Source: Paludibacteraceae bacterium (lineage in GTDB: Bacteria; Bacteroidota; Bacteroidia; Bacteroidales; Paludibacteraceae). From it: DNA of 64,000 bases. A program made the position numbers and the translations under genes. The stretch covers positions 1 to 64,000 of the forward strand of contig JAGCWA010000049.1 of assembly GCA_017962085.1 (NCBI GenBank), in the 5' to 3' direction. The number at the start of each line of letters is the position of its first letter. Position 1 is the first letter of the stretch. This document shows, piece after piece, positions 1 to 64,000 of this stretch. The notes below the pieces were generated by a model that saw only the letters and a list, made by a program, of their open reading frames with translations, had not been told where the DNA came from and made no database searches.

Positions 1-2
1 CT

Positions 3-680
3 ATGAGAATCGATATCTTATCGGCCGTGCCGGAGTTGCTGGATAGTCCGCTGAACCATTCCATCCTGAAGAGAGCGCAGGCGAAGGGCTTGGCGGAGAT
101 CGTCGTGCATAACATCCGTGACTATACGCTCGACAAGCATAGGAAAATCGATGATTACGCCTTCGGGTTCAGTTCGGGCATGGTGATGCAGATCGAACCG
201 ATCGACCGTCTGATTACCCACCTGAAGGAGCAACGAGACTATGACGAGGTGATCTACACTTCGCCTGACGGGGAGATGTTCGACCAGAAGATGGCCAACA
301 CCATGTCGCTCCTCAACAATGTCATTATCCTTTGTGGCCACTACAAGGGCATCGACCACCGTATCCGTGAACATCTGATCACGAAGGAGGTCTCCGTGGG
401 CGATTATGTGCTGACGGGCGGCGAATTGGCGGCCTGCATCATGACGGACGCTATCGTGCGGTTGATTCCGGGTGCGATGAGCGACGAGCAATCCGCCCTG
501 TCGGATTGTTTCCAGGACGATCTTTTGGCTCCACCGGTCTATTCCCGTCCAGCGGAATACAAGGGTTGGAAAGTGCCTGATATCCTTCTTTCCGGCAACG
601 AGGCGAAGATCAAGGAGTGGGAGTACGAGCAGGCAGTGGAACGAACCAAACTGCTGCGACCTGATTTGTTGAAGAAATGA
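3..680 (+). CDS. trmD: tRNA (guanine-N1-)-methyltransferase TrmD
   Basis: TrmD transfers a methyl group from S-adenosylmethionine to N1 of G37 in tRNAs, which prevents +1 frameshifting. The 225-residue length is normal for this SPOUT (trefoil-knot) family. Visible family motifs are SGMVM (residues 58-62), the LCGHYKG segment near residue 111 and the knot motif [10 protein letters not shown] near residues 132-141, followed by the VRLIPG and [18 protein letters not shown] segments. The gene begins at the very left edge, so its promoter and any upstream operon partner lie outside the window. The first ATG gives the normal N-terminus, so the gene is probably complete. Confidence 0.96.
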
Positions 681-801
681 TTTGGAAAGATCTGCACGTA
701 TGTTATAACTGACTATTTAAGGAAGAATTGTCTATACCCACCACCACATTCCCTGTCGCAATCATTTTTTTTGAAATATGTTGTGTTGCGAACATTTTAT
801 A

Positions 802-809
802 TATATTTG
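802..809 (+). promoter_or_regulatory. Candidate -7 element (TATATTTG) for the nitroreductase gene
   Basis: TATATTTG matches the Bacteroidetes -7 consensus TAnnTTTG. A TTG at 781-783 lies 18 bp upstream, close to the usual -33 spacing. A start near 816 would precede the ATG at 838 but follow the ATG at 778, which argues for the later start codon. The region is AT-rich, so a chance match is possible. Confidence 0.4.
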
Positions 810-837
810 TGAAAATATTAATAAAAAAGATTATAAC

Positions 838-1467
838 ATGAAACAGTTGATTTTCTTGTGTGCCACAATGGCGCTATTCCTATTGGGTGGATGTTCTTCA
901 GAAAAGGGTCAAACCGTAAACGAAACCAAGTCGCCATCCTTCGATGAAGTTCTCCTATCGCGTAGAAGCATACGCAGCTATGACGCGACAAAGAAAATCA
1001 CGGAAGCGGAAGTGCGTGAATTGCTCAAAGCCACTCAAGAGGCTCCTTCTTGGGCCAATCAGCAACCGACGAAGTACTACGTAGCCATCAGCCAAGAGAA
1101 ACTGGAGGCTGTACAAGAATTGGTTGGAGAGAAGAACAAATCCAGAATCGCCAATGCGCCCGTCCTCATCCTTTCCACTTTCGAAAAGGGGAAATCGGGC
1201 TTCTTCCAGGGCAACCAAACCAACGAGATCGGCGATGGATGGGGAGCCTATGACAACGGTCTCAGCAACTGCTACCTCATCCTGAAAGCACGTGCTATGG
1301 GGTTCGACTCGCTCATCATGGGAATGCGTGATTCTGAACAGCTTCGTAAACTATTCGGTGTGCCTGAAAACGAGACCATCATGGCTGTCATCGCCTTGGG
1401 TTACAGAGCGGAGGAGCCTAATTATCCAAACAGAAGAGATTTGGATGAAATCGCTAAATTCTTCTAG
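838..1467 (+). CDS. Nitroreductase-family lipoprotein
   Basis: This protein has the nitroreductase fold, an FMN-dependent NAD(P)H oxidoreductase family acting on nitro compounds or quinones; its substrate cannot be told. The chosen ATG gives a 209-residue protein opening with a lipoprotein signal (lipobox LLGGC, Cys19), so it is probably membrane-anchored on the periplasmic side, which is unusual for a normally cytoplasmic family. The family N-terminus SRRSIRSYD follows shortly after, then APSWANQQP, and a GWGAYDNGLSNCYLILKARAMG segment in the middle. An in-frame ATG 60 bases upstream would bury the signal peptide. A stem-loop follows the gene. Family assignment is firm, function is not. Confidence 0.85.
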   Translation: MKQLIFLCATMALFLLGGCSSEKGQTVNETKSPSFDEVLLSRRSIRSYDATKKITEAEVRELLKATQEAPSWANQQPTKYYVAISQEKLEAVQELVGEKNKSRIANAPVLILSTFEKGKSGFFQGNQTNEIGDGWGAYDNGLSNCYLILKARAMGFDSLIMGMRDSEQLRKLFGVPENETIMAVIALGYRAEEPNYPNRRDLDEIAKFF

Positions 1468-1490
1468 GCATATACCCATACAAAAGTACA

Positions 1491-1523
1491 ACGGCATCGC
1501 TCTCCATTTGAGGGCGATGCCGT
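1491..1523 (+). terminator. Stem-loop terminator after the nitroreductase gene
   Basis: A perfect 10-bp inverted repeat (ACGGCATCGC at 1491-1500, GCGATGCCGT at 1514-1523) encloses a 13-base centre that can extend the stem. Only a short T run (CTCTTT) follows, so termination strength is uncertain. Confidence 0.65.
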
Positions 1524-1648
1524 ACTCTTTAAATAAAAACAAGTAAGGAACGATCTAATTATTTGTGATTTACAACAATTATCGTTTACTTTGAACATTG
1601 TTTTGTCGAGACATAACAATTCAGCAAGTATAAATTCAATACAACAAA

Positions 1649-2323
1649 ATGAGAAGAAAACTAAGTTTTTTAGTGTTGACAGCCACACTCTGTATCATGT
1701 CCTGCAACACAAGCAACGGTAACGACCTTTCCAAGGCAAGTTGCGGTAAAAACAACGTAATTAAAAATAAAGATATGTCTACTATTTATGATTTTAAAGC
1801 GCCCATGAGCAATGGCGAAGAGTTAGATTTTTCACAGTTCAAGGGAAAAGTCCTATTGATCGTCAATACGGCAAGCAAATGCGGCTTCACACCTCAATTC
1901 GCAGGGTTGGAAAAGTTACATGAGCAATATAAAGATAAAGGCCTTGTAGTCATCGGGTTCCCGTGCAACCAGTTCGCTGAGCAAGATCCGGGGTCGGATG
2001 CTGAGATCGCCTCATTCTGCCAGATAAACTATGGCGTGACTTTCCAGATAATGAAGAAATCTGACGTGAATGGACCTGACGCTAATCCTATCTTCACCTA
2101 TCTAAAGAGCAAGGCAGGCTTCGCCGGGTTCAACAAAGACCACAAATTGGGGAAGATAATGGTCGAAATGCAGACTAAGAACGACCCTAATTACGCCGAG
2201 AATCCTGACATCAAGTGGAATTTCACCAAATTCTTGATTTCAAAAGATGGCAGTCAGATTATACGTTTCGAGCCCACGACAGAGCCGGAAGAACTTGCCG
2301 AAGTGATTGAAAAATTATTGTAA
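1649..2323 (+). CDS. Glutathione peroxidase-family lipoprotein
   Basis: Members of this family reduce hydrogen peroxide and organic peroxides using a catalytic cysteine; bacterial forms usually draw electrons from thioredoxin. The peroxidatic Cys is Cys78 in NTASKCGFT, followed by FPCNQFAEQDPGS, which supplies the conserved Gln, and the late WNFTKF motif with the conserved Trp and Asn. The first 19 residues look like a lipoprotein signal (IMSC, Cys19), implying an envelope location. An internal ATG at 1775 would give a cytoplasmic protein of the usual ~180 residues and cannot be excluded. The small membrane protein gene follows after 15 bp, probably on the same transcript. Confidence 0.92.
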   Translation: MRRKLSFLVLTATLCIMSCNTSNGNDLSKASCGKNNVIKNKDMSTIYDFKAPMSNGEELDFSQFKGKVLLIVNTASKCGFTPQFAGLEKLHEQYKDKGLVVIGFPCNQFAEQDPGSDAEIASFCQINYGVTFQIMKKSDVNGPDANPIFTYLKSKAGFAGFNKDHKLGKIMVEMQTKNDPNYAENPDIKWNFTKFLISKDGSQIIRFEPTTEPEELAEVIEKLL

Positions 2324-2338
2324 TCTAAACACGTAACG

Positions 2339-2629
2339 ATGCTTTATGTAATCGCCATTGTTAACCTAGTGCTTGGCATATGTACCTTTGGCTATCTTTT
2401 TGTTGAGCCAAGCCCTGAGGTCAAATACCTTTTTGCGGCCATGCTAGGTTCAATTGTTTTAAACATCTTGTTAGTTGTCCTAATTCGTAAAAATGGTAAA
2501 AACTATTCGTATAGAGCAAAATTATTCTCTTCACTCCTTTTGTCGCTTGGCGATTTCGAGTTGTGGTTCCCAATTCTCGCCACACCGCAATTATGGATTT
2601 GTTATGGCATTAAACCATGTTTTTTCTGA
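2339..2629 (+). CDS. Small membrane protein, copy 1 (frameshifted C-terminus)
   Basis: This 96-residue protein has about three hydrophobic segments and no family I recognise. It is a clear paralogue of the protein encoded at 5971-6243: both begin MLYVIAIVNL and share TFGYLF, YAAMLGSI-like and LGDF/PILA segments, and the DNA is similar too. Near the end this copy lacks one base relative to the other: restoring one base after TGGA would give a tail W-x-L-L-W-H and a stop (ATTAA), matching WRLLWQ-stop in copy 2. The present tail ICYGIKPCFF is therefore probably a frameshift extension. It follows the peroxidase gene by 15 bp. Function unknown. Confidence 0.7.
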   Translation: MLYVIAIVNLVLGICTFGYLFVEPSPEVKYLFAAMLGSIVLNILLVVLIRKNGKNYSYRAKLFSSLLLSLGDFELWFPILATPQLWICYGIKPCFF

Positions 2630-2679
2630 TGAATCCTGAACATTGTTGCATATCGCAACCATCCTCAATATAGCTGAAA

Positions 2680-3189
2680 ATGCCCTACACCTCCCTCTAT
2701 ATCACCCCTCCATCCTTCGACAACCTCCTGCTTGCCTCCGACGGTGACCTCCTCACGGGGCTCCATTTCATCGGTTCACAGAAAGAAGGGGAAGAGAGGC
2801 AGGAGGGAGAGGTGGCCGACTTGCCTATCTTTCAGGAGACACGACGTTGGCTCGACGACTATTTTTCAGGTCATCAGCCTGATTTCACGCCACGGTACAA
2901 ACTGGAGAAGGCAACTCCTTTCCGCCAAGAAGTGTCAGAGATCATGTGCGCCATTCCTTTCGGTGGGACGATGACCTACGGCGAGATAGCCACGCAGATA
3001 GCACAGGGGCATGGGTTGGAGAAGATGTCGGCGCAGGCGGTGGGCGGTGCGGTAGGGTGGAACCCCATCTGCCTAATCATCCCCTGCCACCGTGTGATGG
3101 GTGCCGGGGGACAACTCATGGGCTACGGAGGCGGAATCAATAATAAGATAGCTTTGCTTAGGTTGGAAGGTACCCTATCCGTTGAATGA
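2680..3189 (+). CDS. ogt: Methylated-DNA--[protein]-cysteine S-methyltransferase
   Basis: This suicide repair protein takes the alkyl group from O6-alkylguanine (and O4-alkylthymine) onto its own cysteine. The active-site motif is IPCHRV with Cys136, followed by the family GYGGG and a leucine-rich end. The helix-turn-helix that grips the DNA minor groove is seen around MTYGEIATQI and AQAVGGAVGWNP. The 169-residue length is normal for the Ogt/MGMT family without an Ada regulatory domain. The gene stands alone in its immediate surroundings, and no regulator is apparent. Confidence 0.95.
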   Translation: MPYTSLYITPPSFDNLLLASDGDLLTGLHFIGSQKEGEERQEGEVADLPIFQETRRWLDDYFSGHQPDFTPRYKLEKATPFRQEVSEIMCAIPFGGTMTYGEIATQIAQGHGLEKMSAQAVGGAVGWNPICLIIPCHRVMGAGGQLMGYGGGINNKIALLRLEGTLSVE

Positions 3190-3230
3190 AGCCGTTTAAG
3201 TGTATTGTTGAATTAAAGTAACTAGACGTT

Positions 3231-3866
3231 ATGATCGAAATATTATTCATCTTCATCATAATTGTTTTAAGTGTGGTTCTAACCTTTGTATGGTCGAAGC
3301 ACAAACACTCTGAACATACATTACGTAATTGTGCCATCTCATTTGCCATCACATTAGTCCTTGTTATCAATTTCCTGCTTGTTTTCGTGATTTTCACGAT
3401 CAGTATTGAGGATGCGAGTTATGACATAGATGGCGTCCGTTATGATGGATGGGAGACATGGGATGTGACAACTCCCTATGGGGATTTCCATAAATGTGAC
3501 CAACAATGCTCGTTGTCTGATATTGGGTACATCGACTCAGTTGCCGAATACGATCGGTACATTGTTGTGGTAGTATACGATAAGCCCAAGGTTTATGTCA
3601 GCATCGACGAACAACGCAACATCAACAAGGCCACGTCCCTCTCAGAATTGCCTGTGACAGTCTCCCGGGATGATTTCAGAAATGCTTCATATTACATTGA
3701 AAAGTTAAGTGAACCGGCATACCAAAAGAGTCTGAAACGGAACGAAGAGAAGCCCTCTTCCCTTAAAATTGGATTACTCTCCCTACTAATAGCCTCGTTA
3801 ATCACTATATTGGAATGTTATTTTATCAAACTCGTCAGGCACATATTGTCCCTCATCATATCCTGA
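3231..3866 (+). CDS. Hypothetical membrane protein
   Basis: No family is recognised in this 211-residue protein. It has two hydrophobic helices at the N-terminus (about residues 3-20 and 33-56), an extramembrane middle of about 115 residues, and one C-terminal helix (about 181-205). The middle is rich in Asp and Tyr and contains two close cysteines (CDQQC). Its last 11 bases overlap the end of the convergent DUF3307 gene. It begins 41 bp after ogt, so shared transcription is possible. Its frame is open throughout and the membrane topology is coherent, which supports a real gene. Confidence 0.7.
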   Translation: MIEILFIFIIIVLSVVLTFVWSKHKHSEHTLRNCAISFAITLVLVINFLLVFVIFTISIEDASYDIDGVRYDGWETWDVTTPYGDFHKCDQQCSLSDIGYIDSVAEYDRYIVVVVYDKPKVYVSIDEQRNINKATSLSELPVTVSRDDFRNASYYIEKLSEPAYQKSLKRNEEKPSSLKIGLLSLLIASLITILECYFIKLVRHILSLIIS

Positions 3867-4635
3867 ATAGATGTTTTATGCTAAGTCCCAGGAATATGGC
3901 GATGGCGTAGCTAAGCAATGTGCCTATCAACACATACTCCGATTTAGCTGTTTTGCTCTCCGAATATCTAAGGATGGACTTCGCCGCCATGATGAATCCG
4001 ACCACTTCATAATCACCTGTCAGGACGAATGTCAGGGTCATCAGACGTTCTGTGTTTCCGATGATCTTTCCCGCATTAGGCAATTCATCAGACTCCAATG
4101 AATCTTCGGTTCCCTTCGACGGCTCCTCCGTCGGCACGTTCACCTTCGCATACGACAACACTTTCTTGATGATGATATTGGCAGGCTTTAGGCACCAGAG
4201 TATGCCGATGAATATCGCGATGGTGGAATCCTGGTAAAGCACGCTTAATCCGTGCTGATCCATCGTGTTCATGAGCCCCACGGCCCATTGGCATGGCTCC
4301 ATCCTTTCGAAACTGAGGATACATGCCGCTGCGACAATCACAACGTGTAGTATTTGGTCAAGGAAAAACAGATGGATCCGCTCTTTGCGGAGCGCGTTTT
4401 TAAGACCATCGATGACATAATGCGTGCCCGCTACGATGAATGCCGGGAACCAAAATCCCCAAGGGGAGGCGAGGAGCAGCGACAAGAGTAGGGTGATGAT
4501 GACATGAGCGAACAGATGGGGAGAAAGAAAACTTCTAAAACCGTCCCTTTTCTTCCCCTGACACATAGCGTCGTTCTGAAAGAAAAAATCCGACAAAGTG
4601 TGTGCAACCAATTGAAGTAGAAATAGTTTAATCAT
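3856..4635 (-). CDS. DUF3307 family membrane protein
   Basis: The N-terminus (LLQLVAHTLSDFFFQ) and the following His-rich membrane segments (SPHLFAHVIITLLL, then GTHYVIDGLKNAL) are characteristic of the DUF3307 family, integral membrane proteins of unknown activity. Conserved His and Asp residues inside the hydrophobic segments suggest a metal or catalytic site in the membrane, but that is inference. The protein is 259 residues with about six hydrophobic segments and a polar Glu/Ser-rich loop around residues 165-190. It starts 3 bp after the SatD-family gene, so the two are almost certainly co-transcribed; this pairing is known from other bacteria. Confidence 0.85.
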   Translation of the reverse strand: MIKLFLLQLVAHTLSDFFFQNDAMCQGKKRDGFRSFLSPHLFAHVIITLLLSLLLASPWGFWFPAFIVAGTHYVIDGLKNALRKERIHLFFLDQILHVVIVAAACILSFERMEPCQWAVGLMNTMDQHGLSVLYQDSTIAIFIGILWCLKPANIIIKKVLSYAKVNVPTEEPSKGTEDSLESDELPNAGKIIGNTERLMTLTFVLTGDYEVVGFIMAAKSILRYSESKTAKSEYVLIGTLLSYAIAIFLGLSIKHLFRI

Positions 4636-4638
4636 TTT

Positions 4639-5388
4639 TTAAAATTTAATATGTTCGTAATGTTTTAATACCTGTTCAATGGCTTTCCATCCGAATTGAG
4701 TGGAGTGCTGATTCACAGCGGATTGGCTTATGCCGAGCAGTTTCGATATCTCCTCCTCCGTTTTTCCTGTGAGCCGATGGAAGATGACTTCGCATTGGCG
4801 GGCGGTGGCTCTCTTGAATAAGACGTCTATCAATCCCAGATAGGCGTTTATGCGGTCGTTGAGCTCCTCATCCTCCGCATGGAAGAATAAGGTGCTCTTG
4901 ATCGTTATTTTCTTCCTGTTGGATGTCTTTTGTTGCTCGATGGCCCTGCCGGAAGCATAGATGGCCTCTCCGTCCATCACGTTACACGACTCTTCGGCTA
5001 TTCTCATGGATCCTACGGCAATCGCTATCCTGACGCCAAAGGTGGTGAATAGATTCAGCCGTTTTTTCCTGCTCTTGCTCTTATCGTCCGTTCCCGAATT
5101 CCCTGCCACTTCCGTCGAAGGAGCGTCTAAATCCACGTACAAAGGTGTCTTTTTTATGAAAGACTTGAGGAGTAGGGCGACACGTAGCGAATTCTTAGGA
5201 TCCTTGAGGTAGCATTCGATGTTATCGCCTTTGCTCACTCTTCCCCACGAAATGAATCCCTGCGCCGACAACTGATGTATCAGCTCGTTGATGTTTTGCT
5301 GTACTTCCATGAGCTGTTTCAGCTCCATAGCGGTCGAAGATACTATGTCTGCGGATATTGTGGCCTGCATTTTTTCTTTTAGTTTCAT
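4639..5388 (-). CDS. SatD-family protein with C-terminal helix-turn-helix
   Basis: The N-terminus (TISADIVSSTAM) and SKGDNIE region match the SatD family, which is named after the acid-tolerance locus of Streptococcus mutans and has no established biochemical role. The opening resembles the first strand of nucleotide-cyclase-like folds, though no cyclase activity is implied. The last ~60 residues carry a clear helix-turn-helix (EEISKLLGISQSAVNQH), so DNA binding is likely. I chose the ATG at 5388 over an upstream TTG; an ATG at 5370 is a serious alternative because a -7-like CAAATATA (reverse TATATTTG) sits at 5392-5399. A 29-bp-period array of palindromes begins about 95 bp upstream and is a candidate operator. 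Confidence 0.8.
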   Translation of the reverse strand: MKLKEKMQATISADIVSSTAMELKQLMEVQQNINELIHQLSAQGFISWGRVSKGDNIECYLKDPKNSLRVALLLKSFIKKTPLYVDLDAPSTEVAGNSGTDDKSKSRKKRLNLFTTFGVRIAIAVGSMRIAEESCNVMDGEAIYASGRAIEQQKTSNRKKITIKSTLFFHAEDEELNDRINAYLGLIDVLFKRATARQCEVIFHRLTGKTEEEISKLLGISQSAVNQHSTQFGWKAIEQVLKHYEHIKF

Positions 5389-5970
5389 ATGCAAATATAT
5401 AATTTATATTTTGTTTTTGACGTGTATCGCCCTGAAAATAATAGCATTGTTGCACCTCTCTTTTTATTTGATGCCTCTAACCCTTTAGTTGTCATGTATA
5501 AGCTATTTGTCTTATAAATGTAGTTTATAAGTATATAACCTTATAGATGTAATTTATAAGTCTTTTTGCTTATAAAAGTATTTTATAAGTGATTCGGCTT
5601 ATAAATTAAGTTTATAAGTATTTTAGCTTATAAATAGTAAATATAAGTCATTTTGCTTATAAAATTTATTTATAAGTGTAATGACTAATAAATATAGTTT
5701 ATAAGTTTTTCTGCTAATATTAGGCGATGAAGTGTCTCATCCCCTAAAAATGTTTGCCATTTCATTGCTTGAACAAGCCAATATCGTTTACTCGTTTTCC
5801 TGCGAATTATTTGCAAATTCCATGAACTTTTCTAAAATTTGTAATGAGGTCGAGCATATCTAAGACAATGGTGCTTGATTTATTGTCTATTGCTAAAATA
5901 TTAAAAATGAGTGAATTGTGCAATATTTTTTATTTAATATTATTTGTTTAATTCAACCAACGGGTTCGTT
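5389..5970. other. Intergenic region containing the palindrome array
   Basis: This 582-bp stretch separates satD (reading left) from the second small membrane protein gene (reading right). Its main content is the palindrome array at 5482-5723. The rest (5724-5970) is AT-rich with no convincing open frame, RNA gene or terminator that I can see. It should hold the promoters of both flanking genes. Confidence 0.7.
5482..5723. repeat. 29-bp-period array of AT-rich palindromes
   Basis: Seven clear 21-bp units start at 5511, 5540, 5569, 5598, 5627, 5656 and 5685, exactly 29 bp apart, with 8-bp spacers of different sequence. The unit is CTTATAAA-N5-TTTATAAG, an inverted repeat with 8-bp arms; the unit at 5569 has 9-bp arms. 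The right arm is the better conserved half. A degenerate unit precedes (ending GTATAAG at 5502, again followed by an 8-bp spacer) and another follows (CTAATATTAG from 5714). The spacers are far too short for CRISPR. It lies upstream of satD and could be an operator array, a set of hairpins or another protein-binding platform. Confidence 0.9.
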
Positions 5971-6243
5971 ATGCTATATGTAATCGCAATTGTAAACCTA
6001 CTGCTTGGTGAGTTTACTTTTGGCTATCTTTTTTTTGAACCAAAACCTGAGGTCAGCTACCTTTATGCGGCCATGCTAGGTTCTATTGGTTTAAACATTC
6101 TGCTATTTTTCCTGATTCGGAAAGGATGGGAAAACTATTCGTCTCATAAAAAAATCTTTTCTATAATTATCTGGTTGCTCGGTGATTTTTTGTGGTACCC
6201 CATTCTCGCATCACCGTACATATGGAGATTGTTGTGGCAATAA
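5971..6243 (+). CDS. Small membrane protein, copy 2
   Basis: This is the intact-looking paralogue of the protein at 2339-2629. It has 90 residues with three hydrophobic segments and the same opening MLYVIAIVNL. The ATG at 5971 is preferred over an in-frame TTG at 5944 because it matches the start of copy 1. It ends WRLLWQ-stop, where copy 1 is frameshifted. No family is recognised. The two copies lie 3.4 kb apart in the same orientation and bracket ogt, the hypothetical membrane protein and the DUF3307/satD pair. Confidence 0.65.
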   Translation: MLYVIAIVNLLLGEFTFGYLFFEPKPEVSYLYAAMLGSIGLNILLFFLIRKGWENYSSHKKIFSIIIWLLGDFLWYPILASPYIWRLLWQ

Positions 6244-6657
6244 AACGTGTTTTCGTTTGAAAATGAACAACATAATATAATTTCAAAAAGGGCATACTGT
6301 GCGAAGACGAACGCTGGAATTTGCCGGATGAATGCCAACAGCTGGAATCGAGTCCCGAAGAACACGCATGATGATCGGTTTAAAAAATACATAGGGAAAG
6401 AGTTATGTTTGTTGAAAAAAAACTATCTTTGCAGGGATTGTTAACCACGTTTGTGGAAAAATGAGCGAGCAGACATTAATTCTCCTAGATGGTTTGCGAA
6501 GATCGGGAGAACAGATTGGGAAACACAACCAAGCCTTGCATCTGGAATAAGATGTCTTTTGATTGATGGAATAGAATTTGGGCTGATGAAGTCTGAGGTT
6601 CTGCATCGTTACCATTGTACATTATTGATAGACACTGTATTATATAATTTGTAGGCA
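6244..6657. other. Intergenic leader of the glycosidase cassette
   Basis: About 414 bp with no gene I can support: two short consecutive frames (6247-6444, 6451-6654) encode unremarkable peptides without family features. A TATCTTTG at 6424-6431 is a fair -7 element, which would give a leader of about 220 nt for the hydrolase cassette. No clear -33 partner at the usual distance is present. Confidence 0.5.
6424..6431 (+). promoter_or_regulatory. Candidate -7 element (TATCTTTG) for the hydrolase cassette
   Basis: TATCTTTG fits the Bacteroidetes -7 consensus. A TTTG at 6408-6411 is closer (12 bp spacer) than the usual 19-21 bp, so the promoter assignment rests on the -7 box alone. Confidence 0.35.
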
Positions 6658-9297
6658 ATGAAAACACAATTCACGAAGGCAGGTTTACTGCATGGGTTGG
6701 CATGTTTGTCCACCCGAATGGCCATATTGGGTACGATGGCTTTTACCCCTATCGTATCGATGGCGCAAGGCGAATCTAACCAGTATGATGAATCTGGTAA
6801 TCAAGCTACATTGTACGTCGCTCCTTCTGGCTCCGACACGAACGACGGCTCTTTTGAGGCTCCGTTCAAGACAATCTCCAGGGCGCAAAAGGAGGTGCGG
6901 AAACTGAACGAAACCATGACGGGTGACATCGTCGTCTGCCTGCGTGGCGGCACCTATCAGCTAGCCAGTACGCTGACACTGAACAACCTAGACGGAGGCA
7001 AGTCGGGCCACTACGTCCGTTACAGGAACTATCCGGGCGAGTCTCCGTTGGTGACGGGTGGCATCCCTATCGAGGGTTGGACCCTGCATGACGCTGAAAA
7101 CAATATCTGGGCCGCCCCGAACGTGGAAGCCCGTTTCCGTCAGCTCTACGTGAACGGTAAGAAGGCTATCCGAGCCCGCTATCCGAACCTGAAGGAGAAC
7201 GGCGACCATAACTTCTTCCGCTTGGCGAAAGTAGACACGCTCGGCAAGGGCTTCGAGGTCTACAGCGACCAAGTGGGTAATTGGAACCAACTGAACAAAG
7301 TGGAGATGCACCTGATGATCGCTTGGGCGGAGTCCATCCTGCGTCTGAGCAAGATCACCAACAAGGGCAATGTCTGCAAGATAGAGGTGCAGGAGCCTGA
7401 GCACACGATGATCTGGCGCCGCAAATACCCGATGCTGGGCACCGCCTTCATGAGCAACCCGCCCCGCCAACAATGCTTCTACTTCGAGAACGCCTACGAG
7501 TTTATCGACCAAGAGGGAGAATGGTACCTGGACGAGGCGGAGAACGTACTCTACTACAAGGCGAGGGAAGGGGAGGATATGACCAAGAGCCTGGTGGTCG
7601 CCCCACGCTTGGAGACATTGATCGCCATCCAAGGGGAAAGCACCTCCAACAAGGTGGGCTACCTCTCTTTCGAGGGCATCACGTTCGCCCATACGAACTT
7701 TACCCTGCCGAGCGAGAAGGGCTACATGGACCTGCAGGCGGGCCTCTACCACCTCGACGTGCTCGATGAGCATCCGGGACAGCCATTGAGCAGTAACCAA
7801 TTCCTCCTGAAGCGTCCAGCTTCCGGTGTCAGGGTGGAGAACGCCCACCATATCCGCATCGAGAAGAACATATTCGCCCAAATGGCCATGACGGGCTTGG
7901 ACTTCGTCTCGGGCACCAACGATGATATGATACAGGGCAATATCTTCACCGACTTGGGTGCGGCAGGCATCATGATCGGTAAGTTCTCGCAGGACGACAA
8001 CACGGAGATCCACAAAGCCTATAACCCTTCCGACCGTGCGGAGATATGCACCCGCGATACGATCAAGAACAACTATATCCACCACGTCACCACCGAATCG
8101 CAGGGCTCTGTGGGCATCGGAGCGGGCTACCCGAGGGATATCGTCATCGAACACAATGAACTGGCCTACATGAACTATTCAGGCATCTCGATCGGCTTCG
8201 GCTGGACGAAGAAGGAGACCGCCATGAACAACAACCACATCAACTGGAACAGAATCCATCATGTCTCCCAACTGCTGGCGGACTGCGGACCAATCTACAC
8301 GCTCTCCAACCAAGGAACGGGCGGACAGATCCAGCACAACTACATCTCAGACATCTCCGCTTCGCAATGGGCGGATTATTGGGTGCTCCCGATCTACTTG
8401 GACGAGGGTTCGAGCGGCTTCGAGGTCTCCGATAACGTGTACGACCGCGCTCCTTCCGGCAATGCGGCCAACCAGGCTGGATCGAACTATTGCCACGACA
8501 ACGACGGACATTCGCAGACCGTCATCAACAATGCGGGCATCGAAAAGGATTATCAGGGCATATTCTCCGTGGTCGTCTCCATCTTGCCCGATTTCTCGGA
8601 GATCGTAGCCCAAACTGCTTTCGTCCCAGACGTGACGATCCCTGGTGTCATCGAAATGGAGAACTATGACTTGGGCGGACAAAGCGTCTCATTCTATGAT
8701 ACGGACTACATCAACGAGGAGGGCTTTTACCGTGAGGATGGTGTGGACATCGTCGGCATCGGTGATTCGCTCAACCCGGATGGATATGCCTTAGGCTACA
8801 CGGCTGCGGGCGAATGGCTCGAATATACGCTACACGTGAAGGAGTCTTCCTCCTATTACTTCTGTGCTTGGGTGGCTTCCGGCTTGGAACATTCGGGTTT
8901 CCGCCTCTTCCTAGATGGTGCGGCGATTACGGACACCATGGAGATACCGCAAGGGGAAAGCTGGACCGATTATACCACGATAGAGGGCGAAACATCCCTG
9001 TTGCAAGAGGGTGACCATGTCATGCGTTTGATGATCACAGGTCCGTACGCGAATATCGATCGAATCCTTTTCGCGAAGAGTCGCTCGGAGCTTACCTCCC
9101 TGCCGTCAATCCTTGCATCGAGTGTAGAACAAGTGTTATATGTTTATGATATAAGAGGTTTTTATTGCGGAACGATTCGTGTGGAGGGAGGTACACCTTC
9201 CTCCATAGAACGCTCCCTGAAAAGGGCGGGCTACCTGCCTGGCGTATACCTCCTCCGTGCTTGCGACGGATCAGTCTTTAAGCATATTTTGAAATAG
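6658..9297 (+). CDS. Secreted parallel beta-helix glycosidase-like protein with CBM6 and type IX-like tail
   Basis: This 879-residue protein starts with a signal peptide (about 37 residues, ending near VSMAQG). The region from LYVAPSGSDTNDGS to about residue 640 is a right-handed parallel beta-helix; the RQLYVNGKKAIRARYPN segment and overall layout resemble GH141/GH120-type enzymes, with GH141 (alpha-L-fucosidase or xylanase) my tentative choice. Residues about 661-806 (IPGVIEMENYD to the NIDRILF end) are a CBM6-type carbohydrate-binding module. The last ~65 residues (YVYDIRG ... LPGVYLLRA) resemble a type IX secretion sorting tail. It heads a three-gene cassette with a beta-galactosidase and an alpha-fucosidase, which supports a role in glycan breakdown. 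Exact activity is unproven. Confidence 0.75.
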   Translation: MKTQFTKAGLLHGLACLSTRMAILGTMAFTPIVSMAQGESNQYDESGNQATLYVAPSGSDTNDGSFEAPFKTISRAQKEVRKLNETMTGDIVVCLRGGTYQLASTLTLNNLDGGKSGHYVRYRNYPGESPLVTGGIPIEGWTLHDAENNIWAAPNVEARFRQLYVNGKKAIRARYPNLKENGDHNFFRLAKVDTLGKGFEVYSDQVGNWNQLNKVEMHLMIAWAESILRLSKITNKGNVCKIEVQEPEHTMIWRRKYPMLGTAFMSNPPRQQCFYFENAYEFIDQEGEWYLDEAENVLYYKAREGEDMTKSLVVAPRLETLIAIQGESTSNKVGYLSFEGITFAHTNFTLPSEKGYMDLQAGLYHLDVLDEHPGQPLSSNQFLLKRPASGVRVENAHHIRIEKNIFAQMAMTGLDFVSGTNDDMIQGNIFTDLGAAGIMIGKFSQDDNTEIHKAYNPSDRAEICTRDTIKNNYIHHVTTESQGSVGIGAGYPRDIVIEHNELAYMNYSGISIGFGWTKKETAMNNNHINWNRIHHVSQLLADCGPIYTLSNQGTGGQIQHNYISDISASQWADYWVLPIYLDEGSSGFEVSDNVYDRAPSGNAANQAGSNYCHDNDGHSQTVINNAGIEKDYQGIFSVVVSILPDFSEIVAQTAFVPDVTIPGVIEMENYDLGGQSVSFYDTDYINEEGFYREDGVDIVGIGDSLNPDGYALGYTAAGEWLEYTLHVKESSSYYFCAWVASGLEHSGFRLFLDGAAITDTMEIPQGESWTDYTTIEGETSLLQEGDHVMRLMITGPYANIDRILFAKSRSELTSLPSILASSVEQVLYVYDIRGFYCGTIRVEGGTPSSIERSLKRAGYLPGVYLLRACDGSVFKHILK

Positions 9298-9307
9298 ATA
9301 TATTTGA

Positions 9308-15792
<6,485 letters not shown>

Positions 15793-15823
15793 TGTGAATT
15801 TATTGACTTGAAAAACTTATTCT

Positions 15824-15854
15824 TGCGGGACTGTCAGAATGTGGCAGTCCCGCA
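15824..15854 (+). terminator. Terminator after the hydrolase cassette
   Basis: The inverted repeat TGCGGGACTG-TCA / TGG-CAGTCCCGCA has a stem of 10 to 13 bp around a short loop and is followed by TTTGTTTG. It lies 31 bp after the GH95 stop, as expected for the end of the cassette. Confidence 0.8.
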
Positions 15855-15970
15855 TTTGTTTGATTCATTTAATTCGTCCTCTTTTTTATGGCGCAAATAT
15901 TTTTTTTATCCGACTATTATTCTTAAATTCGCTAAGAGTTTGAATTTATTAACTTTTAAATATTATTGAT

Positions 15971-16348
15971 ATGGGAAAGTTTGTTATTTCTAAGGCGAAA
16001 AATGGTGTGGTGTTCAACTTGAAGGCAGGCAATGGCGAAATCATCGCTACTTCAGAGGTTTATTCTTCATTGTCTTCATGCAAGTCTGGTATCGCAAGTG
16101 TTCAGAAAAATAGTCAAGTGGCTAAAGTTGAGGATCAGACCGTTGAAGGTTTCGCTACAGAGAAGAACCCTAAGTTCGAGGTTTACAAGGACAAGAAGGG
16201 TGAGTTCCGTTTCCGCTTGAAAGCAGGCAATGGTGAGATCATCGCTACAGGTGAGAGCTACAAGGCTAAGGCTGGTTGCTTGAACGGTATCGAGTCCATC
16301 AGAAAGAATGCTGCTGACGCTGAGATCGTTGATAATAGCGCGGAATAA
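15971..16348 (+). CDS. YegP family (DUF1508) protein
   Basis: This 125-residue protein consists of two copies of the ~50-residue DUF1508 motif: FVISKAKNGVVFNLKAGNGEIIATSE and FEVYKDKKGEFRFRLKAGNGEIIATGE, each followed by a Ser/Lys helix ending in GI.S(V/I)(Q/R)KN. E. coli YegP has the same double-repeat layout. The function of this small cytoplasmic family is not known; it is often abundant. Codon use is strongly biased to preferred codons (AAG, GGT, GCT), which hints at high expression. The gene has its own strong terminator. Confidence 0.9.
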   Translation: MGKFVISKAKNGVVFNLKAGNGEIIATSEVYSSLSSCKSGIASVQKNSQVAKVEDQTVEGFATEKNPKFEVYKDKKGEFRFRLKAGNGEIIATGESYKAKAGCLNGIESIRKNAADAEIVDNSAE

Positions 16349-16371
16349 TCCTTCTGAATTTATATAAAAAC

Positions 16372-16400
16372 AAAAGGCGGTTCGTTCGAATCGCCTTTTT
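16372..16400. terminator. Strong terminator between yegP-like gene and convergent gene
   Basis: AAAAGGCGGTTCG (16372-16384) pairs with CGAATCGCCTTTT (16387-16399) with one G-T wobble. The stem is flanked by A-rich sequence on the left and T-rich sequence on the right, so it can work in both directions for the convergent genes. Confidence 0.88.
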
Positions 16401-16423
16401 GTTTGTGCTATAGTTTTGTGATA

Positions 16424-17068
16424 TTATATGTTTATGTGAAAGGAGAGCGCAATGTTGCCTCCTATGTCCATGTTCTTTTCCTTGCTCTTCCTTGTGTTTT
16501 TGTATTGGCTGTCGTGGGTCTTTATCTCCCTGACGAATTCCAGTATCGGCACACAGAATCCCAAATCCACGATCTTGAAGCGGACTCCCAACTCTGGACG
16601 TAGGTATATTCCCTTCAACTTGTCTTTATAATCGTAGTCCAGGTGGAACCATTTACCGTCCTCCCGTTGATACAACTCGTAATATTGTCCGTCTGTGCCT
16701 ATTAGACTGATGCTATAGCCGACTTTCAATTTGGCGTATGGGGAAATCTTCTGGTCGGAATAGTCCGCTCGAATCTCAGCGAAAAGGGGAAGCGAAAGAT
16801 AGAAGTCCTCAATATCGAATTTCGCTATCATCTCGGAGCCGACTCCATAGTATAAATGCTTGTTCTGTTGCTTCCCGAAGCATAGTGCGATGCTATTGTC
16901 TATATAGTTATATCTTTTCTCCTTGTCAAACGACTTGGAAGATATCAGTCCCAAAGTTACTCTCTCTATCCTGATTTTGTATCCGGTAGGATAGTAGGGC
17001 TCTTCTTGTGCATTTATGGATGGACTGATCATGCACAATGCGAAGAGTGCTATTATAATCTTTTTCAT
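16424..17068 (-). CDS. Outer membrane beta-barrel-like protein
   Basis: The protein (214 residues) has an N-terminal signal peptide (cleavage near SINAQEE). The remainder alternates hydrophobic and polar residues with many aromatic residues and short turns, and ends in a strand (IALSFHINI), the pattern of a small outer membrane barrel. No specific family is recognised. It follows the Cys-motif gene at 17082 by 13 bp on the same strand, so they are probably co-transcribed, but a functional link is not evident. Confidence 0.65.
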   Translation of the reverse strand: MKKIIIALFALCMISPSINAQEEPYYPTGYKIRIERVTLGLISSKSFDKEKRYNYIDNSIALCFGKQQNKHLYYGVGSEMIAKFDIEDFYLSLPLFAEIRADYSDQKISPYAKLKVGYSISLIGTDGQYYELYQREDGKWFHLDYDYKDKLKGIYLRPELGVRFKIVDLGFCVPILEFVREIKTHDSQYKNTRKSKEKNMDIGGNIALSFHINI

Positions 17069-17081
17069 ACGCCTTTGGTTA

Positions 17082-17687
17082 TTATTTGTAAATATTCATC
17101 TCGTTGAATACGATTCCTCCGTCTTGGATGGTGTAGCTTGCAGGGAATAACCAATCTTCCTGTAATGTGTTCAGCTCCTCCTGTGAAATGCCCTGTAACA
17201 ATGCGGTGATTTCCGCCTCATACGGAGAATTCTCTTGAAGGAATACGATCTTGTCTATCTTGCCTTCCTTTGTCACATTGAAGTTGAATTCGTACTGTTG
17301 GTTGGTGGTCCCTGCCTCCGCGACGATGCTGTTTTGTTTAAGCCGTTCCATAATGCTTTGGTAAAGCGCATTCTTTTGCTCTAATTTTGTCTCGTCGCCT
17401 GAGTATTGAGCCGGCACATCTCCTTCCTCTTCACCACACGATGCGAGCAGTGTGCCGCTTGTCAATCCTGCGAGCGACAAACCTGCGATGGTGACGAACT
17501 TGCCTATCTTTTTCCTTCTTTCAAGTTCATTCTCCAAATAGCGCACCTCCGCCTCACACTTCGGACAGGTCCCTTTGCACTCTCCCTTGAATGTACATTC
17601 GTCCGTTACTAACCTGATATCGTTCTCTAAAGCAATTTTCTTTCTGATCTCACGTAGATATTTACACTTCTCTTTCCCTAACATCAT
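17082..17687 (-). CDS. Cys-motif protein with internal lipobox-like segment, copy A
   Basis: The first ~55 residues hold a conserved module: KCKYLREIRKKIALENDI, then C-x5-C-x3-C-x2-C (CTFKGECKGTCPKC) and a charged helix (EAEVRYLENELERRKK). A hydrophobic helix follows (about residues 63-84) and ends LLASC, which looks like a lipobox although it lies about 85 residues into the protein. The ~115-residue tail resembles the periplasmic part of TonB-like proteins only loosely. A paralogue lies just upstream at 17823. A start one codon later (17684) matches the paralogue's MIGKDKC. Function unknown; metal binding by the four cysteines is inference. Confidence 0.75.
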   Translation of the reverse strand: MMLGKEKCKYLREIRKKIALENDIRLVTDECTFKGECKGTCPKCEAEVRYLENELERRKKIGKFVTIAGLSLAGLTSGTLLASCGEEEGDVPAQYSGDETKLEQKNALYQSIMERLKQNSIVAEAGTTNQQYEFNFNVTKEGKIDKIVFLQENSPYEAEITALLQGISQEELNTLQEDWLFPASYTIQDGGIVFNEMNIYK

Positions 17688-17745
17688 AATATACTTTTTT
17701 TACTGATAATACATGATTCATTCTCTTGAGGAATGAATTCATCCA

Positions 17746-17753
17746 CAAATATA
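17746..17753 (-). promoter_or_regulatory. Candidate -7 element (TATATTTG)
   Basis: Read on the minus strand this is TATATTTG, matching TAnnTTTG, 59 bp upstream of the Cys-motif gene A. No convincing -33 partner is seen. Confidence 0.4.
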
Positions 17754-17822
17754 GTCTGTTTTTACGTATAATTGTTTTTTGTTTAAAAATATTGCGTCGA
17801 AAAGCGACAGGTCTGCCTGTTT

Positions 17823-18233
17823 TTACTCCGCCTCGTACACTTCCGGTTCCGCCGGAGGGTCATCGTCGTCTGGTTGATCGATAAAATCAATGTCTCCCTC
17901 ATATATTTCCGGCTCTAACGTGTCACTCACAATGCTGTCAACATCATCGACAGGTAGTGGGGTAGCCTTTCCTGGCAGCATTTCACAAGAGGCGAGCAAA
18001 GAACTGCAGGCAATCCCTGCGAGCGACAGTCCTGCGAGGGTGACGAGCTTGCCCATCTTCTGCCTTCTGTCGAGCTCCGACTCCAGATAGCGTACTTCCG
18101 CTTCACACCTCGGACAGGTTCCCTTGCACTCTCCTTTGTAGGTGCATTCCTCCGTCACTAGCTTGATGTCGTTCTCCGAGGCGATCCGCTTCCTGATTTC
18201 CCGTAGATATTTGCATTTATCTTTTCCAATCAT
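17823..18233 (-). CDS. Cys-motif protein with internal lipobox-like segment, copy B
   Basis: This 136-residue protein shares with copy A the opening (M-x-G-K-x-K-C-KYLREIRK), the CTYKGECKGTCPRC cysteine motif, the charged helix and the hydrophobic segment ending LLASC. Its tail is short and acidic (many Asp and Glu, with Pro) and has no similarity to that of copy A, so only the N-terminal module is shared. The start is set at the ATG at 18233 by alignment to copy A; an in-frame ATG at 18260 would add nine residues. Each gene seems to have its own -7 element. Function unknown. Confidence 0.72.
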   Translation of the reverse strand: MIGKDKCKYLREIRKRIASENDIKLVTEECTYKGECKGTCPRCEAEVRYLESELDRRQKMGKLVTLAGLSLAGIACSSLLASCEMLPGKATPLPVDDVDSIVSDTLEPEIYEGDIDFIDQPDDDDPPAEPEVYEAE

Positions 18234-18281
18234 AGTCCTGAAGTGTTTTGGATTAATCATTGTTTATTTTGTCACTATTTA

Positions 18282-18289
18282 CAAATATA
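18282..18289 (-). promoter_or_regulatory. Candidate -7 element (TATATTTG)
   Basis: The minus strand reads TATATTTG 49 bp upstream of the Cys-motif gene B start. It is the same motif at a similar distance as for copy A. A proper -33 box is not seen. Confidence 0.4.
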
Positions 18290-18315
18290 ACGAATAAAAA
18301 CGCAAATTCAACTAA

Positions 18316-18350
18316 AATTCATAATCCAAAATTCATAATTCAAAATTAAA
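18316..18350. repeat. Heptamer-period tract (AATTCAT type) before the thi operon
   Basis: Five consecutive 7-bp units: AATTCAT, AATCCAA, AATTCAT, AATTCAA, AATTAAA. The tract lies directly upstream of the -7 element of the thiamine operon. A related tract follows thiC at 21867. Confidence 0.75.
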
Positions 18351-18355
18351 AATCG

Positions 18356-18363
18356 TACCTTTG
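18356..18363 (+). promoter_or_regulatory. Candidate -7 element (TACCTTTG) of the thiamine operon
   Basis: TACCTTTG matches the Bacteroidetes -7 consensus and would start transcription a few bases before the TPP riboswitch. The expected -33 position falls in the AT-rich heptamer tract and has no TTTG. Confidence 0.6.
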
Positions 18364-18373
18364 CACACGATAA

Positions 18374-18449
18374 ATCAAAGGGGTGCCAACGTACGATTGG
18401 CTGAGATCATACCCTCAGACCTGATGCAGATCATGCTGCCGTAGGGATT
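18374..18449 (+). promoter_or_regulatory. TPP (THI-box) riboswitch
   Basis: The conserved THI-box elements occur in order: GGGGTGCC, then TTGGCTGAGATCATACCC, then ACCTGATGCAGATCATGCTGCCGTAGGGA (in two parts, 18419-18447). This RNA binds thiamine pyrophosphate and lowers expression of the downstream genes. It sits 70 bp before thiS. Whether control acts on transcription or translation is not clear, since no obvious terminator follows it. Confidence 0.97.
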
Positions 18450-18520
18450 GAAATTCAATTGTATCCATCTTGGTTTCTCCTTGTGATTTATTTCTGTTCT
18501 AACTTAATGGAGGATAAGAA

Positions 18521-18718
18521 ATGAAGGTATTTGTGAATTCGAAGGAGACTTCCACTGAATCCAAAACGGTTTTAGAGTTGGCGAACGAGTTGTCGCTGCC
18601 CGAAAAAGGGGTGGCGGTGGCGGTTGATAACAAGATCGTCCCTCGTGCGGAATGGGCGAACTCCCCGCTGAAGGAGGGTGCCCAGATCGTCATCATCAAA
18701 GCTGCCTGTGGCGGTTAA
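18521..18718 (+). CDS. thiS: Sulfur carrier protein ThiS
   Basis: ThiS is the ubiquitin-like carrier whose C-terminal Gly-Gly is adenylated by ThiF and turned into a thiocarboxylate that delivers sulfur for the thiazole ring. The protein is 65 residues and ends ACGG, the required diglycine. It is the first gene of the operon, just after the TPP riboswitch. Confidence 0.96.
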   Translation: MKVFVNSKETSTESKTVLELANELSLPEKGVAVAVDNKIVPRAEWANSPLKEGAQIVIIKAACGG

Positions 18719-18736
18719 TCTACTTATCTGTCCGCT

Positions 18737-19384
18737 ATGAATAAGCAAGAAATGTTACAGGAGAATGTGCGGGTGCAGTTCATCTCGCACTTCACGGAGC
18801 AATACTCCTACCTGGACTCCATCGCCATGGCCTTGGAGGGCGGTTGCCGTTGGGTGCAGCTGCGCATGAAGGATGCCTCGGAGGAGGAGATGTTGCCTAT
18901 CGCCTTGGAGGTGAAGAACCTCTGCGCGGAGAAGAACGCCACCTTCATCATCGACGACCATGTGGAGCTGGTGAAGCGGGTAGGGGCGGATGGTGTCCAC
19001 CTCGGCAAGAAGGATATGCCGGTGGCGGAGGCCCGTGGCATCTTGGGCGACGGCTTCATCATCGGTGGAACCGCCAATACCTTCGAGGATGTCTCGCTGC
19101 ACGCCTCGTCTGGCGCGGACTATATCGGTTGTGGTCCTTTCCGCTTCACAACCACCAAGAAAAACCTCTCCCCGGTGCTGGGGCTGGAGGGCTACACCTC
19201 TATCGTGGAGAAGATGAGAGGCGCAGGTATCCACCTGCCTATCGTGGCCATCGGGGGCATCGAGGCGGACGATATCCCTGCCATCATGCGTACCGGTGTC
19301 TCGGGCATCGCCTTGTCGGGTACTGTTCTCCGCGCGCAGGATCCTGTGGAGGAGATGCGCAAACTGATGGATTTAATGAATTGA
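18737..19384 (+). CDS. thiE: Thiamine phosphate synthase ThiE
   Basis: ThiE joins hydroxymethylpyrimidine pyrophosphate and the thiazole phosphate to give thiamine phosphate. The 215-residue TIM-barrel protein has the family motifs LRMKD, FIIDDHVELV, GADGVHLGKKDM, IGGTANT, YIGCGPFRFTTTK and VAIGGI. It lies 18 bp after thiS. A shorter ThiE/TenI-like paralogue closes the operon at 23761; this copy has the fuller set of motifs and is the better candidate for the true synthase. Confidence 0.95.
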   Translation: MNKQEMLQENVRVQFISHFTEQYSYLDSIAMALEGGCRWVQLRMKDASEEEMLPIALEVKNLCAEKNATFIIDDHVELVKRVGADGVHLGKKDMPVAEARGILGDGFIIGGTANTFEDVSLHASSGADYIGCGPFRFTTTKKNLSPVLGLEGYTSIVEKMRGAGIHLPIVAIGGIEADDIPAIMRTGVSGIALSGTVLRAQDPVEEMRKLMDLMN

Positions 19385-19406
19385 ATAAAAATTAATTATA
19401 ACACTT

Positions 19407-21866
<2,460 letters not shown>

Positions 21867-21868
<2 letters not shown>

Positions 21869-21894
21869 TTCAAAATTCATAATTCATAATTCTC
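21867..21894. repeat. Heptamer-period tract (AATTCAT type) between thiC and thiH
   Basis: Four 7-bp units follow each other: AATTCAA, AATTCAT, AATTCAT, AATTCTC, starting inside the thiC stop codon and filling most of the gap to thiH. The same unit type is found upstream of the operon. Confidence 0.75.
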
Positions 21895-21901
21895 ATAGGA
21901 G

Positions 21902-23041
21902 ATGTTTTCAGACGAATTAGCTAAAATAGATTGGGACGAGACCACCGCAAAGATCATGTCGAAGACGGACGCTGATGTGCGTCGCGCCTTGTCGAAGGAA
22001 CATTGTGACGTGGAGGATTTCATGGCGATGATTTCGCCTGCCGCCGCGCCTTATTTGGAGACGATGGCCCGCCTCAGCAAAAAATATACGGAGGAAAGGT
22101 TCGGTAAGACCATTTCCATGTTTATTCCGCTCTATATCACCAATTCATGCACCAACTCGTGCGTCTATTGCGGATTCCACATCAGCAACCCGATGGCGCG
22201 TACCATCCTGACCATCGATCAGTGTGAGGATGAATACAAGGCGATCAAGAAGCTGGGTCCTTTCGAGAACCTGCTGATCGTGACGGGTGAGAACCCTGCC
22301 AAGGCGGGTGTTCCTTACATCGCCAAGGCATTGGACGTCGCCAAGAAATATTTCTCCAACCTGAAGATCGAGGTGATGCCGCTGAGCACGGAGGAGTATG
22401 AGGAGCTGACCCGACATGGCATGAATGGTGTGATATGCTTCCAGGAGACCTACCACCGGGCCAACTACAACATCTACCATCCGAAGGGCATGAAGTCTAA
22501 GTTCGAGTGGCGCTGCAACGGCTTCGACCGTATGGGCCAGGCGGGTGTGCACTCCATCGGTATGGGTGTCCTGATCGGCTTGGAGAAGGAGTGGCGCACC
22601 GACATCACCATGATGGCTTACCACCTGCGTTACCTGCAGAAACATTATTGGAAGACTAAATACAGCGTGAACTTCCCTCGCATGCGTCCTGCCGAGAATG
22701 GAGGCTTCCAACCGAACGTGATCATGTCCGACAAGGAGCTGGCGCAGGTGACCTTCGCCATGCGCATCTTCGACCACGACGTGGACATCTCTTACTCCAC
22801 CCGTGAACCTGCCATCATCCGTGACAATATGGCTTGCCTAGGCGTCACGACCATGAGCGCGGAGAGCAAGACGGAGCCGGGCGGCTACTACACCTATCCG
22901 CAGGCGTTGGAGCAGTTCCATGTAAACGATGACCGTACGGCGGTGGAGATCAACGCACGCCTGAAGGAATTGGGCAGGGAACCGGTTTGGAAGGATTGGG
23001 ACTGTAGTTTCGATGAACTGAAAATCGTCAAAGCAGGATAG
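21902..23041 (+). CDS. thiH: 2-iminoacetate synthase ThiH
   Basis: ThiH is a radical SAM lyase that cleaves tyrosine to give dehydroglycine (2-iminoacetate) for ThiG, with p-cresol as by-product. The cluster-binding C-x3-C-x2-C motif is CTNSCVYC in the early part of the barrel, preceded by the family segment MFIPLYITNSC. The length, 379 residues, is normal. Having ThiH rather than the glycine oxidase ThiO points to the anaerobic route of thiazole synthesis, in keeping with an anaerobe. It abuts thiF (1 bp gap). Confidence 0.96.
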   Translation: MFSDELAKIDWDETTAKIMSKTDADVRRALSKEHCDVEDFMAMISPAAAPYLETMARLSKKYTEERFGKTISMFIPLYITNSCTNSCVYCGFHISNPMARTILTIDQCEDEYKAIKKLGPFENLLIVTGENPAKAGVPYIAKALDVAKKYFSNLKIEVMPLSTEEYEELTRHGMNGVICFQETYHRANYNIYHPKGMKSKFEWRCNGFDRMGQAGVHSIGMGVLIGLEKEWRTDITMMAYHLRYLQKHYWKTKYSVNFPRMRPAENGGFQPNVIMSDKELAQVTFAMRIFDHDVDISYSTREPAIIRDNMACLGVTTMSAESKTEPGGYYTYPQALEQFHVNDDRTAVEINARLKELGREPVWKDWDCSFDELKIVKAG

Positions 23042-23042
23042 T

Positions 23043-23741
23043 ATGGACTATAGAGAACGCTATCACCGTCAGATGCTTTTGCCTGAGATGGGCGAGGCGG
23101 GGCAAGAGAAGCTGAAGAACGCTCGTGTCCTCCTCATGGGTGTGGGAGGCTTGGGTTCTCCCATCGCCACCTATCTGACAGGCGCAGGGGTGGGCACCAT
23201 CGGACTGATGGATGATGATGTGGTGAGCGTCACGAACCTCCACCGACAAGTGCTCTACACGGAAGAGGAGGTGGGGCAGAGCAAGGTGGAGTGCGCCGTG
23301 AAGCGACTCGCCTCCCAGAACAGCGATGTGAAACTGGTTCCTTACGCTTGCCGCCTGACGGAGGAGAATGCGGCGGAGATCATCCGTGATTATGACATGG
23401 TGGTGGATGGCTGCGATAATTTCGCTTCCCGCTACGTTATCGACGCAGTCTGCCGGGCGCAGAAGAAACCGTACATCTATGGCTCGATACAGGGCCTGGC
23501 GGGCCAAGTCTGCGTGTTCGGGGTGGGGAAGAGCCCCAAGTATTACACCGACCTCTATCCGAAGGAGGAGACGAAGGACTACACGCCTTCGAAGGCGGTG
23601 CTTGGCGTGACCCCGGCGATTGTAGGCAGTGTGGAGGCGAATCAAGTCCTCCAACTGATCACAGGAATCGGAACCCCCTTGGTCAATCGACTATGGACCA
23701 TCGATTTATACACGATGGAAAGCCATGTGTTTGATTTGTAA
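23043..23741 (+). CDS. thiF: ThiS adenylyltransferase ThiF-like
   Basis: The protein activates the ThiS C-terminus by adenylation. It has the E1-like nucleotide site (GVGGLGSPIATYL), DDDVVSVTNLHRQVLY and DGCDNFASRYV. At 232 residues it is shorter than E. coli ThiF, and the places where the latter has two zinc-binding CxxC pairs read YYTDLYPKEE and a short C-terminal end without cysteines, so this form is probably zinc-free. That form seems common in Bacteroidetes, but I cannot check it here. Position in the thi operon supports the ThiS role over MoeB. Confidence 0.9.
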   Translation: MDYRERYHRQMLLPEMGEAGQEKLKNARVLLMGVGGLGSPIATYLTGAGVGTIGLMDDDVVSVTNLHRQVLYTEEEVGQSKVECAVKRLASQNSDVKLVPYACRLTEENAAEIIRDYDMVVDGCDNFASRYVIDAVCRAQKKPYIYGSIQGLAGQVCVFGVGKSPKYYTDLYPKEETKDYTPSKAVLGVTPAIVGSVEANQVLQLITGIGTPLVNRLWTIDLYTMESHVFDL

Positions 23742-23760
23742 ATAATTATATCGTTTAGGC

Positions 23761-24366
23761 ATGAAACTGATTGTGATTACCTATCCCACGTTTTTCCAAG
23801 GCGAAGCGCAGTGCGTGGACGCTCTCTTCAGGAACGGATTGGAGTACCTTCATCTCCGCAAGCCGGAGGCGGATGCACATGCGTACGAGACCTTTCTGAA
23901 GCAGGTGGAGCCGCAATACTACCCACGTATCGTTTTGCATGACCATTTCGAACTGGCGGAGCAATATGGGTTGAAGGGGGTGCATCTCAATCAGCGGAAT
24001 CCCTATCCGCCAGAGAAGTGGGAGGGGCATATCTCCCGCTCTTGCCATAGCTTGGAGGAGGTGGTCGCCCATAAGCCACAATGTGACTATCTCTTCCTCA
24101 GTCCGATCTTCGACAGCATCTCCAAGCAAGGATACGGACCATCCCTCTCGGCGGATATGTTGCGCAAGGCAAAGGAGGAGGGACTCATCGACGACAAAGT
24201 GATTGCCCTAGGCGGAATGTCGGTGGAACGTCTCCCGCTCGTGCGGAACTGGGGATTTGGTGGCGTGGCGTTCTTAGGGGATGTGTGGAATCCGTTCATT
24301 GAAGAGGGAATCGCCCATGGAGTGGAGCATTTTGTATTCTTGGAAAGTGCAGTGGAAAATGATTGA
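23761..24366 (+). CDS. ThiE/TenI-like thiamine phosphate synthase paralogue
   Basis: This 201-residue protein has the ThiE/TenI barrel: YLHLRKPEAD, RIVLHDHFELA, GLKGVHLNQRNP, YLFLSPIFDSISKQGYGP and VIALGGM. It differs from ThiE at the phosphate-binding motif (HLNQRN in place of HLGQED) and may be a TenI-type aromatase or a divergent synthase. It is the last gene of the thiamine operon, 19 bp after thiF. Two ThiE-like genes in one thi operon are usual in this group. Confidence 0.85.
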   Translation: MKLIVITYPTFFQGEAQCVDALFRNGLEYLHLRKPEADAHAYETFLKQVEPQYYPRIVLHDHFELAEQYGLKGVHLNQRNPYPPEKWEGHISRSCHSLEEVVAHKPQCDYLFLSPIFDSISKQGYGPSLSADMLRKAKEEGLIDDKVIALGGMSVERLPLVRNWGFGGVAFLGDVWNPFIEEGIAHGVEHFVFLESAVEND

Positions 24367-24402
24367 AATTTTCTGATGCATTCATTCGTGCCTCTGGAAT
24401 AT

Positions 24403-24423
24403 AAATTGTAAATAGTAAATTGC
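24403..24423. repeat. Heptamer-period tract (AAATTGT type) after the thi operon
   Basis: Three 7-bp units, AAATTGT, AAATAGT and AAATTGC, follow the last thi gene. It is a short tract and could be chance, but the period matches the other tracts. Confidence 0.5.
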
Positions 24424-24484
24424 AATATGTCTAATGCGGTAAATGAAACCGCCGTGGAAAATCACACTGTTTGTACGCATATTT

Positions 24485-24516
24485 TTTGGAATTCTGTGAT
24501 CTATTTCTTATATTTG
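24485..24516 (+). promoter_or_regulatory. Promoter of the large secreted repeat protein
   Basis: TTTG at 24485-24488 and TATATTTG at 24509-24516 are separated by 20 bp, the standard Bacteroidetes -33/-7 arrangement. The expected transcript start is about 50 nt before the ATG at 24576. Confidence 0.7.
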
Positions 24517-24575
24517 AGTATATGTATATGCGTTGTACGTGTGTGTGATTTGTTAAAGTTAAAATTTTTATCAAT

Positions 24576-27464
24576 ATGGAACACTTGTCAATAATTGGCT
24601 GTCGCCTTCTCGGGAAGAAGTGCGTTGCGGGATTTATTTTAGGGATTTTGGGGCTTTGTTGCCCATTTTCGCTTTCTGCGGAGAAATTGGACACCACCTT
24701 TGTTTTGGACATAGACATGACGATAGATACTACACCGTGCTATTATGTCAAATATGCTCAAAGAGGCATTACGGATTATGGACGATATATACCGTCTGAT
24801 TTTTTCCGTATCAATGTCGGTTACGTTACCAACGAAAGTGGAGAGATAATAGACACGCTCATTTACGGATGTGATAGAGTGACGAAACAATGGAGAAGAA
24901 CGTCTTTTGTTGTGGACGAATTTTATTCCAATGGCATGCCAAAATACAAAAATTATTCTGTCGAGTATTCTTATGCCCATTTGTGGGAGATGCCGGATTC
25001 ATTGGGTAATTGGAAATACCCTACCGACATGACATATTTCGAATATTCATCTGATGGATATTACAGAGAAGATTGTAAGTTCTACGGAATTAGCGATCCG
25101 AGTGGAGGGACACATTTCAATTATTATCAATCATACCACGGATGTTATTACGACAATTATGGCAATCTGTCCATGCGAAGTGATTATGATTACCTATATA
25201 TAGAAAGACATTATCCACGAGTAGAGTGGATATATAGGAACGAATATGATAGTCTTCATAATTTAGTATCATATGTTCTGAAAATAGATGATGAAAGCGA
25301 CATATCATATGAGGAAAAGTTGGTTTATACATATGACAACTATAATCGTAGGATAAAGAGTGTACGATATGTGCCAGTTAACCCTGAAAGTGAAGAGATT
25401 TGGGAAGTGCACGACAGCACTGTTTATTCATATGGTAATCCACCTTTTGGACACCCATTTTTAATCACAAGCAGTGGAGTCATTATAGATGGTTTTTCTG
25501 CGGATAAATACGAGTATGACTTATCGGACTCAACTTTGTTTAACAGTATAGAAGTTTTAGGAGTTAAAGCAAAAAGAACGTATGATGCGGAGTCTTCTGT
25601 TTTGACGATACACGCATTGGACACTGTTTATACGCTTACCTGCAAACGACCGGAATCCTATTTGAGTGCGATACTGGTCAATGATGAGCCTTTGGATTCT
25701 TTCTCGTTTGATAGGTTCGAGTATGATTGTTCAAAGGACTATGTGTGTGCGGAATTCAGTTTTAAGGTGTCACAAGGTGCAATCTTAATAAAAAAATATG
25801 ATGAGGAATCGAGTTTGTTGTCCGTTAGTGTTTATGGGGCGGATAACTCATATGATTCAACGAATACACATACTTATTCCATTCGTTGTAAGAAACCGGA
25901 ATCGTATCTGACCGCTTTGACGGCAAGTGACTCTATTATCTCTATGTTTGTCCCTGACTCATTTGAATATGATTTCTCGGAACTTTATGTGTGTTCGGAG
26001 ATTGGTTATGTTGTCAAACCTGGTGCTACCGTGAAAAGAAATTATGATTGCTTGTCAAATACGTTGACATTAACTGTTTATGGGGCTGATTATAAAACTA
26101 ATTCAGACAATGTGCATACGTATACTATCTTGTGTAAAAAACCTGAATCATATTTGATTTCTGCTAGTATTGATGGTGTCCCTATAGATGGGTTCTCTTA
26201 TGACAAATTCAGCTATGATCAGTTGGACTTTATTTATGAAGACATTGTTTTTTCTTTTCAGACTTCGATTGGAGCGACTGTTGAATGTAGACATTACACC
26301 AATAACCAAAATCTAACCCTTCTTGTGAAAGGATATGATAATTATTGCAAAACTGATGACACGATAATAAAAAATGAACAGGAATATGTGTTCATGTTTA
26401 AGCCGAATACTCGGTTGAATTCTTTGCTTTGGGGCAGATCGGAAGTCGATACTTTCTCTCCCTATAAATATGTCTATGATTTTTCATCCTACTACTTGGC
26501 GGATTTTTATGGGAATGACGGATTGTACTTGTCTACATCAGCAGATGGCTCTTGGCCTAGTATCAATACAGTCATATGGGCTGCAAACTCATCTTGTAAT
26601 ATCGGAAAATCTTATGATCCGTCGACAGGTATTGCCACTGTTCGGGTTGTAGACAGGAATGATTCTGAAAACTTTCACACTTATACTTTCTATACGAAAA
26701 AATATGATTGGGCCTTGAACCATGTATCGTTTGAATATTGTGGTAAGGAAACGAGTAGAGGTCTTCTTATTAAAGAAGGGGTATATGATTATGCGGTGGA
26801 TGGCGATTATTCTTCCGCTTGCAATTTTACTTATAAGCCATTTTTCTTTAATATGAAAGAAGCACATGAAAATGGTTGGGTTACAGAAGATTACATAGAT
26901 TCATTATCTACGATTGTCATTGTCGTTACTAATCCGGGTTATGACACGGTCACTTATCATATTAAATTTGTTCCCAACTCAAACTCAGATCCAGTCACAA
27001 AAAAACGCCCATATCTTGACTCTATATTGGTGGATGGACTTCCCCTGAAAACTTTTAGGAAAGATGTTTTCGTATATCAACTTCGTGACGTTGAATATCA
27101 TCCGGGAATAGTTGAAGCTGTCTCTTCTGATTCTAAGATCCACATTGAGGAGTCCTTCGATGATTCTACCAATATCCTTATCCTTACGCTACACTTTGAT
27201 GGTGATTCCTTGCTGAAAACGGCTTACAAAATCCAATTCCGACCTTCGGATGGTGTCTCTGATGTTTTAGGCGAACATGTCTCCCTCTATACTGTGGACA
27301 AGACCATTTGTGTCGATGGGGCTGAGGAGCCTGTCTACGTGTATGATTTAATGGGGGTACTGTTGGGCACCGGCAAGGGCGACGAGGTACGTATCCCTAT
27401 GAAAATGGCGGGTGTCTATGTGGTCCGCGTCGGTGGTCGGGCGGTGAAAGCTCTAGTGGAGTAA
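24576..27464 (+). CDS. Large secreted repeat protein with cadherin-like beta-sandwich repeats and type IX-like tail
   Basis: This 962-residue protein has a signal peptide (ending near FSLSAEK). Residues about 40-285 are rich in Tyr and Asp. From about residue 290 there are seven repeats of 70-100 residues starting near 291, 361, 443, 525, 613, 711 and 812. A typical one runs from YL(S/T)A, through (F-x-Y-D), a gA-x(I/V) strand and LT(L/V)-VYGAD to HTY(T/S)I-CKKPES, which resembles the cadherin-like beta-sandwich repeat. The last ~70 residues (VYVYDLMGVLLG ... AGVYVVRVGG) look like a type IX secretion tail. It appears more AT-rich than its neighbours. A surface adhesin or scaffold is possible, but no function is demonstrated. 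Confidence 0.75.
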   Translation: MEHLSIIGCRLLGKKCVAGFILGILGLCCPFSLSAEKLDTTFVLDIDMTIDTTPCYYVKYAQRGITDYGRYIPSDFFRINVGYVTNESGEIIDTLIYGCDRVTKQWRRTSFVVDEFYSNGMPKYKNYSVEYSYAHLWEMPDSLGNWKYPTDMTYFEYSSDGYYREDCKFYGISDPSGGTHFNYYQSYHGCYYDNYGNLSMRSDYDYLYIERHYPRVEWIYRNEYDSLHNLVSYVLKIDDESDISYEEKLVYTYDNYNRRIKSVRYVPVNPESEEIWEVHDSTVYSYGNPPFGHPFLITSSGVIIDGFSADKYEYDLSDSTLFNSIEVLGVKAKRTYDAESSVLTIHALDTVYTLTCKRPESYLSAILVNDEPLDSFSFDRFEYDCSKDYVCAEFSFKVSQGAILIKKYDEESSLLSVSVYGADNSYDSTNTHTYSIRCKKPESYLTALTASDSIISMFVPDSFEYDFSELYVCSEIGYVVKPGATVKRNYDCLSNTLTLTVYGADYKTNSDNVHTYTILCKKPESYLISASIDGVPIDGFSYDKFSYDQLDFIYEDIVFSFQTSIGATVECRHYTNNQNLTLLVKGYDNYCKTDDTIIKNEQEYVFMFKPNTRLNSLLWGRSEVDTFSPYKYVYDFSSYYLADFYGNDGLYLSTSADGSWPSINTVIWAANSSCNIGKSYDPSTGIATVRVVDRNDSENFHTYTFYTKKYDWALNHVSFEYCGKETSRGLLIKEGVYDYAVDGDYSSACNFTYKPFFFNMKEAHENGWVTEDYIDSLSTIVIVVTNPGYDTVTYHIKFVPNSNSDPVTKKRPYLDSILVDGLPLKTFRKDVFVYQLRDVEYHPGIVEAVSSDSKIHIEESFDDSTNILILTLHFDGDSLLKTAYKIQFRPSDGVSDVLGEHVSLYTVDKTICVDGAEEPVYVYDLMGVLLGTGKGDEVRIPMKMAGVYVVRVGGRAVKALVE

Positions 27465-27500
27465 CTTGATCCTCAATAAGTTCATATTCTCTATACATAG

Positions 27501-27538
27501 ACAAGGGCGAAGCAGAATCTTTTCCGCTTCGCCCTTGT
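27501..27538. terminator. Bidirectional terminator
   Basis: A perfect 13-bp inverted repeat (ACAAGGGCGAAGC at 27501-27513, GCTTCGCCCTTGT at 27526-27538) with a 12-base loop lies between the convergent repeat-protein and flavodiiron genes. T runs are weak, so it may work mainly as a barrier or 3' end stabiliser. Confidence 0.8.
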
Positions 27539-27563
27539 TGTATCTATTGGTTAAATCTATCGC

Positions 27564-28718
27564 TTATTTGCGCACGATAGCGTCCGCCAACGCTTCCAGC
27601 TGTGGTTTGTCCGCCTCTTTCATGCGGCTCTTTATCGTTACGACTGGCTCCACGATCTCCACCGCCTTCATCTTCTCCAACATCTCACGCATGATACGTG
27701 CCGCCTGAGGCGCCCATGTGCCGTTCTCGATCAGACCCACACGACGACGCTGGTATCCTTTGATGGAGAGCTTGTGCAGGAAGTTGTGCATTGGAGGGAA
27801 GATGCCTCCGTCGTAGGTGGCGCAGGCCAATACCATGGATTCCATGCGGAATGCGTCTTCTATCGCCTCTGCGACATCATCACGGCTCAAATCGGTGATG
27901 GCCACCTTAGCGGCTCCTTTTGCGCGTAGGGACTCTGCAATCGCCTCCGCCGCCGCACGTGTGCCTCCGTGGATGGATGCGTATGCGACCAAGACACCGC
28001 CTGGCGTCTCCACATCGTACTTGCACCAGATGGAGTAGAGACGGATAGCATCCGCCAATAGCTCGTTCTCAAGGACTGGTCCGTGCAGCGGGCAAATCTT
28101 CTCGATGGCTAACGTGGATGCCTTGCGCAACAGGGCGTCCACTTGCGCTCCGTATTTACCGCAGATGTTGAAGTAATATCTGCGGGCCTCGCATGCCCAA
28201 TCGCCCGGATCAGCGCCATAGACGCCGAACTTACCGAATCCGTCCGCCGAGAAGAGCGTTTTCTCGCTCTCCAAGTAGGTGACGATCACCTCTGGCCAGT
28301 GGACCATAGGTGCGGTGAAGAAGCGAAGCGTATTGTTGCCCAATGAGAGGGTGTCGCCATCGCCCACGGCTTTCGTCGTGAAGCTTTTCCCTTCGAAGAA
28401 CTGGCCCATGAATTGGATGGCTTTGGCGCTTGCCACGGTGGTCACGTTAGGGTAGGCCTCCACCAATGCGGCGATGGAACCACTGTGGTCAGGCTCCATG
28501 TGTTGCACGATGAGGTATTGGGGAGTTCTTCCCGCCAACGCTTTCTTGACGTTCTCCAACCATTCGCTGGTCTTGCGGATGTCCACCGTATCCATGATGG
28601 CAATTTGCTGGTCTTCAATAAGGTAGGAGTTGTAGCACATTCCTTCCGGAACGATGTATTGACTTTCGAACAAGTCTATATCAGGGTCATCCACCCCGAT
28701 GTATTTCACACATGACAT
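27564..28718 (-). CDS. Flavodiiron protein (A-type flavoprotein)
   Basis: Flavodiiron proteins reduce oxygen to water, or nitric oxide to nitrous oxide, and protect anaerobes. The N-terminal metallo-beta-lactamase-like domain carries the di-iron ligands, seen as HMEPDHSG, the later His/Asp positions and PLHGPV. The C-terminal flavodoxin domain begins at VLVAYASIHGGTRAAAEAIAE and binds FMN. I moved the start to the ATG at 28718 (384 residues, MSCVKYIGV): the longer frame to 28790 would start within its own promoter, whose boxes lie at 28761-28791. Electron donor and preferred gas cannot be told from sequence. Confidence 0.93.
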   Translation of the reverse strand: MSCVKYIGVDDPDIDLFESQYIVPEGMCYNSYLIEDQQIAIMDTVDIRKTSEWLENVKKALAGRTPQYLIVQHMEPDHSGSIAALVEAYPNVTTVASAKAIQFMGQFFEGKSFTTKAVGDGDTLSLGNNTLRFFTAPMVHWPEVIVTYLESEKTLFSADGFGKFGVYGADPGDWACEARRYYFNICGKYGAQVDALLRKASTLAIEKICPLHGPVLENELLADAIRLYSIWCKYDVETPGGVLVAYASIHGGTRAAAEAIAESLRAKGAAKVAITDLSRDDVAEAIEDAFRMESMVLACATYDGGIFPPMHNFLHKLSIKGYQRRRVGLIENGTWAPQAARIMREMLEKMKAVEIVEPVVTIKSRMKEADKPQLEALADAIVRK

Positions 28719-28760
28719 AATGATAAGTTTTGCTTTGTTAATTCTTCTATTTATAGACTT

Positions 28761-28791
28761 CAAACTTAGTGATTTTTGGGGAATTGGCAAA
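28761..28791 (-). promoter_or_regulatory. Promoter of the flavodiiron protein gene
   Basis: On the minus strand, TTTG (28788-28791) and TAAGTTTG (28761-28768) are 19 bp apart, an exact match to the Bacteroidetes -33/-7 pattern. Transcription would begin about 36 nt before the chosen ATG. Confidence 0.75.
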
Positions 28792-28792
28792 A

Positions 28793-28841
28793 TTAGACTT
28801 TAGATTTTAGCCTCTAGCCTTTAGGCTTTAGTTTTTAGACT
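28793..28841. repeat. Heptamer array TTAGNNT, seven units
   Basis: Seven contiguous 7-bp units: TTAGACT, TTAGATT, TTAGCCT, CTAGCCT, TTAGGCT, TTAGTTT, TTAGACT. A shorter array of the complementary units lies 139 bp to the right, in inverted orientation. Confidence 0.85.
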
Positions 28842-28980
28842 CTGTCTTAGAACTGATGGATTTGGATAGAGCGTTCTTTTGGTAATTGTTTGATTATAGC
28901 ATACACCGCAATTGTAAGATCCATTGCTTTCTGCCATACTATCAGTTGCCTATAATCATTCGATTCCATTTCCAAATATT

Positions 28981-29001
28981 CTAAAGTCTAATGTCTAAAG
29001 T
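28981..29001. repeat. Heptamer array, inverted partner (CTAAAGT type), three units
   Basis: CTAAAGT, CTAATGT and CTAAAGT follow each other without gaps, then CTAG. Its reverse complement matches the left array closely (15 of 18 bases against 28793-28810), so the two could pair. Confidence 0.75.
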
Positions 29002-29004
29002 CTA

Positions 29005-29039
29005 GCAAGGGAATCCCGAATCATTCGGAATTCCCTTGC
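29005..29039 (-). terminator. recQ terminator
   Basis: A 16-bp inverted repeat with one mismatch (left arm from GCAAGGGAAT, right arm to ATTCCCTTGC) with a 3-base loop lies 28 bp after the recQ stop. The tail on the minus strand is not T-rich, so it may be a poor intrinsic terminator. Confidence 0.7.
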
Positions 29040-29066
29040 CCATTAATATTCTATGTCAGATATTGT

Positions 29067-31253
29067 TTAGTTACCCATTTCTGAAATGAATTTAACTCTG
29101 ACAAGCCTGATTTCCTCTTCCGTATAATCATTCTCTCCCAGCTCCTTCAATGCGTCATCCACATCTTCGGATTCCGCCTCTTTGAAGTAGTCGAACACTT
29201 CATCGATACGGTCCTGGTCCATGATTTGTACAAGGAAGTAGTCGATGTTGATCTTCGTGCCGGAGTTGACGATGGCTTCGATTTCGTCCAATAGCTCGTC
29301 GAAGTCCAGACCTTTCGATTCCGCGATGTCATCCAAGGCGATTTTTCGGTCGATGGCTTGGATGATGGAGACCTTCAGTTTAGACTTGTTGGCCACGGAA
29401 CGCACGCGGAGGTCTTCCGGACGTTCTATTTCGTTTTCCTGGACGTGTTTCTTGATGAGTTGAACAAACTCCTCGCCGAAACGTTTAGCCTTTCCTGCGC
29501 CCACACCAGGGATGTTTTGGAGCTCCTCGATGGTGATAGGGTAGGTGGTGGCCATCGCCTCTAACGACGGATCCTGGAATATGACGAACGGAGGCAGACC
29601 CAATTTCTTGGATAGATTCTTGCGCAAGTCCTTCAGCATGGAGAATAGAGCAGGATCCGCACAACAGGAGGCACCGCCTTTCAGCTGGATATCCACCTCT
29701 TCCACTTCCTCCTCTTCTTCGCTGACGATCTCGAACGATTTAGGTTTCTTGAGGAATGCCTTCCCCTCAGGCGTGAGTTTCAGTATACCGTAGTTTTCGA
29801 TGTCTTTTGTGATATACCCGCTTATCATCGCTTTTTGTATCACATTTTGCCACGTTCTTTCACTCTCATCCTTACCCTCGCCAAATGTGTCGATCTCTTC
29901 GTCATGGCCATAGGATTTGACTTCCGACGTCTCGTTCCCCATAATGACGTCGATCACATGCTCCGTTTTAAACTTTTCATTCAACGCTATGATCGTCTCC
30001 AGAACGGTACATAGCAACTCTTTCGCTTCCACTTGTTTTTTCGGATTTAAACAATTATCACAATTTCCACAATTCTCCTCGGAGTATTCCTCTCCGAAGT
30101 AGTGTAATAATACTTTTCTTCTACATACTACGCTTTCCGCATATGCTGCTGTTTCCAATAGCAGCTGCTTGCCGATCTCTTGTTCCGCGATAGGCTTGCC
30201 TTGCATGAATTTCTCCAACTTCTGTAGGTCGCTGTTGGAGTAGAAGGCGATGCAACGTCCTTCTCCACCGTCTCGTCCGGCTCTTCCCGTCTCCTGGTAG
30301 TAGCCTTCCAAACTCTTCGGTATGTCGTAGTGGATGACGAACCGCACGTCTGGTTTGTCGATTCCCATACCGAATGCGATGGTTGCCACGATCACCTGCA
30401 CCTTCTCCATGAGGAAGCAGTCCTGGTTGCCTGAACGTGTCGCACTATCCATGCCCGCATGATATGCCAAGGCGTTGATACCGTTCACGCGCAGGGTCTC
30501 CGCCAACTCCTCCACCTTTTTGCGGCTGAGGCAGTAGATGATGCCTGACTTGCCCTCTTGGCTTCGGATGAACTTGATGATCTCCTTGTCTATGTCGTCC
30601 CGTTTAGGCTTTACTTCATAGTAGAGGTTCGGACGGTTGAACGACGATTTGAACACTGTCGCGTTCGTGATTCCGAGGCTCTTCTGAATGTCGTGTTGCA
30701 CTTTAGGTGTGGCCGTCGCTGTCAGTGCTATGACGGCGACTTTCTGTCCTATCTCGTTGATAATCGGGCGAATTCTTCTATATTCCGGTCTGAAGTCATG
30801 TCCCCATTCCGAGATACAGTGCGCCTCGTCTATGGCGAAGAAGGATATCTTCACCTGTCTGAGGAATTCCACGTTCTCTTCCTTGGTTAACGACTCCGGG
30901 GCCACGTAGAGTAATTTTGTCCTACCCTCCAGGATGTCCGTCTTCACGTTATCTATCGCCGCCTTGTTGAGGGATGAGTTGATGAAGTGAGCGATACCAT
31001 CCTCTTCGCTGAAGTTCCTCATCGCGTCCACCTGGTTCTTCATCAGCGCGATGAGGGGAGATATCACAATTGCAGTGCCTTCCATCATTAATGACGGCAA
31101 TTGATAGCATAATGACTTGCCGCCACCCGTCGGCATGAGGACAAACGTGTCCTTACCCGCCAAAAGGTTGGTGATAATTGCCTCTTGGTTCCCTTTGAAG
31201 GAATCAAAACCAAAATGCAATTTCAGTTGTTTTGCCAATTCATTGTCTTTCAT
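29067..31253 (-). CDS. recQ: ATP-dependent DNA helicase RecQ
   Basis: RecQ unwinds DNA 3' to 5' in recombination and repair. The 728-residue protein has helicase motif I (PTGGGKSLCYQLP), motif II (IDEAHCISEWGHDFRPEY), motif VI (QETGRAGRDG), the RQC zinc ligands (C in VVCRRK, then CGNCDNC) and an HRDC domain (LEAMATTYPITIEELQNIPGVG). About 120 further residues follow HRDC, helical and acidic (about 610-728), of unknown role. The ATG at 31253 gives the usual N-terminus; a longer frame from 31313 adds 20 unlikely residues. A -7 element lies upstream. Confidence 0.95.
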   Translation of the reverse strand: MKDNELAKQLKLHFGFDSFKGNQEAIITNLLAGKDTFVLMPTGGGKSLCYQLPSLMMEGTAIVISPLIALMKNQVDAMRNFSEEDGIAHFINSSLNKAAIDNVKTDILEGRTKLLYVAPESLTKEENVEFLRQVKISFFAIDEAHCISEWGHDFRPEYRRIRPIINEIGQKVAVIALTATATPKVQHDIQKSLGITNATVFKSSFNRPNLYYEVKPKRDDIDKEIIKFIRSQEGKSGIIYCLSRKKVEELAETLRVNGINALAYHAGMDSATRSGNQDCFLMEKVQVIVATIAFGMGIDKPDVRFVIHYDIPKSLEGYYQETGRAGRDGGEGRCIAFYSNSDLQKLEKFMQGKPIAEQEIGKQLLLETAAYAESVVCRRKVLLHYFGEEYSEENCGNCDNCLNPKKQVEAKELLCTVLETIIALNEKFKTEHVIDVIMGNETSEVKSYGHDEEIDTFGEGKDESERTWQNVIQKAMISGYITKDIENYGILKLTPEGKAFLKKPKSFEIVSEEEEEVEEVDIQLKGGASCCADPALFSMLKDLRKNLSKKLGLPPFVIFQDPSLEAMATTYPITIEELQNIPGVGAGKAKRFGEEFVQLIKKHVQENEIERPEDLRVRSVANKSKLKVSIIQAIDRKIALDDIAESKGLDFDELLDEIEAIVNSGTKINIDYFLVQIMDQDRIDEVFDYFKEAESEDVDDALKELGENDYTEEEIRLVRVKFISEMGN

Positions 31254-31335
31254 AATCGGAACACAATTAATCGTTAAATCTACCCTTGGACAGTGGTCTG
31301 TCCCGTACATCAAGGGTGGCGTGCAATTGTAGGCG

Positions 31336-31343
31336 CAAATGTA
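31336..31343 (-). promoter_or_regulatory. Candidate -7 element (TACATTTG) of recQ
   Basis: The minus strand reads TACATTTG, a TAnnTTTG match between clpX and recQ. No good -33 box is seen. It suggests that recQ has its own promoter in addition to read-through from clpPX. Confidence 0.45.
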
Positions 31344-31386
31344 TATTACAGTACGTTAATTGGCATCATAAAAATGTTAAATTTTA

Positions 31387-32625
31387 TTATGCCACCCTCA
31401 ATTTCTCTATATTGGCGCTCTGGATCTTCGATTCAGCGTACGCTTTGGTGATGCTGACCTTCTTTTTTCCAGAGGAGGGGATCTCAAACATCACGTCCAA
31501 CATGATGGTCTCCACGATGGAGCGGAGCCCTCTCGCCCCAAGCTTGAACTCTACCGCTTTGTCTACGATATATTCCAGCACATCTTCGTCGAACGTGAGC
31601 TTTACGTCGTCCATATCAAACATCTTGACGTATTGCTTGATGATGGAGTTCTTCGGCTCTGTCAGGATGGATCGCAACGCTTTGCGGTCCAATTGGTTCA
31701 GGTGACAGAGCAACGGCAATCTGCCGATGATTTCTGGGATGAGACCGAAGGATTTCAGGTCTTGTGGGGAGACGTACTGCAGTATGTTCTCCATGTCCAC
31801 GACTCCCTGCTTCTTCGCCGCGGCGTAGCCCACCACCTTGGTGTTGAGCCTGTGGGCGATCTTATGCTCGATGCCGTCGAACGCTCCTCCGCAGATGAAG
31901 AGGATGTTTTTCGTGTCCACCGGTATCATCTTCTGGTCCGGATGCTTGCGACCCCCTTGCGGTGGTACGTTCACAATGGAGCCTTCCAATAACTTGAGCA
32001 AGCCTTGCTGGACACCCTCTCCGCTCACGTCCCTCGTGATGGACGGATTGTCTCCCTTGCGGGCGATCTTGTCTATCTCGTCGATGAAGACGATGCCTCG
32101 TTCGGCCGCCTTGACATCGTAGTCTGACGCTTGCAGCAGTCGGGTGAGTATGCTCTCGATGTCTTCGCCCACATAGCCCGCTTCCGTCAGTACGGTCGCG
32201 TCAACAATTGCGAATGGAACTTTCAATAGCTTCGCTATGGTCTTCGCAAGGAGAGTCTTCCCCGTTCCCGTCGCTCCGACCATGATGATGTTGGATTTCT
32301 CTATCTCAACACCTTCATCGTCTTTCGGTTGCATGAGCCTCTTGTAGTGGTTGTAGACCGCTACGGAAAGGGTTTTCTTCGCCACATCTTGCCCGATGAC
32401 GTACTGGTCGAGGAACTTCTTGATTTCTATTGGCTTAGGAAGGTCTTTCGCATCGAAGTCGGAGTTGCTTCCGTATTCTTTTTTGTTGCTTTCGACTATC
32501 TCGTAAGCCATTCTCACGCATTCGTCGCAGATATTGACGGAAGGGCCTGTGATCAGCATGTTCACTTCCTTCTGTGACCTGCCACAGAAACTGCACCTGC
32601 TCGTGCTTTTCGTGTTTGTTGCCAT
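31387..32625 (-). CDS. clpX: ATP-dependent Clp protease ATP-binding subunit ClpX
   Basis: ClpX is the AAA+ unfoldase that recognises degradation tags and feeds proteins to ClpP. The 412-residue protein has the N-terminal zinc-binding domain (CSFCGRSQ ... ICDECV), Walker A GATGTGKT, Walker [12 protein letters not shown], and the ClpP-contacting loop region. It lies 15 bp after clpP and is certainly co-transcribed with it. Confidence 0.98.
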
Positions 32626-32640
32626 CTCTTCCTCTTCCGC

Positions 32641-33318
32641 TTATTTGTTCCGCACTAATACTTCATCGATCATGCCGTATGCTTTCGCTTCTTCGGCTGT
32701 CATCCAATAATCTCTGTCGGAGTCTTGAAATATCTTGTCGTACGGGTTTCCGGAATGTTCCGCTATGATTGTATATAGCTCTTTTTTCAGTTTCTGGATC
32801 TCTCTTGCGGTGATTTCAATATCCGACGCTTGACCCTGGGCTCCTCCCATGGGTTGGTGGATCATGACGCGGGAATGCTTCAGTGCGGAGCGTTTCCCCT
32901 TCGTTCCTGCCACCAGTAGAACCGCACCCATGGATGCCGCCATGCCGGTGCAGATGGTCGCTACGTCACATCCGATGTACTGCATCGTGTCATAAATGCC
33001 TAAACCTGCGTATACCGAGCCACCAGGGGTGTTCAGGTATATTGAGATGTCTTTTCCTGGGTCGGACGAGTCCAGATAGAGCAGTTGCGCCTGTATCACG
33101 TTGGCGGAATAGTCGTCCACCTCCGTCCCGAGGAATATGATGCGGTCCATCATTAGCCTTGAAAAGACGTCCATTTGTGTCACGTTCAATTGACGTTCCT
33201 CCAAGATGCTGGGAGATATGTAGCTGTTGGATATGCGGGAGGTGTATTGGTCTAAGGCTAACCCGTTCATGCCAAGATGACCCACCGCATATTTCCTAAA
33301 ATCATTTTTTTCCATCAT
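32641..33318 (-). CDS. clpP: ATP-dependent Clp protease proteolytic subunit ClpP
   Basis: ClpP forms the double-ring serine protease chamber that works with ClpX. The nucleophile is Ser129 in GMAASMGA and the histidine is His154 in [12 protein letters not shown]; the catalytic Asp belongs to the DRDYWM motif. The 225-residue length includes an N-terminal extension before the [15 protein letters not shown] start of the core, larger than in E. coli but ordinary for this phylum. Start at the first of two adjacent ATGs. Confidence 0.97.
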
Positions 33319-33399
33319 TTTGTTAAATATTAATCTGTCTATTTACTCTTCTATTTTGTTTACTAAATTAATAAAACTTTTTTATTTAAAACCAAAAAA

Positions 33400-33427
33400 A
33401 ATCCCGGCAATTTTTGTTGTCGGGATT
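33400..33427 (-). terminator. Terminator of the trigger factor gene
   Basis: On the minus strand AATCCCGACAA pairs with TTGCCGGGATT with one wobble, followed by a run of eight T. It sits 20 bp after the tig stop, so clpP needs its own promoter or read-through. Confidence 0.9.
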
Positions 33428-33446
33428 GATTTTTTGAAAATTTTTA

Positions 33447-34814
33447 TTATTTCCCTTGCTCTGAGAACAATTTGTTGAACTCTTCAAGTGAAACTTTCTT
33501 CACATCCAATTTGATCTTGGACTTCACAACGTTCATCACTTTCTCTTCCATGACGCGCTCCGCGATCTGCTGAATGGACTCTTTCTTCTTCAACATCTCT
33601 TTCGCGTAGTTCTCCAAAACGTCGGTTGGAACAGTCGACATGCCATATTGCGCGAATTGCGCTTGGGCAGTCTTCTTGGCGAACTCCATCATGTCGCCTT
33701 CCTCGATCTTGATTTGGTTGTCCGTGGCGATCTTGTTCTTGGTCAGTTGCCATTTCAAATCGTCCAACATCATTGGATATTGTGCCTCCAAATCTTCCGC
33801 ACTGATCTTCTCGTTGGTCTCTGCTACCCAACGTTTCAGGAACGCGTCAGGGAATGCCGCGTCACCGAACGCTTCCTTAGCCAAAACTTTTTGGGAGTCG
33901 AGCAACAATTTGTAGTCGCTGTCTGCCACGAGTGATTTCTTGACGTCGTCCGCCAAGCGAGCCTTGAACTCCTCCTCGCTCTTCACAACGCCCTCTCCGA
34001 GAGCCTTGTCGAACAACTCTTGGTTCAACTCAGCCGCCTTGAAACGGGTTACGCTCTTGATGGTGAACTTGAAATCCGCATCTACGGAAGCAACCTCTTC
34101 TCTCTTAATCTTCAAGAGGGAAGCGATCTCTCCTTCGTTCTCGAACGCCTTCTTAGGGTTGAACGAAACGGATGCGCCTACCTTAGCGCCTACGAAGAGT
34201 GCCTTCTGGTCTGCGTCCTTCATGTATTTAGGGCAAAGAACAGCGTCCTCTACCTTGATGCCGTCTTCCTTCTCCTTCGTCTTGGTGCGCATCTCCACGA
34301 TGTCGCCCTTCACTACGTCGGACTCAACCACGTCCGTAGCCTCGTCGTAAGATCCGAAACGGTCTTGGTATGACTTCACGGCGTTGTTCACCATGTCATC
34401 GCCGACCTCGATCTCGTAGTATGGAGCACTGATCTTGTTGCTCAAAACCAGTTTGTTCTCAGGTGCTATCGCTATGTCAAATTTGAACTCGAAGTCTTCC
34501 TCCTTGCTGAAATCAATCTCTTTCTGCTCTGTTTTGTTAGGAAGTGGTTGGCCGAGGATCTCGATGTTGTTCTCCTTGATGTAATCCATCAATTTCTCTG
34601 AAATGATGTTGTTGATTTCGTCTGCCATGGCAGCTTTACCGTATAGCTTCTTTACCATCGTCATCGGAATGTTTCCCGGACGGAATCCTGGTACGTTAGC
34701 TCTTTGTTTGTATTTGCGGAGCGTCTTCTCCACCGCTTCTTGGTAATCTGCCTTCACAACTTGCATTGTGATGATCGCGTTCGTAGCGTCGATGTCTTTT
34801 CTAGCGATATTCAT
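33447..34814 (-). CDS. tig: Trigger factor
   Basis: Trigger factor is the ribosome-associated chaperone and prolyl isomerase. The N-terminal ribosome-binding signature GFRPGNIP is present (near residue 45), followed by a PPIase-like region and the helical C-terminal arms. I trimmed the long frame to the ATG at 34814 (455 residues, MNIARKDID), because the 25 upstream residues overlap the promoter at 34855-34885. The tig, clpP, clpX order matches that of other Bacteroidetes and of E. coli. Confidence 0.95.
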   Translation of the reverse strand: MNIARKDIDATNAIITMQVVKADYQEAVEKTLRKYKQRANVPGFRPGNIPMTMVKKLYGKAAMADEINNIISEKLMDYIKENNIEILGQPLPNKTEQKEIDFSKEEDFEFKFDIAIAPENKLVLSNKISAPYYEIEVGDDMVNNAVKSYQDRFGSYDEATDVVESDVVKGDIVEMRTKTKEKEDGIKVEDAVLCPKYMKDADQKALFVGAKVGASVSFNPKKAFENEGEIASLLKIKREEVASVDADFKFTIKSVTRFKAAELNQELFDKALGEGVVKSEEEFKARLADDVKKSLVADSDYKLLLDSQKVLAKEAFGDAAFPDAFLKRWVAETNEKISAEDLEAQYPMMLDDLKWQLTKNKIATDNQIKIEEGDMMEFAKKTAQAQFAQYGMSTVPTDVLENYAKEMLKKKESIQQIAERVMEEKVMNVVKSKIKLDVKKVSLEEFNKLFSEQGK

Positions 34815-34854
34815 ATTGTTTATTTTAAGTATAATTCTTTTGTAAATCAGGGTG

Positions 34855-34885
34855 CAAAGGTAATGATTTTTTCTATTCCTACAAA
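34855..34885 (-). promoter_or_regulatory. Promoter of the trigger factor gene
   Basis: On the minus strand TTTG (34882-34885) and TACCTTTG (34855-34862) stand 19 bp apart, an exact Bacteroidetes -33/-7 arrangement. The leader to the ATG would be about 35 nt. Confidence 0.78.
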
Positions 34886-34941
34886 CCAAAATTCTTTATG
34901 ATTGTTTTTCGCACCTTTATTGGTGACGGAAGCCAATGAAA

Positions 34942-34968
34942 AAGGGGATTCCAAGTAGGAGTCCCCTT
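34942..34968 (-). terminator. pheT terminator
   Basis: On the minus strand AAGGGGACTCC pairs with GGAATCCCCTT (one wobble) with a 5-base loop, then TTT follows. It is 28 bp after the pheT stop. Confidence 0.82.
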
Positions 34969-34995
34969 CCTCGATTTTATGGTTTGTCCGATTGA

Positions 34996-37461
34996 TTAAC
35001 GGATTTTTGCGCCTAATTTCTCTTCGAAATTCTTCATCAACTTGTTCATGATGGCGTCGATTTGTCCATCCTTCATCGTCTTCGCCTCGTCTTGTAGGAT
35101 GAAGCTTACCGCATACGATTTCTTGCCTGACTCGAGGTTCTTTCCCTCGTACACGTCGAAGAGATAGATGTTCTTGATGAATTTCTTCTCCGTCTCCATG
35201 GCTACCTTGGCGATGTCCTCGAAAGTGGTCGATTTGTTGATCAACAGCGCCAAATCCCTCTTTACTTCTGGGAACTTGGAGATGTCCTTGTAGGTGACTT
35301 TGTGGTTCTTCAGCTCGGACAGGATTTTGTTCCACTCCAAATCTGCGTAGTATACACTGTTCTCCAATCCGAAGATGTTCAACGCTTTCTTGGATACGAC
35401 TCCCAACGTGGCGAGCAGTTTGCCCGTGTGGGTCATGATGGTCATTCCATCTGAAATGAATTCATCGTCATAGCCTCCGTATACCAAGCCTTTCTGCTCG
35501 AATCCAAGCCTTGCGAATATGTTCTCGACATATGCCCTCAACTGGTAGAAGGAGGTCTTCTCTTGCCTCAAAACCCAACTTTGGGTGGTCTTGTTACCGC
35601 TCAACCAAATGCCGAGGTGGAGTTCCTCCGAGTATGGTTTCAGCGGTGCCTCCTCCGTGGATTCCTTCTCAGGGTTCTTGTGGTAGCAGTTGCCGAACTC
35701 GTAGAACTTGATGTCCGCGTTCTTTCTGTTCACGTTGTAGGCTACACTTTCCAATCCGCCGAAAAGCAACGATTGCCTCATGCATCCCAAGTCGGCGCTC
35801 AATGGGTTCATCACCATCACAGCGTTCTTGATAGGATATTTCTCAGACTCAGCGTAGTAGGAGATCTTTGTAAGCGAGTTGTTGAGTATCTCGTTGAATC
35901 CGCAGCCTGTCAGTTGCTCGGAGATGAGGTTCTGGAGCTTCAGGCTATTCGGACGTGGCGAATAGGCGATGGACGAACTGAGGGATAATCCCTCTTGCAC
36001 GTTGTCGTAGCCATAGATACGAAGCAGGTCTTCGATCACGTCCACATCCCTGGTCACATCGACTCTGTAGGTAGGTACGGCAAGCGAAAGTCCGTTCTCG
36101 TCCTCCTTCTTGATCTCTATCTCAAGGCCGGAAAGGATGGTCTTCACCTCTTCCTTCTTGATCTCCTTGCCGATGAGGGTGTTGATTTTGTTGTAGGTGA
36201 TATCCACAGGGAATGGCGCCACAGGGGTAGGGTAGATGTCGTGCACTTCGCTCGATATGTTACCGCCCGCCAACTCCTTGATGAGGAGCGCGGCGCACTT
36301 CAGGATGTAAATCGTATTGTTAGGATCGCAACCTCTCTCGTAGCGGAACGACGCATCAGTGTTGAGTCCGAATCTGCGGGCTGTCTTCCTGATGTATACA
36401 GGGTTGAAGCATGCGCTCTCGAGGAAGATGTTGCGGGTGGAATCGGTGACGCCGGAGTCTAAACCTCCGAACACGCCGGCGAGGCATGCGCCGCCTTTCT
36501 CGTCGCAGATCATCAGGTCGTCTGCCGTCAAGGTTCTCTCCACACCATCGAGCGTGGTAAACTTGGTTCCGTTCGGCAATGTCTTGACGATGATGTGCTT
36601 GCCTGCCATCTTATCCAAATCGAAGGCGTGGAGTGGCTGTCCTAAAGCGTGCAGCAGATAGTTGGTGGCATCCACCACGTTATTGATTGGCCTAAGACCG
36701 ATGGCCTTCAGCGCATTCTGCATCCATTTAGGGGATTCCTTTACCGTGATGCCTGTGATGGCCACGCCGGAGTAGCGGGTGCAAGCAGCTGTGTTCTCCA
36801 CGTCCACTTTCACAGGGCAACTATTATCGTCCACCTTGAAGGCGGAAACATCTGGCTTGCTGAGTTTGTACTTCCCTGGCTGATGGTATTGGAGGTATGC
36901 CGCAAGGTCGCGCGCCACACCGTAATGGGAGGTCGCGTCGATACGGTTCGGGGTGATGTCCACCTCGATCACATAGTCTGTCTCGATGCCGTAGTATGTC
37001 TTGGCCAATGTGCCTACAGGCACGTCCGCCGGCAACTCGATGATGCCCGCATGGCTGGTTCCGACACCGATCTCGTCCTCGGCGCAGAGCATTCCGTAGG
37101 AATCTACGCCACGGAGTTTGAATTTAGTGATGGTGGAACATTTGTCGCCTTCGTACAGCTTCGTGCCGAGGGTGGCGACGATGGTTTTGATTCCGGTACG
37201 GCAGTTGGCGGCGCCGCACACGATCTGTAGGGGCTCGCCCTGACCTACATTGACTTTCGTAACATGAAGATGGTCGGAGTCTGGATGCGCCACGCATTCC
37301 AATACCTCACCCACTACTAATCCTTCCAATCCTCCTTTGATGGATTGTATCTCTTCAACTCCACCGACCTCAAGACCTATCGAGGTTAAAACCTTTGAGA
37401 CTTCTTCCGGCTCTATATCAAGATTGATATACTTTTTTAACCAATTGTACGAAATGTTCAT
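34996..37461 (-). CDS. pheT: Phenylalanyl-tRNA synthetase beta subunit
   Basis: PheT pairs with PheS to form the alpha2beta2 enzyme that charges tRNA-Phe. The 821-residue protein has the N-terminal tRNA-binding OB fold (VVGEVLECVAHPDSDHLHVTKVNVG), B3/B4 (editing) and B5 domains in the middle, and the C-terminal ferredoxin-like anticodon-binding domain (YKDISKFPEVKRDLALLI to the end). The ATG at 37461 (MNISYNWLKKY) is the standard family start; the frame extends three residues further. pheS is not in the window. Confidence 0.97.
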   Translation of the reverse strand: MNISYNWLKKYINLDIEPEEVSKVLTSIGLEVGGVEEIQSIKGGLEGLVVGEVLECVAHPDSDHLHVTKVNVGQGEPLQIVCGAANCRTGIKTIVATLGTKLYEGDKCSTITKFKLRGVDSYGMLCAEDEIGVGTSHAGIIELPADVPVGTLAKTYYGIETDYVIEVDITPNRIDATSHYGVARDLAAYLQYHQPGKYKLSKPDVSAFKVDDNSCPVKVDVENTAACTRYSGVAITGITVKESPKWMQNALKAIGLRPINNVVDATNYLLHALGQPLHAFDLDKMAGKHIIVKTLPNGTKFTTLDGVERTLTADDLMICDEKGGACLAGVFGGLDSGVTDSTRNIFLESACFNPVYIRKTARRFGLNTDASFRYERGCDPNNTIYILKCAALLIKELAGGNISSEVHDIYPTPVAPFPVDITYNKINTLIGKEIKKEEVKTILSGLEIEIKKEDENGLSLAVPTYRVDVTRDVDVIEDLLRIYGYDNVQEGLSLSSSIAYSPRPNSLKLQNLISEQLTGCGFNEILNNSLTKISYYAESEKYPIKNAVMVMNPLSADLGCMRQSLLFGGLESVAYNVNRKNADIKFYEFGNCYHKNPEKESTEEAPLKPYSEELHLGIWLSGNKTTQSWVLRQEKTSFYQLRAYVENIFARLGFEQKGLVYGGYDDEFISDGMTIMTHTGKLLATLGVVSKKALNIFGLENSVYYADLEWNKILSELKNHKVTYKDISKFPEVKRDLALLINKSTTFEDIAKVAMETEKKFIKNIYLFDVYEGKNLESGKKSYAVSFILQDEAKTMKDGQIDAIMNKLMKNFEEKLGAKIR

Positions 37462-37660
37462 TACTAACAATATTTTTTCGAGTGGCGACTGCGCCTCCCT
37501 TTATTCCTGAACCGCGAATTTATAAAAATATTCTCTATTCTAAAAAGCCGATAATAAGAAATGGGGCTGGATTGAAAAAAATAAGTTTATTCTTCCCTCG
37601 ACGGGAGGATAGTGGGTCTTTTCGGCGGGTGAAATGCCTGGATAAATTGCGTTCGCGTCT

Positions 37661-37690
37661 TTTGCCGTTTAGATTTATGTTTTATCTTTG
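37661..37690 (+). promoter_or_regulatory. Promoter of the acyltransferase gene
   Basis: TTTG (37661-37664) and TATCTTTG (37683-37690) are 18 bp apart, one base under the normal spacing. The leader to the ATG at 37757 would be about 60 nt and contains a small inverted repeat (AATGAAT ... ATTCATT). Confidence 0.68.
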
Positions 37691-37756
37691 TGATGTGAAA
37701 AGTGAATGAATTCGTATTCATTTATTCTATAGTCGCGAAACCTCACATTTTGTATA

Positions 37757-38923
37757 ATGTCTGTCGAATCTCAAAATCACGACACGCTTCAGTCTAAGGT
37801 CATCGATTGGATAAAATTCCCGTTGATAGTGGGAGTTGTGTTTGTCCATTTCAAAGGGATGAACGTTTCAGGTGGTGATGTGCCGATAGATCAGTTGCCT
37901 CTGTTTGAGGATGGTTGGTCGTCCGCAATCTACAATTCTCTGAGAGTCCTTTTCTCGTATACCTTCGGTAATGTTAGTGTTCCTTTGTTCTTCTTGATCT
38001 CCGGCTTTCTTTTTTTCAGGAGCCTGAAGCCTGCGGACAATACATTCTCTGTTGAAACATATTGGTATAAACTGAAGAGCCGTTTCAAGACGCTTCTGAT
38101 CCCCTATGTGCTGTGGATTGTTATTTGCTTATGTGTTTCTATCATTACGGGCGTATTCCTAAAGCACGAATGTTCGCTGGCCGATTTCCTTGAGAAAAAC
38201 AACTACTTCCATGTGTTTTGGGATAGTCAGAAGGGAAGTGGACACAGCGTGAATATTTGGGGGATGGAGCGCTTGCCCAATATTTATCCATTCTTGAATC
38301 CTTTTTGGTATGTTCGTGACCTCATCGTATGTGTTCTCTTTTCTCCCCTGATATATTGGTTCGTGAGGAAGTTGAAGTTTTTTTCTGTGGTTATCCTCTG
38401 GCTTGTCGCAGAGATGAATTTATGGCCACAAATTCCAGGATTCCACATGGGAGGTTTTTTCTGGTTCCCGCTTGGCGCGTATTTCTCCATATTTGGGAAA
38501 AACCTTGTCGTCGAATTCCGGAAGGTGAAGATCCCGAGTTACATCTTGTCTGCCATCGTTATTTTTCTAAAGCTCTATTTCTGGAATAAAACGCTTTTGC
38601 CTTTGGGCAGCGTCACAGGGTATCTGATTCTAGGAGTCGCCTTTTTTAACCTTTCCGCCGATATAGTGGAGAAAGGGTTGATTAAAATACCGAAACTCTT
38701 TTTGGAAAGCCAGTTCTTTGTTTATGCGCTGCATACGATTTTCGTCCAAACAAACACGAAAAAGCTATTTGATTTCATCTTACCGTTTGACCACTCGATT
38801 TTGTGTTTGGGGGTCAAATATTTTATGACAAATTTGATGACGGTGGCATTTTGTGTCTTGGCGTATTGGTTATGTAGGACTCTCTTTCCAAGGATTTGTT
38901 CTCTTTTGACGGGAGGACGTTAA
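37757..38923 (+). CDS. Membrane acyltransferase (acyltransferase 3 family)
   Basis: The family transfers acyl groups, often acetyl, to sugars of surface polysaccharides or other extracytoplasmic acceptors. The 388-residue protein has about ten hydrophobic segments, the N-terminal Val-Phe-Val-His region with the conserved His (GVVFVHFKGM) and the PLFFLISGFLFF plus YKLKSRFKTLLIPYVLWI blocks typical of acyltransferase 3. Substrate is unknown; the capsule locus is 13 kb away, so a link is speculative. Confidence 0.88.
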   Translation: MSVESQNHDTLQSKVIDWIKFPLIVGVVFVHFKGMNVSGGDVPIDQLPLFEDGWSSAIYNSLRVLFSYTFGNVSVPLFFLISGFLFFRSLKPADNTFSVETYWYKLKSRFKTLLIPYVLWIVICLCVSIITGVFLKHECSLADFLEKNNYFHVFWDSQKGSGHSVNIWGMERLPNIYPFLNPFWYVRDLIVCVLFSPLIYWFVRKLKFFSVVILWLVAEMNLWPQIPGFHMGGFFWFPLGAYFSIFGKNLVVEFRKVKIPSYILSAIVIFLKLYFWNKTLLPLGSVTGYLILGVAFFNLSADIVEKGLIKIPKLFLESQFFVYALHTIFVQTNTKKLFDFILPFDHSILCLGVKYFMTNLMTVAFCVLAYWLCRTLFPRICSLLTGGR

Positions 38924-38974
38924 TGTTTTTTCCTTTTTTTTTCACTAAACCGTCATAAAAAACGGAGAGTGCAT

Positions 38975-38982
38975 TATCTTTG
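38975..38982 (+). promoter_or_regulatory. Candidate -7 element (TATCTTTG)
   Basis: TATCTTTG 20 bp upstream of the esterase-like ATG matches the -7 consensus. The -33 box is not seen at the expected distance. It supports the ATG at 39002 over the earlier frame start at 38969. Confidence 0.5.
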
Positions 38983-39001
38983 CGAAATAAGTTTATTGGA
39001 T

Positions 39002-39796
39002 ATGGCAAAGTTTCGATTCTTATTATTGGGGATGTTGATGTCCCTGTTCTATAATGCTCAGGCTGAGGAGACCGAGTATTCCTCCGATTACTTCTATGCG
39101 AGGGAGTACCGTTATCAGGGTGACACGCTTCGCTACCGTATCCTATATCCGAAAGGGTATGGTGTCGAGGGATTGAAATTTCCTCTCTTCATCTTTCTTC
39201 ACGGTGAGGAGGAACGTGGCAATGACAACTTGATGCAACTGAAATATGGCGCCAGTTTATACATGAGCGAGGAGGCTCGTAATTATCAGTCGGCGGTGGT
39301 CATCATGCCTCAGTGCCCGAAGGATGATTATTGGGCGAAATATGACAAGTTGGATGACGGTTCGATTGTGTTGAGGGAAAACCCGGAGCAGACGAAGAGC
39401 AGCATCGTCGTGGAAAAGCTGATTCAGCATTTCTTGAAAAAGGAGAACGAAATCGATGTTACGAGAGTCTATTTGGTGGGTAAGGATATGGGGGCATTTG
39501 GGGTGTTGGACCTTGCCGCCCGCAACCCGAAAATGTATACGGCTGTAGTGGCTGTCTCCGGCGTGATAGAGCCGTCCCGCATGAAGAAAAAGAAAGTCTT
39601 TGTGCGCCTCTACCATGGGGTGGAGGATCCTATTGTCCCGATTCAGTATGCGCGTGATTTGGAGGCGGTCCTCAAGTCCAATTCCAATGGTTCGGACTTG
39701 GTGGAGTATCAAGACACTAAGCATGACGACGCATGGGAAATGGCCATCAGTGCCTCTGATTTCATGGAGTGGCTCTTCGAAAAGAGGAAAAAGTGA
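39002..39796 (+). CDS. Secreted alpha/beta hydrolase (predicted peptidase family), Asp in nucleophile position
   Basis: This 264-residue protein has a signal peptide (cleavage near YNAQAEE) and the fold of the PHB depolymerase-like predicted esterases/peptidases: LFIFLHGEEERGNDN near the start, then the nucleophile elbow and RLYHGVEDPIVP with Asp209 and DTKHDDAWEMA with His241 as the acid and base. The elbow reads G160-K-D-M-G164, with Asp162 where relatives have Ser (GLSMGG). It is either an inactive homologue or uses an Asp nucleophile as dehalogenases and epoxide hydrolases do. Substrate unknown. Confidence 0.82.
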   Translation: MAKFRFLLLGMLMSLFYNAQAEETEYSSDYFYAREYRYQGDTLRYRILYPKGYGVEGLKFPLFIFLHGEEERGNDNLMQLKYGASLYMSEEARNYQSAVVIMPQCPKDDYWAKYDKLDDGSIVLRENPEQTKSSIVVEKLIQHFLKKENEIDVTRVYLVGKDMGAFGVLDLAARNPKMYTAVVAVSGVIEPSRMKKKKVFVRLYHGVEDPIVPIQYARDLEAVLKSNSNGSDLVEYQDTKHDDAWEMAISASDFMEWLFEKRKK

Positions 39797-39877
39797 TTCT
39801 CTCCGCTGTTTGAGGGAAGAGTTGTTTCGATGAAGGTCCCCTTTTGTAGAATATTAATTTAAAACGTTGCCTTCCGT

Positions 39878-40768
39878 ATGGTTGTATTGGCTGTTGTGAT
39901 CTTCCTGGCCGCCCTGCTTATGGCTGTAGCCATGTTGGTGTTGAATGTGAGTAATATGTATCCCATGGAAGATGATGTGGCGTGCCTGATCCGCCTCCTC
40001 GTTTCGGTTGTCAAGTGTGATGGGGAAGCGGATGCGGAGGAGGTCGCCGCTGTCAAGTCATATATCAACTCATCTCCTCGTTGGGGTAATTACATCATCA
40101 AATATTTTGAACGTGAACTGAGCCTTTCGAATGTCAAGTTCTTAGGCTATGAAACTGCCGAACTCCCGCTGTTCGTGTTGAATAGGAAGGAAAGTGACGG
40201 GTTTGTTTCCAAACATAACATCTCCGACCTCTCCTCCAATGCCATTTCCAAACTCTTCCGTAAGTACTCCGAACGGATGGAATTCATGGATGCTTTGTTC
40301 CAAATCGCTTATTCTCAGGATGGTGTGAGCGATGTGGAGGTGGATGTGTTACGTGAGGTGGCGCATTATTTGTGCATCAAATCGTGGGATTTCACCGGCT
40401 TCCTGTACAAGTATGAGTACATGGTGGACGAGCAGCAGAAAAAGCAGAAAAGGCAAGAGGAGGAACAGAAACGTGGAGAAAAGAATAATGGGTCGAAAGG
40501 AAACGAGCGCCGCAAAAGACATGAGGCTCGTTTCAAGGATGTCACGAACACTCGTACGAAGGAGGCCCTTCAACTCTTGGAGGTTACGGAGAATGCGGAC
40601 GAGCAGGAGATCAAATCCGCTTACCGCCGATTGGCGAAGAAGTATCACCCGGACACGCTCTCAGCTAATGTTTCCGAAAAGGAGAAGGAGGAGGCTGTCG
40701 CACGGTTCCGCTCGATCCATGAGGCTTACGAGTTTCTATTGTCGGCTGAAATGGTCCATGTGAGATAA
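39878..40768 (+). CDS. TerB-DnaJ membrane protein, copy 1
   Basis: The layout is an N-terminal transmembrane helix (about residues 3-23), a TerB-like helical domain and a C-terminal J domain. The TerB part has the two repeat-like acidic motifs LIRLLVSVVKCDGEAD and LFQIAYSQDGVSDVEVDVLREVAHYL. A charged linker (Lys/Glu-rich, about 186-216) leads to the J domain with the HPD motif at 257-259. This is the DjlA arrangement, a membrane co-chaperone that stimulates Hsp70 (DnaK). It is the first of three tandem paralogues and starts 81 bp after the hydrolase gene. Confidence 0.9.
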   Translation: MVVLAVVIFLAALLMAVAMLVLNVSNMYPMEDDVACLIRLLVSVVKCDGEADAEEVAAVKSYINSSPRWGNYIIKYFERELSLSNVKFLGYETAELPLFVLNRKESDGFVSKHNISDLSSNAISKLFRKYSERMEFMDALFQIAYSQDGVSDVEVDVLREVAHYLCIKSWDFTGFLYKYEYMVDEQQKKQKRQEEEQKRGEKNNGSKGNERRKRHEARFKDVTNTRTKEALQLLEVTENADEQEIKSAYRRLAKKYHPDTLSANVSEKEKEEAVARFRSIHEAYEFLLSAEMVHVR

Positions 40769-40833
40769 ATAAAGGTTCAGCGTTTAACGAATGGATGGAA
40801 TTTTGAATAATTGTTGATTTCGAATTAATTGTT

Positions 40834-41838
40834 ATGAGAACGATTTTATTGGCAGATGTCACCATGGATCCGATGCTCTTCTTGTTCCTTTTCATATTCC
40901 TTCCATTTTGTTTTTTTATATTTCTATTGAAGCTCATCGATGAAATTAAAAACATCCCTACAAAATTTAAATATTACCGCAATAAGATTAGCAGTTTCAT
41001 CCATAATCCACGTATCCTCGTCCCAGAAAAGAACTTGAAGTTTATCACTCTCTTTGCCGCGGTTGTCAAGTGTGACGGGAGGGTGAGGCATAAAGAGATA
41101 GAATTCGTAAAAAAACATATTTTTCTGTCGTCCCAATTTAATAAATACAGGGAAGAGTCCATCCGTTTTTTCGACAGCGAGATAGAGGATATCAACGTCC
41201 GTTTCATAGGCTATAAAACGACGAATGTCCCCTTCTTCATGTTGGACCGGAAAAATATTGTAGGGAAGAGTATTTCGGAGAGAGTCTCGGATATATCCTC
41301 TAACCTCTTCTCGAAATACTTAAAAAAGTATGTCGATCGGATGGAATTCATGGATATTCTGTTTCAAATCGCTTATTCACAGGCTGGTGTGAGCGATGAG
41401 GAAGTGAATCTCCTACGCGAGGTGGCCTATTCCCTTTACATCAGGTCATGGGACTTCACCTCCCTTCTGTACAAGTACGAGTACATAAAGGAGGAAGGAG
41501 AGAAGCAACAAAAGAAGGAACAAAAGCGTGCGGGGAACACGGGAAAGAAGAATCGTACGGAGAACGAAAAGAGTGAAGGTCAAAAGACTTCCGAGAACCG
41601 CTTCAAGAGCGTCGCCAAAACCCGTAAGATGGAAGCCCTCCAACTCTTGGAAATCACGGAGGGAGCGGACGAGCAGGAGATTAAATCCGCTTACCGTAGA
41701 ATGGCGAAGAAGTACCACCCGGACACGCTCTCAGCTAATGTCTCCGAAGAGGAGAAGGAGGCGGCTGCCGCACGGTTCCGCTCAATCCATGAAGCTTATG
41801 ATTTTTTACTATCTTTGGAAATGGTCCGCGCTAATTAA
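40834..41838 (+). CDS. TerB-DnaJ membrane protein, copy 2
   Basis: This 334-residue paralogue has a hydrophobic N-terminal segment (about residues 14-34), a TerB-like domain (FITLFAAVVKCDGRVR and LFQIAYSQAGVSDEEVNLLREVAYSL), a Lys/Glu-rich linker and a J domain with HPD at 295-297. The J domain is almost the same as in copy 1, whereas the first TerB half has diverged much more, with an inserted stretch before it. An ATG at 40864 is an alternative start. It starts 65 bp after copy 1. Confidence 0.9.
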   Translation: MRTILLADVTMDPMLFLFLFIFLPFCFFIFLLKLIDEIKNIPTKFKYYRNKISSFIHNPRILVPEKNLKFITLFAAVVKCDGRVRHKEIEFVKKHIFLSSQFNKYREESIRFFDSEIEDINVRFIGYKTTNVPFFMLDRKNIVGKSISERVSDISSNLFSKYLKKYVDRMEFMDILFQIAYSQAGVSDEEVNLLREVAYSLYIRSWDFTSLLYKYEYIKEEGEKQQKKEQKRAGNTGKKNRTENEKSEGQKTSENRFKSVAKTRKMEALQLLEITEGADEQEIKSAYRRMAKKYHPDTLSANVSEEEKEAAAARFRSIHEAYDFLLSLEMVRAN

Positions 41839-41866
41839 TCGTTGATGTGTGTAATTTATTGATTTT

Positions 41867-42784
41867 ATGTTTTTTACATTTTTGTTCGCTGCTATATTAA
41901 TTGCTATTGTGGGTTACATCATCGGGTTCCCCCAAGATTCCCGTGCGTCTTTGTCGCGTATGGAAGCGAAGTTCGTGGATTTGTTTGTGACTATTGCCAA
42001 ATGTGATGGGAAAAATGATCCGCTGAAGATTTTGCCTATTAAATCATATATCAGCTCGTGCATTCTTTTGAAAACAAATCGGGAGAAGATTATAAAGTGT
42101 TTGAATGCAGAACTGAAAAACACGCAGGTACATTTTCTTGGGTACGAATATGAAGGACTGCCCATTTTCATCAAAAAAAGGAAAAAGTCTGATGGACAAC
42201 AGGCTACAGAAAAAGTGTCGGATCTTGTGGCCTATCTTGCGGAGAATTATATCAAAAGTTACCATGACCGGATGGACTTCCTGGATGTTTTGTTCCAAAT
42301 CGCTTATTCACAGGATGGTGTGAGCGATATGGAGGTGGATTTGTTGCGTGAGGTGGCACATTATCTGCACATCAGTTCTTGGAACTTCACCACCTTCCTG
42401 TACAAGTACGAGTATCTAAAGAGGGAGCAAAGAGAGCAAGAACAACAATATCAACAATATCAACAAAAAGAGGAACAGAAGCGCTCAAGGAAGAAAAGAA
42501 AGAAGGAGAAGAGGGGAGGAAAAGGTCAGAAAGCGCATGAGACCCGTTTCGAGAATGTCACGAACACCCGCACGAAGGAGGCTTTCCAACTCCTGGAAAT
42601 TACGGAGAATGCGGACGAGCAGGAGATTAAGTCCGCCTATCGCAGGTTGGTGAAAATATGCCACCCGGACAAGCTCCCCGCTGGTGTCTCCGAAAAAGAG
42701 AAAGAGAAGGCTGTCGAACGGTTCCGCTCAATCCATGAGGCTTATAAGTTTTTGATGGAGAAGGATGCAATATTGAAAAAATAG
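41867..42784 (+). CDS. TerB-DnaJ membrane protein, copy 3
   Basis: This 305-residue paralogue has a short N-terminal membrane helix (about residues 2-19), a TerB-like domain (FVDLFVTIAKCDGKND and LFQIAYSQDGVSDMEVDLLREVAHYL), a Gln- and Lys-rich linker and a J domain with HPD at 266-268. The residues around HPD (ICHPDKLP) differ slightly from copies 1 and 2 (KYHPDTLS). It lies 28 bp after copy 2. The three-gene run ends 11 bp before the end of a convergent TerB-like gene. Confidence 0.9.
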   Translation: MFFTFLFAAILIAIVGYIIGFPQDSRASLSRMEAKFVDLFVTIAKCDGKNDPLKILPIKSYISSCILLKTNREKIIKCLNAELKNTQVHFLGYEYEGLPIFIKKRKKSDGQQATEKVSDLVAYLAENYIKSYHDRMDFLDVLFQIAYSQDGVSDMEVDLLREVAHYLHISSWNFTTFLYKYEYLKREQREQEQQYQQYQQKEEQKRSRKKRKKEKRGGKGQKAHETRFENVTNTRTKEAFQLLEITENADEQEIKSAYRRLVKICHPDKLPAGVSEKEKEKAVERFRSIHEAYKFLMEKDAILKK

Positions 42785-42795
42785 GGACGTGTTTT

Positions 42796-43944
42796 TTATA
42801 TGAAAAAGATGAAAATGAAGCTGATTATGTATGTTATATCCGCAAATAAATATTCTTTTACAAGATTTATGTAGTCTTTGCGTGAAATAATGGTTCCATA
42901 TTTGTCCGAAATGATTTCACTAAAGAAAGTGGAGTATATGAGGAATGAGATCGCAAGAATTATTGTTGGCATGGATAATATATGGCCGTCATTTATACCT
43001 GTAATTACTAAAGTTGAAATTACAACATGAATGAAAAGAAATATATATAAGATATTACTGGATCCCGCATTGTTTTTGACGATGAACCTAGTGCTTATTC
43101 CTTTGTCGTTCTCTGTATCTTTGGGGAAAATGTTGGAAACGACTTCAGGGTCGGAATAGAGTTCCGGATTTTTCTCTTTCAGATTCATATTGAACCACTT
43201 GTCTTCTGATTTTGATTCGAAGGATTCCTTCAGTGTGTTAAATTCCTTTGACGTCAGAAATTTGTCCACGCAGATTTTCCCCAGGTCAGATTCTTCCTGC
43301 TTGTTGATGTTGCCATCCATGTAGACCATTTGGAAAAGCAAATACGAAAGGTATTTCTTTTGATCTTCACTTAGGTAATCTACTAATGACAAGGCAAGCT
43401 CATTGACTTCATTATCGGGCAAACTGTCATATTCATTGAGATTGTGCCTTCCTTCATATACGGAGTGATCCTGCGTATTCTTCAACTCTCGAAACCATCT
43501 TTGTGGGTTGATATAGGCTCGTTTTATTTTTCTTATGTGTTTGTAAATCTTTTCGTTGAGGATTACGGATTGTGATGAACTGTGATTGAACACGAAACTA
43601 TTGATGAGGTTCTCGATATCCATTTGTTTGTCGAATGATGTCCGGATGTAATTGACGACAAAAGTTATTTTGTTGGCGTACATCTCTTTTTTATCGCTCT
43701 GTAAGAGCTTGCACATGAGCAAAACGACGGTCCTGTTCAGTATGTTTTTATCCATTAGTGTTTTTTCGTAGAGCTTCTTTTCATTTCGTCTCTCAAATAC
43801 GAATAGGTTCCCCTTCGCTAAAAAATAAAATGTGAGAATAGTGATAATGAAACATGGAATGGCTCTACCCATATTGACGTCGCTTTCGATGTTTATGGCT
43901 AAAATATTCCTGTATGATAATTGATATATCGTTGTGAAGTCCAT
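42796..43944 (-). CDS. TerB-like membrane protein without J domain
   Basis: No standard family name fits this 382-residue protein. The middle contains a TerB-like pair of segments: VVLLMCKLLQSDKKEM early and LLFQMVYMDGNINKQEESDLG later, the second closely resembling the LFQIAYSQDGVSD segment of the convergent TerB-DnaJ proteins. It has a hydrophobic segment near residues 29-47 and three more at the C-terminus (about 288-382), and no J domain. The start is set at the ATG at 43944 because the longer frame runs into the FAD dehydrogenase gene. It is the last gene of a minus-strand run, 10 bp after the dehydrogenase. Confidence 0.7.
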   Translation of the reverse strand: MDFTTIYQLSYRNILAINIESDVNMGRAIPCFIITILTFYFLAKGNLFVFERRNEKKLYEKTLMDKNILNRTVVLLMCKLLQSDKKEMYANKITFVVNYIRTSFDKQMDIENLINSFVFNHSSSQSVILNEKIYKHIRKIKRAYINPQRWFRELKNTQDHSVYEGRHNLNEYDSLPDNEVNELALSLVDYLSEDQKKYLSYLLFQMVYMDGNINKQEESDLGKICVDKFLTSKEFNTLKESFESKSEDKWFNMNLKEKNPELYSDPEVVSNIFPKDTENDKGISTRFIVKNNAGSSNILYIFLFIHVVISTLVITGINDGHILSMPTIILAISFLIYSTFFSEIISDKYGTIISRKDYINLVKEYLFADITYIISFIFIFFI

Positions 43945-43954
43945 CTCTTTGCTA

Positions 43955-45520
43955 TTATTTTTTATGTTCGCCGATTTTTTCCGCACACAATATTCCGTCC
44001 ATGGCGGATGATGTGATTCCTCCCGCATAGCCTGCTCCCTCACCACAAGGGTAGAGCCCCTTGATCTGAACGTGTTGCATCGTCTCCGGGTCACGCGGAA
44101 TGCGGACGGGTGAGGAGGTACGCGACTCCACACCGATGATGACGGCGTCGTTGGTGAGGTATCCCCGCATCTTCTTGTCGAACTCCTTGAAACCTAGTTG
44201 CAGGCGCTCCCTGATGAATTTAGGCATCCATTTGTGCATGTCGGAGGGTACGATGCCTGGGAGATAGGAGGTCTCCGGAAGTGAAGCGGATGACCTGCCG
44301 TTCACGAAATCGAGCAACCTCTGTGCGGGTGCTACCGCCATTCCACCACCATTCTGGTAGGAGAGTCTTTCGTACTCTTCTTGGAACTTCAAGCCCGCCA
44401 ATGCCCCGAACTGCTCGTAATCCTTGAGGTCCTCCGGCCTGATCTCCACCACGATGGCCGCATTTGCGAATGGTGAGTTACGATGCGATGGGGACATGCC
44501 GTTGACGACACATTCGCCCTCGCCTGTGGAGGCGGGTACGATGAAACCACCCGGACACATGCAGAAGGAGTATACGCCTCGCTCCTTCACCTGTGTGACG
44601 ACGTTATAGGCGGCGGAAGGAAGGTATTTCCCCCGCTCCTTACGATGGTATTGTATGTTGTCGATAAGTGCTTGCTTGTGCTCCACACGGACACCCATGG
44701 CGAACCCTTTGCACTCCATGAGGATGCCCTCTTGGTGGAGTAGGGTATAGATGTCACGTGACGAATGGCCGGTGGCTAGGATGATGTTATCTGCGAAGAA
44801 ACGCTCTCCATCTGCTGTCTCCACACCTTCCACATGGTCGTCCTTCGTCAGGATTTTGGTCATTTTCTTTTCGAAATGGATTTCTCCGCCATGGTGGAGG
44901 ATGGTGTCCCGCATGTTCTTGATGACGACCGGCAGACGGTCCGTCCCGATGTGCGGATGCGCTTCGTAGAGTATCTCGTCCTGCGCTCCATGCTGATGGA
45001 AGGTGAGCAGGATGCGGCTGCAATCCCCCTTCTTCTTGGAGCGAGTGAAGAGCTTGCCGTCGGAGAAGGTACCGGCACCGCCCTCCCCGAAACAGTAGTT
45101 GGATTCTAGGTTCAGTCCGTTGTTGCGGTTGAGCTGGGCAATGTCTTTCTTACGTTCGCTCACCTCCTTGCCTCGTTCGATGATGATAGGCTTGAGACCC
45201 AATTCGATGAGCCGGAGGGCTGCGAAAAGGCCTGCTGGACCCGCACCGATGATGAGCACGGGCTCACCCTTCGATACGTCCTGGTAATGGAACGGGTAGG
45301 TGATGGGCTCCGGTTGTGTCCCTTGAGTATATACATTCACGCAGAGGTTGATTTTCACTTGCGTGCGGGAACGTGCGTCGATCGATTTACGGACAATCCG
45401 CACGGTTGTCACTTGGCTGGGAGCGACATGGATCTTCTGAGCGACCTGCTCCTTCAGCCGGGCCTCGTCTCCTGCCTGTTCGGGCAGTACGGTGAGTTGT
45501 ATGTTGGGTAAAAAAGCCAT
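43955..45520 (-). CDS. FAD-dependent dehydrogenase (COG2509 type)
   Basis: The protein (521 residues) has an N-terminal ~85-residue extension, then the Rossmann nucleotide-binding motif VLIIGAGPAGLFAALRLIELG and the second GSFSDGKL-type block (GEGGAGTFSDGKLFTRSKKKGD) typical of the uncharacterised FAD dehydrogenases of COG2509, plus ILATGHSSRDIY and a late GAGYAGGITSSAMDG motif for FAD. The substrate is not known. It lies 15 bp downstream of the response regulator gene in a compact minus-strand run. Confidence 0.9.
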   Translation of the reverse strand: MAFLPNIQLTVLPEQAGDEARLKEQVAQKIHVAPSQVTTVRIVRKSIDARSRTQVKINLCVNVYTQGTQPEPITYPFHYQDVSKGEPVLIIGAGPAGLFAALRLIELGLKPIIIERGKEVSERKKDIAQLNRNNGLNLESNYCFGEGGAGTFSDGKLFTRSKKKGDCSRILLTFHQHGAQDEILYEAHPHIGTDRLPVVIKNMRDTILHHGGEIHFEKKMTKILTKDDHVEGVETADGERFFADNIILATGHSSRDIYTLLHQEGILMECKGFAMGVRVEHKQALIDNIQYHRKERGKYLPSAAYNVVTQVKERGVYSFCMCPGGFIVPASTGEGECVVNGMSPSHRNSPFANAAIVVEIRPEDLKDYEQFGALAGLKFQEEYERLSYQNGGGMAVAPAQRLLDFVNGRSSASLPETSYLPGIVPSDMHKWMPKFIRERLQLGFKEFDKKMRGYLTNDAVIIGVESRTSSPVRIPRDPETMQHVQIKGLYPCGEGAGYAGGITSSAMDGILCAEKIGEHKK

Positions 45521-45535
45521 TGCGATTCTTCCTGT

Positions 45536-46270
45536 TTAGTTGGCTAACATCCTTTTGTCGATGAACTCCTGGAATACGTTTTTGTAGGAATCGGAGACAG
45601 GGATGTAGGTCTTCCCGAAGATGATTCTGTTGCGCTCCACTTCCTTGATTTTGCTAGCGTTCACGATGTAGGAGCGATGGACACGGAGGAACTGGCTGGC
45701 TGGAAGAGTGGACTCCAACGATTTCATGCTCATCAGCGAGAGGATAGGGTATTGCTGGTCTTCCAGGAATATCTTCACGTAATCCTTCATGCCCTCAATG
45801 TAGAGAATCTTGTCGAACTGCACCTGCACGAGTTTGTAATCCGTCTTCACAAAGATGGACCTTTCTGTCTCAGGTTGTTCCGTGGCGGCTGGTTTATTCG
45901 CGTTAGCGGCCATTTCGAACCAACTCAACGCCTTGTTGGCGGCTTGCAGGAAGTCGTCGTAGCTGATGGGTTTCAACAGATAGTCCAAGGCATTCACCTT
46001 GAATCCGTCCAAGGCATATTGCTGGAAAGCGGTGGTGAAAATCACCTTTGTCTTGTCACCGATGAGCTTCGAGAACTCCAAACCGTTCATCTCCGGCATT
46101 TGGATGTCGAGGAACATCAGGTCAGGCGTTTTCTCCGCAAAGGCTTTCGCGGCTTCCACCGCGCTCGAGTAGCTCCCTATCAGGTTCAGGAAAGGGGTTT
46201 TCTTCACGTAAGATTCGATGAGTCCCAAAGCCAATGGCTCGTCGTCTACTACGATACAATTGAGTGTCAT
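45536..46270 (-). CDS. LytTR-family response regulator
   Basis: The receiver domain (residues 1-120) has the acidic pocket DDE (9-11) and the phospho-acceptor Asp55 in MFLDIQMPEMNG. The C-terminal LytTR DNA-binding domain spans about residues 140-244 (SIFVKTDYKLVQV ... FLRVHRSYIVN). It overlaps the histidine kinase stop/start by 4 bp, so the two form a two-component pair. Targets are unknown; the adjacent genes on the same transcript are candidates. Confidence 0.95.
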   Translation of the reverse strand: MTLNCIVVDDEPLALGLIESYVKKTPFLNLIGSYSSAVEAAKAFAEKTPDLMFLDIQMPEMNGLEFSKLIGDKTKVIFTTAFQQYALDGFKVNALDYLLKPISYDDFLQAANKALSWFEMAANANKPAATEQPETERSIFVKTDYKLVQVQFDKILYIEGMKDYVKIFLEDQQYPILSLMSMKSLESTLPASQFLRVHRSYIVNASKIKEVERNRIIFGKTYIPVSDSYKNVFQEFIDKRMLAN

Positions 46271-47466
46271 GCGTTCTCCTCCTTTTTCGTGTTAATGATT
46301 AATAATGAGTGATATACATCACCCTCCACACCATATTCGAAGACGTGCGAATTAGGGTAAATGAGTTCCAGTCTTCTTTTCGTGTTCTCCATGCCGATGC
46401 CCGAACCGCTCTTGTCATGCTCGGCGGATTTCGGGAAGTAGCTGTTCCGCAGCTCGCATCGTACGGTGTTCGCCTCGGTTTCCTTGATGGAGAATTCGAT
46501 GAATGAGGACTGGTTGTTGGATATTCCATGCTTGAATGCGTTCTCTATCAATGAGATGAAGAGAAGCGGGGCAATCGGCATCGTCGGGTCGAGGGAGACA
46601 TCCGTCGTGACATCCACCCGGACGGAACTGCTCAACCGGAGTCTCATCAGTTTGACGTAGTTATTGATGAAATCGATCTCCTTCTGGATCGGTACATATT
46701 GTTGTCCGTCATCGTAAAGGACGTAGCGCAACATCTTGCTGAGGTCCATGACCGCCTCCTGCGACTTCTCCGGACTGATGGCGATCAGTGCGTAGATGTT
46801 ATTCAGCGTGTTGAACAGAAAGTGTGGGTTGATTTGGCTCTTCAGGTTCTTCAGCTCCGCTTCCACCTTCTGTTTCTCCTCCTCCTGGCGTTTCTCCTCC
46901 GTCTGGAACCATCTTGATGTAGTCTTGATGGCGACCGCAATGCCAGCCATACAGATAAAAGAGAAGATATCAGTGATGATGTGCCACCATCTGAACCGTT
47001 TACGATCCCTCTGAATGTTCTTGGATATGTCCGTTTGGGTGACAGGCACCTCCGCCTGCTCAATCACCGTGATGGTGGATTCGCTCTGCTTTAAGACCTT
47101 GATTTCCTTCTCCAATTGCTCGATTTTCTCTTGTAGGCGGACGCTGCGAGGTTGTATGTCGGGCGTCAGATAATTTTGCCAACAGTAGTTTAATCCGCAG
47201 AGTAGGGCAATGAGCATTAGGTTGTGTGTGATATAACTCTTCAATCGGTTGACGAACAGGAATTTTTCTATCAGCCAACAGTAGTTAACGTAAAAGATGA
47301 TCATGAAGGAGAGCGGCGTGCAGACGTTCTTCCACCAATAGACGATCCACTGGGTATCGTCGCTCCTACTGAAAAAGAAGATAGGAATGATGAAAATTAG
47401 CAGCCATGCTACTACATGGATCGAAATGATGAATTCTTTTTTGTGTGGAAATATGGATTTACTCAT
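46267..47466 (-). CDS. LytS-type sensor histidine kinase
   Basis: This 399-residue protein has about four transmembrane helices in its first ~180 residues, with a coiled-coil-like stretch (LQEKIEQLEKEIKVLKQSES), then the LytS-type phospho-acceptor motif INPHFLFNTLNNIYALI and an ATPase domain ending GSGIGMENTKRRLELIYP. It has no separate sensor domain beyond the membrane region. It overlaps the upstream EEP gene by 8 bp and its response regulator by 4 bp. Confidence 0.94.
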   Translation of the reverse strand: MSKSIFPHKKEFIISIHVVAWLLIFIIPIFFFSRSDDTQWIVYWWKNVCTPLSFMIIFYVNYCWLIEKFLFVNRLKSYITHNLMLIALLCGLNYCWQNYLTPDIQPRSVRLQEKIEQLEKEIKVLKQSESTITVIEQAEVPVTQTDISKNIQRDRKRFRWWHIITDIFSFICMAGIAVAIKTTSRWFQTEEKRQEEEKQKVEAELKNLKSQINPHFLFNTLNNIYALIAISPEKSQEAVMDLSKMLRYVLYDDGQQYVPIQKEIDFINNYVKLMRLRLSSSVRVDVTTDVSLDPTMPIAPLLFISLIENAFKHGISNNQSSFIEFSIKETEANTVRCELRNSYFPKSAEHDKSGSGIGMENTKRRLELIYPNSHVFEYGVEGDVYHSLLIINTKKEENA

Positions 47467-48505
47467 GGTTGATAATATCTAAGTCTAAAAAAATGGGTAA
47501 ATGGTCGCTATATCCGTAGGCGTAGAAGGCACCCATGAAAGCCCGTTTGGGAGCCTTGCCTGTCTTGTCCTCCTTCAGCAGAAAATCCTCCTCGCAAATA
47601 TGCACGTCGTAGGTGGATGTGTGGATGGTGTGCTTAGGGTCCAGCAGAGGACCTGAGACGATGAGTTGATCCAGCATGCCCCATTCTCCGCCGAATTTGT
47701 GGCTTCCGATGTCTCCTCTCTCCGCGAATTGTTCACAAAGGTTGTATAGTTTTGTGTCAGTGGGGGTGGCTGTTGGCTTTTCAGTTCCGAGAACCTCCTT
47801 GATGCTTGCGTTGTAGGGGTAGTCGTTGAAATCGCCCATGATGATGATATTGCATCTTGGTTGGGCGTTCTGTAGGCTGTCCGTCACTTTGCGGAGCGCT
47901 TTCGCGGCCGCGAAGCGTTTATGCTCCGACTCAAGTTCCCCGCCATATCGGGAAGGCCAATGGTTTACGAAAACGTGGAGCGTATCGCCATTGAACAGCA
48001 CACCTGTGGCATGGAGAATGTCACGTGTCGGACGCTCCTCGATGGGTACAGGGATGAAATCCTCCCCGATGATGCGAAAACGGTCCGGCAAATAGGCGAG
48101 GGCGACATCCACGCCACGCTGGTCGGGAGAGTCCTTGTGGACGAACTGATAACCACACACCTTCAATTGCGTGCGTTGCGTCAAATCCGTCAGCACTTTT
48201 TTGTTCTCCACTTCGCAAAGTCCGATGATGACAGGCTTTGCCCATCCTCCCGCAGCGGTGATGGCTCTCGATATATTATTCAGTTTGTTTTTATATTTCC
48301 CTTCCGTCCATTGGTATTCCCCTTCAGGCGTGAAGGCGTTGTCGTCCGTCATCGGGTCATCCTCACAGTCGAATAGGTTCTCGACGTTATAGCTGACGAT
48401 GCGGATGGTTTCATGGTCTGCTTTCTCGGCGAGGCATGGGAGGACAACCACTATTTGAGAATAGAGGAAGAAGCGTAAAAACCTTGTCGACAACCATCCC
48501 TTCAT
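47459..48505 (-). CDS. Endonuclease/exonuclease/phosphatase family protein, secreted
   Basis: The EEP fold is seen in IVSYNVENLFDCED near the start, VIIGLCEVENKKV, VNHWPSRYGG and IIMGDFNDYPYN, with the Glu, Asp and His metal-site residues in place. A signal peptide is likely in the first ~26 residues (ending near VVVLPCLAEK). The family covers DNases, phosphatases and sphingomyelinases; the substrate is open. Its start lies 11 bp after the beta-helix lipoprotein stop and its end overlaps the kinase gene. Confidence 0.9.
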   Translation of the reverse strand: MKGWLSTRFLRFFLYSQIVVVLPCLAEKADHETIRIVSYNVENLFDCEDDPMTDDNAFTPEGEYQWTEGKYKNKLNNISRAITAAGGWAKPVIIGLCEVENKKVLTDLTQRTQLKVCGYQFVHKDSPDQRGVDVALAYLPDRFRIIGEDFIPVPIEERPTRDILHATGVLFNGDTLHVFVNHWPSRYGGELESEHKRFAAAKALRKVTDSLQNAQPRCNIIIMGDFNDYPYNASIKEVLGTEKPTATPTDTKLYNLCEQFAERGDIGSHKFGGEWGMLDQLIVSGPLLDPKHTIHTSTYDVHICEEDFLLKEDKTGKAPKRAFMGAFYAYGYSDHLPIFLDLDIINHE

Positions 48506-48516
48506 ATTGCTGTTGT

Positions 48517-50046
48517 TTATTGTTTTTCAGTATTTTGCTCCTCTTCTTCTGACTCCGTTTTCACGACAATCTGGTAGGCGCCCATGTCTGGGGCGGCGAT
48601 CACATCCCTGACCACACCGTCCTTGTCTGTTTTGTAAGCTTCGTTGTGAAGTATCAATCCGAGGTCACCCTTTTCCTTGCATGGAGAATCCTCCCTCAGG
48701 TGGAAATCATACGTTTTGTTTTTATTGTCAATAAGTTGGAAGCACGGTTTCTCATTAAGAATCACGACATTGAAACGCACCGTGTCCTTGGCGATTTCCT
48801 CTGGTTGGATATTCATGAAAATAAGGGAATGGTCAAATTTGTAATCCAGAGAATCGTCTTGGGAGTGAGGAATGAAACGGATTTGATTTCTTGGCATGCC
48901 TACTAAAGATGTGTCACCAGCCACAATACAGTTGTTGAACACAGCCTTGAATGCTAATCCGATCTCCTGATTCTCTTCCGCATTGCTATCCCAATCAGAT
49001 AGTGTGAGCGCGCAACTAGAGGAACCATGATTGGAGATGGTGCAATGGTCGAATTGGTGCTTTCCCCCCTGCAGGATGACGCAACCTCTGTCTCCGTTCG
49101 TGAACACGGAATTATAGGCAAGCACGTTTGTGCAGTAGGCACCGAGGCAAGAGCCATACATGTTGTGTATTTGGCTATTAGAGATAATCAGACTGTAATC
49201 GTCGCTATTAGCCATGGCGGAGTCGACCTCTATGCCGAAGGCGCTACCCTTGATGAAGGCATGATTGATTTTGTTGCCTGAACTTTTGGAGGATATATAT
49301 ATGCCTCCCCACAGGTTATTGGCATGGTCGTAAAGCAAATCCGCCTTTCTGTTGTAATAATCATTTTTGTTTCTGTCGGTGCGGAAGATGACCTCGTTGT
49401 CAGCGGATCCTTCGATGATGAGGGAGCCGTCCACATGTATGGTGCCCTTCTTCTTCATGTAGAGTGTCGTGCCCTCCATGATGGTCAGTGTGACAGCGGA
49501 ATCCACGACGATGGAGTCGTAAATGAGGAACGGTTTTTCGTTCGTCCAGGTGGTGTCGTGGCTGATGTGCAGACTCTCCTTGATGTGGCAAGCGTCCTGT
49601 CCATAGGCGGAGAGCACGATGTCTTGGCAGTTGCCGTTGTATAGGATTTTGATTTTATCCTCGATGAGGAGGGGAGCGTTGTCCCCGATTTCTTCCACGA
49701 CGATCTGCACGAAGAAGTATAGGCTGTCACCTGATAGGATTTCAATGTTTGAGAAAGAGGTGCCTGATTTTCCGTTAACGTTGATTTTAAAGTAGTTGTG
49801 TTGCGATTCCAGTATGATGGACTCTATTTTTATATCCTCCTTCGTCCTGTTATAGATTTTGAATTCGGCGGTCGGACTAATCGTTTGGGAAATCACTGTG
49901 TCAAACAGAAGGGAGTCCGGAATGGTGAGTTTGAAATCAGGGTCGTTTGTGAATTCGTCCTTGCAACCACTATTGGAGAAAAACGTGCAAAGTAGAAGCA
50001 ACCCGATGAATACACTGTTTGAAAAATATAGAATTTTTTTTGCCAT
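48517..50046 (-). CDS. Beta-helix lipoprotein
   Basis: This 509-residue protein starts with a lipoprotein signal (lipobox NSGC, Cys28). About residues 30-150 form a beta-sandwich-like domain (SPTAEFKIYNRT region), and about 165-430 show the stepped short-strand pattern of a right-handed parallel beta-helix (IMEGTTLYMKKKGTIHVDGSLIIEGSADNE and so on). It ends in a Glu-rich tail. No catalytic motif is seen. It is the first gene of the six-gene minus-strand run; a -7 element lies at 50069. Confidence 0.82.
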   Translation of the reverse strand: MAKKILYFSNSVFIGLLLLCTFFSNSGCKDEFTNDPDFKLTIPDSLLFDTVISQTISPTAEFKIYNRTKEDIKIESIILESQHNYFKINVNGKSGTSFSNIEILSGDSLYFFVQIVVEEIGDNAPLLIEDKIKILYNGNCQDIVLSAYGQDACHIKESLHISHDTTWTNEKPFLIYDSIVVDSAVTLTIMEGTTLYMKKKGTIHVDGSLIIEGSADNEVIFRTDRNKNDYYNRKADLLYDHANNLWGGIYISSKSSGNKINHAFIKGSAFGIEVDSAMANSDDYSLIISNSQIHNMYGSCLGAYCTNVLAYNSVFTNGDRGCVILQGGKHQFDHCTISNHGSSSCALTLSDWDSNAEENQEIGLAFKAVFNNCIVAGDTSLVGMPRNQIRFIPHSQDDSLDYKFDHSLIFMNIQPEEIAKDTVRFNVVILNEKPCFQLIDNKNKTYDFHLREDSPCKEKGDLGLILHNEAYKTDKDGVVRDVIAAPDMGAYQIVVKTESEEEEQNTEKQ

Positions 50047-50643
50047 CTGATGTAATATTCTTAGGCTTCAAAGGTAATCATTAAAACGATATGAATGGAT
50101 TGATTCTGTCAAAAAAGCGTTTTGAGGGTATTTATTTAGTCGGGTGAGGGGCAAAGTCGGTGGGGAAATGGGAAATTGTTGAAAATTTAATATTCTAAAA
50201 ATCAATTTTTTATTTATTTGTCTATTGATATCTGATATTATTAAATTTATTTTTTCGATTATATTTGTTTTTATTGAAATATTCACACTAAATTTGTAGT
50301 CGGTTATTAGATTGTGTATGTCTTTACAACAGTCTCAAGGTTACGGTTATTTTTAAGGGTGTGCGTTGTCGTGCACCGGCCGAGTTTCGGGATTTTTGCT
50401 TTCGGGTAAATATTAGCGAACAACCTTGGAATGCTCGCATTTCTATTTTTGCGAGGAGAGATTGGTATGTGCAATTTATTTTGTTTATTGTAGTTTGAAT
50501 CGGTTTGGACGGCGTAGTTCTTATGAATTTGATGTGGTCAATCCCCTTTTTGTTCGTATGAATTGTTGAATCCAAGCAGGATAAGGTTGTTTTAAAGTCG
50601 CTCGAACCAGGCGGCGAATGTATGATTATTTATTCTTTATCAA
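50047..50643. other. Intergenic region between the minus-strand run and the capsule locus
   Basis: Nearly 600 bp without a gene I can support. The left half is strongly AT-rich, the right half (from about 50330) has mixed composition. A TATTTTTG at 50444 is a possible -7 element and CTCGCA-N10-TGCGAG around 50433-50455 is a short inverted repeat. It probably holds the promoter and a long leader of the capsule operon. Confidence 0.45.
50069..50076 (-). promoter_or_regulatory. Candidate -7 element (TACCTTTG)
   Basis: The minus strand reads TACCTTTG 23 bp upstream of the beta-helix lipoprotein ATG. It would start the six-gene run. The -33 box is not obvious. Confidence 0.55.
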
Positions 50644-51801
50644 ATGTCTGATTTTTTTATAACAATGTCTGATACCGCTTTTTGGCGGTTCATGATGGTT
50701 TCGGCTCTAATTATTTCGAGTGTAGCTGCCGGTATTTTGATTCCGCAGATTCTTTTGATTGCCTTTAGGAAGAAACTTTTTGACGAGCCTGATGAGCGGA
50801 AAATCCATCACAGCACAGTGCCGAGGTTAGGGGGTATTGCGTTTGAGCCTGTCATTTTGTTCACCATGTTCATCCTATTGGTTTTTGATGTCCATGCGCT
50901 TCGGTTCCAATTGATGACGGAGTTGGGTGAAAATGTCCTGTGTTTGTCCATTTGTGTTTGTTCGTTGATCCTCCTTTATTTGGTGGGGATAGCGGACGAT
51001 TTGATAGGTGTGAAATATAGTGCGAAATTTGTTGTGCAGATTGGGTGTGGTTTGTTGTTCCTTTTCGGAGGCTTGTACATCTCCGACATGCATGGACTCT
51101 TTTTCCTCAATGACAGATTGCCATGGTTCCTTTTTTGGCCACTGACGGTTCTTCTGGTGGTATTCATCATCAATGCGTTGAACCTGATCGATGGAATCGA
51201 CGGATTGGCCTCCGGACTGAGTGGTGTGGCGCTGGGTTACTATGGTGTTGTCTTTTTCGAGATAGGGGAGTATGCTTTCGCTTTGATCGCCTTCTCCACG
51301 TTGGGAACAGTGATTCCGTTCTTTTACTACAACGTTTTCGGAAAAGCGGAAAAGCAGCAGAAGATATTCATGGGTGATACGGGTTCGTTGACCATCGGCC
51401 TTATCCTTTCTTTCCTGAGTTTTAGGATGGCGAATGTCTACATCGAGCCTTCCCACACTTGCTTGTCGAGGGTTCATCCGTTCTTTTTGGCGTTCGGACC
51501 GTTATTGGTGCCATGCATGGATGTGGTGAGGGTATTCATCCATCGTATCAGAATGGGTAACAGCCCGTTCTTGCCGGACAAGAGCCATATCCACCATAAA
51601 CTGCTGAGCCTAGGCATGTCGCAGCATAAGACCATGGTGGTGATTTTGTTGTTCTCTGCCTTTTTCATCGTTTCATGTCTGATCCTATCCAAAAGAATGG
51701 AACCTACGTTGTTGCTTTTGTGCTGCATAGCGCTCTACACGTTCTTGAATATTTGGTTGTCCAAAAGGATCGCGAAAAAAGAATCTTCGGAAAAGAAATG
51801 A
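50644..51801 (+). CDS. WecA-like undecaprenyl-phosphate sugar-1-phosphate transferase
   Basis: The MraY/WecA family transfers a sugar-1-phosphate (often GlcNAc-1-P) to undecaprenyl phosphate and starts polysaccharide assembly. The 385-residue multi-pass protein has the family motifs DEPDERKIHHSTVPRLGGIAF, GIADDLIGVKYS, NALNLIDGIDGLASG, FMGDTGSLT and the HIHH motif (KSHIHHKLL). The ATG at 50644 or 50665 may be the start. It heads the capsule locus and is the likely initiating enzyme. Confidence 0.95.
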   Translation: MSDFFITMSDTAFWRFMMVSALIISSVAAGILIPQILLIAFRKKLFDEPDERKIHHSTVPRLGGIAFEPVILFTMFILLVFDVHALRFQLMTELGENVLCLSICVCSLILLYLVGIADDLIGVKYSAKFVVQIGCGLLFLFGGLYISDMHGLFFLNDRLPWFLFWPLTVLLVVFIINALNLIDGIDGLASGLSGVALGYYGVVFFEIGEYAFALIAFSTLGTVIPFFYYNVFGKAEKQQKIFMGDTGSLTIGLILSFLSFRMANVYIEPSHTCLSRVHPFFLAFGPLLVPCMDVVRVFIHRIRMGNSPFLPDKSHIHHKLLSLGMSQHKTMVVILLFSAFFIVSCLILSKRMEPTLLLLCCIALYTFLNIWLSKRIAKKESSEKK

Positions 51802-51897
51802 CGGTGTCTCTGCCTTTCTGTTTGGAATAGATTGTCATGCCCGTTGTTTTTGTGTTATAATACATTTATTGAACTTACATAAACTCTATCGATAAAG

Positions 51898-52731
51898 ATG
51901 AAAATCAAGTCTATTTTAATGACAGCCTTCGTTGGCGTGTTGTTGTGTTCATGTTCGTCTTACGAGAAAATTCCGTATTTCCAAGATGCGGACCGTGTCA
52001 AAGGTATCAATATCTCAGCGGTACAGGAGATTACGCTTCGCCCGAAGGATAGGATTTCCATCGTGGTGAACTGTAAGGATCCGCAGCTCTCCGCTTTGTT
52101 CAACCTCCCATATGTTACGCAGCGTGTGGTTGCCACAGGTGCCCGTAACACATTGTTTGGCGAGGAGACGGGGGCTGTTTCTGGATATACCGTGGATAGC
52201 GAGGGTAACATCGACTTCCCTACCATTGGTAAACTGAATGTGGCGGGCTTGACCCGTAGCGAATTGAGCACCCTGATTAAGGATGAAATCGAGTCGAGGA
52301 ACCAGGCGAAAGATCCGGTTGTCACGGTAGACTTCCTCAATTTGAGTTTTACGGTTATGGGGGAGGTGGCCAACCCGGGCATTTATAGAATCTACAAGGA
52401 TAACATTACTTTGATTGAGGCCATCAGTAGTGCAGGAGACTTGACCATACAAGGAAAACGAGACAATGTGCTTGTCATGCGTATGGAAGAGGGTAAGCAG
52501 AAGTCTTACCGTGTCAATCTAACCTCTTTGCAGAATGTGGTTCAATCTCCTATCTTCTACTTGCAGCAAGACGACATCGTCTATGTGGAGCCAAATAAGA
52601 TGAAGGTTAAACAATCCACCGTTAATGGAAACAACGTCAGATCCACCTCATTCTGGATCTCATTGTCTTCATTGGCCACCACAGTTGTCGCCATTGTGTT
52701 GAACAACAATAAGAAGAAAAATAATGATTAA
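51898..52731 (+). CDS. Wza-like polysaccharide export lipoprotein
   Basis: This is the outer membrane polysaccharide export channel component. The 277-residue protein has a lipoprotein signal with lipobox (LLCSCSS), then the poly-export domain (ITLRPKDRISIVVNCKDP), the SLBB-type region (VMGEVANPGIYRIYKDNITLIEAISSAGD) and an acidic/hydrophobic C-terminal helix (WISLSSLATTVVAIVL) that probably crosses the outer membrane. It precedes the Wzc-like kinase by 44 bp. Confidence 0.94.
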   Translation: MKIKSILMTAFVGVLLCSCSSYEKIPYFQDADRVKGINISAVQEITLRPKDRISIVVNCKDPQLSALFNLPYVTQRVVATGARNTLFGEETGAVSGYTVDSEGNIDFPTIGKLNVAGLTRSELSTLIKDEIESRNQAKDPVVTVDFLNLSFTVMGEVANPGIYRIYKDNITLIEAISSAGDLTIQGKRDNVLVMRMEEGKQKSYRVNLTSLQNVVQSPIFYLQQDDIVYVEPNKMKVKQSTVNGNNVRSTSFWISLSSLATTVVAIVLNNNKKKNND

Positions 52732-52775
52732 TAGTGTTTCGAATATAAATAGTAACAAAGAATAATAAAAATTTT

Positions 52776-55172
52776 ATGGAAGAAAACAAGAAAAACGGAG
52801 GTCAAACGGAGGATTTCATCGAACTCGGTGAGTTGATCCTGATGTGTGTCCGGAAGTGGCATTGGTTTGCCGTATCCTTTGCCATTGTATTGGCTTTGGC
52901 CATTCTTTACATTTTGAAGACCCCGGAGTCCTACACACGGACGGCGGAGGTGCAGATCAAGTCGGAAGCGAAGAACGGACCAAGTATGAACATTCAAAAT
53001 GCGTTCAACGACATGGGGGGTATGTTTGCCATGAACACGAATGTCAACAACGAGTTGCGCGCATTGCTCTCCTCTGACGTTATGTTCGAGGTGGTTAGAC
53101 GTTTGAATTTGGACGTGAACTACACGATTGACGGAAATTTCCACGATGTGGTGTTGTATGGATCGAATCTGCCTGTCACCGTCTCTTTCGTTGATTTGAC
53201 GGATTACGATAATGTGTTATGTGATGTTTCCTTGGGCGATTCCGTCGCATCAAAGGACTACGTGAAGATCGACAACATCGCATACACGTTGAATGGCGAG
53301 GTCATAGAAGTGCATGAGCCTGCGATGGCTTCTTTAGGCGATACGATCAATACTGCCATCGGACGTTTGGTCGTTCAACGTAACTTGCGATACACGGGCA
53401 ATGAAATCAACAGTTTGCATGTTACCCGCACCAACATGTTCTCTTCTCAGGAAAACTGGTCAGGTGCCTTGAACGTGACGCAGGATGACGATAAGGCGGA
53501 CATCATCACCTTGGAGGTGAAGGATGTTTCCATTCAGCGTGCCGACGATATCTTGGATATGTTGATCAAGGTCTACAACGAGAACTGGATCAAGGATAAG
53601 AACCAGATTGCTGACGGTACGTCCATGTTCATCAACGAACGTCTGAACATCATCGAGAATGAGCTTTCTTCCGTGGATAATGATATTTCTTCCTACAAGA
53701 GTAAGAACCTCTTGCCTGACGTGAAGGCTGTGGCTGAAATGTATATGCAGGAGAATGCCAACATCTCCAACCAATTGCGTGATTTGAATGCGCAATTGTA
53801 TATGACCAACTACATCAGGGATTACCTCTCTGTGCAGAAGAATCAGACGAAGGTGTTGCCTGTGAGCTCCGGTTTGCAGAACGCCAACATCGAGTCGCAG
53901 ATCTCCGAATATAACGACAAATTGCTGCAAAGGAACCGTTTGGAGTCGAACAGTAGTTCCGAAAACGACCTTGTGAAGCAGATGGATATCGATTTGGGGT
54001 CTATGCGTAGTGCTATCTTGGTCTCCATTGACAACCAAATCGCAGCCATCGACAACCAAATCCGCAACTTGAAGCATAGTGAGAGACAAGCATTGTCCCG
54101 CATTTCATCCAACCCTAAGCAGGCTGAGATGTTGTTGTCCGCTGAGCGTCAGCAAGCGGTCAAGGAGGCCCTCTACCTCTTCTTGCTCCAGAAACGTGAG
54201 GAAAATGAGTTGTCGCAGTCGTTTACTGCCTATAACACCCGTGTGATCAAACGTCCTGGTGGTAGTATGCGTCCTGATGCGCCTAAGAAACGTAACATTC
54301 TTTTGGTGGCTTTCGCCATCGGTTTGATTGTGCCTCTTTCTCTCATTTACATCAAGGAGACGTTGAACACGACCCTCCGCGGGAAGAAGGATTTGGAACA
54401 TGTTCCTGTACCGTTGTTGGGCGAGATTCCTTTGTCCAAGCAGCCTAAGAAATGGTGGCAGTTCTGGCGTAAGGAACAGAAAGTGCAGGATGCCGTGGTT
54501 GAACACGGTAATAGAAACGCTATCAACGAGGCTTTCCGTATCTTGCGTACCAACTTGGAGTTCATGGTGAAGAAAGACAGCAATGTGTTGCTCTTCACTT
54601 CCTATAACGCTGGTAGCGGTAAGAGTTTCCTCTGTGTGAATACGGCTTTGAGTTTGGCGATTAAGGAGAAGAAAGTGCTCGTGATCGACGGTGATATGCG
54701 CCACGCCTCTCTCTCCAAATGGGCGAACAGTCCGAACATCGGTCTGAGCACTTACCTCAGCGGTAAGGTGAATACCATCGAAGAGGTGATGGTGAAGAAT
54801 GTGGACGGTAATGTTGGCTTGGATATGGTTCCGGTCGGCACTATTCCACCGAATCCGTCAGAGTTGATCGGTAATGGTTTGTTGGGTGAGTCAATCAACA
54901 GATTGAAAACGCAATATGACTATGTCTTCATCGATTGTCCTCCAATTGATATCGTGGCGGATGCCCAGATCGTTGAGAACTATGCCGACAGAACGTTGTT
55001 CGTCGTACGTACAGGTTTGTTGGAGCGTTCAATGCTTGAAGACCTCACCGCATTGTACAACGAGAACAGATTCAAGAATATGACTCTGATCCTGAACGGT
55101 ACTCCAATGGAGAAAGGCAAGTACAGCTATCGTCACGGATATTACAACAGTGATTATTATTCCTATAGTTGA
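52776..55172 (+). CDS. Wzc-like bacterial tyrosine kinase, chain length regulator
   Basis: The Wzz domain, bounded by two transmembrane helices, occupies the first ~540 residues with a long coiled-coil centre. The kinase domain holds Walker A (AGSGKS, Lys616), the second Walker motif VLVIDGDMR and YVFIDCPPIDIVADAQ. The C-terminus is a tyrosine cluster with seven Tyr (783-797), the autophosphorylation site. The kinase acts with the exporter to control chain length. The PHP phosphatase follows 56 bp later. Confidence 0.96.
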   Translation: MEENKKNGGQTEDFIELGELILMCVRKWHWFAVSFAIVLALAILYILKTPESYTRTAEVQIKSEAKNGPSMNIQNAFNDMGGMFAMNTNVNNELRALLSSDVMFEVVRRLNLDVNYTIDGNFHDVVLYGSNLPVTVSFVDLTDYDNVLCDVSLGDSVASKDYVKIDNIAYTLNGEVIEVHEPAMASLGDTINTAIGRLVVQRNLRYTGNEINSLHVTRTNMFSSQENWSGALNVTQDDDKADIITLEVKDVSIQRADDILDMLIKVYNENWIKDKNQIADGTSMFINERLNIIENELSSVDNDISSYKSKNLLPDVKAVAEMYMQENANISNQLRDLNAQLYMTNYIRDYLSVQKNQTKVLPVSSGLQNANIESQISEYNDKLLQRNRLESNSSSENDLVKQMDIDLGSMRSAILVSIDNQIAAIDNQIRNLKHSERQALSRISSNPKQAEMLLSAERQQAVKEALYLFLLQKREENELSQSFTAYNTRVIKRPGGSMRPDAPKKRNILLVAFAIGLIVPLSLIYIKETLNTTLRGKKDLEHVPVPLLGEIPLSKQPKKWWQFWRKEQKVQDAVVEHGNRNAINEAFRILRTNLEFMVKKDSNVLLFTSYNAGSGKSFLCVNTALSLAIKEKKVLVIDGDMRHASLSKWANSPNIGLSTYLSGKVNTIEEVMVKNVDGNVGLDMVPVGTIPPNPSELIGNGLLGESINRLKTQYDYVFIDCPPIDIVADAQIVENYADRTLFVVRTGLLERSMLEDLTALYNENRFKNMTLILNGTPMEKGKYSYRHGYYNSDYYSYS

Positions 55173-55228
55173 TAGGGTAGGATAAGGGACAGGCGCATCT
55201 TCTATGACCATAGAGGATGTGCCTTTAA

Positions 55229-55951
55229 ATGAATAATGTCAAAATGTCTTTGTTCGGATTTTTATCTAAAAGTGTTACGCTGTCGGAGTCTTGTGTATGC
55301 AAGGGTATGGTCGACTGCCATTCACACTTGATTCCTGGCGTGGACGACGGAATCCAAAAGATTGAGGATTCTCTCGCCGTGCTCGATTTGTACGAGAAGC
55401 TGGGTATGAGAGAGTTATATTGCACCCCCCACATCATGGAGGATTTCCCGAATTCGTCGGAGAAGTTGAAAGATCGTTTCGCTCAGTTGTGCGACGCATA
55501 CAAGGGTAGTATCAAACTGCATCTTTCAGCGGAGTATATGATAGACAATCTTTTGCTCCAACGTTTGACGGAAAAGGATCTGTTGCCTCATGGTGTGAAT
55601 GGAGACCATCTGTTGATCGAGACCTCCTATTATTCTTCTCCTGGCTATTTTGACGAGGTGGTGGAGAAAGTGAGGTCGATAGGCCTTTGGCCCATGTTGG
55701 CTCATCCGGAACGTTATAACTATATGGAAAAGGATCGATACGAGGAGTTGAAATCCCAGGGGGTAAAATTCCAACTGAATCTTCCAGCATTATTGGGACG
55801 TTACGGTGACGATGTGAAGAAAAAGGCTAGTATGCTCCTAAGTAAGGGCATGTATGACTTCATCGGCACGGACGTCCATCGTTTCGAGCCGGACTTGGGG
55901 CAACGGAAAATAAGGAAGAGCGATGTGGAACATCTGATGAGGATGAAATGA
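55229..55951 (+). CDS. CpsB/YwqE-type tyrosine phosphatase (PHP)
   Basis: This manganese-dependent phosphatase dephosphorylates the tyrosine cluster of the kinase. The metal-binding motifs of the PHP superfamily are seen: DCHSHLIPGVDDG, CTPHIM, LAHPERYN and GTDVHR. The length (240 residues) fits CpsB. It pairs a Gram-positive-type phosphatase with a Wzc-type kinase, which is usual in Bacteroidetes. An ATG at 55244 is an alternative start. Confidence 0.93.
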   Translation: MNNVKMSLFGFLSKSVTLSESCVCKGMVDCHSHLIPGVDDGIQKIEDSLAVLDLYEKLGMRELYCTPHIMEDFPNSSEKLKDRFAQLCDAYKGSIKLHLSAEYMIDNLLLQRLTEKDLLPHGVNGDHLLIETSYYSSPGYFDEVVEKVRSIGLWPMLAHPERYNYMEKDRYEELKSQGVKFQLNLPALLGRYGDDVKKKASMLLSKGMYDFIGTDVHRFEPDLGQRKIRKSDVEHLMRMK

Positions 55952-55998
55952 CATGTCATTGTGGTTGTCCACGTTATAGAATTCATTTGAAATAGAGT

Positions 55999-57108
55999 AT
56001 GGATAATAGTATGATTACCGTCACGTCGCCGTTGCTCCCTGACTTGGACGAGTTCTACGGGATGTTGAAGGAAATATGGAATTCAAAGTATATCACCAAT
56101 AACGGTTCTTTCCATAAACAATTGGAAAAAGAGTTGGCCTCCTACCTGAAGGTGCCTTACGTAAGTTTGTTCACGAATGGAACATTGCCGCTCATCACCG
56201 CATTGCAGGCTCTTCGAGTGACTGGTGAGGTGATCACGACTCCCTATAGTTTCGTCGCGACTACACACGCATTATGGTGGAACGGTATAAAGCCGGTTTT
56301 TGTGGATGTGGACCTTAAAACGGGTAATTTGGACCCAGATAAGATTGAAGCCGCCATTACACCGAAAACTACAGCCATTATGCCGGTTCATGTATACGGT
56401 AAACCGTGCGACACGAAAAAAATTCAGGAAATCGCAGACCGCTACGGATTGAAAGTCATCTATGATGCCGCACACGCATTTGGTGTCGAGGTGAACGGAG
56501 AGAGTGTGCTCAATGCCGGAGACATGTCCACGCTTTCGTTCCATGCCACGAAGGTATACAACACCATTGAGGGCGGTGCGATGGTAATGCATGATGAAAA
56601 GACAAAGCAGCGCATCGACTATTTGAAGAACTTCGGTTTCGCCGGCGAGACGACCGTCGTAGGTCCGGGCATCAATTCCAAGATGGATGAGGTGCGAGCC
56701 GCCTATGGTATCCTAAACCTCCGTCAGGTGGACGAGTCGATTGCGGCGAGAAGGGAAGTGGCGGTCGCATACCGTAATGCTTTGCGTTCTGTCGATGGCG
56801 TTTCATTCTTCGATGATATGCCGGGAGTCAAGCATAACTACTCCTATTTCCCTATCTTTATTGATGAAAGGAAATACGGAATGAGTCGAGATGACTTGTA
56901 CATGAAGATGCGGGAAGCGAAGGTTTTGGGCAGGCGCTACTTCTATCCGTTGATTTCAGAATTCTCCACTTACCGTGGATTAGAGTCAGCCGACCCAAAT
57001 AACCTGCCGAATGCGCATAAAATGGCCAATACGGTCATCTGTCTGCCGATGCACCACACGCTTTCGAAGGAAGATATAAATCGAGTCTTAGATCAAATCG
57101 TTAAGTGA
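55999..57108 (+). CDS. DegT/DnrJ/EryC1/StrS-family sugar aminotransferase (VioA/FdtB-like)
   Basis: The PLP enzyme converts a nucleotide-bound keto sugar to an aminosugar. The 369-residue protein shows SLFTNGTLPLITALQAL, TTPYSFVATTHALWWNGIKPVFVDVD and the Lys-bearing motif LSFHATKVYNTIEGG, plus DAAHAFGVEV. Its N-terminus resembles VioA-type enzymes that make dTDP-4-amino-4,6-dideoxyglucose, though this is a guess from residue patterns. The sugar nucleotide dehydratase it would need is not seen in the window. Confidence 0.9.
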   Translation: MDNSMITVTSPLLPDLDEFYGMLKEIWNSKYITNNGSFHKQLEKELASYLKVPYVSLFTNGTLPLITALQALRVTGEVITTPYSFVATTHALWWNGIKPVFVDVDLKTGNLDPDKIEAAITPKTTAIMPVHVYGKPCDTKKIQEIADRYGLKVIYDAAHAFGVEVNGESVLNAGDMSTLSFHATKVYNTIEGGAMVMHDEKTKQRIDYLKNFGFAGETTVVGPGINSKMDEVRAAYGILNLRQVDESIAARREVAVAYRNALRSVDGVSFFDDMPGVKHNYSYFPIFIDERKYGMSRDDLYMKMREAKVLGRRYFYPLISEFSTYRGLESADPNNLPNAHKMANTVICLPMHHTLSKEDINRVLDQIVK

Positions 57109-57159
57109 GAACCTTGGAACATTACAATGTTCTAATGAAATAAATATTTAAAACAAGAC

Positions 57160-57885
57160 ATGATACTAGCATGCAATCAACCGTATTTTATTCCTTACAT
57201 CGGATACTGGCAATTGATTAATTGCGCTGATGTGTTTGTGATAGGGGATGATTACGCTTACATCAATCGGGGATGGGTGAACAGAAATCGCATCTTGAAC
57301 CAGAATGAACCTATGTATTTTGGATTGTCGTTGGTTAAGGCCAGCCAAAACAAATACATAAATGAAATTACTCTTGCGGATATGAATTTCGACAAGTTGT
57401 TGAAGACCATATCCTACAATTACTGCAAAAGTCCTAATTTTCAGGAGGGGTTTGACCTGCTGAAGAGAATCTTTGAATGTAAGGATTCTAACTTGGCATA
57501 TTTCCTTGGCAATTCCATGGAGGTGGTTTGTGATTATCTGAATATAAAGACTCGTTTGTGCTATTCCTCATCGTTCCCAGAGAACAATCTGTTGAAGAGG
57601 GAGTTCCGCATCTACGATTTCTGCGAGAAGACAGGGGCGGACACTTACATCAATTCGATTGGTGGCACCGCCTTGTATGATTTCGACGAGTTCAGGAAAC
57701 GGAACTTGACGCTGAAGTTCATCAAATCCAACGAGGTAACATATAAGCAATTCAACAACGAATTTGTGCCTTGGCTTTCTATTCTTGATGTCATCATGTT
57801 TAACTCGAAGGATGAGGTGATCCGTATGTTGAATGAATATAAATTGATTGATAATAAAAACGATATACCAGTCGCTCACGTGTGA
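57160..57885 (+). CDS. WbqC-family protein
   Basis: The WbqC-like family is common in O-antigen and capsule loci and has no proven activity. The 241-residue protein shows the N-terminal family layout (CNQPYFIPYIGYWQLINCADVFVIGDDYAYINRGWVNRNRI in parts), LKREFRIYDFCEKTGADTYINSIGG and LSILDVIMFNS near the end. Its position between the aminotransferase and the glycosyltransferase genes suggests that it acts on the same sugar, which is inference. Confidence 0.9.
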   Translation: MILACNQPYFIPYIGYWQLINCADVFVIGDDYAYINRGWVNRNRILNQNEPMYFGLSLVKASQNKYINEITLADMNFDKLLKTISYNYCKSPNFQEGFDLLKRIFECKDSNLAYFLGNSMEVVCDYLNIKTRLCYSSSFPENNLLKREFRIYDFCEKTGADTYINSIGGTALYDFDEFRKRNLTLKFIKSNEVTYKQFNNEFVPWLSILDVIMFNSKDEVIRMLNEYKLIDNKNDIPVAHV

Positions 57886-57944
57886 AACGGACAATGGCAC
57901 ATCACCTTGTTGCCTGGCTGAAATTGGTTCTTTTATAAGGATTT

Positions 57945-59009
57945 ATGGAGAATAATAAAGACATCTACTTCGCACCCGTGTTGATTCCGACGTTGTGTCG
58001 GTCGAAACACTTCATCAGATTGATGGAGAGTCTGAAGCGTAATACATGGGCTAAATATACGGATGTGTATGTCGGTTTGGACTATCCTCCGTCAGAGAAA
58101 TATCGACAGGGCTGGCAAGAGATATGCGACTATGTGGACAATGGTGATTTCTCTTGTTTCGCCAAGTTCGTAGTGTTCAAACGTACAGAGAACTATGGTA
58201 GCGCGAGGAACTCCTCCCATTTGATAGAATATGCCTACGAGCACTATCCATGTTGGATTCGTACGGATGATGACGTGGAGTTTTCTCCGAACTTTCTGGA
58301 GTTTGAGGACAGGTGTCTTTGGGAGTATCGGAATGATCCGGACGTGATGTTTGTGTCGGGTTACTCCTATCCAGTCAAATGGAAGTCCAACGAGGGTGCC
58401 ACCTGCTTCAAACAAAACTTCACGCTATCCGCATGGGGACTAGGCTTTTGGGCTTCCAAGAAGGAGATATATTCTTCTTATATCAAGTCCGGGGAGATGT
58501 TGAGGGATGCGGGAACCATTGTGAAGAAGGGATATTATCAGCGGATGATTGACTCATGTTTCCGTGATTATTTTTCATCTGTCCTTTCCTATGGTAGCCA
58601 GACTTCATTGTTTTTGATTTGTTCCGATGTGGCGCTTAGGGCATATCTGGCGTGCCAAAACAAATATTGTATTACGCCAGTCATCTCTAAAGCCAGGAAC
58701 TACGGCTTTGACGGGTCAGGTGAATATTGCACTGCGATAGAGGGGAATGGAGAGCATGCGCTCGACTACAATTATTCCTCTCAAGAGATTGACACTTCCA
58801 CGGAATTCAGGTTCGAACCAGACGATTCGCTCCGTTATATGGAGGAAAATAAGCAAGCCTTGAATGCGTTCGATTATCGTTCGCCAGAGGAAATGAAGCT
58901 TGCGAACCATAATTTTCGGTTGATCAATCGTTATGGGTTGACGTTGGCCAAAGCTATTCATGGCGTGGAGACTTTCTTGGAAAACAAACTACACCTATGT
59001 AAGTCATGA
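57945..59009 (+). CDS. Glycosyltransferase (GT-A-like)
   Basis: The protein has 354 residues with an N-terminal glycosyltransferase-like start (APVLIPTLCRSKHFIRLMESL), a DDD motif (IRTDDDVEFSPNFLE) of the DXD type that binds the metal-nucleotide sugar, and SGYSYPVKWKSNEGA. No specific GT family can be set with confidence. Its stop overlaps the next glycosyltransferase start by 4 bp, so they are translationally coupled. Confidence 0.8.
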   Translation: MENNKDIYFAPVLIPTLCRSKHFIRLMESLKRNTWAKYTDVYVGLDYPPSEKYRQGWQEICDYVDNGDFSCFAKFVVFKRTENYGSARNSSHLIEYAYEHYPCWIRTDDDVEFSPNFLEFEDRCLWEYRNDPDVMFVSGYSYPVKWKSNEGATCFKQNFTLSAWGLGFWASKKEIYSSYIKSGEMLRDAGTIVKKGYYQRMIDSCFRDYFSSVLSYGSQTSLFLICSDVALRAYLACQNKYCITPVISKARNYGFDGSGEYCTAIEGNGEHALDYNYSSQEIDTSTEFRFEPDDSLRYMEENKQALNAFDYRSPEEMKLANHNFRLINRYGLTLAKAIHGVETFLENKLHLCKS

Positions 59010-59806
59010 TTCCTAAGGTCATACATTATTGTTGGTTTGGTCATAACCCGATGCCGGAGCTGGCGGTTCGTTGCATCGAGTCGTGGCGGAAGTTTCTCCC
59101 AGACTATGAAATCAAGGCTTGGAACGAGGAGAATTTCGACGTGAATATGGTTCCTTATACGAAGGAAGCCTATGCGCAGAAAAAATATGCCTTCGTGAGC
59201 GATTACGCACGATTTTGGATTTTGTATAATTTCGGTGGATTGTATTTCGACACGGATGTCGAGATGATCAAGTCCTTGGATGAAGTTGTCGGCAAAGGCC
59301 CCTTTATGGGGTGCGAGCAGGATTATAAGCTTACACCTAATGGCACTATTGCGCAGGGGAACGGCGTCGCTGTCAATCCAGGATTAGGCATTGGGGCGGA
59401 AGCCGGATTGCCGCTTTACAAGGAGATCTTGGACAATTATGCCACATTCCAATTCCTGCATGCGGATGGTAGCCTGAATCTGAAGACTGTGGTGGCATAC
59501 ACTACGGAGCTTTTGACCACCAAAGGATTGGAAGTAAAAAACGAGACACAATGTGTGGAAGGGATATACATCTATCCGAAAGAGTATTTCGGGCCGAAGG
59601 ACTATCTGACCAACGAGGTGAATGTCACGGTAAACACATTGACGATACACCATTACAACGCAAGTTGGAGGGATAGATCGATATGGAGCCGTATGTATGA
59701 GGGCTTCAAAAATGGATTTCTTCTGCGTTGCATGCCTGCCGGATTAGTGAACAAAATCCTGCAACTGAAGGAACGCAAAAGAGAAACGGGTTCGTATTTT
59801 AATTGA
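59006..59806 (+). CDS. GT32-type glycosyltransferase
   Basis: The N-terminus IPKVIHYCWFGHNPMPELAVRCIESW and the DXD block YARFWILYNFGGLYFDTDVEM fit the GT32/mannosyltransferase OCH1-like family. The protein has 266 residues and likely acts at the inner face of the membrane in repeat-unit assembly. It overlaps the preceding glycosyltransferase gene by 4 bp and is followed 10 bp later by the EpsG-like gene. Confidence 0.92.
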   Translation: MIPKVIHYCWFGHNPMPELAVRCIESWRKFLPDYEIKAWNEENFDVNMVPYTKEAYAQKKYAFVSDYARFWILYNFGGLYFDTDVEMIKSLDEVVGKGPFMGCEQDYKLTPNGTIAQGNGVAVNPGLGIGAEAGLPLYKEILDNYATFQFLHADGSLNLKTVVAYTTELLTTKGLEVKNETQCVEGIYIYPKEYFGPKDYLTNEVNVTVNTLTIHHYNASWRDRSIWSRMYEGFKNGFLLRCMPAGLVNKILQLKERKRETGSYFN

Positions 59807-59816
59807 TAAGCAACAT

Positions 59817-60932
59817 ATGTTTCTTGCCTATTACGTCTATAATGTATTGCTGGTGGTCCTGATGTTTCTGGCCTATCAGTATGCGATGACAAGCAAAAGA
59901 GGATATGCCTACATGATCATCGTCATCTTCACGCTGGTGATAGGTCTGCGATACCATGTGGGCGACGACTACCTCTCCTACAAGGCATTTTTCTCCAATC
60001 CGAAACTCTTCCCGAAGATGGAGTACGGGTTCACCAATATCTGTAAGTTCTTCCATCACATGGAGTTCCATTACAGTACGATATTCTTGTTGGTGGCATG
60101 TCTGGAGATCTATTTCTTTGTCAGGACATTCCAAAAATTCAAGTTCACTTTGCCGTGGGCTTTCTTCTTCTTGTTCACCACGCTTGAACTCTTCATTTGG
60201 AACAATGCCTTAAGGCAAAGTGTGGCCTTCTGTATATTCATGTACTCGATACGGTATATCCATGAACGGCGGCTCATACCATTCGCGATACTCATTGTTT
60301 TAGCTGGCTCCGTCCATAAAACCGCCTATCCGTTAGGCGTATTCTATTTCTTACTGAATCTGAAAGTGAAGGATGGCAAGGTGCTGCAATATTCGCTCTT
60401 TTTCGCCACTTTCGTCATGGGTGCGCTCCTGAAAGACTTCATATTCGCCAACTTGGGCACCTTCGCTGGCGTCATAGGTTTTGGCGAGACGACGAACAAC
60501 ATGGATTATCTGAAAACATTGGACTGGTCCAATAGCAAGAATTCCATGGGTATTGCCACTTTGATTTGGCTCACGCTCGACGTCATGGTTATATGGATGT
60601 ACGACAAACTAAAGAATATGTATAGCCATGTGGGGTTTGAACTCTATTATAAACTCTATTTCATAGGCATTCTCTTGCAGAATTGTATCGGTGGAACATA
60701 TCTGGACCGTGTGAACATGTACTTTCTGCCGTTCCGTATCGTCATCTATTCGTTCTTCATGTATGAGTTGGCGAAGAACAAGGATGTGTTGTTCAGAGTC
60801 CCAATCATCGTGTTCTGCACTTTGACCTATGCGCTTTGCATGTGGGCGGTCTTCAATCACGCGGCGACATGTTCCCCGTATGAGTTCGTTGATTTGAACA
60901 TCGTTCCGTCACAGCAGACATTCTTTGACTAA
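59817..60932 (+). CDS. EpsG-like polysaccharide polymerase
   Basis: This 371-residue membrane protein has about ten hydrophobic segments and the EpsG signature (VIGLRYHVGDDYLSYKAFF) in its first 60 residues, followed by an ETFIWN/ALRQSVAF-like region (FIWNNALRQSVAFCIFMYSIRYI). EpsG relatives are thought to polymerise the repeat unit, as Wzy does. It is the only polymerase candidate in the visible part of the locus. Confidence 0.88.
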   Translation: MFLAYYVYNVLLVVLMFLAYQYAMTSKRGYAYMIIVIFTLVIGLRYHVGDDYLSYKAFFSNPKLFPKMEYGFTNICKFFHHMEFHYSTIFLLVACLEIYFFVRTFQKFKFTLPWAFFFLFTTLELFIWNNALRQSVAFCIFMYSIRYIHERRLIPFAILIVLAGSVHKTAYPLGVFYFLLNLKVKDGKVLQYSLFFATFVMGALLKDFIFANLGTFAGVIGFGETTNNMDYLKTLDWSNSKNSMGIATLIWLTLDVMVIWMYDKLKNMYSHVGFELYYKLYFIGILLQNCIGGTYLDRVNMYFLPFRIVIYSFFMYELAKNKDVLFRVPIIVFCTLTYALCMWAVFNHAATCSPYEFVDLNIVPSQQTFFD

Positions 60933-60944
60933 CACCTATTTGCT

Positions 60945-61886
60945 ATGTTTCTCTCAATCATAATGCCTTCATATAATGTCGAACAATACATCGAGGATTG
61001 TTTGACAAGTTGTCTTCAACAAGAAATCGACAAGGCAGATTATGAGGTGATTGTAATCAATGATGGATCCAAGGATTCGACGTTGGATGTGGTGAACGCT
61101 TTCATCGAGAAACATCCGACGGCTCCCATACGTGTGGTCAGCCAAGAAAACAGTGGCTTGAGCGCCACTCGCAACAGAGGCGTCACTCTTGCCCAAGGAG
61201 ACTATGTGTGGTTTGTGGACAGTGACGATTGGATCGCAGAGAATTGTCTCAAGGAACTTTACGACAATGTCACTAAGCACAACCAACCTGATGTTGTGGT
61301 CTTGAACACAATCCTGAGAAAGGGGGGGGAGGATACGGTGATTGATAGGAATTTACCTTCTGATAAGGGGGATGGCAAGTATATTTACGACAATTCCTAT
61401 ATCTTCCCTTATAGCGGAGCCCCCTTTTACTTGTTCAAACGTAGTTTCTTGAATGATAACGATTTGTCGTTCAAAGAGGGGATATACTTTGAGGATTGCC
61501 TATTCACACCGTCGGCATTGAGCATGGCGAAACATTGTAGCTACTATTCGAAGCCAGTCTATATCTATAGATTGAGGGAGAATTCCATTACGACATCCTC
61601 CATCTCCGAGAAGAAACTCTATGACTCCATCACTGTGGCGGAAGAATTGATCAATAGGCTAGGGGATGGTCGTGTTTTATACAAGGATGTGATCAAAGAT
61701 GCGGCATGCAGGACCTACGAGGTTTTGTTCCGTTACTATATATTGAAGTCAGACAAGCCCACACAGAAGAAATTCCTTAAGCTTGTCAACTCCAACGATA
61801 ATTGGAAGTCATTGCTGGGTGATGTGCGTTTGAAGCATAAAATCTACTATCTCATCGCAAAAGTTTATTCAGCTTTCATGGGTTAA
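60945..61886 (+). CDS. GT2 family glycosyltransferase
   Basis: The protein has 313 residues with the GT2 fold: FLSIIMPSYNVEQYIEDCL, VIVINDGSKDST, SGLSATRNRGVTLAQGDYVWFVDSDDW. The DSDD is the metal-binding DXD motif. It lies 12 bp after the EpsG-like gene. Donor sugar and acceptor are not determined by sequence. Confidence 0.94.
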   Translation: MFLSIIMPSYNVEQYIEDCLTSCLQQEIDKADYEVIVINDGSKDSTLDVVNAFIEKHPTAPIRVVSQENSGLSATRNRGVTLAQGDYVWFVDSDDWIAENCLKELYDNVTKHNQPDVVVLNTILRKGGEDTVIDRNLPSDKGDGKYIYDNSYIFPYSGAPFYLFKRSFLNDNDLSFKEGIYFEDCLFTPSALSMAKHCSYYSKPVYIYRLRENSITTSSISEKKLYDSITVAEELINRLGDGRVLYKDVIKDAACRTYEVLFRYYILKSDKPTQKKFLKLVNSNDNWKSLLGDVRLKHKIYYLIAKVYSAFMG

Positions 61887-61903
61887 AAAAGTGATTTTAT
61901 CGA

Positions 61904-62989
61904 ATGAAGATCGCCGCGTTTCATTTGTTCAACGATTATTCGGGTAGTCCGAAAGTGCTGAGACTGGTTTTGTCCGGGCTTATGCGTAAGGGGTGTTCGA
62001 TAGATCTGCTCACCTCGAGGGGTGGGGTTTTGGACGAACTGCAGGGCGATCAGTTGCGCCAATATCGGTATAGTTACCATTTCTCCACGAATCCTATGGT
62101 CACCACCCTGCGATACACGTATGCGCAGATCTATATGTTCTTCTTCTCGTTGCGCTACCTTTTCAAGAAGGATGTTGTTTTTTACATCAATACCATACTT
62201 CCTGTAGGAGCCGCGTTGGCGGGGCGTATGATGGGGAAACGGGTCATATACCATTACCATGAGAACTCGTTCGCCAAGAGCGGATTTTACCGCAGGTTGG
62301 CATGGGCGATGGCTCGACTCGCTTCCGACATAATATGTGTTTCGGAGTTTCAAAAGTCCCATTTGAGCCGGAAAGAGAATGTCCATGTGGTTCCCAACGC
62401 ATTGCCGGACACGTTTGTGGCGCAATTCACGTTCGACTCCGAGAAGGCGTTCTCCAAGCAATGCGTGTTGATGGTCACCTCATTGAAGAAATACAAAGGT
62501 GTTCTCCAATTCTGTGAGTTGGCCAACCGCCTTCCTCAGTTTAACTTTTCGATGGTGTTGAACGACTCTCAGGAAACGATAGATCTTTTCGTGAAAGAAA
62601 ATAACATCACAGTTGGGTCGAACCTCAAACTCTTTCCAAGGCAAGATGATGTGGCTCCGTTTTATGCGGACGCATCCATGGTCTTGAATCTGACGGATGC
62701 GAACATGGCGGTGGAGACGTTTGGCCTGACCGCATTGGAGGCGATGTCCGCCGGACTTCCGGTTATCGTGCCAACCCGTGGGGGTGTCGCAGAGTTGGTG
62801 GAGGATGGAGTCAATGGCTACAAGATAGATGTAAGAGAATTAGATGTAATAGAAAAAAAGATAGCAGAGATATTGACAGATTACACGATGTACGAATCTC
62901 TGTCGAAATCTGCGTTTGCTAAATCGAAAAATTACTCGGAAGAAACAATCAATGAGATGATTTCTGCGATTGTTTGGATTGAAAAATAA
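61904..62989 (+). CDS. GT4 family glycosyltransferase
   Basis: This 361-residue protein has the two-domain GT-B layout of GT4: an N-terminal domain with YHYHENSFAKSGFYRR and DIICVSEFQKSHL, and a C-terminal donor-binding domain with DASMVLNLTDANMAVETFGLTALEAMSAGLPVIVPTRGGVAELVEDGVNG, where ETFGLTALEAMSAGLP is the E-x7-E signature. It sits 17 bp after the GT2 gene and 11 bp before the next glycosyltransferase. Confidence 0.94.
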   Translation: MKIAAFHLFNDYSGSPKVLRLVLSGLMRKGCSIDLLTSRGGVLDELQGDQLRQYRYSYHFSTNPMVTTLRYTYAQIYMFFFSLRYLFKKDVVFYINTILPVGAALAGRMMGKRVIYHYHENSFAKSGFYRRLAWAMARLASDIICVSEFQKSHLSRKENVHVVPNALPDTFVAQFTFDSEKAFSKQCVLMVTSLKKYKGVLQFCELANRLPQFNFSMVLNDSQETIDLFVKENNITVGSNLKLFPRQDDVAPFYADASMVLNLTDANMAVETFGLTALEAMSAGLPVIVPTRGGVAELVEDGVNGYKIDVRELDVIEKKIAEILTDYTMYESLSKSAFAKSKNYSEETINEMISAIVWIEK

Positions 62990-63000
62990 TAGTTTACACA

Positions 63001-64000
63001 ATGAAACAAGTTGCGATAGTGGGATGTCAGGGAATTCCTGCCAATTACGGCGGATTCGAATCTATGGTGGAGAACATTGTGGGAGAGAATGCGTCGGCGG
63101 ATGTCCATTATACCGTATTCTGCAGCGGGGTTGACATGCCAGGAAGGTTGCATGAGTACAAAGGGTGCACATTGAAGTACATAAATGTGAAGGCCAATGG
63201 TATGTTGAGTGTGGTGTATGATATTTTCTGTATGATGCATACATTCAGGGGATATGACACAATTCTGGTATTGGGTGTTTCCGGTTGTATGTTCCTCCCT
63301 GTTCTTAAGTTGTTCAGCAAGAACCGTTTGGTTGTGAACATCGACGGACTGGAGCATAAAAGGGCCAAATGGGGCTGGTTTGCCCGTTGGATTCTACGCT
63401 CTTCCGAAAGATTGGCGGTGAAGTGCGCAGATGTGATTATCGCTGACAACAAAGGCATCCAAGACTATGTGAGTGAAGTGTATGCCAAACCATCCTCGCT
63501 GATCGCCTATGGTGGTGACCATGTGATTCGGGAAATCGAGGAGGAGAAAAAAGAAAGGATACTGTCCGACTATGGACTGAAGGAACAGGATTATGCGGTG
63601 TGTGTATGCAGAATCGAACCAGAGAACAATTGCCACATTTCATTGGAAGCCTTCTCTAAGAGCGACAAGAAGATTGTGTTCATCGGCAACTGGAATCACA
63701 GCGAATACGCCAAGAAACTGAAGAAACAATACGCTTCGTACCCTAATATCCATTTATTGGATGCGATTTATGATTTGGATATCCTCTATGTCATCCGTTC
63801 CAATGCCTCCATCTATGTGCATGGGCATAGCGCAGGGGGCACGAATCCATCCTTGGTGGAAGCGATGTTCTTCGGGATGCCTATCGTGGCTTACGATTGT
63901 GTCTACAACCGCGCCACAACACATGACAAGGCATATTACTTCAAAGACACGGCGGATTTGATGGAATTGTTAAGCAAAGATTTGGATGGATCTTCTATGC
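63001..64000 (+). CDS. GT4/DUF1972-type glycosyltransferase (cut by window edge)
   Basis: The gene runs off the right edge (333 codons visible, no stop). The N-terminus QVAIVGCQGIPANYGGFESMVENIV is typical of DUF1972 rhamnosyl- or galactofuranosyl-type GT4 enzymes of capsule loci. The later donor-site segment ASIYVHGHSAGGTNPSLVEAMFFGMPIVAYDC is the GT4 E-x7-E-like motif. It is the last gene seen; the locus continues. Confidence 0.9.
   Translation, partial: MKQVAIVGCQGIPANYGGFESMVENIVGENASADVHYTVFCSGVDMPGRLHEYKGCTLKYINVKANGMLSVVYDIFCMMHTFRGYDTILVLGVSGCMFLPVLKLFSKNRLVVNIDGLEHKRAKWGWFARWILRSSERLAVKCADVIIADNKGIQDYVSEVYAKPSSLIAYGGDHVIREIEEEKKERILSDYGLKEQDYAVCVCRIEPENNCHISLEAFSKSDKKIVFIGNWNHSEYAKKLKKQYASYPNIHLLDAIYDLDILYVIRSNASIYVHGHSAGGTNPSLVEAMFFGMPIVAYDCVYNRATTHDKAYYFKDTADLMELLSKDLDGSSM

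Follow-up and report, generated by a model that had tools for sequence, protein, structure and literature searches.

A probable autoregulatory operator array with a 28- or 29-bp pitch upstream of satD-DUF3307 gene pairs in Bacteroidota

Autoregulatory tandem operators are known from bacterial and phage repressors, and arrays of binding sites also form plasmid centromeres, such as ParR-parC, in which a partition motor gene lies adjacent. Class III nucleotidyl cyclases include proteins that combine a cyclase with a helix-turn-helix, such as mycobacterial Rv0386. The locus described here, a satD-like gene paired with a DUF3307 gene and preceded by an array of inverted half-sites, lies in a 64,000-nucleotide stretch of DNA (the window) from a Paludibacteraceae bacterium. 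Like repressor operators, its half-sites are inverted, stand upstream of their own gene, in most loci near the start codon, and would be read by a helix-turn-helix. Unlike them, they number as many as 13 or so operators within 400 bp and keep a single pitch of 28 or 29 bp in many genomes of the phylum although their letters vary, and the SatD protein bears a cyclase-like domain. The fixed pitch and the small, putatively DNA-binding product of the same operon recall ParR-parC, but the partner of SatD is DUF3307 and the repeated unit is a dyad with an 8-bp centre (N8). A parC-like centromere was considered and set aside, as no partition gene occurs among the eight window ORFs run against Pfam and in 111 of 120 loci the ORF directly downstream of satD, in the same orientation, is a DUF3307-like one.

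SatD belongs to the Streptococcus mutans sat cluster together with SatC, SatE, Ffh and YlxM (PMC12077213), a SatD protein is named in Fusobacterium (PMC10326533), and DUF3307 is named in a paper on a Ralstonia jumbo phage (PMC8504454). The S. mutans protein and the present set have the Pfam SatD family in common (matched by 40 of 70 aligned homologues at E ≤ 0.01, best 6.2e-36), but the partner here is DUF3307, and the passage of PMC12077213 on the S. mutans cluster mentions no operator array. A partial literature search returned no description of a satD-DUF3307 system or of a SatD operator array. The comparison presented below proposes a target and a likely function for a widespread protein family that the literature searched knows only as a name.

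The satD-like gene (4639..5370, minus strand) encodes 243 residues when read from the ATG at 5370 (MQATIS...), a presumed start with in-frame alternatives at ATG 5388 and TTG 5394. Three bases past its stop codon begins the DUF3307 gene (3856..4635, minus strand), whose product belongs to Pfam PF11750 (79.9 bits against a cut-off of 23, E 2.1e-22), and the two genes probably form one operon. The name satD, given by an earlier reading of the sequence alone, is approximate: homologues match Pfam SatD (PF16264), but the window protein gave no match to that profile at E ≤ 1 and is not a member of the curated family; the genome containing the window gave none either, a result of little weight since none of 14 control genomes matched. 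By sequence, the window protein is related to the SatD family yet lies beyond the reach of the curated profile.

SatD is predicted to consist of a cyclase-like domain and a C-terminal helix-turn-helix, the latter also recognised in the sequence-only reading; its recognition-helix region, residues 214-223 (ISQSAVNQHS) as counted from ATG 5370, is encoded at 4702..4731 on the minus strand. The likeness to class III cyclase-helix-turn-helix proteins comprises the predicted cyclase-like fold, the fusion itself and an invariant pair of aspartates, D8 and D49, present in 70 of 70 aligned sequences (this alignment holds 70 rows selected from 99 non-redundant ones, and another holds 65 selected from 80), which we take to be the metal-site residues by their role in cyclases. 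The transition-state Asn and Arg, in contrast, are not kept among the 70 sequences, with positions matched by eye: position 138, the place of the catalytic Asn, is mostly Y, V, I, Q, H or T, and residue 142 is Arg in 33 of 70. SatD is for this reason not classed as a cyclase, from which it further differs in being a small two-domain protein with its own array.

Phase, pitch and linkage of the array

The array occupies 5497..5719 (no strand assigned), 126 bp upstream of the satD-like ATG, in a draft genome of 3.37 Mb and 59 contigs. The nearest named relatives found for this genome are metagenome assemblies of Paludibacteraceae, two of which carry the labels sheep rumen and yak omasum. It had been read from the letters as seven 21-bp dyads of the form CTTATAAA-N5-TTTATAAG at an exact 29-bp step, and all seven were recovered, spanning 5511-5705 (starts 5511, 5540, 5569, 5598, 5627, 5656 and 5685, with 0, 1, 0, 0, 2, 0 and 1 mismatches). 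With up to three mismatches, the N5 pattern matches eight times in the window against 0.26 expected, a number reached in none of 100 shuffles; the eighth match, at 15953, has three mismatches and lies outside the array. At 0-1 mismatch, every match in the 3.37-Mb genome falls inside the array. The repeat and its pitch therefore stand as first read, but with the N5 phase a surplus of half-sites remains at either end; the better fit is TATAAG-N8-CTTATA, which yields eight complete 20-bp dyads at the same 29-bp pitch (starts 5497, 5526, 5555, 5584, 5613, 5642, 5671 and 5700), six perfect and two with one mismatch, bounded by flanking slots with 5 and 6 mismatches of 12. What had been taken for 8-bp spacers is the inner part of the operator. 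CRISPR arrays comprise direct repeats, long unique spacers and cas genes; the spacers here measure 8 and 5 bp, too short for CRISPR as already remarked, and no cas gene was found among the eight window ORFs run against Pfam. Beyond the array, a stretch of about 180 bp at 5784-5966 has many occurrences in genomes of the genus, the longer copies being about 73-81% identical, and a small ORF beside it (5944-6243) resembles the ORF at 2339-2629.

Protein matches were found in 15 of 101 genomes of relatives, in 27 of 358 genomes of the family (one being a 38-residue helix-turn-helix match only) and in 104 of 395 genomes drawn over the phylum, the window's own genome being counted each time. The resulting 141 loci were reduced to 120 distinct proteins with upstream DNA, leaving out 19 matches of the phylum draw, mostly lower-scoring; a DUF3307-like ORF is present in 114 of the 120. 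By eye, the arrays of diverged relatives have other letters at the same step. Autocorrelation over the last 330 bp (lags 12-60, p ≤ 0.01, 100 shuffles) gave a significant best lag in 74 of the 120 satD upstreams, a sample that includes close relatives and depends on predicted gene starts, and all 74 best lags are 29 (39), 28 (29), 58 (3), 57 (2) or 56 (1). When each lag is scored on its own over the last 400 bp, the 99% shuffle level is exceeded at lag 28 in 49 upstreams and at lag 29 in 54, and at every other lag between 20 and 40 in 0-7 of 120. Of 142 control upstreams, drawn from these loci and from the window, 7 were significant, at lags 12, 14, 14, 21, 29, 40 and 57, the sole 29-bp case being a second satD-type array directly after DUF3307 in genome G357. 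The dyad period that the sequence-only reading proposed to look for beside satD/DUF3307 pairs in related genomes thus recurs in many genomes of the phylum. In one locus (L114, about 3280-3360), some ten copies of a different unit, the 7-bp CATAGTC, stand upstream of an ORF that presumably encodes a MenG/UbiE-type methyltransferase.

A segment score limited to lags 28 and 29 detects arrays in 96 of 120 upstreams; a symmetric profile is supported in 72 of these at p ≤ 0.05 and in 49 at p ≤ 0.01, with 24 failing the former threshold. The chosen dyad centre falls between two bases in 68 of the 72 symmetric arrays, which, like the 120 upstreams, include close relatives. This is informative for the 29-bp arrays (32 of 36), in which just one of the two centres has that parity, and uninformative for the 28-bp arrays (36 of 36), in which both centres share it. 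When 8-bp half-sites are read from 4.5 bp off the dyad centre, a frame set by the analyst, ATA occupies positions 4-6 in 58 of 72 arrays, in 29 of 36 at either pitch; because this placement is equal in both, the N8 side is common to the two pitches and the other gap differs by one base. Array ends fit the N8 phase, with a left arm first and a right arm last, in 44 of 72 cases and the opposite phase in 5, with mixed ends in 23 (18 and 5); these counts are affected by the 400-bp scan, which truncates some arrays, and by a choice of centre that relied on the G/C edge of the half-site and mislabelled at least one locus (L057). In the 56 of these 72 arrays that have at least three full units, identity between units is 89% in the arms, 56% in the N8 and 37% in the gap, and the arms rank first in 56 of 56.

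The array also follows the gene. The two-dyad pattern TATAAG-N8-CTTATA-N9-TATAAG-N8-CTTATA, with at most two mismatches, occurs in 9 of 358 family genomes, namely 8 of 27 with satD against 1 of 331 without detected satD (Fisher p 3e-9), and in the eight satD genomes the listed sites adjoin satD. Two satD-less sites were viewed in full (G010 and G001): DNA matching the window continues before and after the block with other ORFs between, and neither contains a satD match, the array pattern or, by eye, a DUF3307 among the intervening ORFs. The sequence-only reading had held that arrays at loci without satD, or satD genes in close relatives without arrays, would disconnect the two. The former is limited to the single genome just counted, and the latter qualifies the linkage, the array being common and not obligatory, because no array was detected upstream of 24 of the 120 satD genes. 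These 24 include all 11 fetched loci of group f59, which keep a DUF3307-like ORF, one of two f77 loci, and L060, which is only a weak helix-turn-helix match.

Half-site letters and the recognition helix

Across the 72 loci with symmetric arrays, half-site distance correlates with the distance between nine-residue recognition helices (Mantel r 0.60) more strongly than with that between whole helix-turn-helix domains (r 0.42) or SatD bodies (r 0.23). The correlation with the helix persists once body distance is removed (r 0.58, p 5e-4, 2000 permutations), and that with the body, given the helix-turn-helix, is -0.18. The five strongest couplings between residues and bases, numbered from MQATIS, are 218-2, 221-3, 216-5, 221-1 and 217-3; half-site bases show weaker coupling with some residues beyond the helix, foremost 241 (z 9.7) and 158 (z 9.1).

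Simple pairings, whose residue groups and bases were picked after looking at the table of helices and half-sites, describe how the letters vary. Of 20 loci with Lys or Arg at 221, 18 have G at base 1, against 0 of 52 others (16 of 18 against 0 of 40 over 58 distinct helices), and G3 is found in 23 of 24 loci with Asp, Glu, Gly or Thr at this residue and in 4 of the other 48. Ala218 accompanies T2 in 24 of 27 (11 of 45 elsewhere), Ser218 accompanies C2 in 21 of 25 (8 of 47 elsewhere), and Gln216 accompanies ATA in 58 of 60 (0 of 12 elsewhere). On a tree of the SatD bodies, Lys/Arg221 and G1 change nine times each. Supported independent pairs on this tree number five for Lys/Arg221-G1 (mean 4.4 concordant, 0 opposite, median p 0.125), six for Gln216-ATA (mean 4.9 concordant, 0 opposite, median p 0.0625), five for Ala218-T2 (3.7 concordant, 0.1 opposite) and two for the acidic group at 221 with G3 (1.5 concordant, 0.1 opposite); this tree-corrected test is conservative, and with so few pairs it did not reach significance. 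In two genomes that carry two satD copies each, the arrays differ in letters from copy to copy (L013 and L029 in G007; L065 and L092 in G635). The set amounts to dozens of natural, matched regulator-operator pairs, from which a code relating helix to base can be read.

An autoregulatory operator array and its alternatives

As read from these alignments, the comparison shows linkage to satD, a fixed pitch, a fixed N8 geometry and covariation between helix and half-sites. The array agrees with the definition of an operator array, dyads upstream of the gene for their own putative binding protein, in position, symmetry and helix covariation, and we consider it highly probable that it is an autoregulatory operator array for SatD that controls satD-DUF3307. 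That SatD binds its own array, an idea put forward in the sequence-only reading, gains strong comparative support from the linkage, the pitch and the way in which the letters track the helix beyond the body. The best reading is accordingly that the array supplies an undescribed regulator with its autoregulatory operators, and on comparative grounds the claim of binding is the strong part of it.

Each unit, a half-site, N8 and an inverted half-site, would constitute one operator for a putative SatD dimer, whose C-terminal helix-turn-helix domains would read it. Dimers would line up side by side at intervals of 28 or 29 bp, a spacing at which neighbours probably touch and bind cooperatively, and the strict pitch makes this arrangement on DNA a structural prediction. 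Given that most loci have the array near the satD start codon, binding should control both satD and DUF3307, most likely by repression. It may also depend on a nucleotide through the cyclase-like domain, which keeps both presumed metal-site aspartates; such a nucleotide-sensing regulator would make the role of DUF3307 testable. A more elaborate scenario, which we offer tentatively and regard as rather unlikely in its full form, is that satD-DUF3307 represents a two-gene switch in which a nucleotide-binding, cyclase-derived one-component sensor forms a cooperative filament on the 28-29-bp array. Either a nucleotide or a stress signal would dissolve or activate this filament and release DUF3307 as the output, possibly as a defence or stress module with the array as its sensor.

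Promoter position is where the autoregulatory reading meets its best surviving competitor, a nucleoprotein or partition-like platform in which SatD would coat or bridge arrays so as to organise or maintain a DNA island, transcription control being secondary. The Bacteroidota -7 box has the consensus TAnnTTTG, and a candidate of this kind, TATATTTG, lies between the array and the satD start (5392..5399, minus strand; putative promoter), about 97 bp from the window array. Such a distance, together with the roughly 13 units that L047, L048 and L071 each hold in the scanned 400 bp and the patchy distribution of satD inside the genus (7 of 16 genomes), would suit a platform, as would arrays on both sides of satD-DUF3307: behind DUF3307, G012 and G006 have five dyads each (at most two mismatches), G357 has three, and G067 has a single dyad. 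Arrays in this place would fit looping or bridging, and simple autorepression does not explain them. Dyads beyond the upstream region, however, occur in just 4 of 72 scanned loci (two arrays and two single sites), plus G357, and no partition gene accompanies the array in the window, as stated above. Moreover, of the 96 arrays, 79 count fewer than 4.5 units and 82 stop within 60 bp of the predicted satD start; a TAnnTTTG box lies within 120 bp of the start in 32 of 72 loci, with an overlap between the array and the last of these boxes in 13. A platform is on this balance improbable. In the window and its nearest relatives, some 110-195 bp separate the array from the start downstream of it; under the autoregulatory reading, the array could act over this distance via a spreading or looping complex. 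At loci L185 (2092-2227, satD strand), L186, L187 and L188, second arrays or dyads matched in letters lie downstream of DUF3307 and bracket the operon.

It is very unlikely that a regulator or nucleoid protein encoded elsewhere is the true occupant of the array. AT-rich dyads could suit further proteins, and one genome without detected satD (G348) has a single two-dyad site (L177, G348:C50:115634-115682), which is intergenic and flanked by ORFs that we take to encode a DUF1016-type nuclease and a Bax-inhibitor-type protein; yet the letters follow the recognition helix of SatD and not its body, and where one genome holds two satD copies, their arrays differ. Much the same low credence is given to the idea that the constant pitch was merely inherited from tandem duplication, with spacing free of selection. 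Recent amplification is indeed shown by the near-identical units of L071 and by L047 and L048, which score like it, but gap letters have diverged to the 37% mean identity given above with the length still at 28 or 29, and the neighbouring lags 27 and 30 stay near background (5 and 1 of 120). Least credible are stacked DNA or RNA hairpins, an option raised in the sequence-only reading, since in these palindromic units deviations from consensus that affect one arm only far outnumber those identical in both (139 against 6 of 1266 arm-pair positions), which argues for reading by a protein and against conserved pairing, the region 4600-6700 of the window has no Rfam match at gathering score, and the window array lies upstream of the candidate promoter.

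Relatives outside the phylum and on plasmids

SatD relatives occur on plasmid records of Vibrio lentus, Salinivibrio (two) and Pseudoalteromonas (two), and all five of these gammaproteobacterial records, from about three independent lineages, have a best upstream lag of 28 (p ≤ 0.01, 200 shuffles). Their N8 dyads, discerned by eye, read TTAGC-N8-GCTAA in V. lentus and GTAAC-N8-GTTAC in Pseudoalteromonas; in a hand alignment, Lys at residue 221 is accompanied by G at base 1, as the rule derived from the window's phylum predicts. A Sphingomonas record has no array upstream of satD, and the plasmid of Segatella copri (L171), from the window's own phylum, has a best upstream lag of 31, neither 28 nor 29. 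The satD queries returned no phage matches. DUF3307 follows satD in five of these seven records, those with usable annotation; the two Pseudoalteromonas records list no genes at the place of DUF3307. In the S. copri plasmid, an IS1182 transposase comes after DUF3307, and in the Sphingomonas plasmid a gene annotated as a Pycsar system effector (L169, 3072-3575), with PADLOC matches to 2TM and PycTM, adjoins satD-DUF3307.
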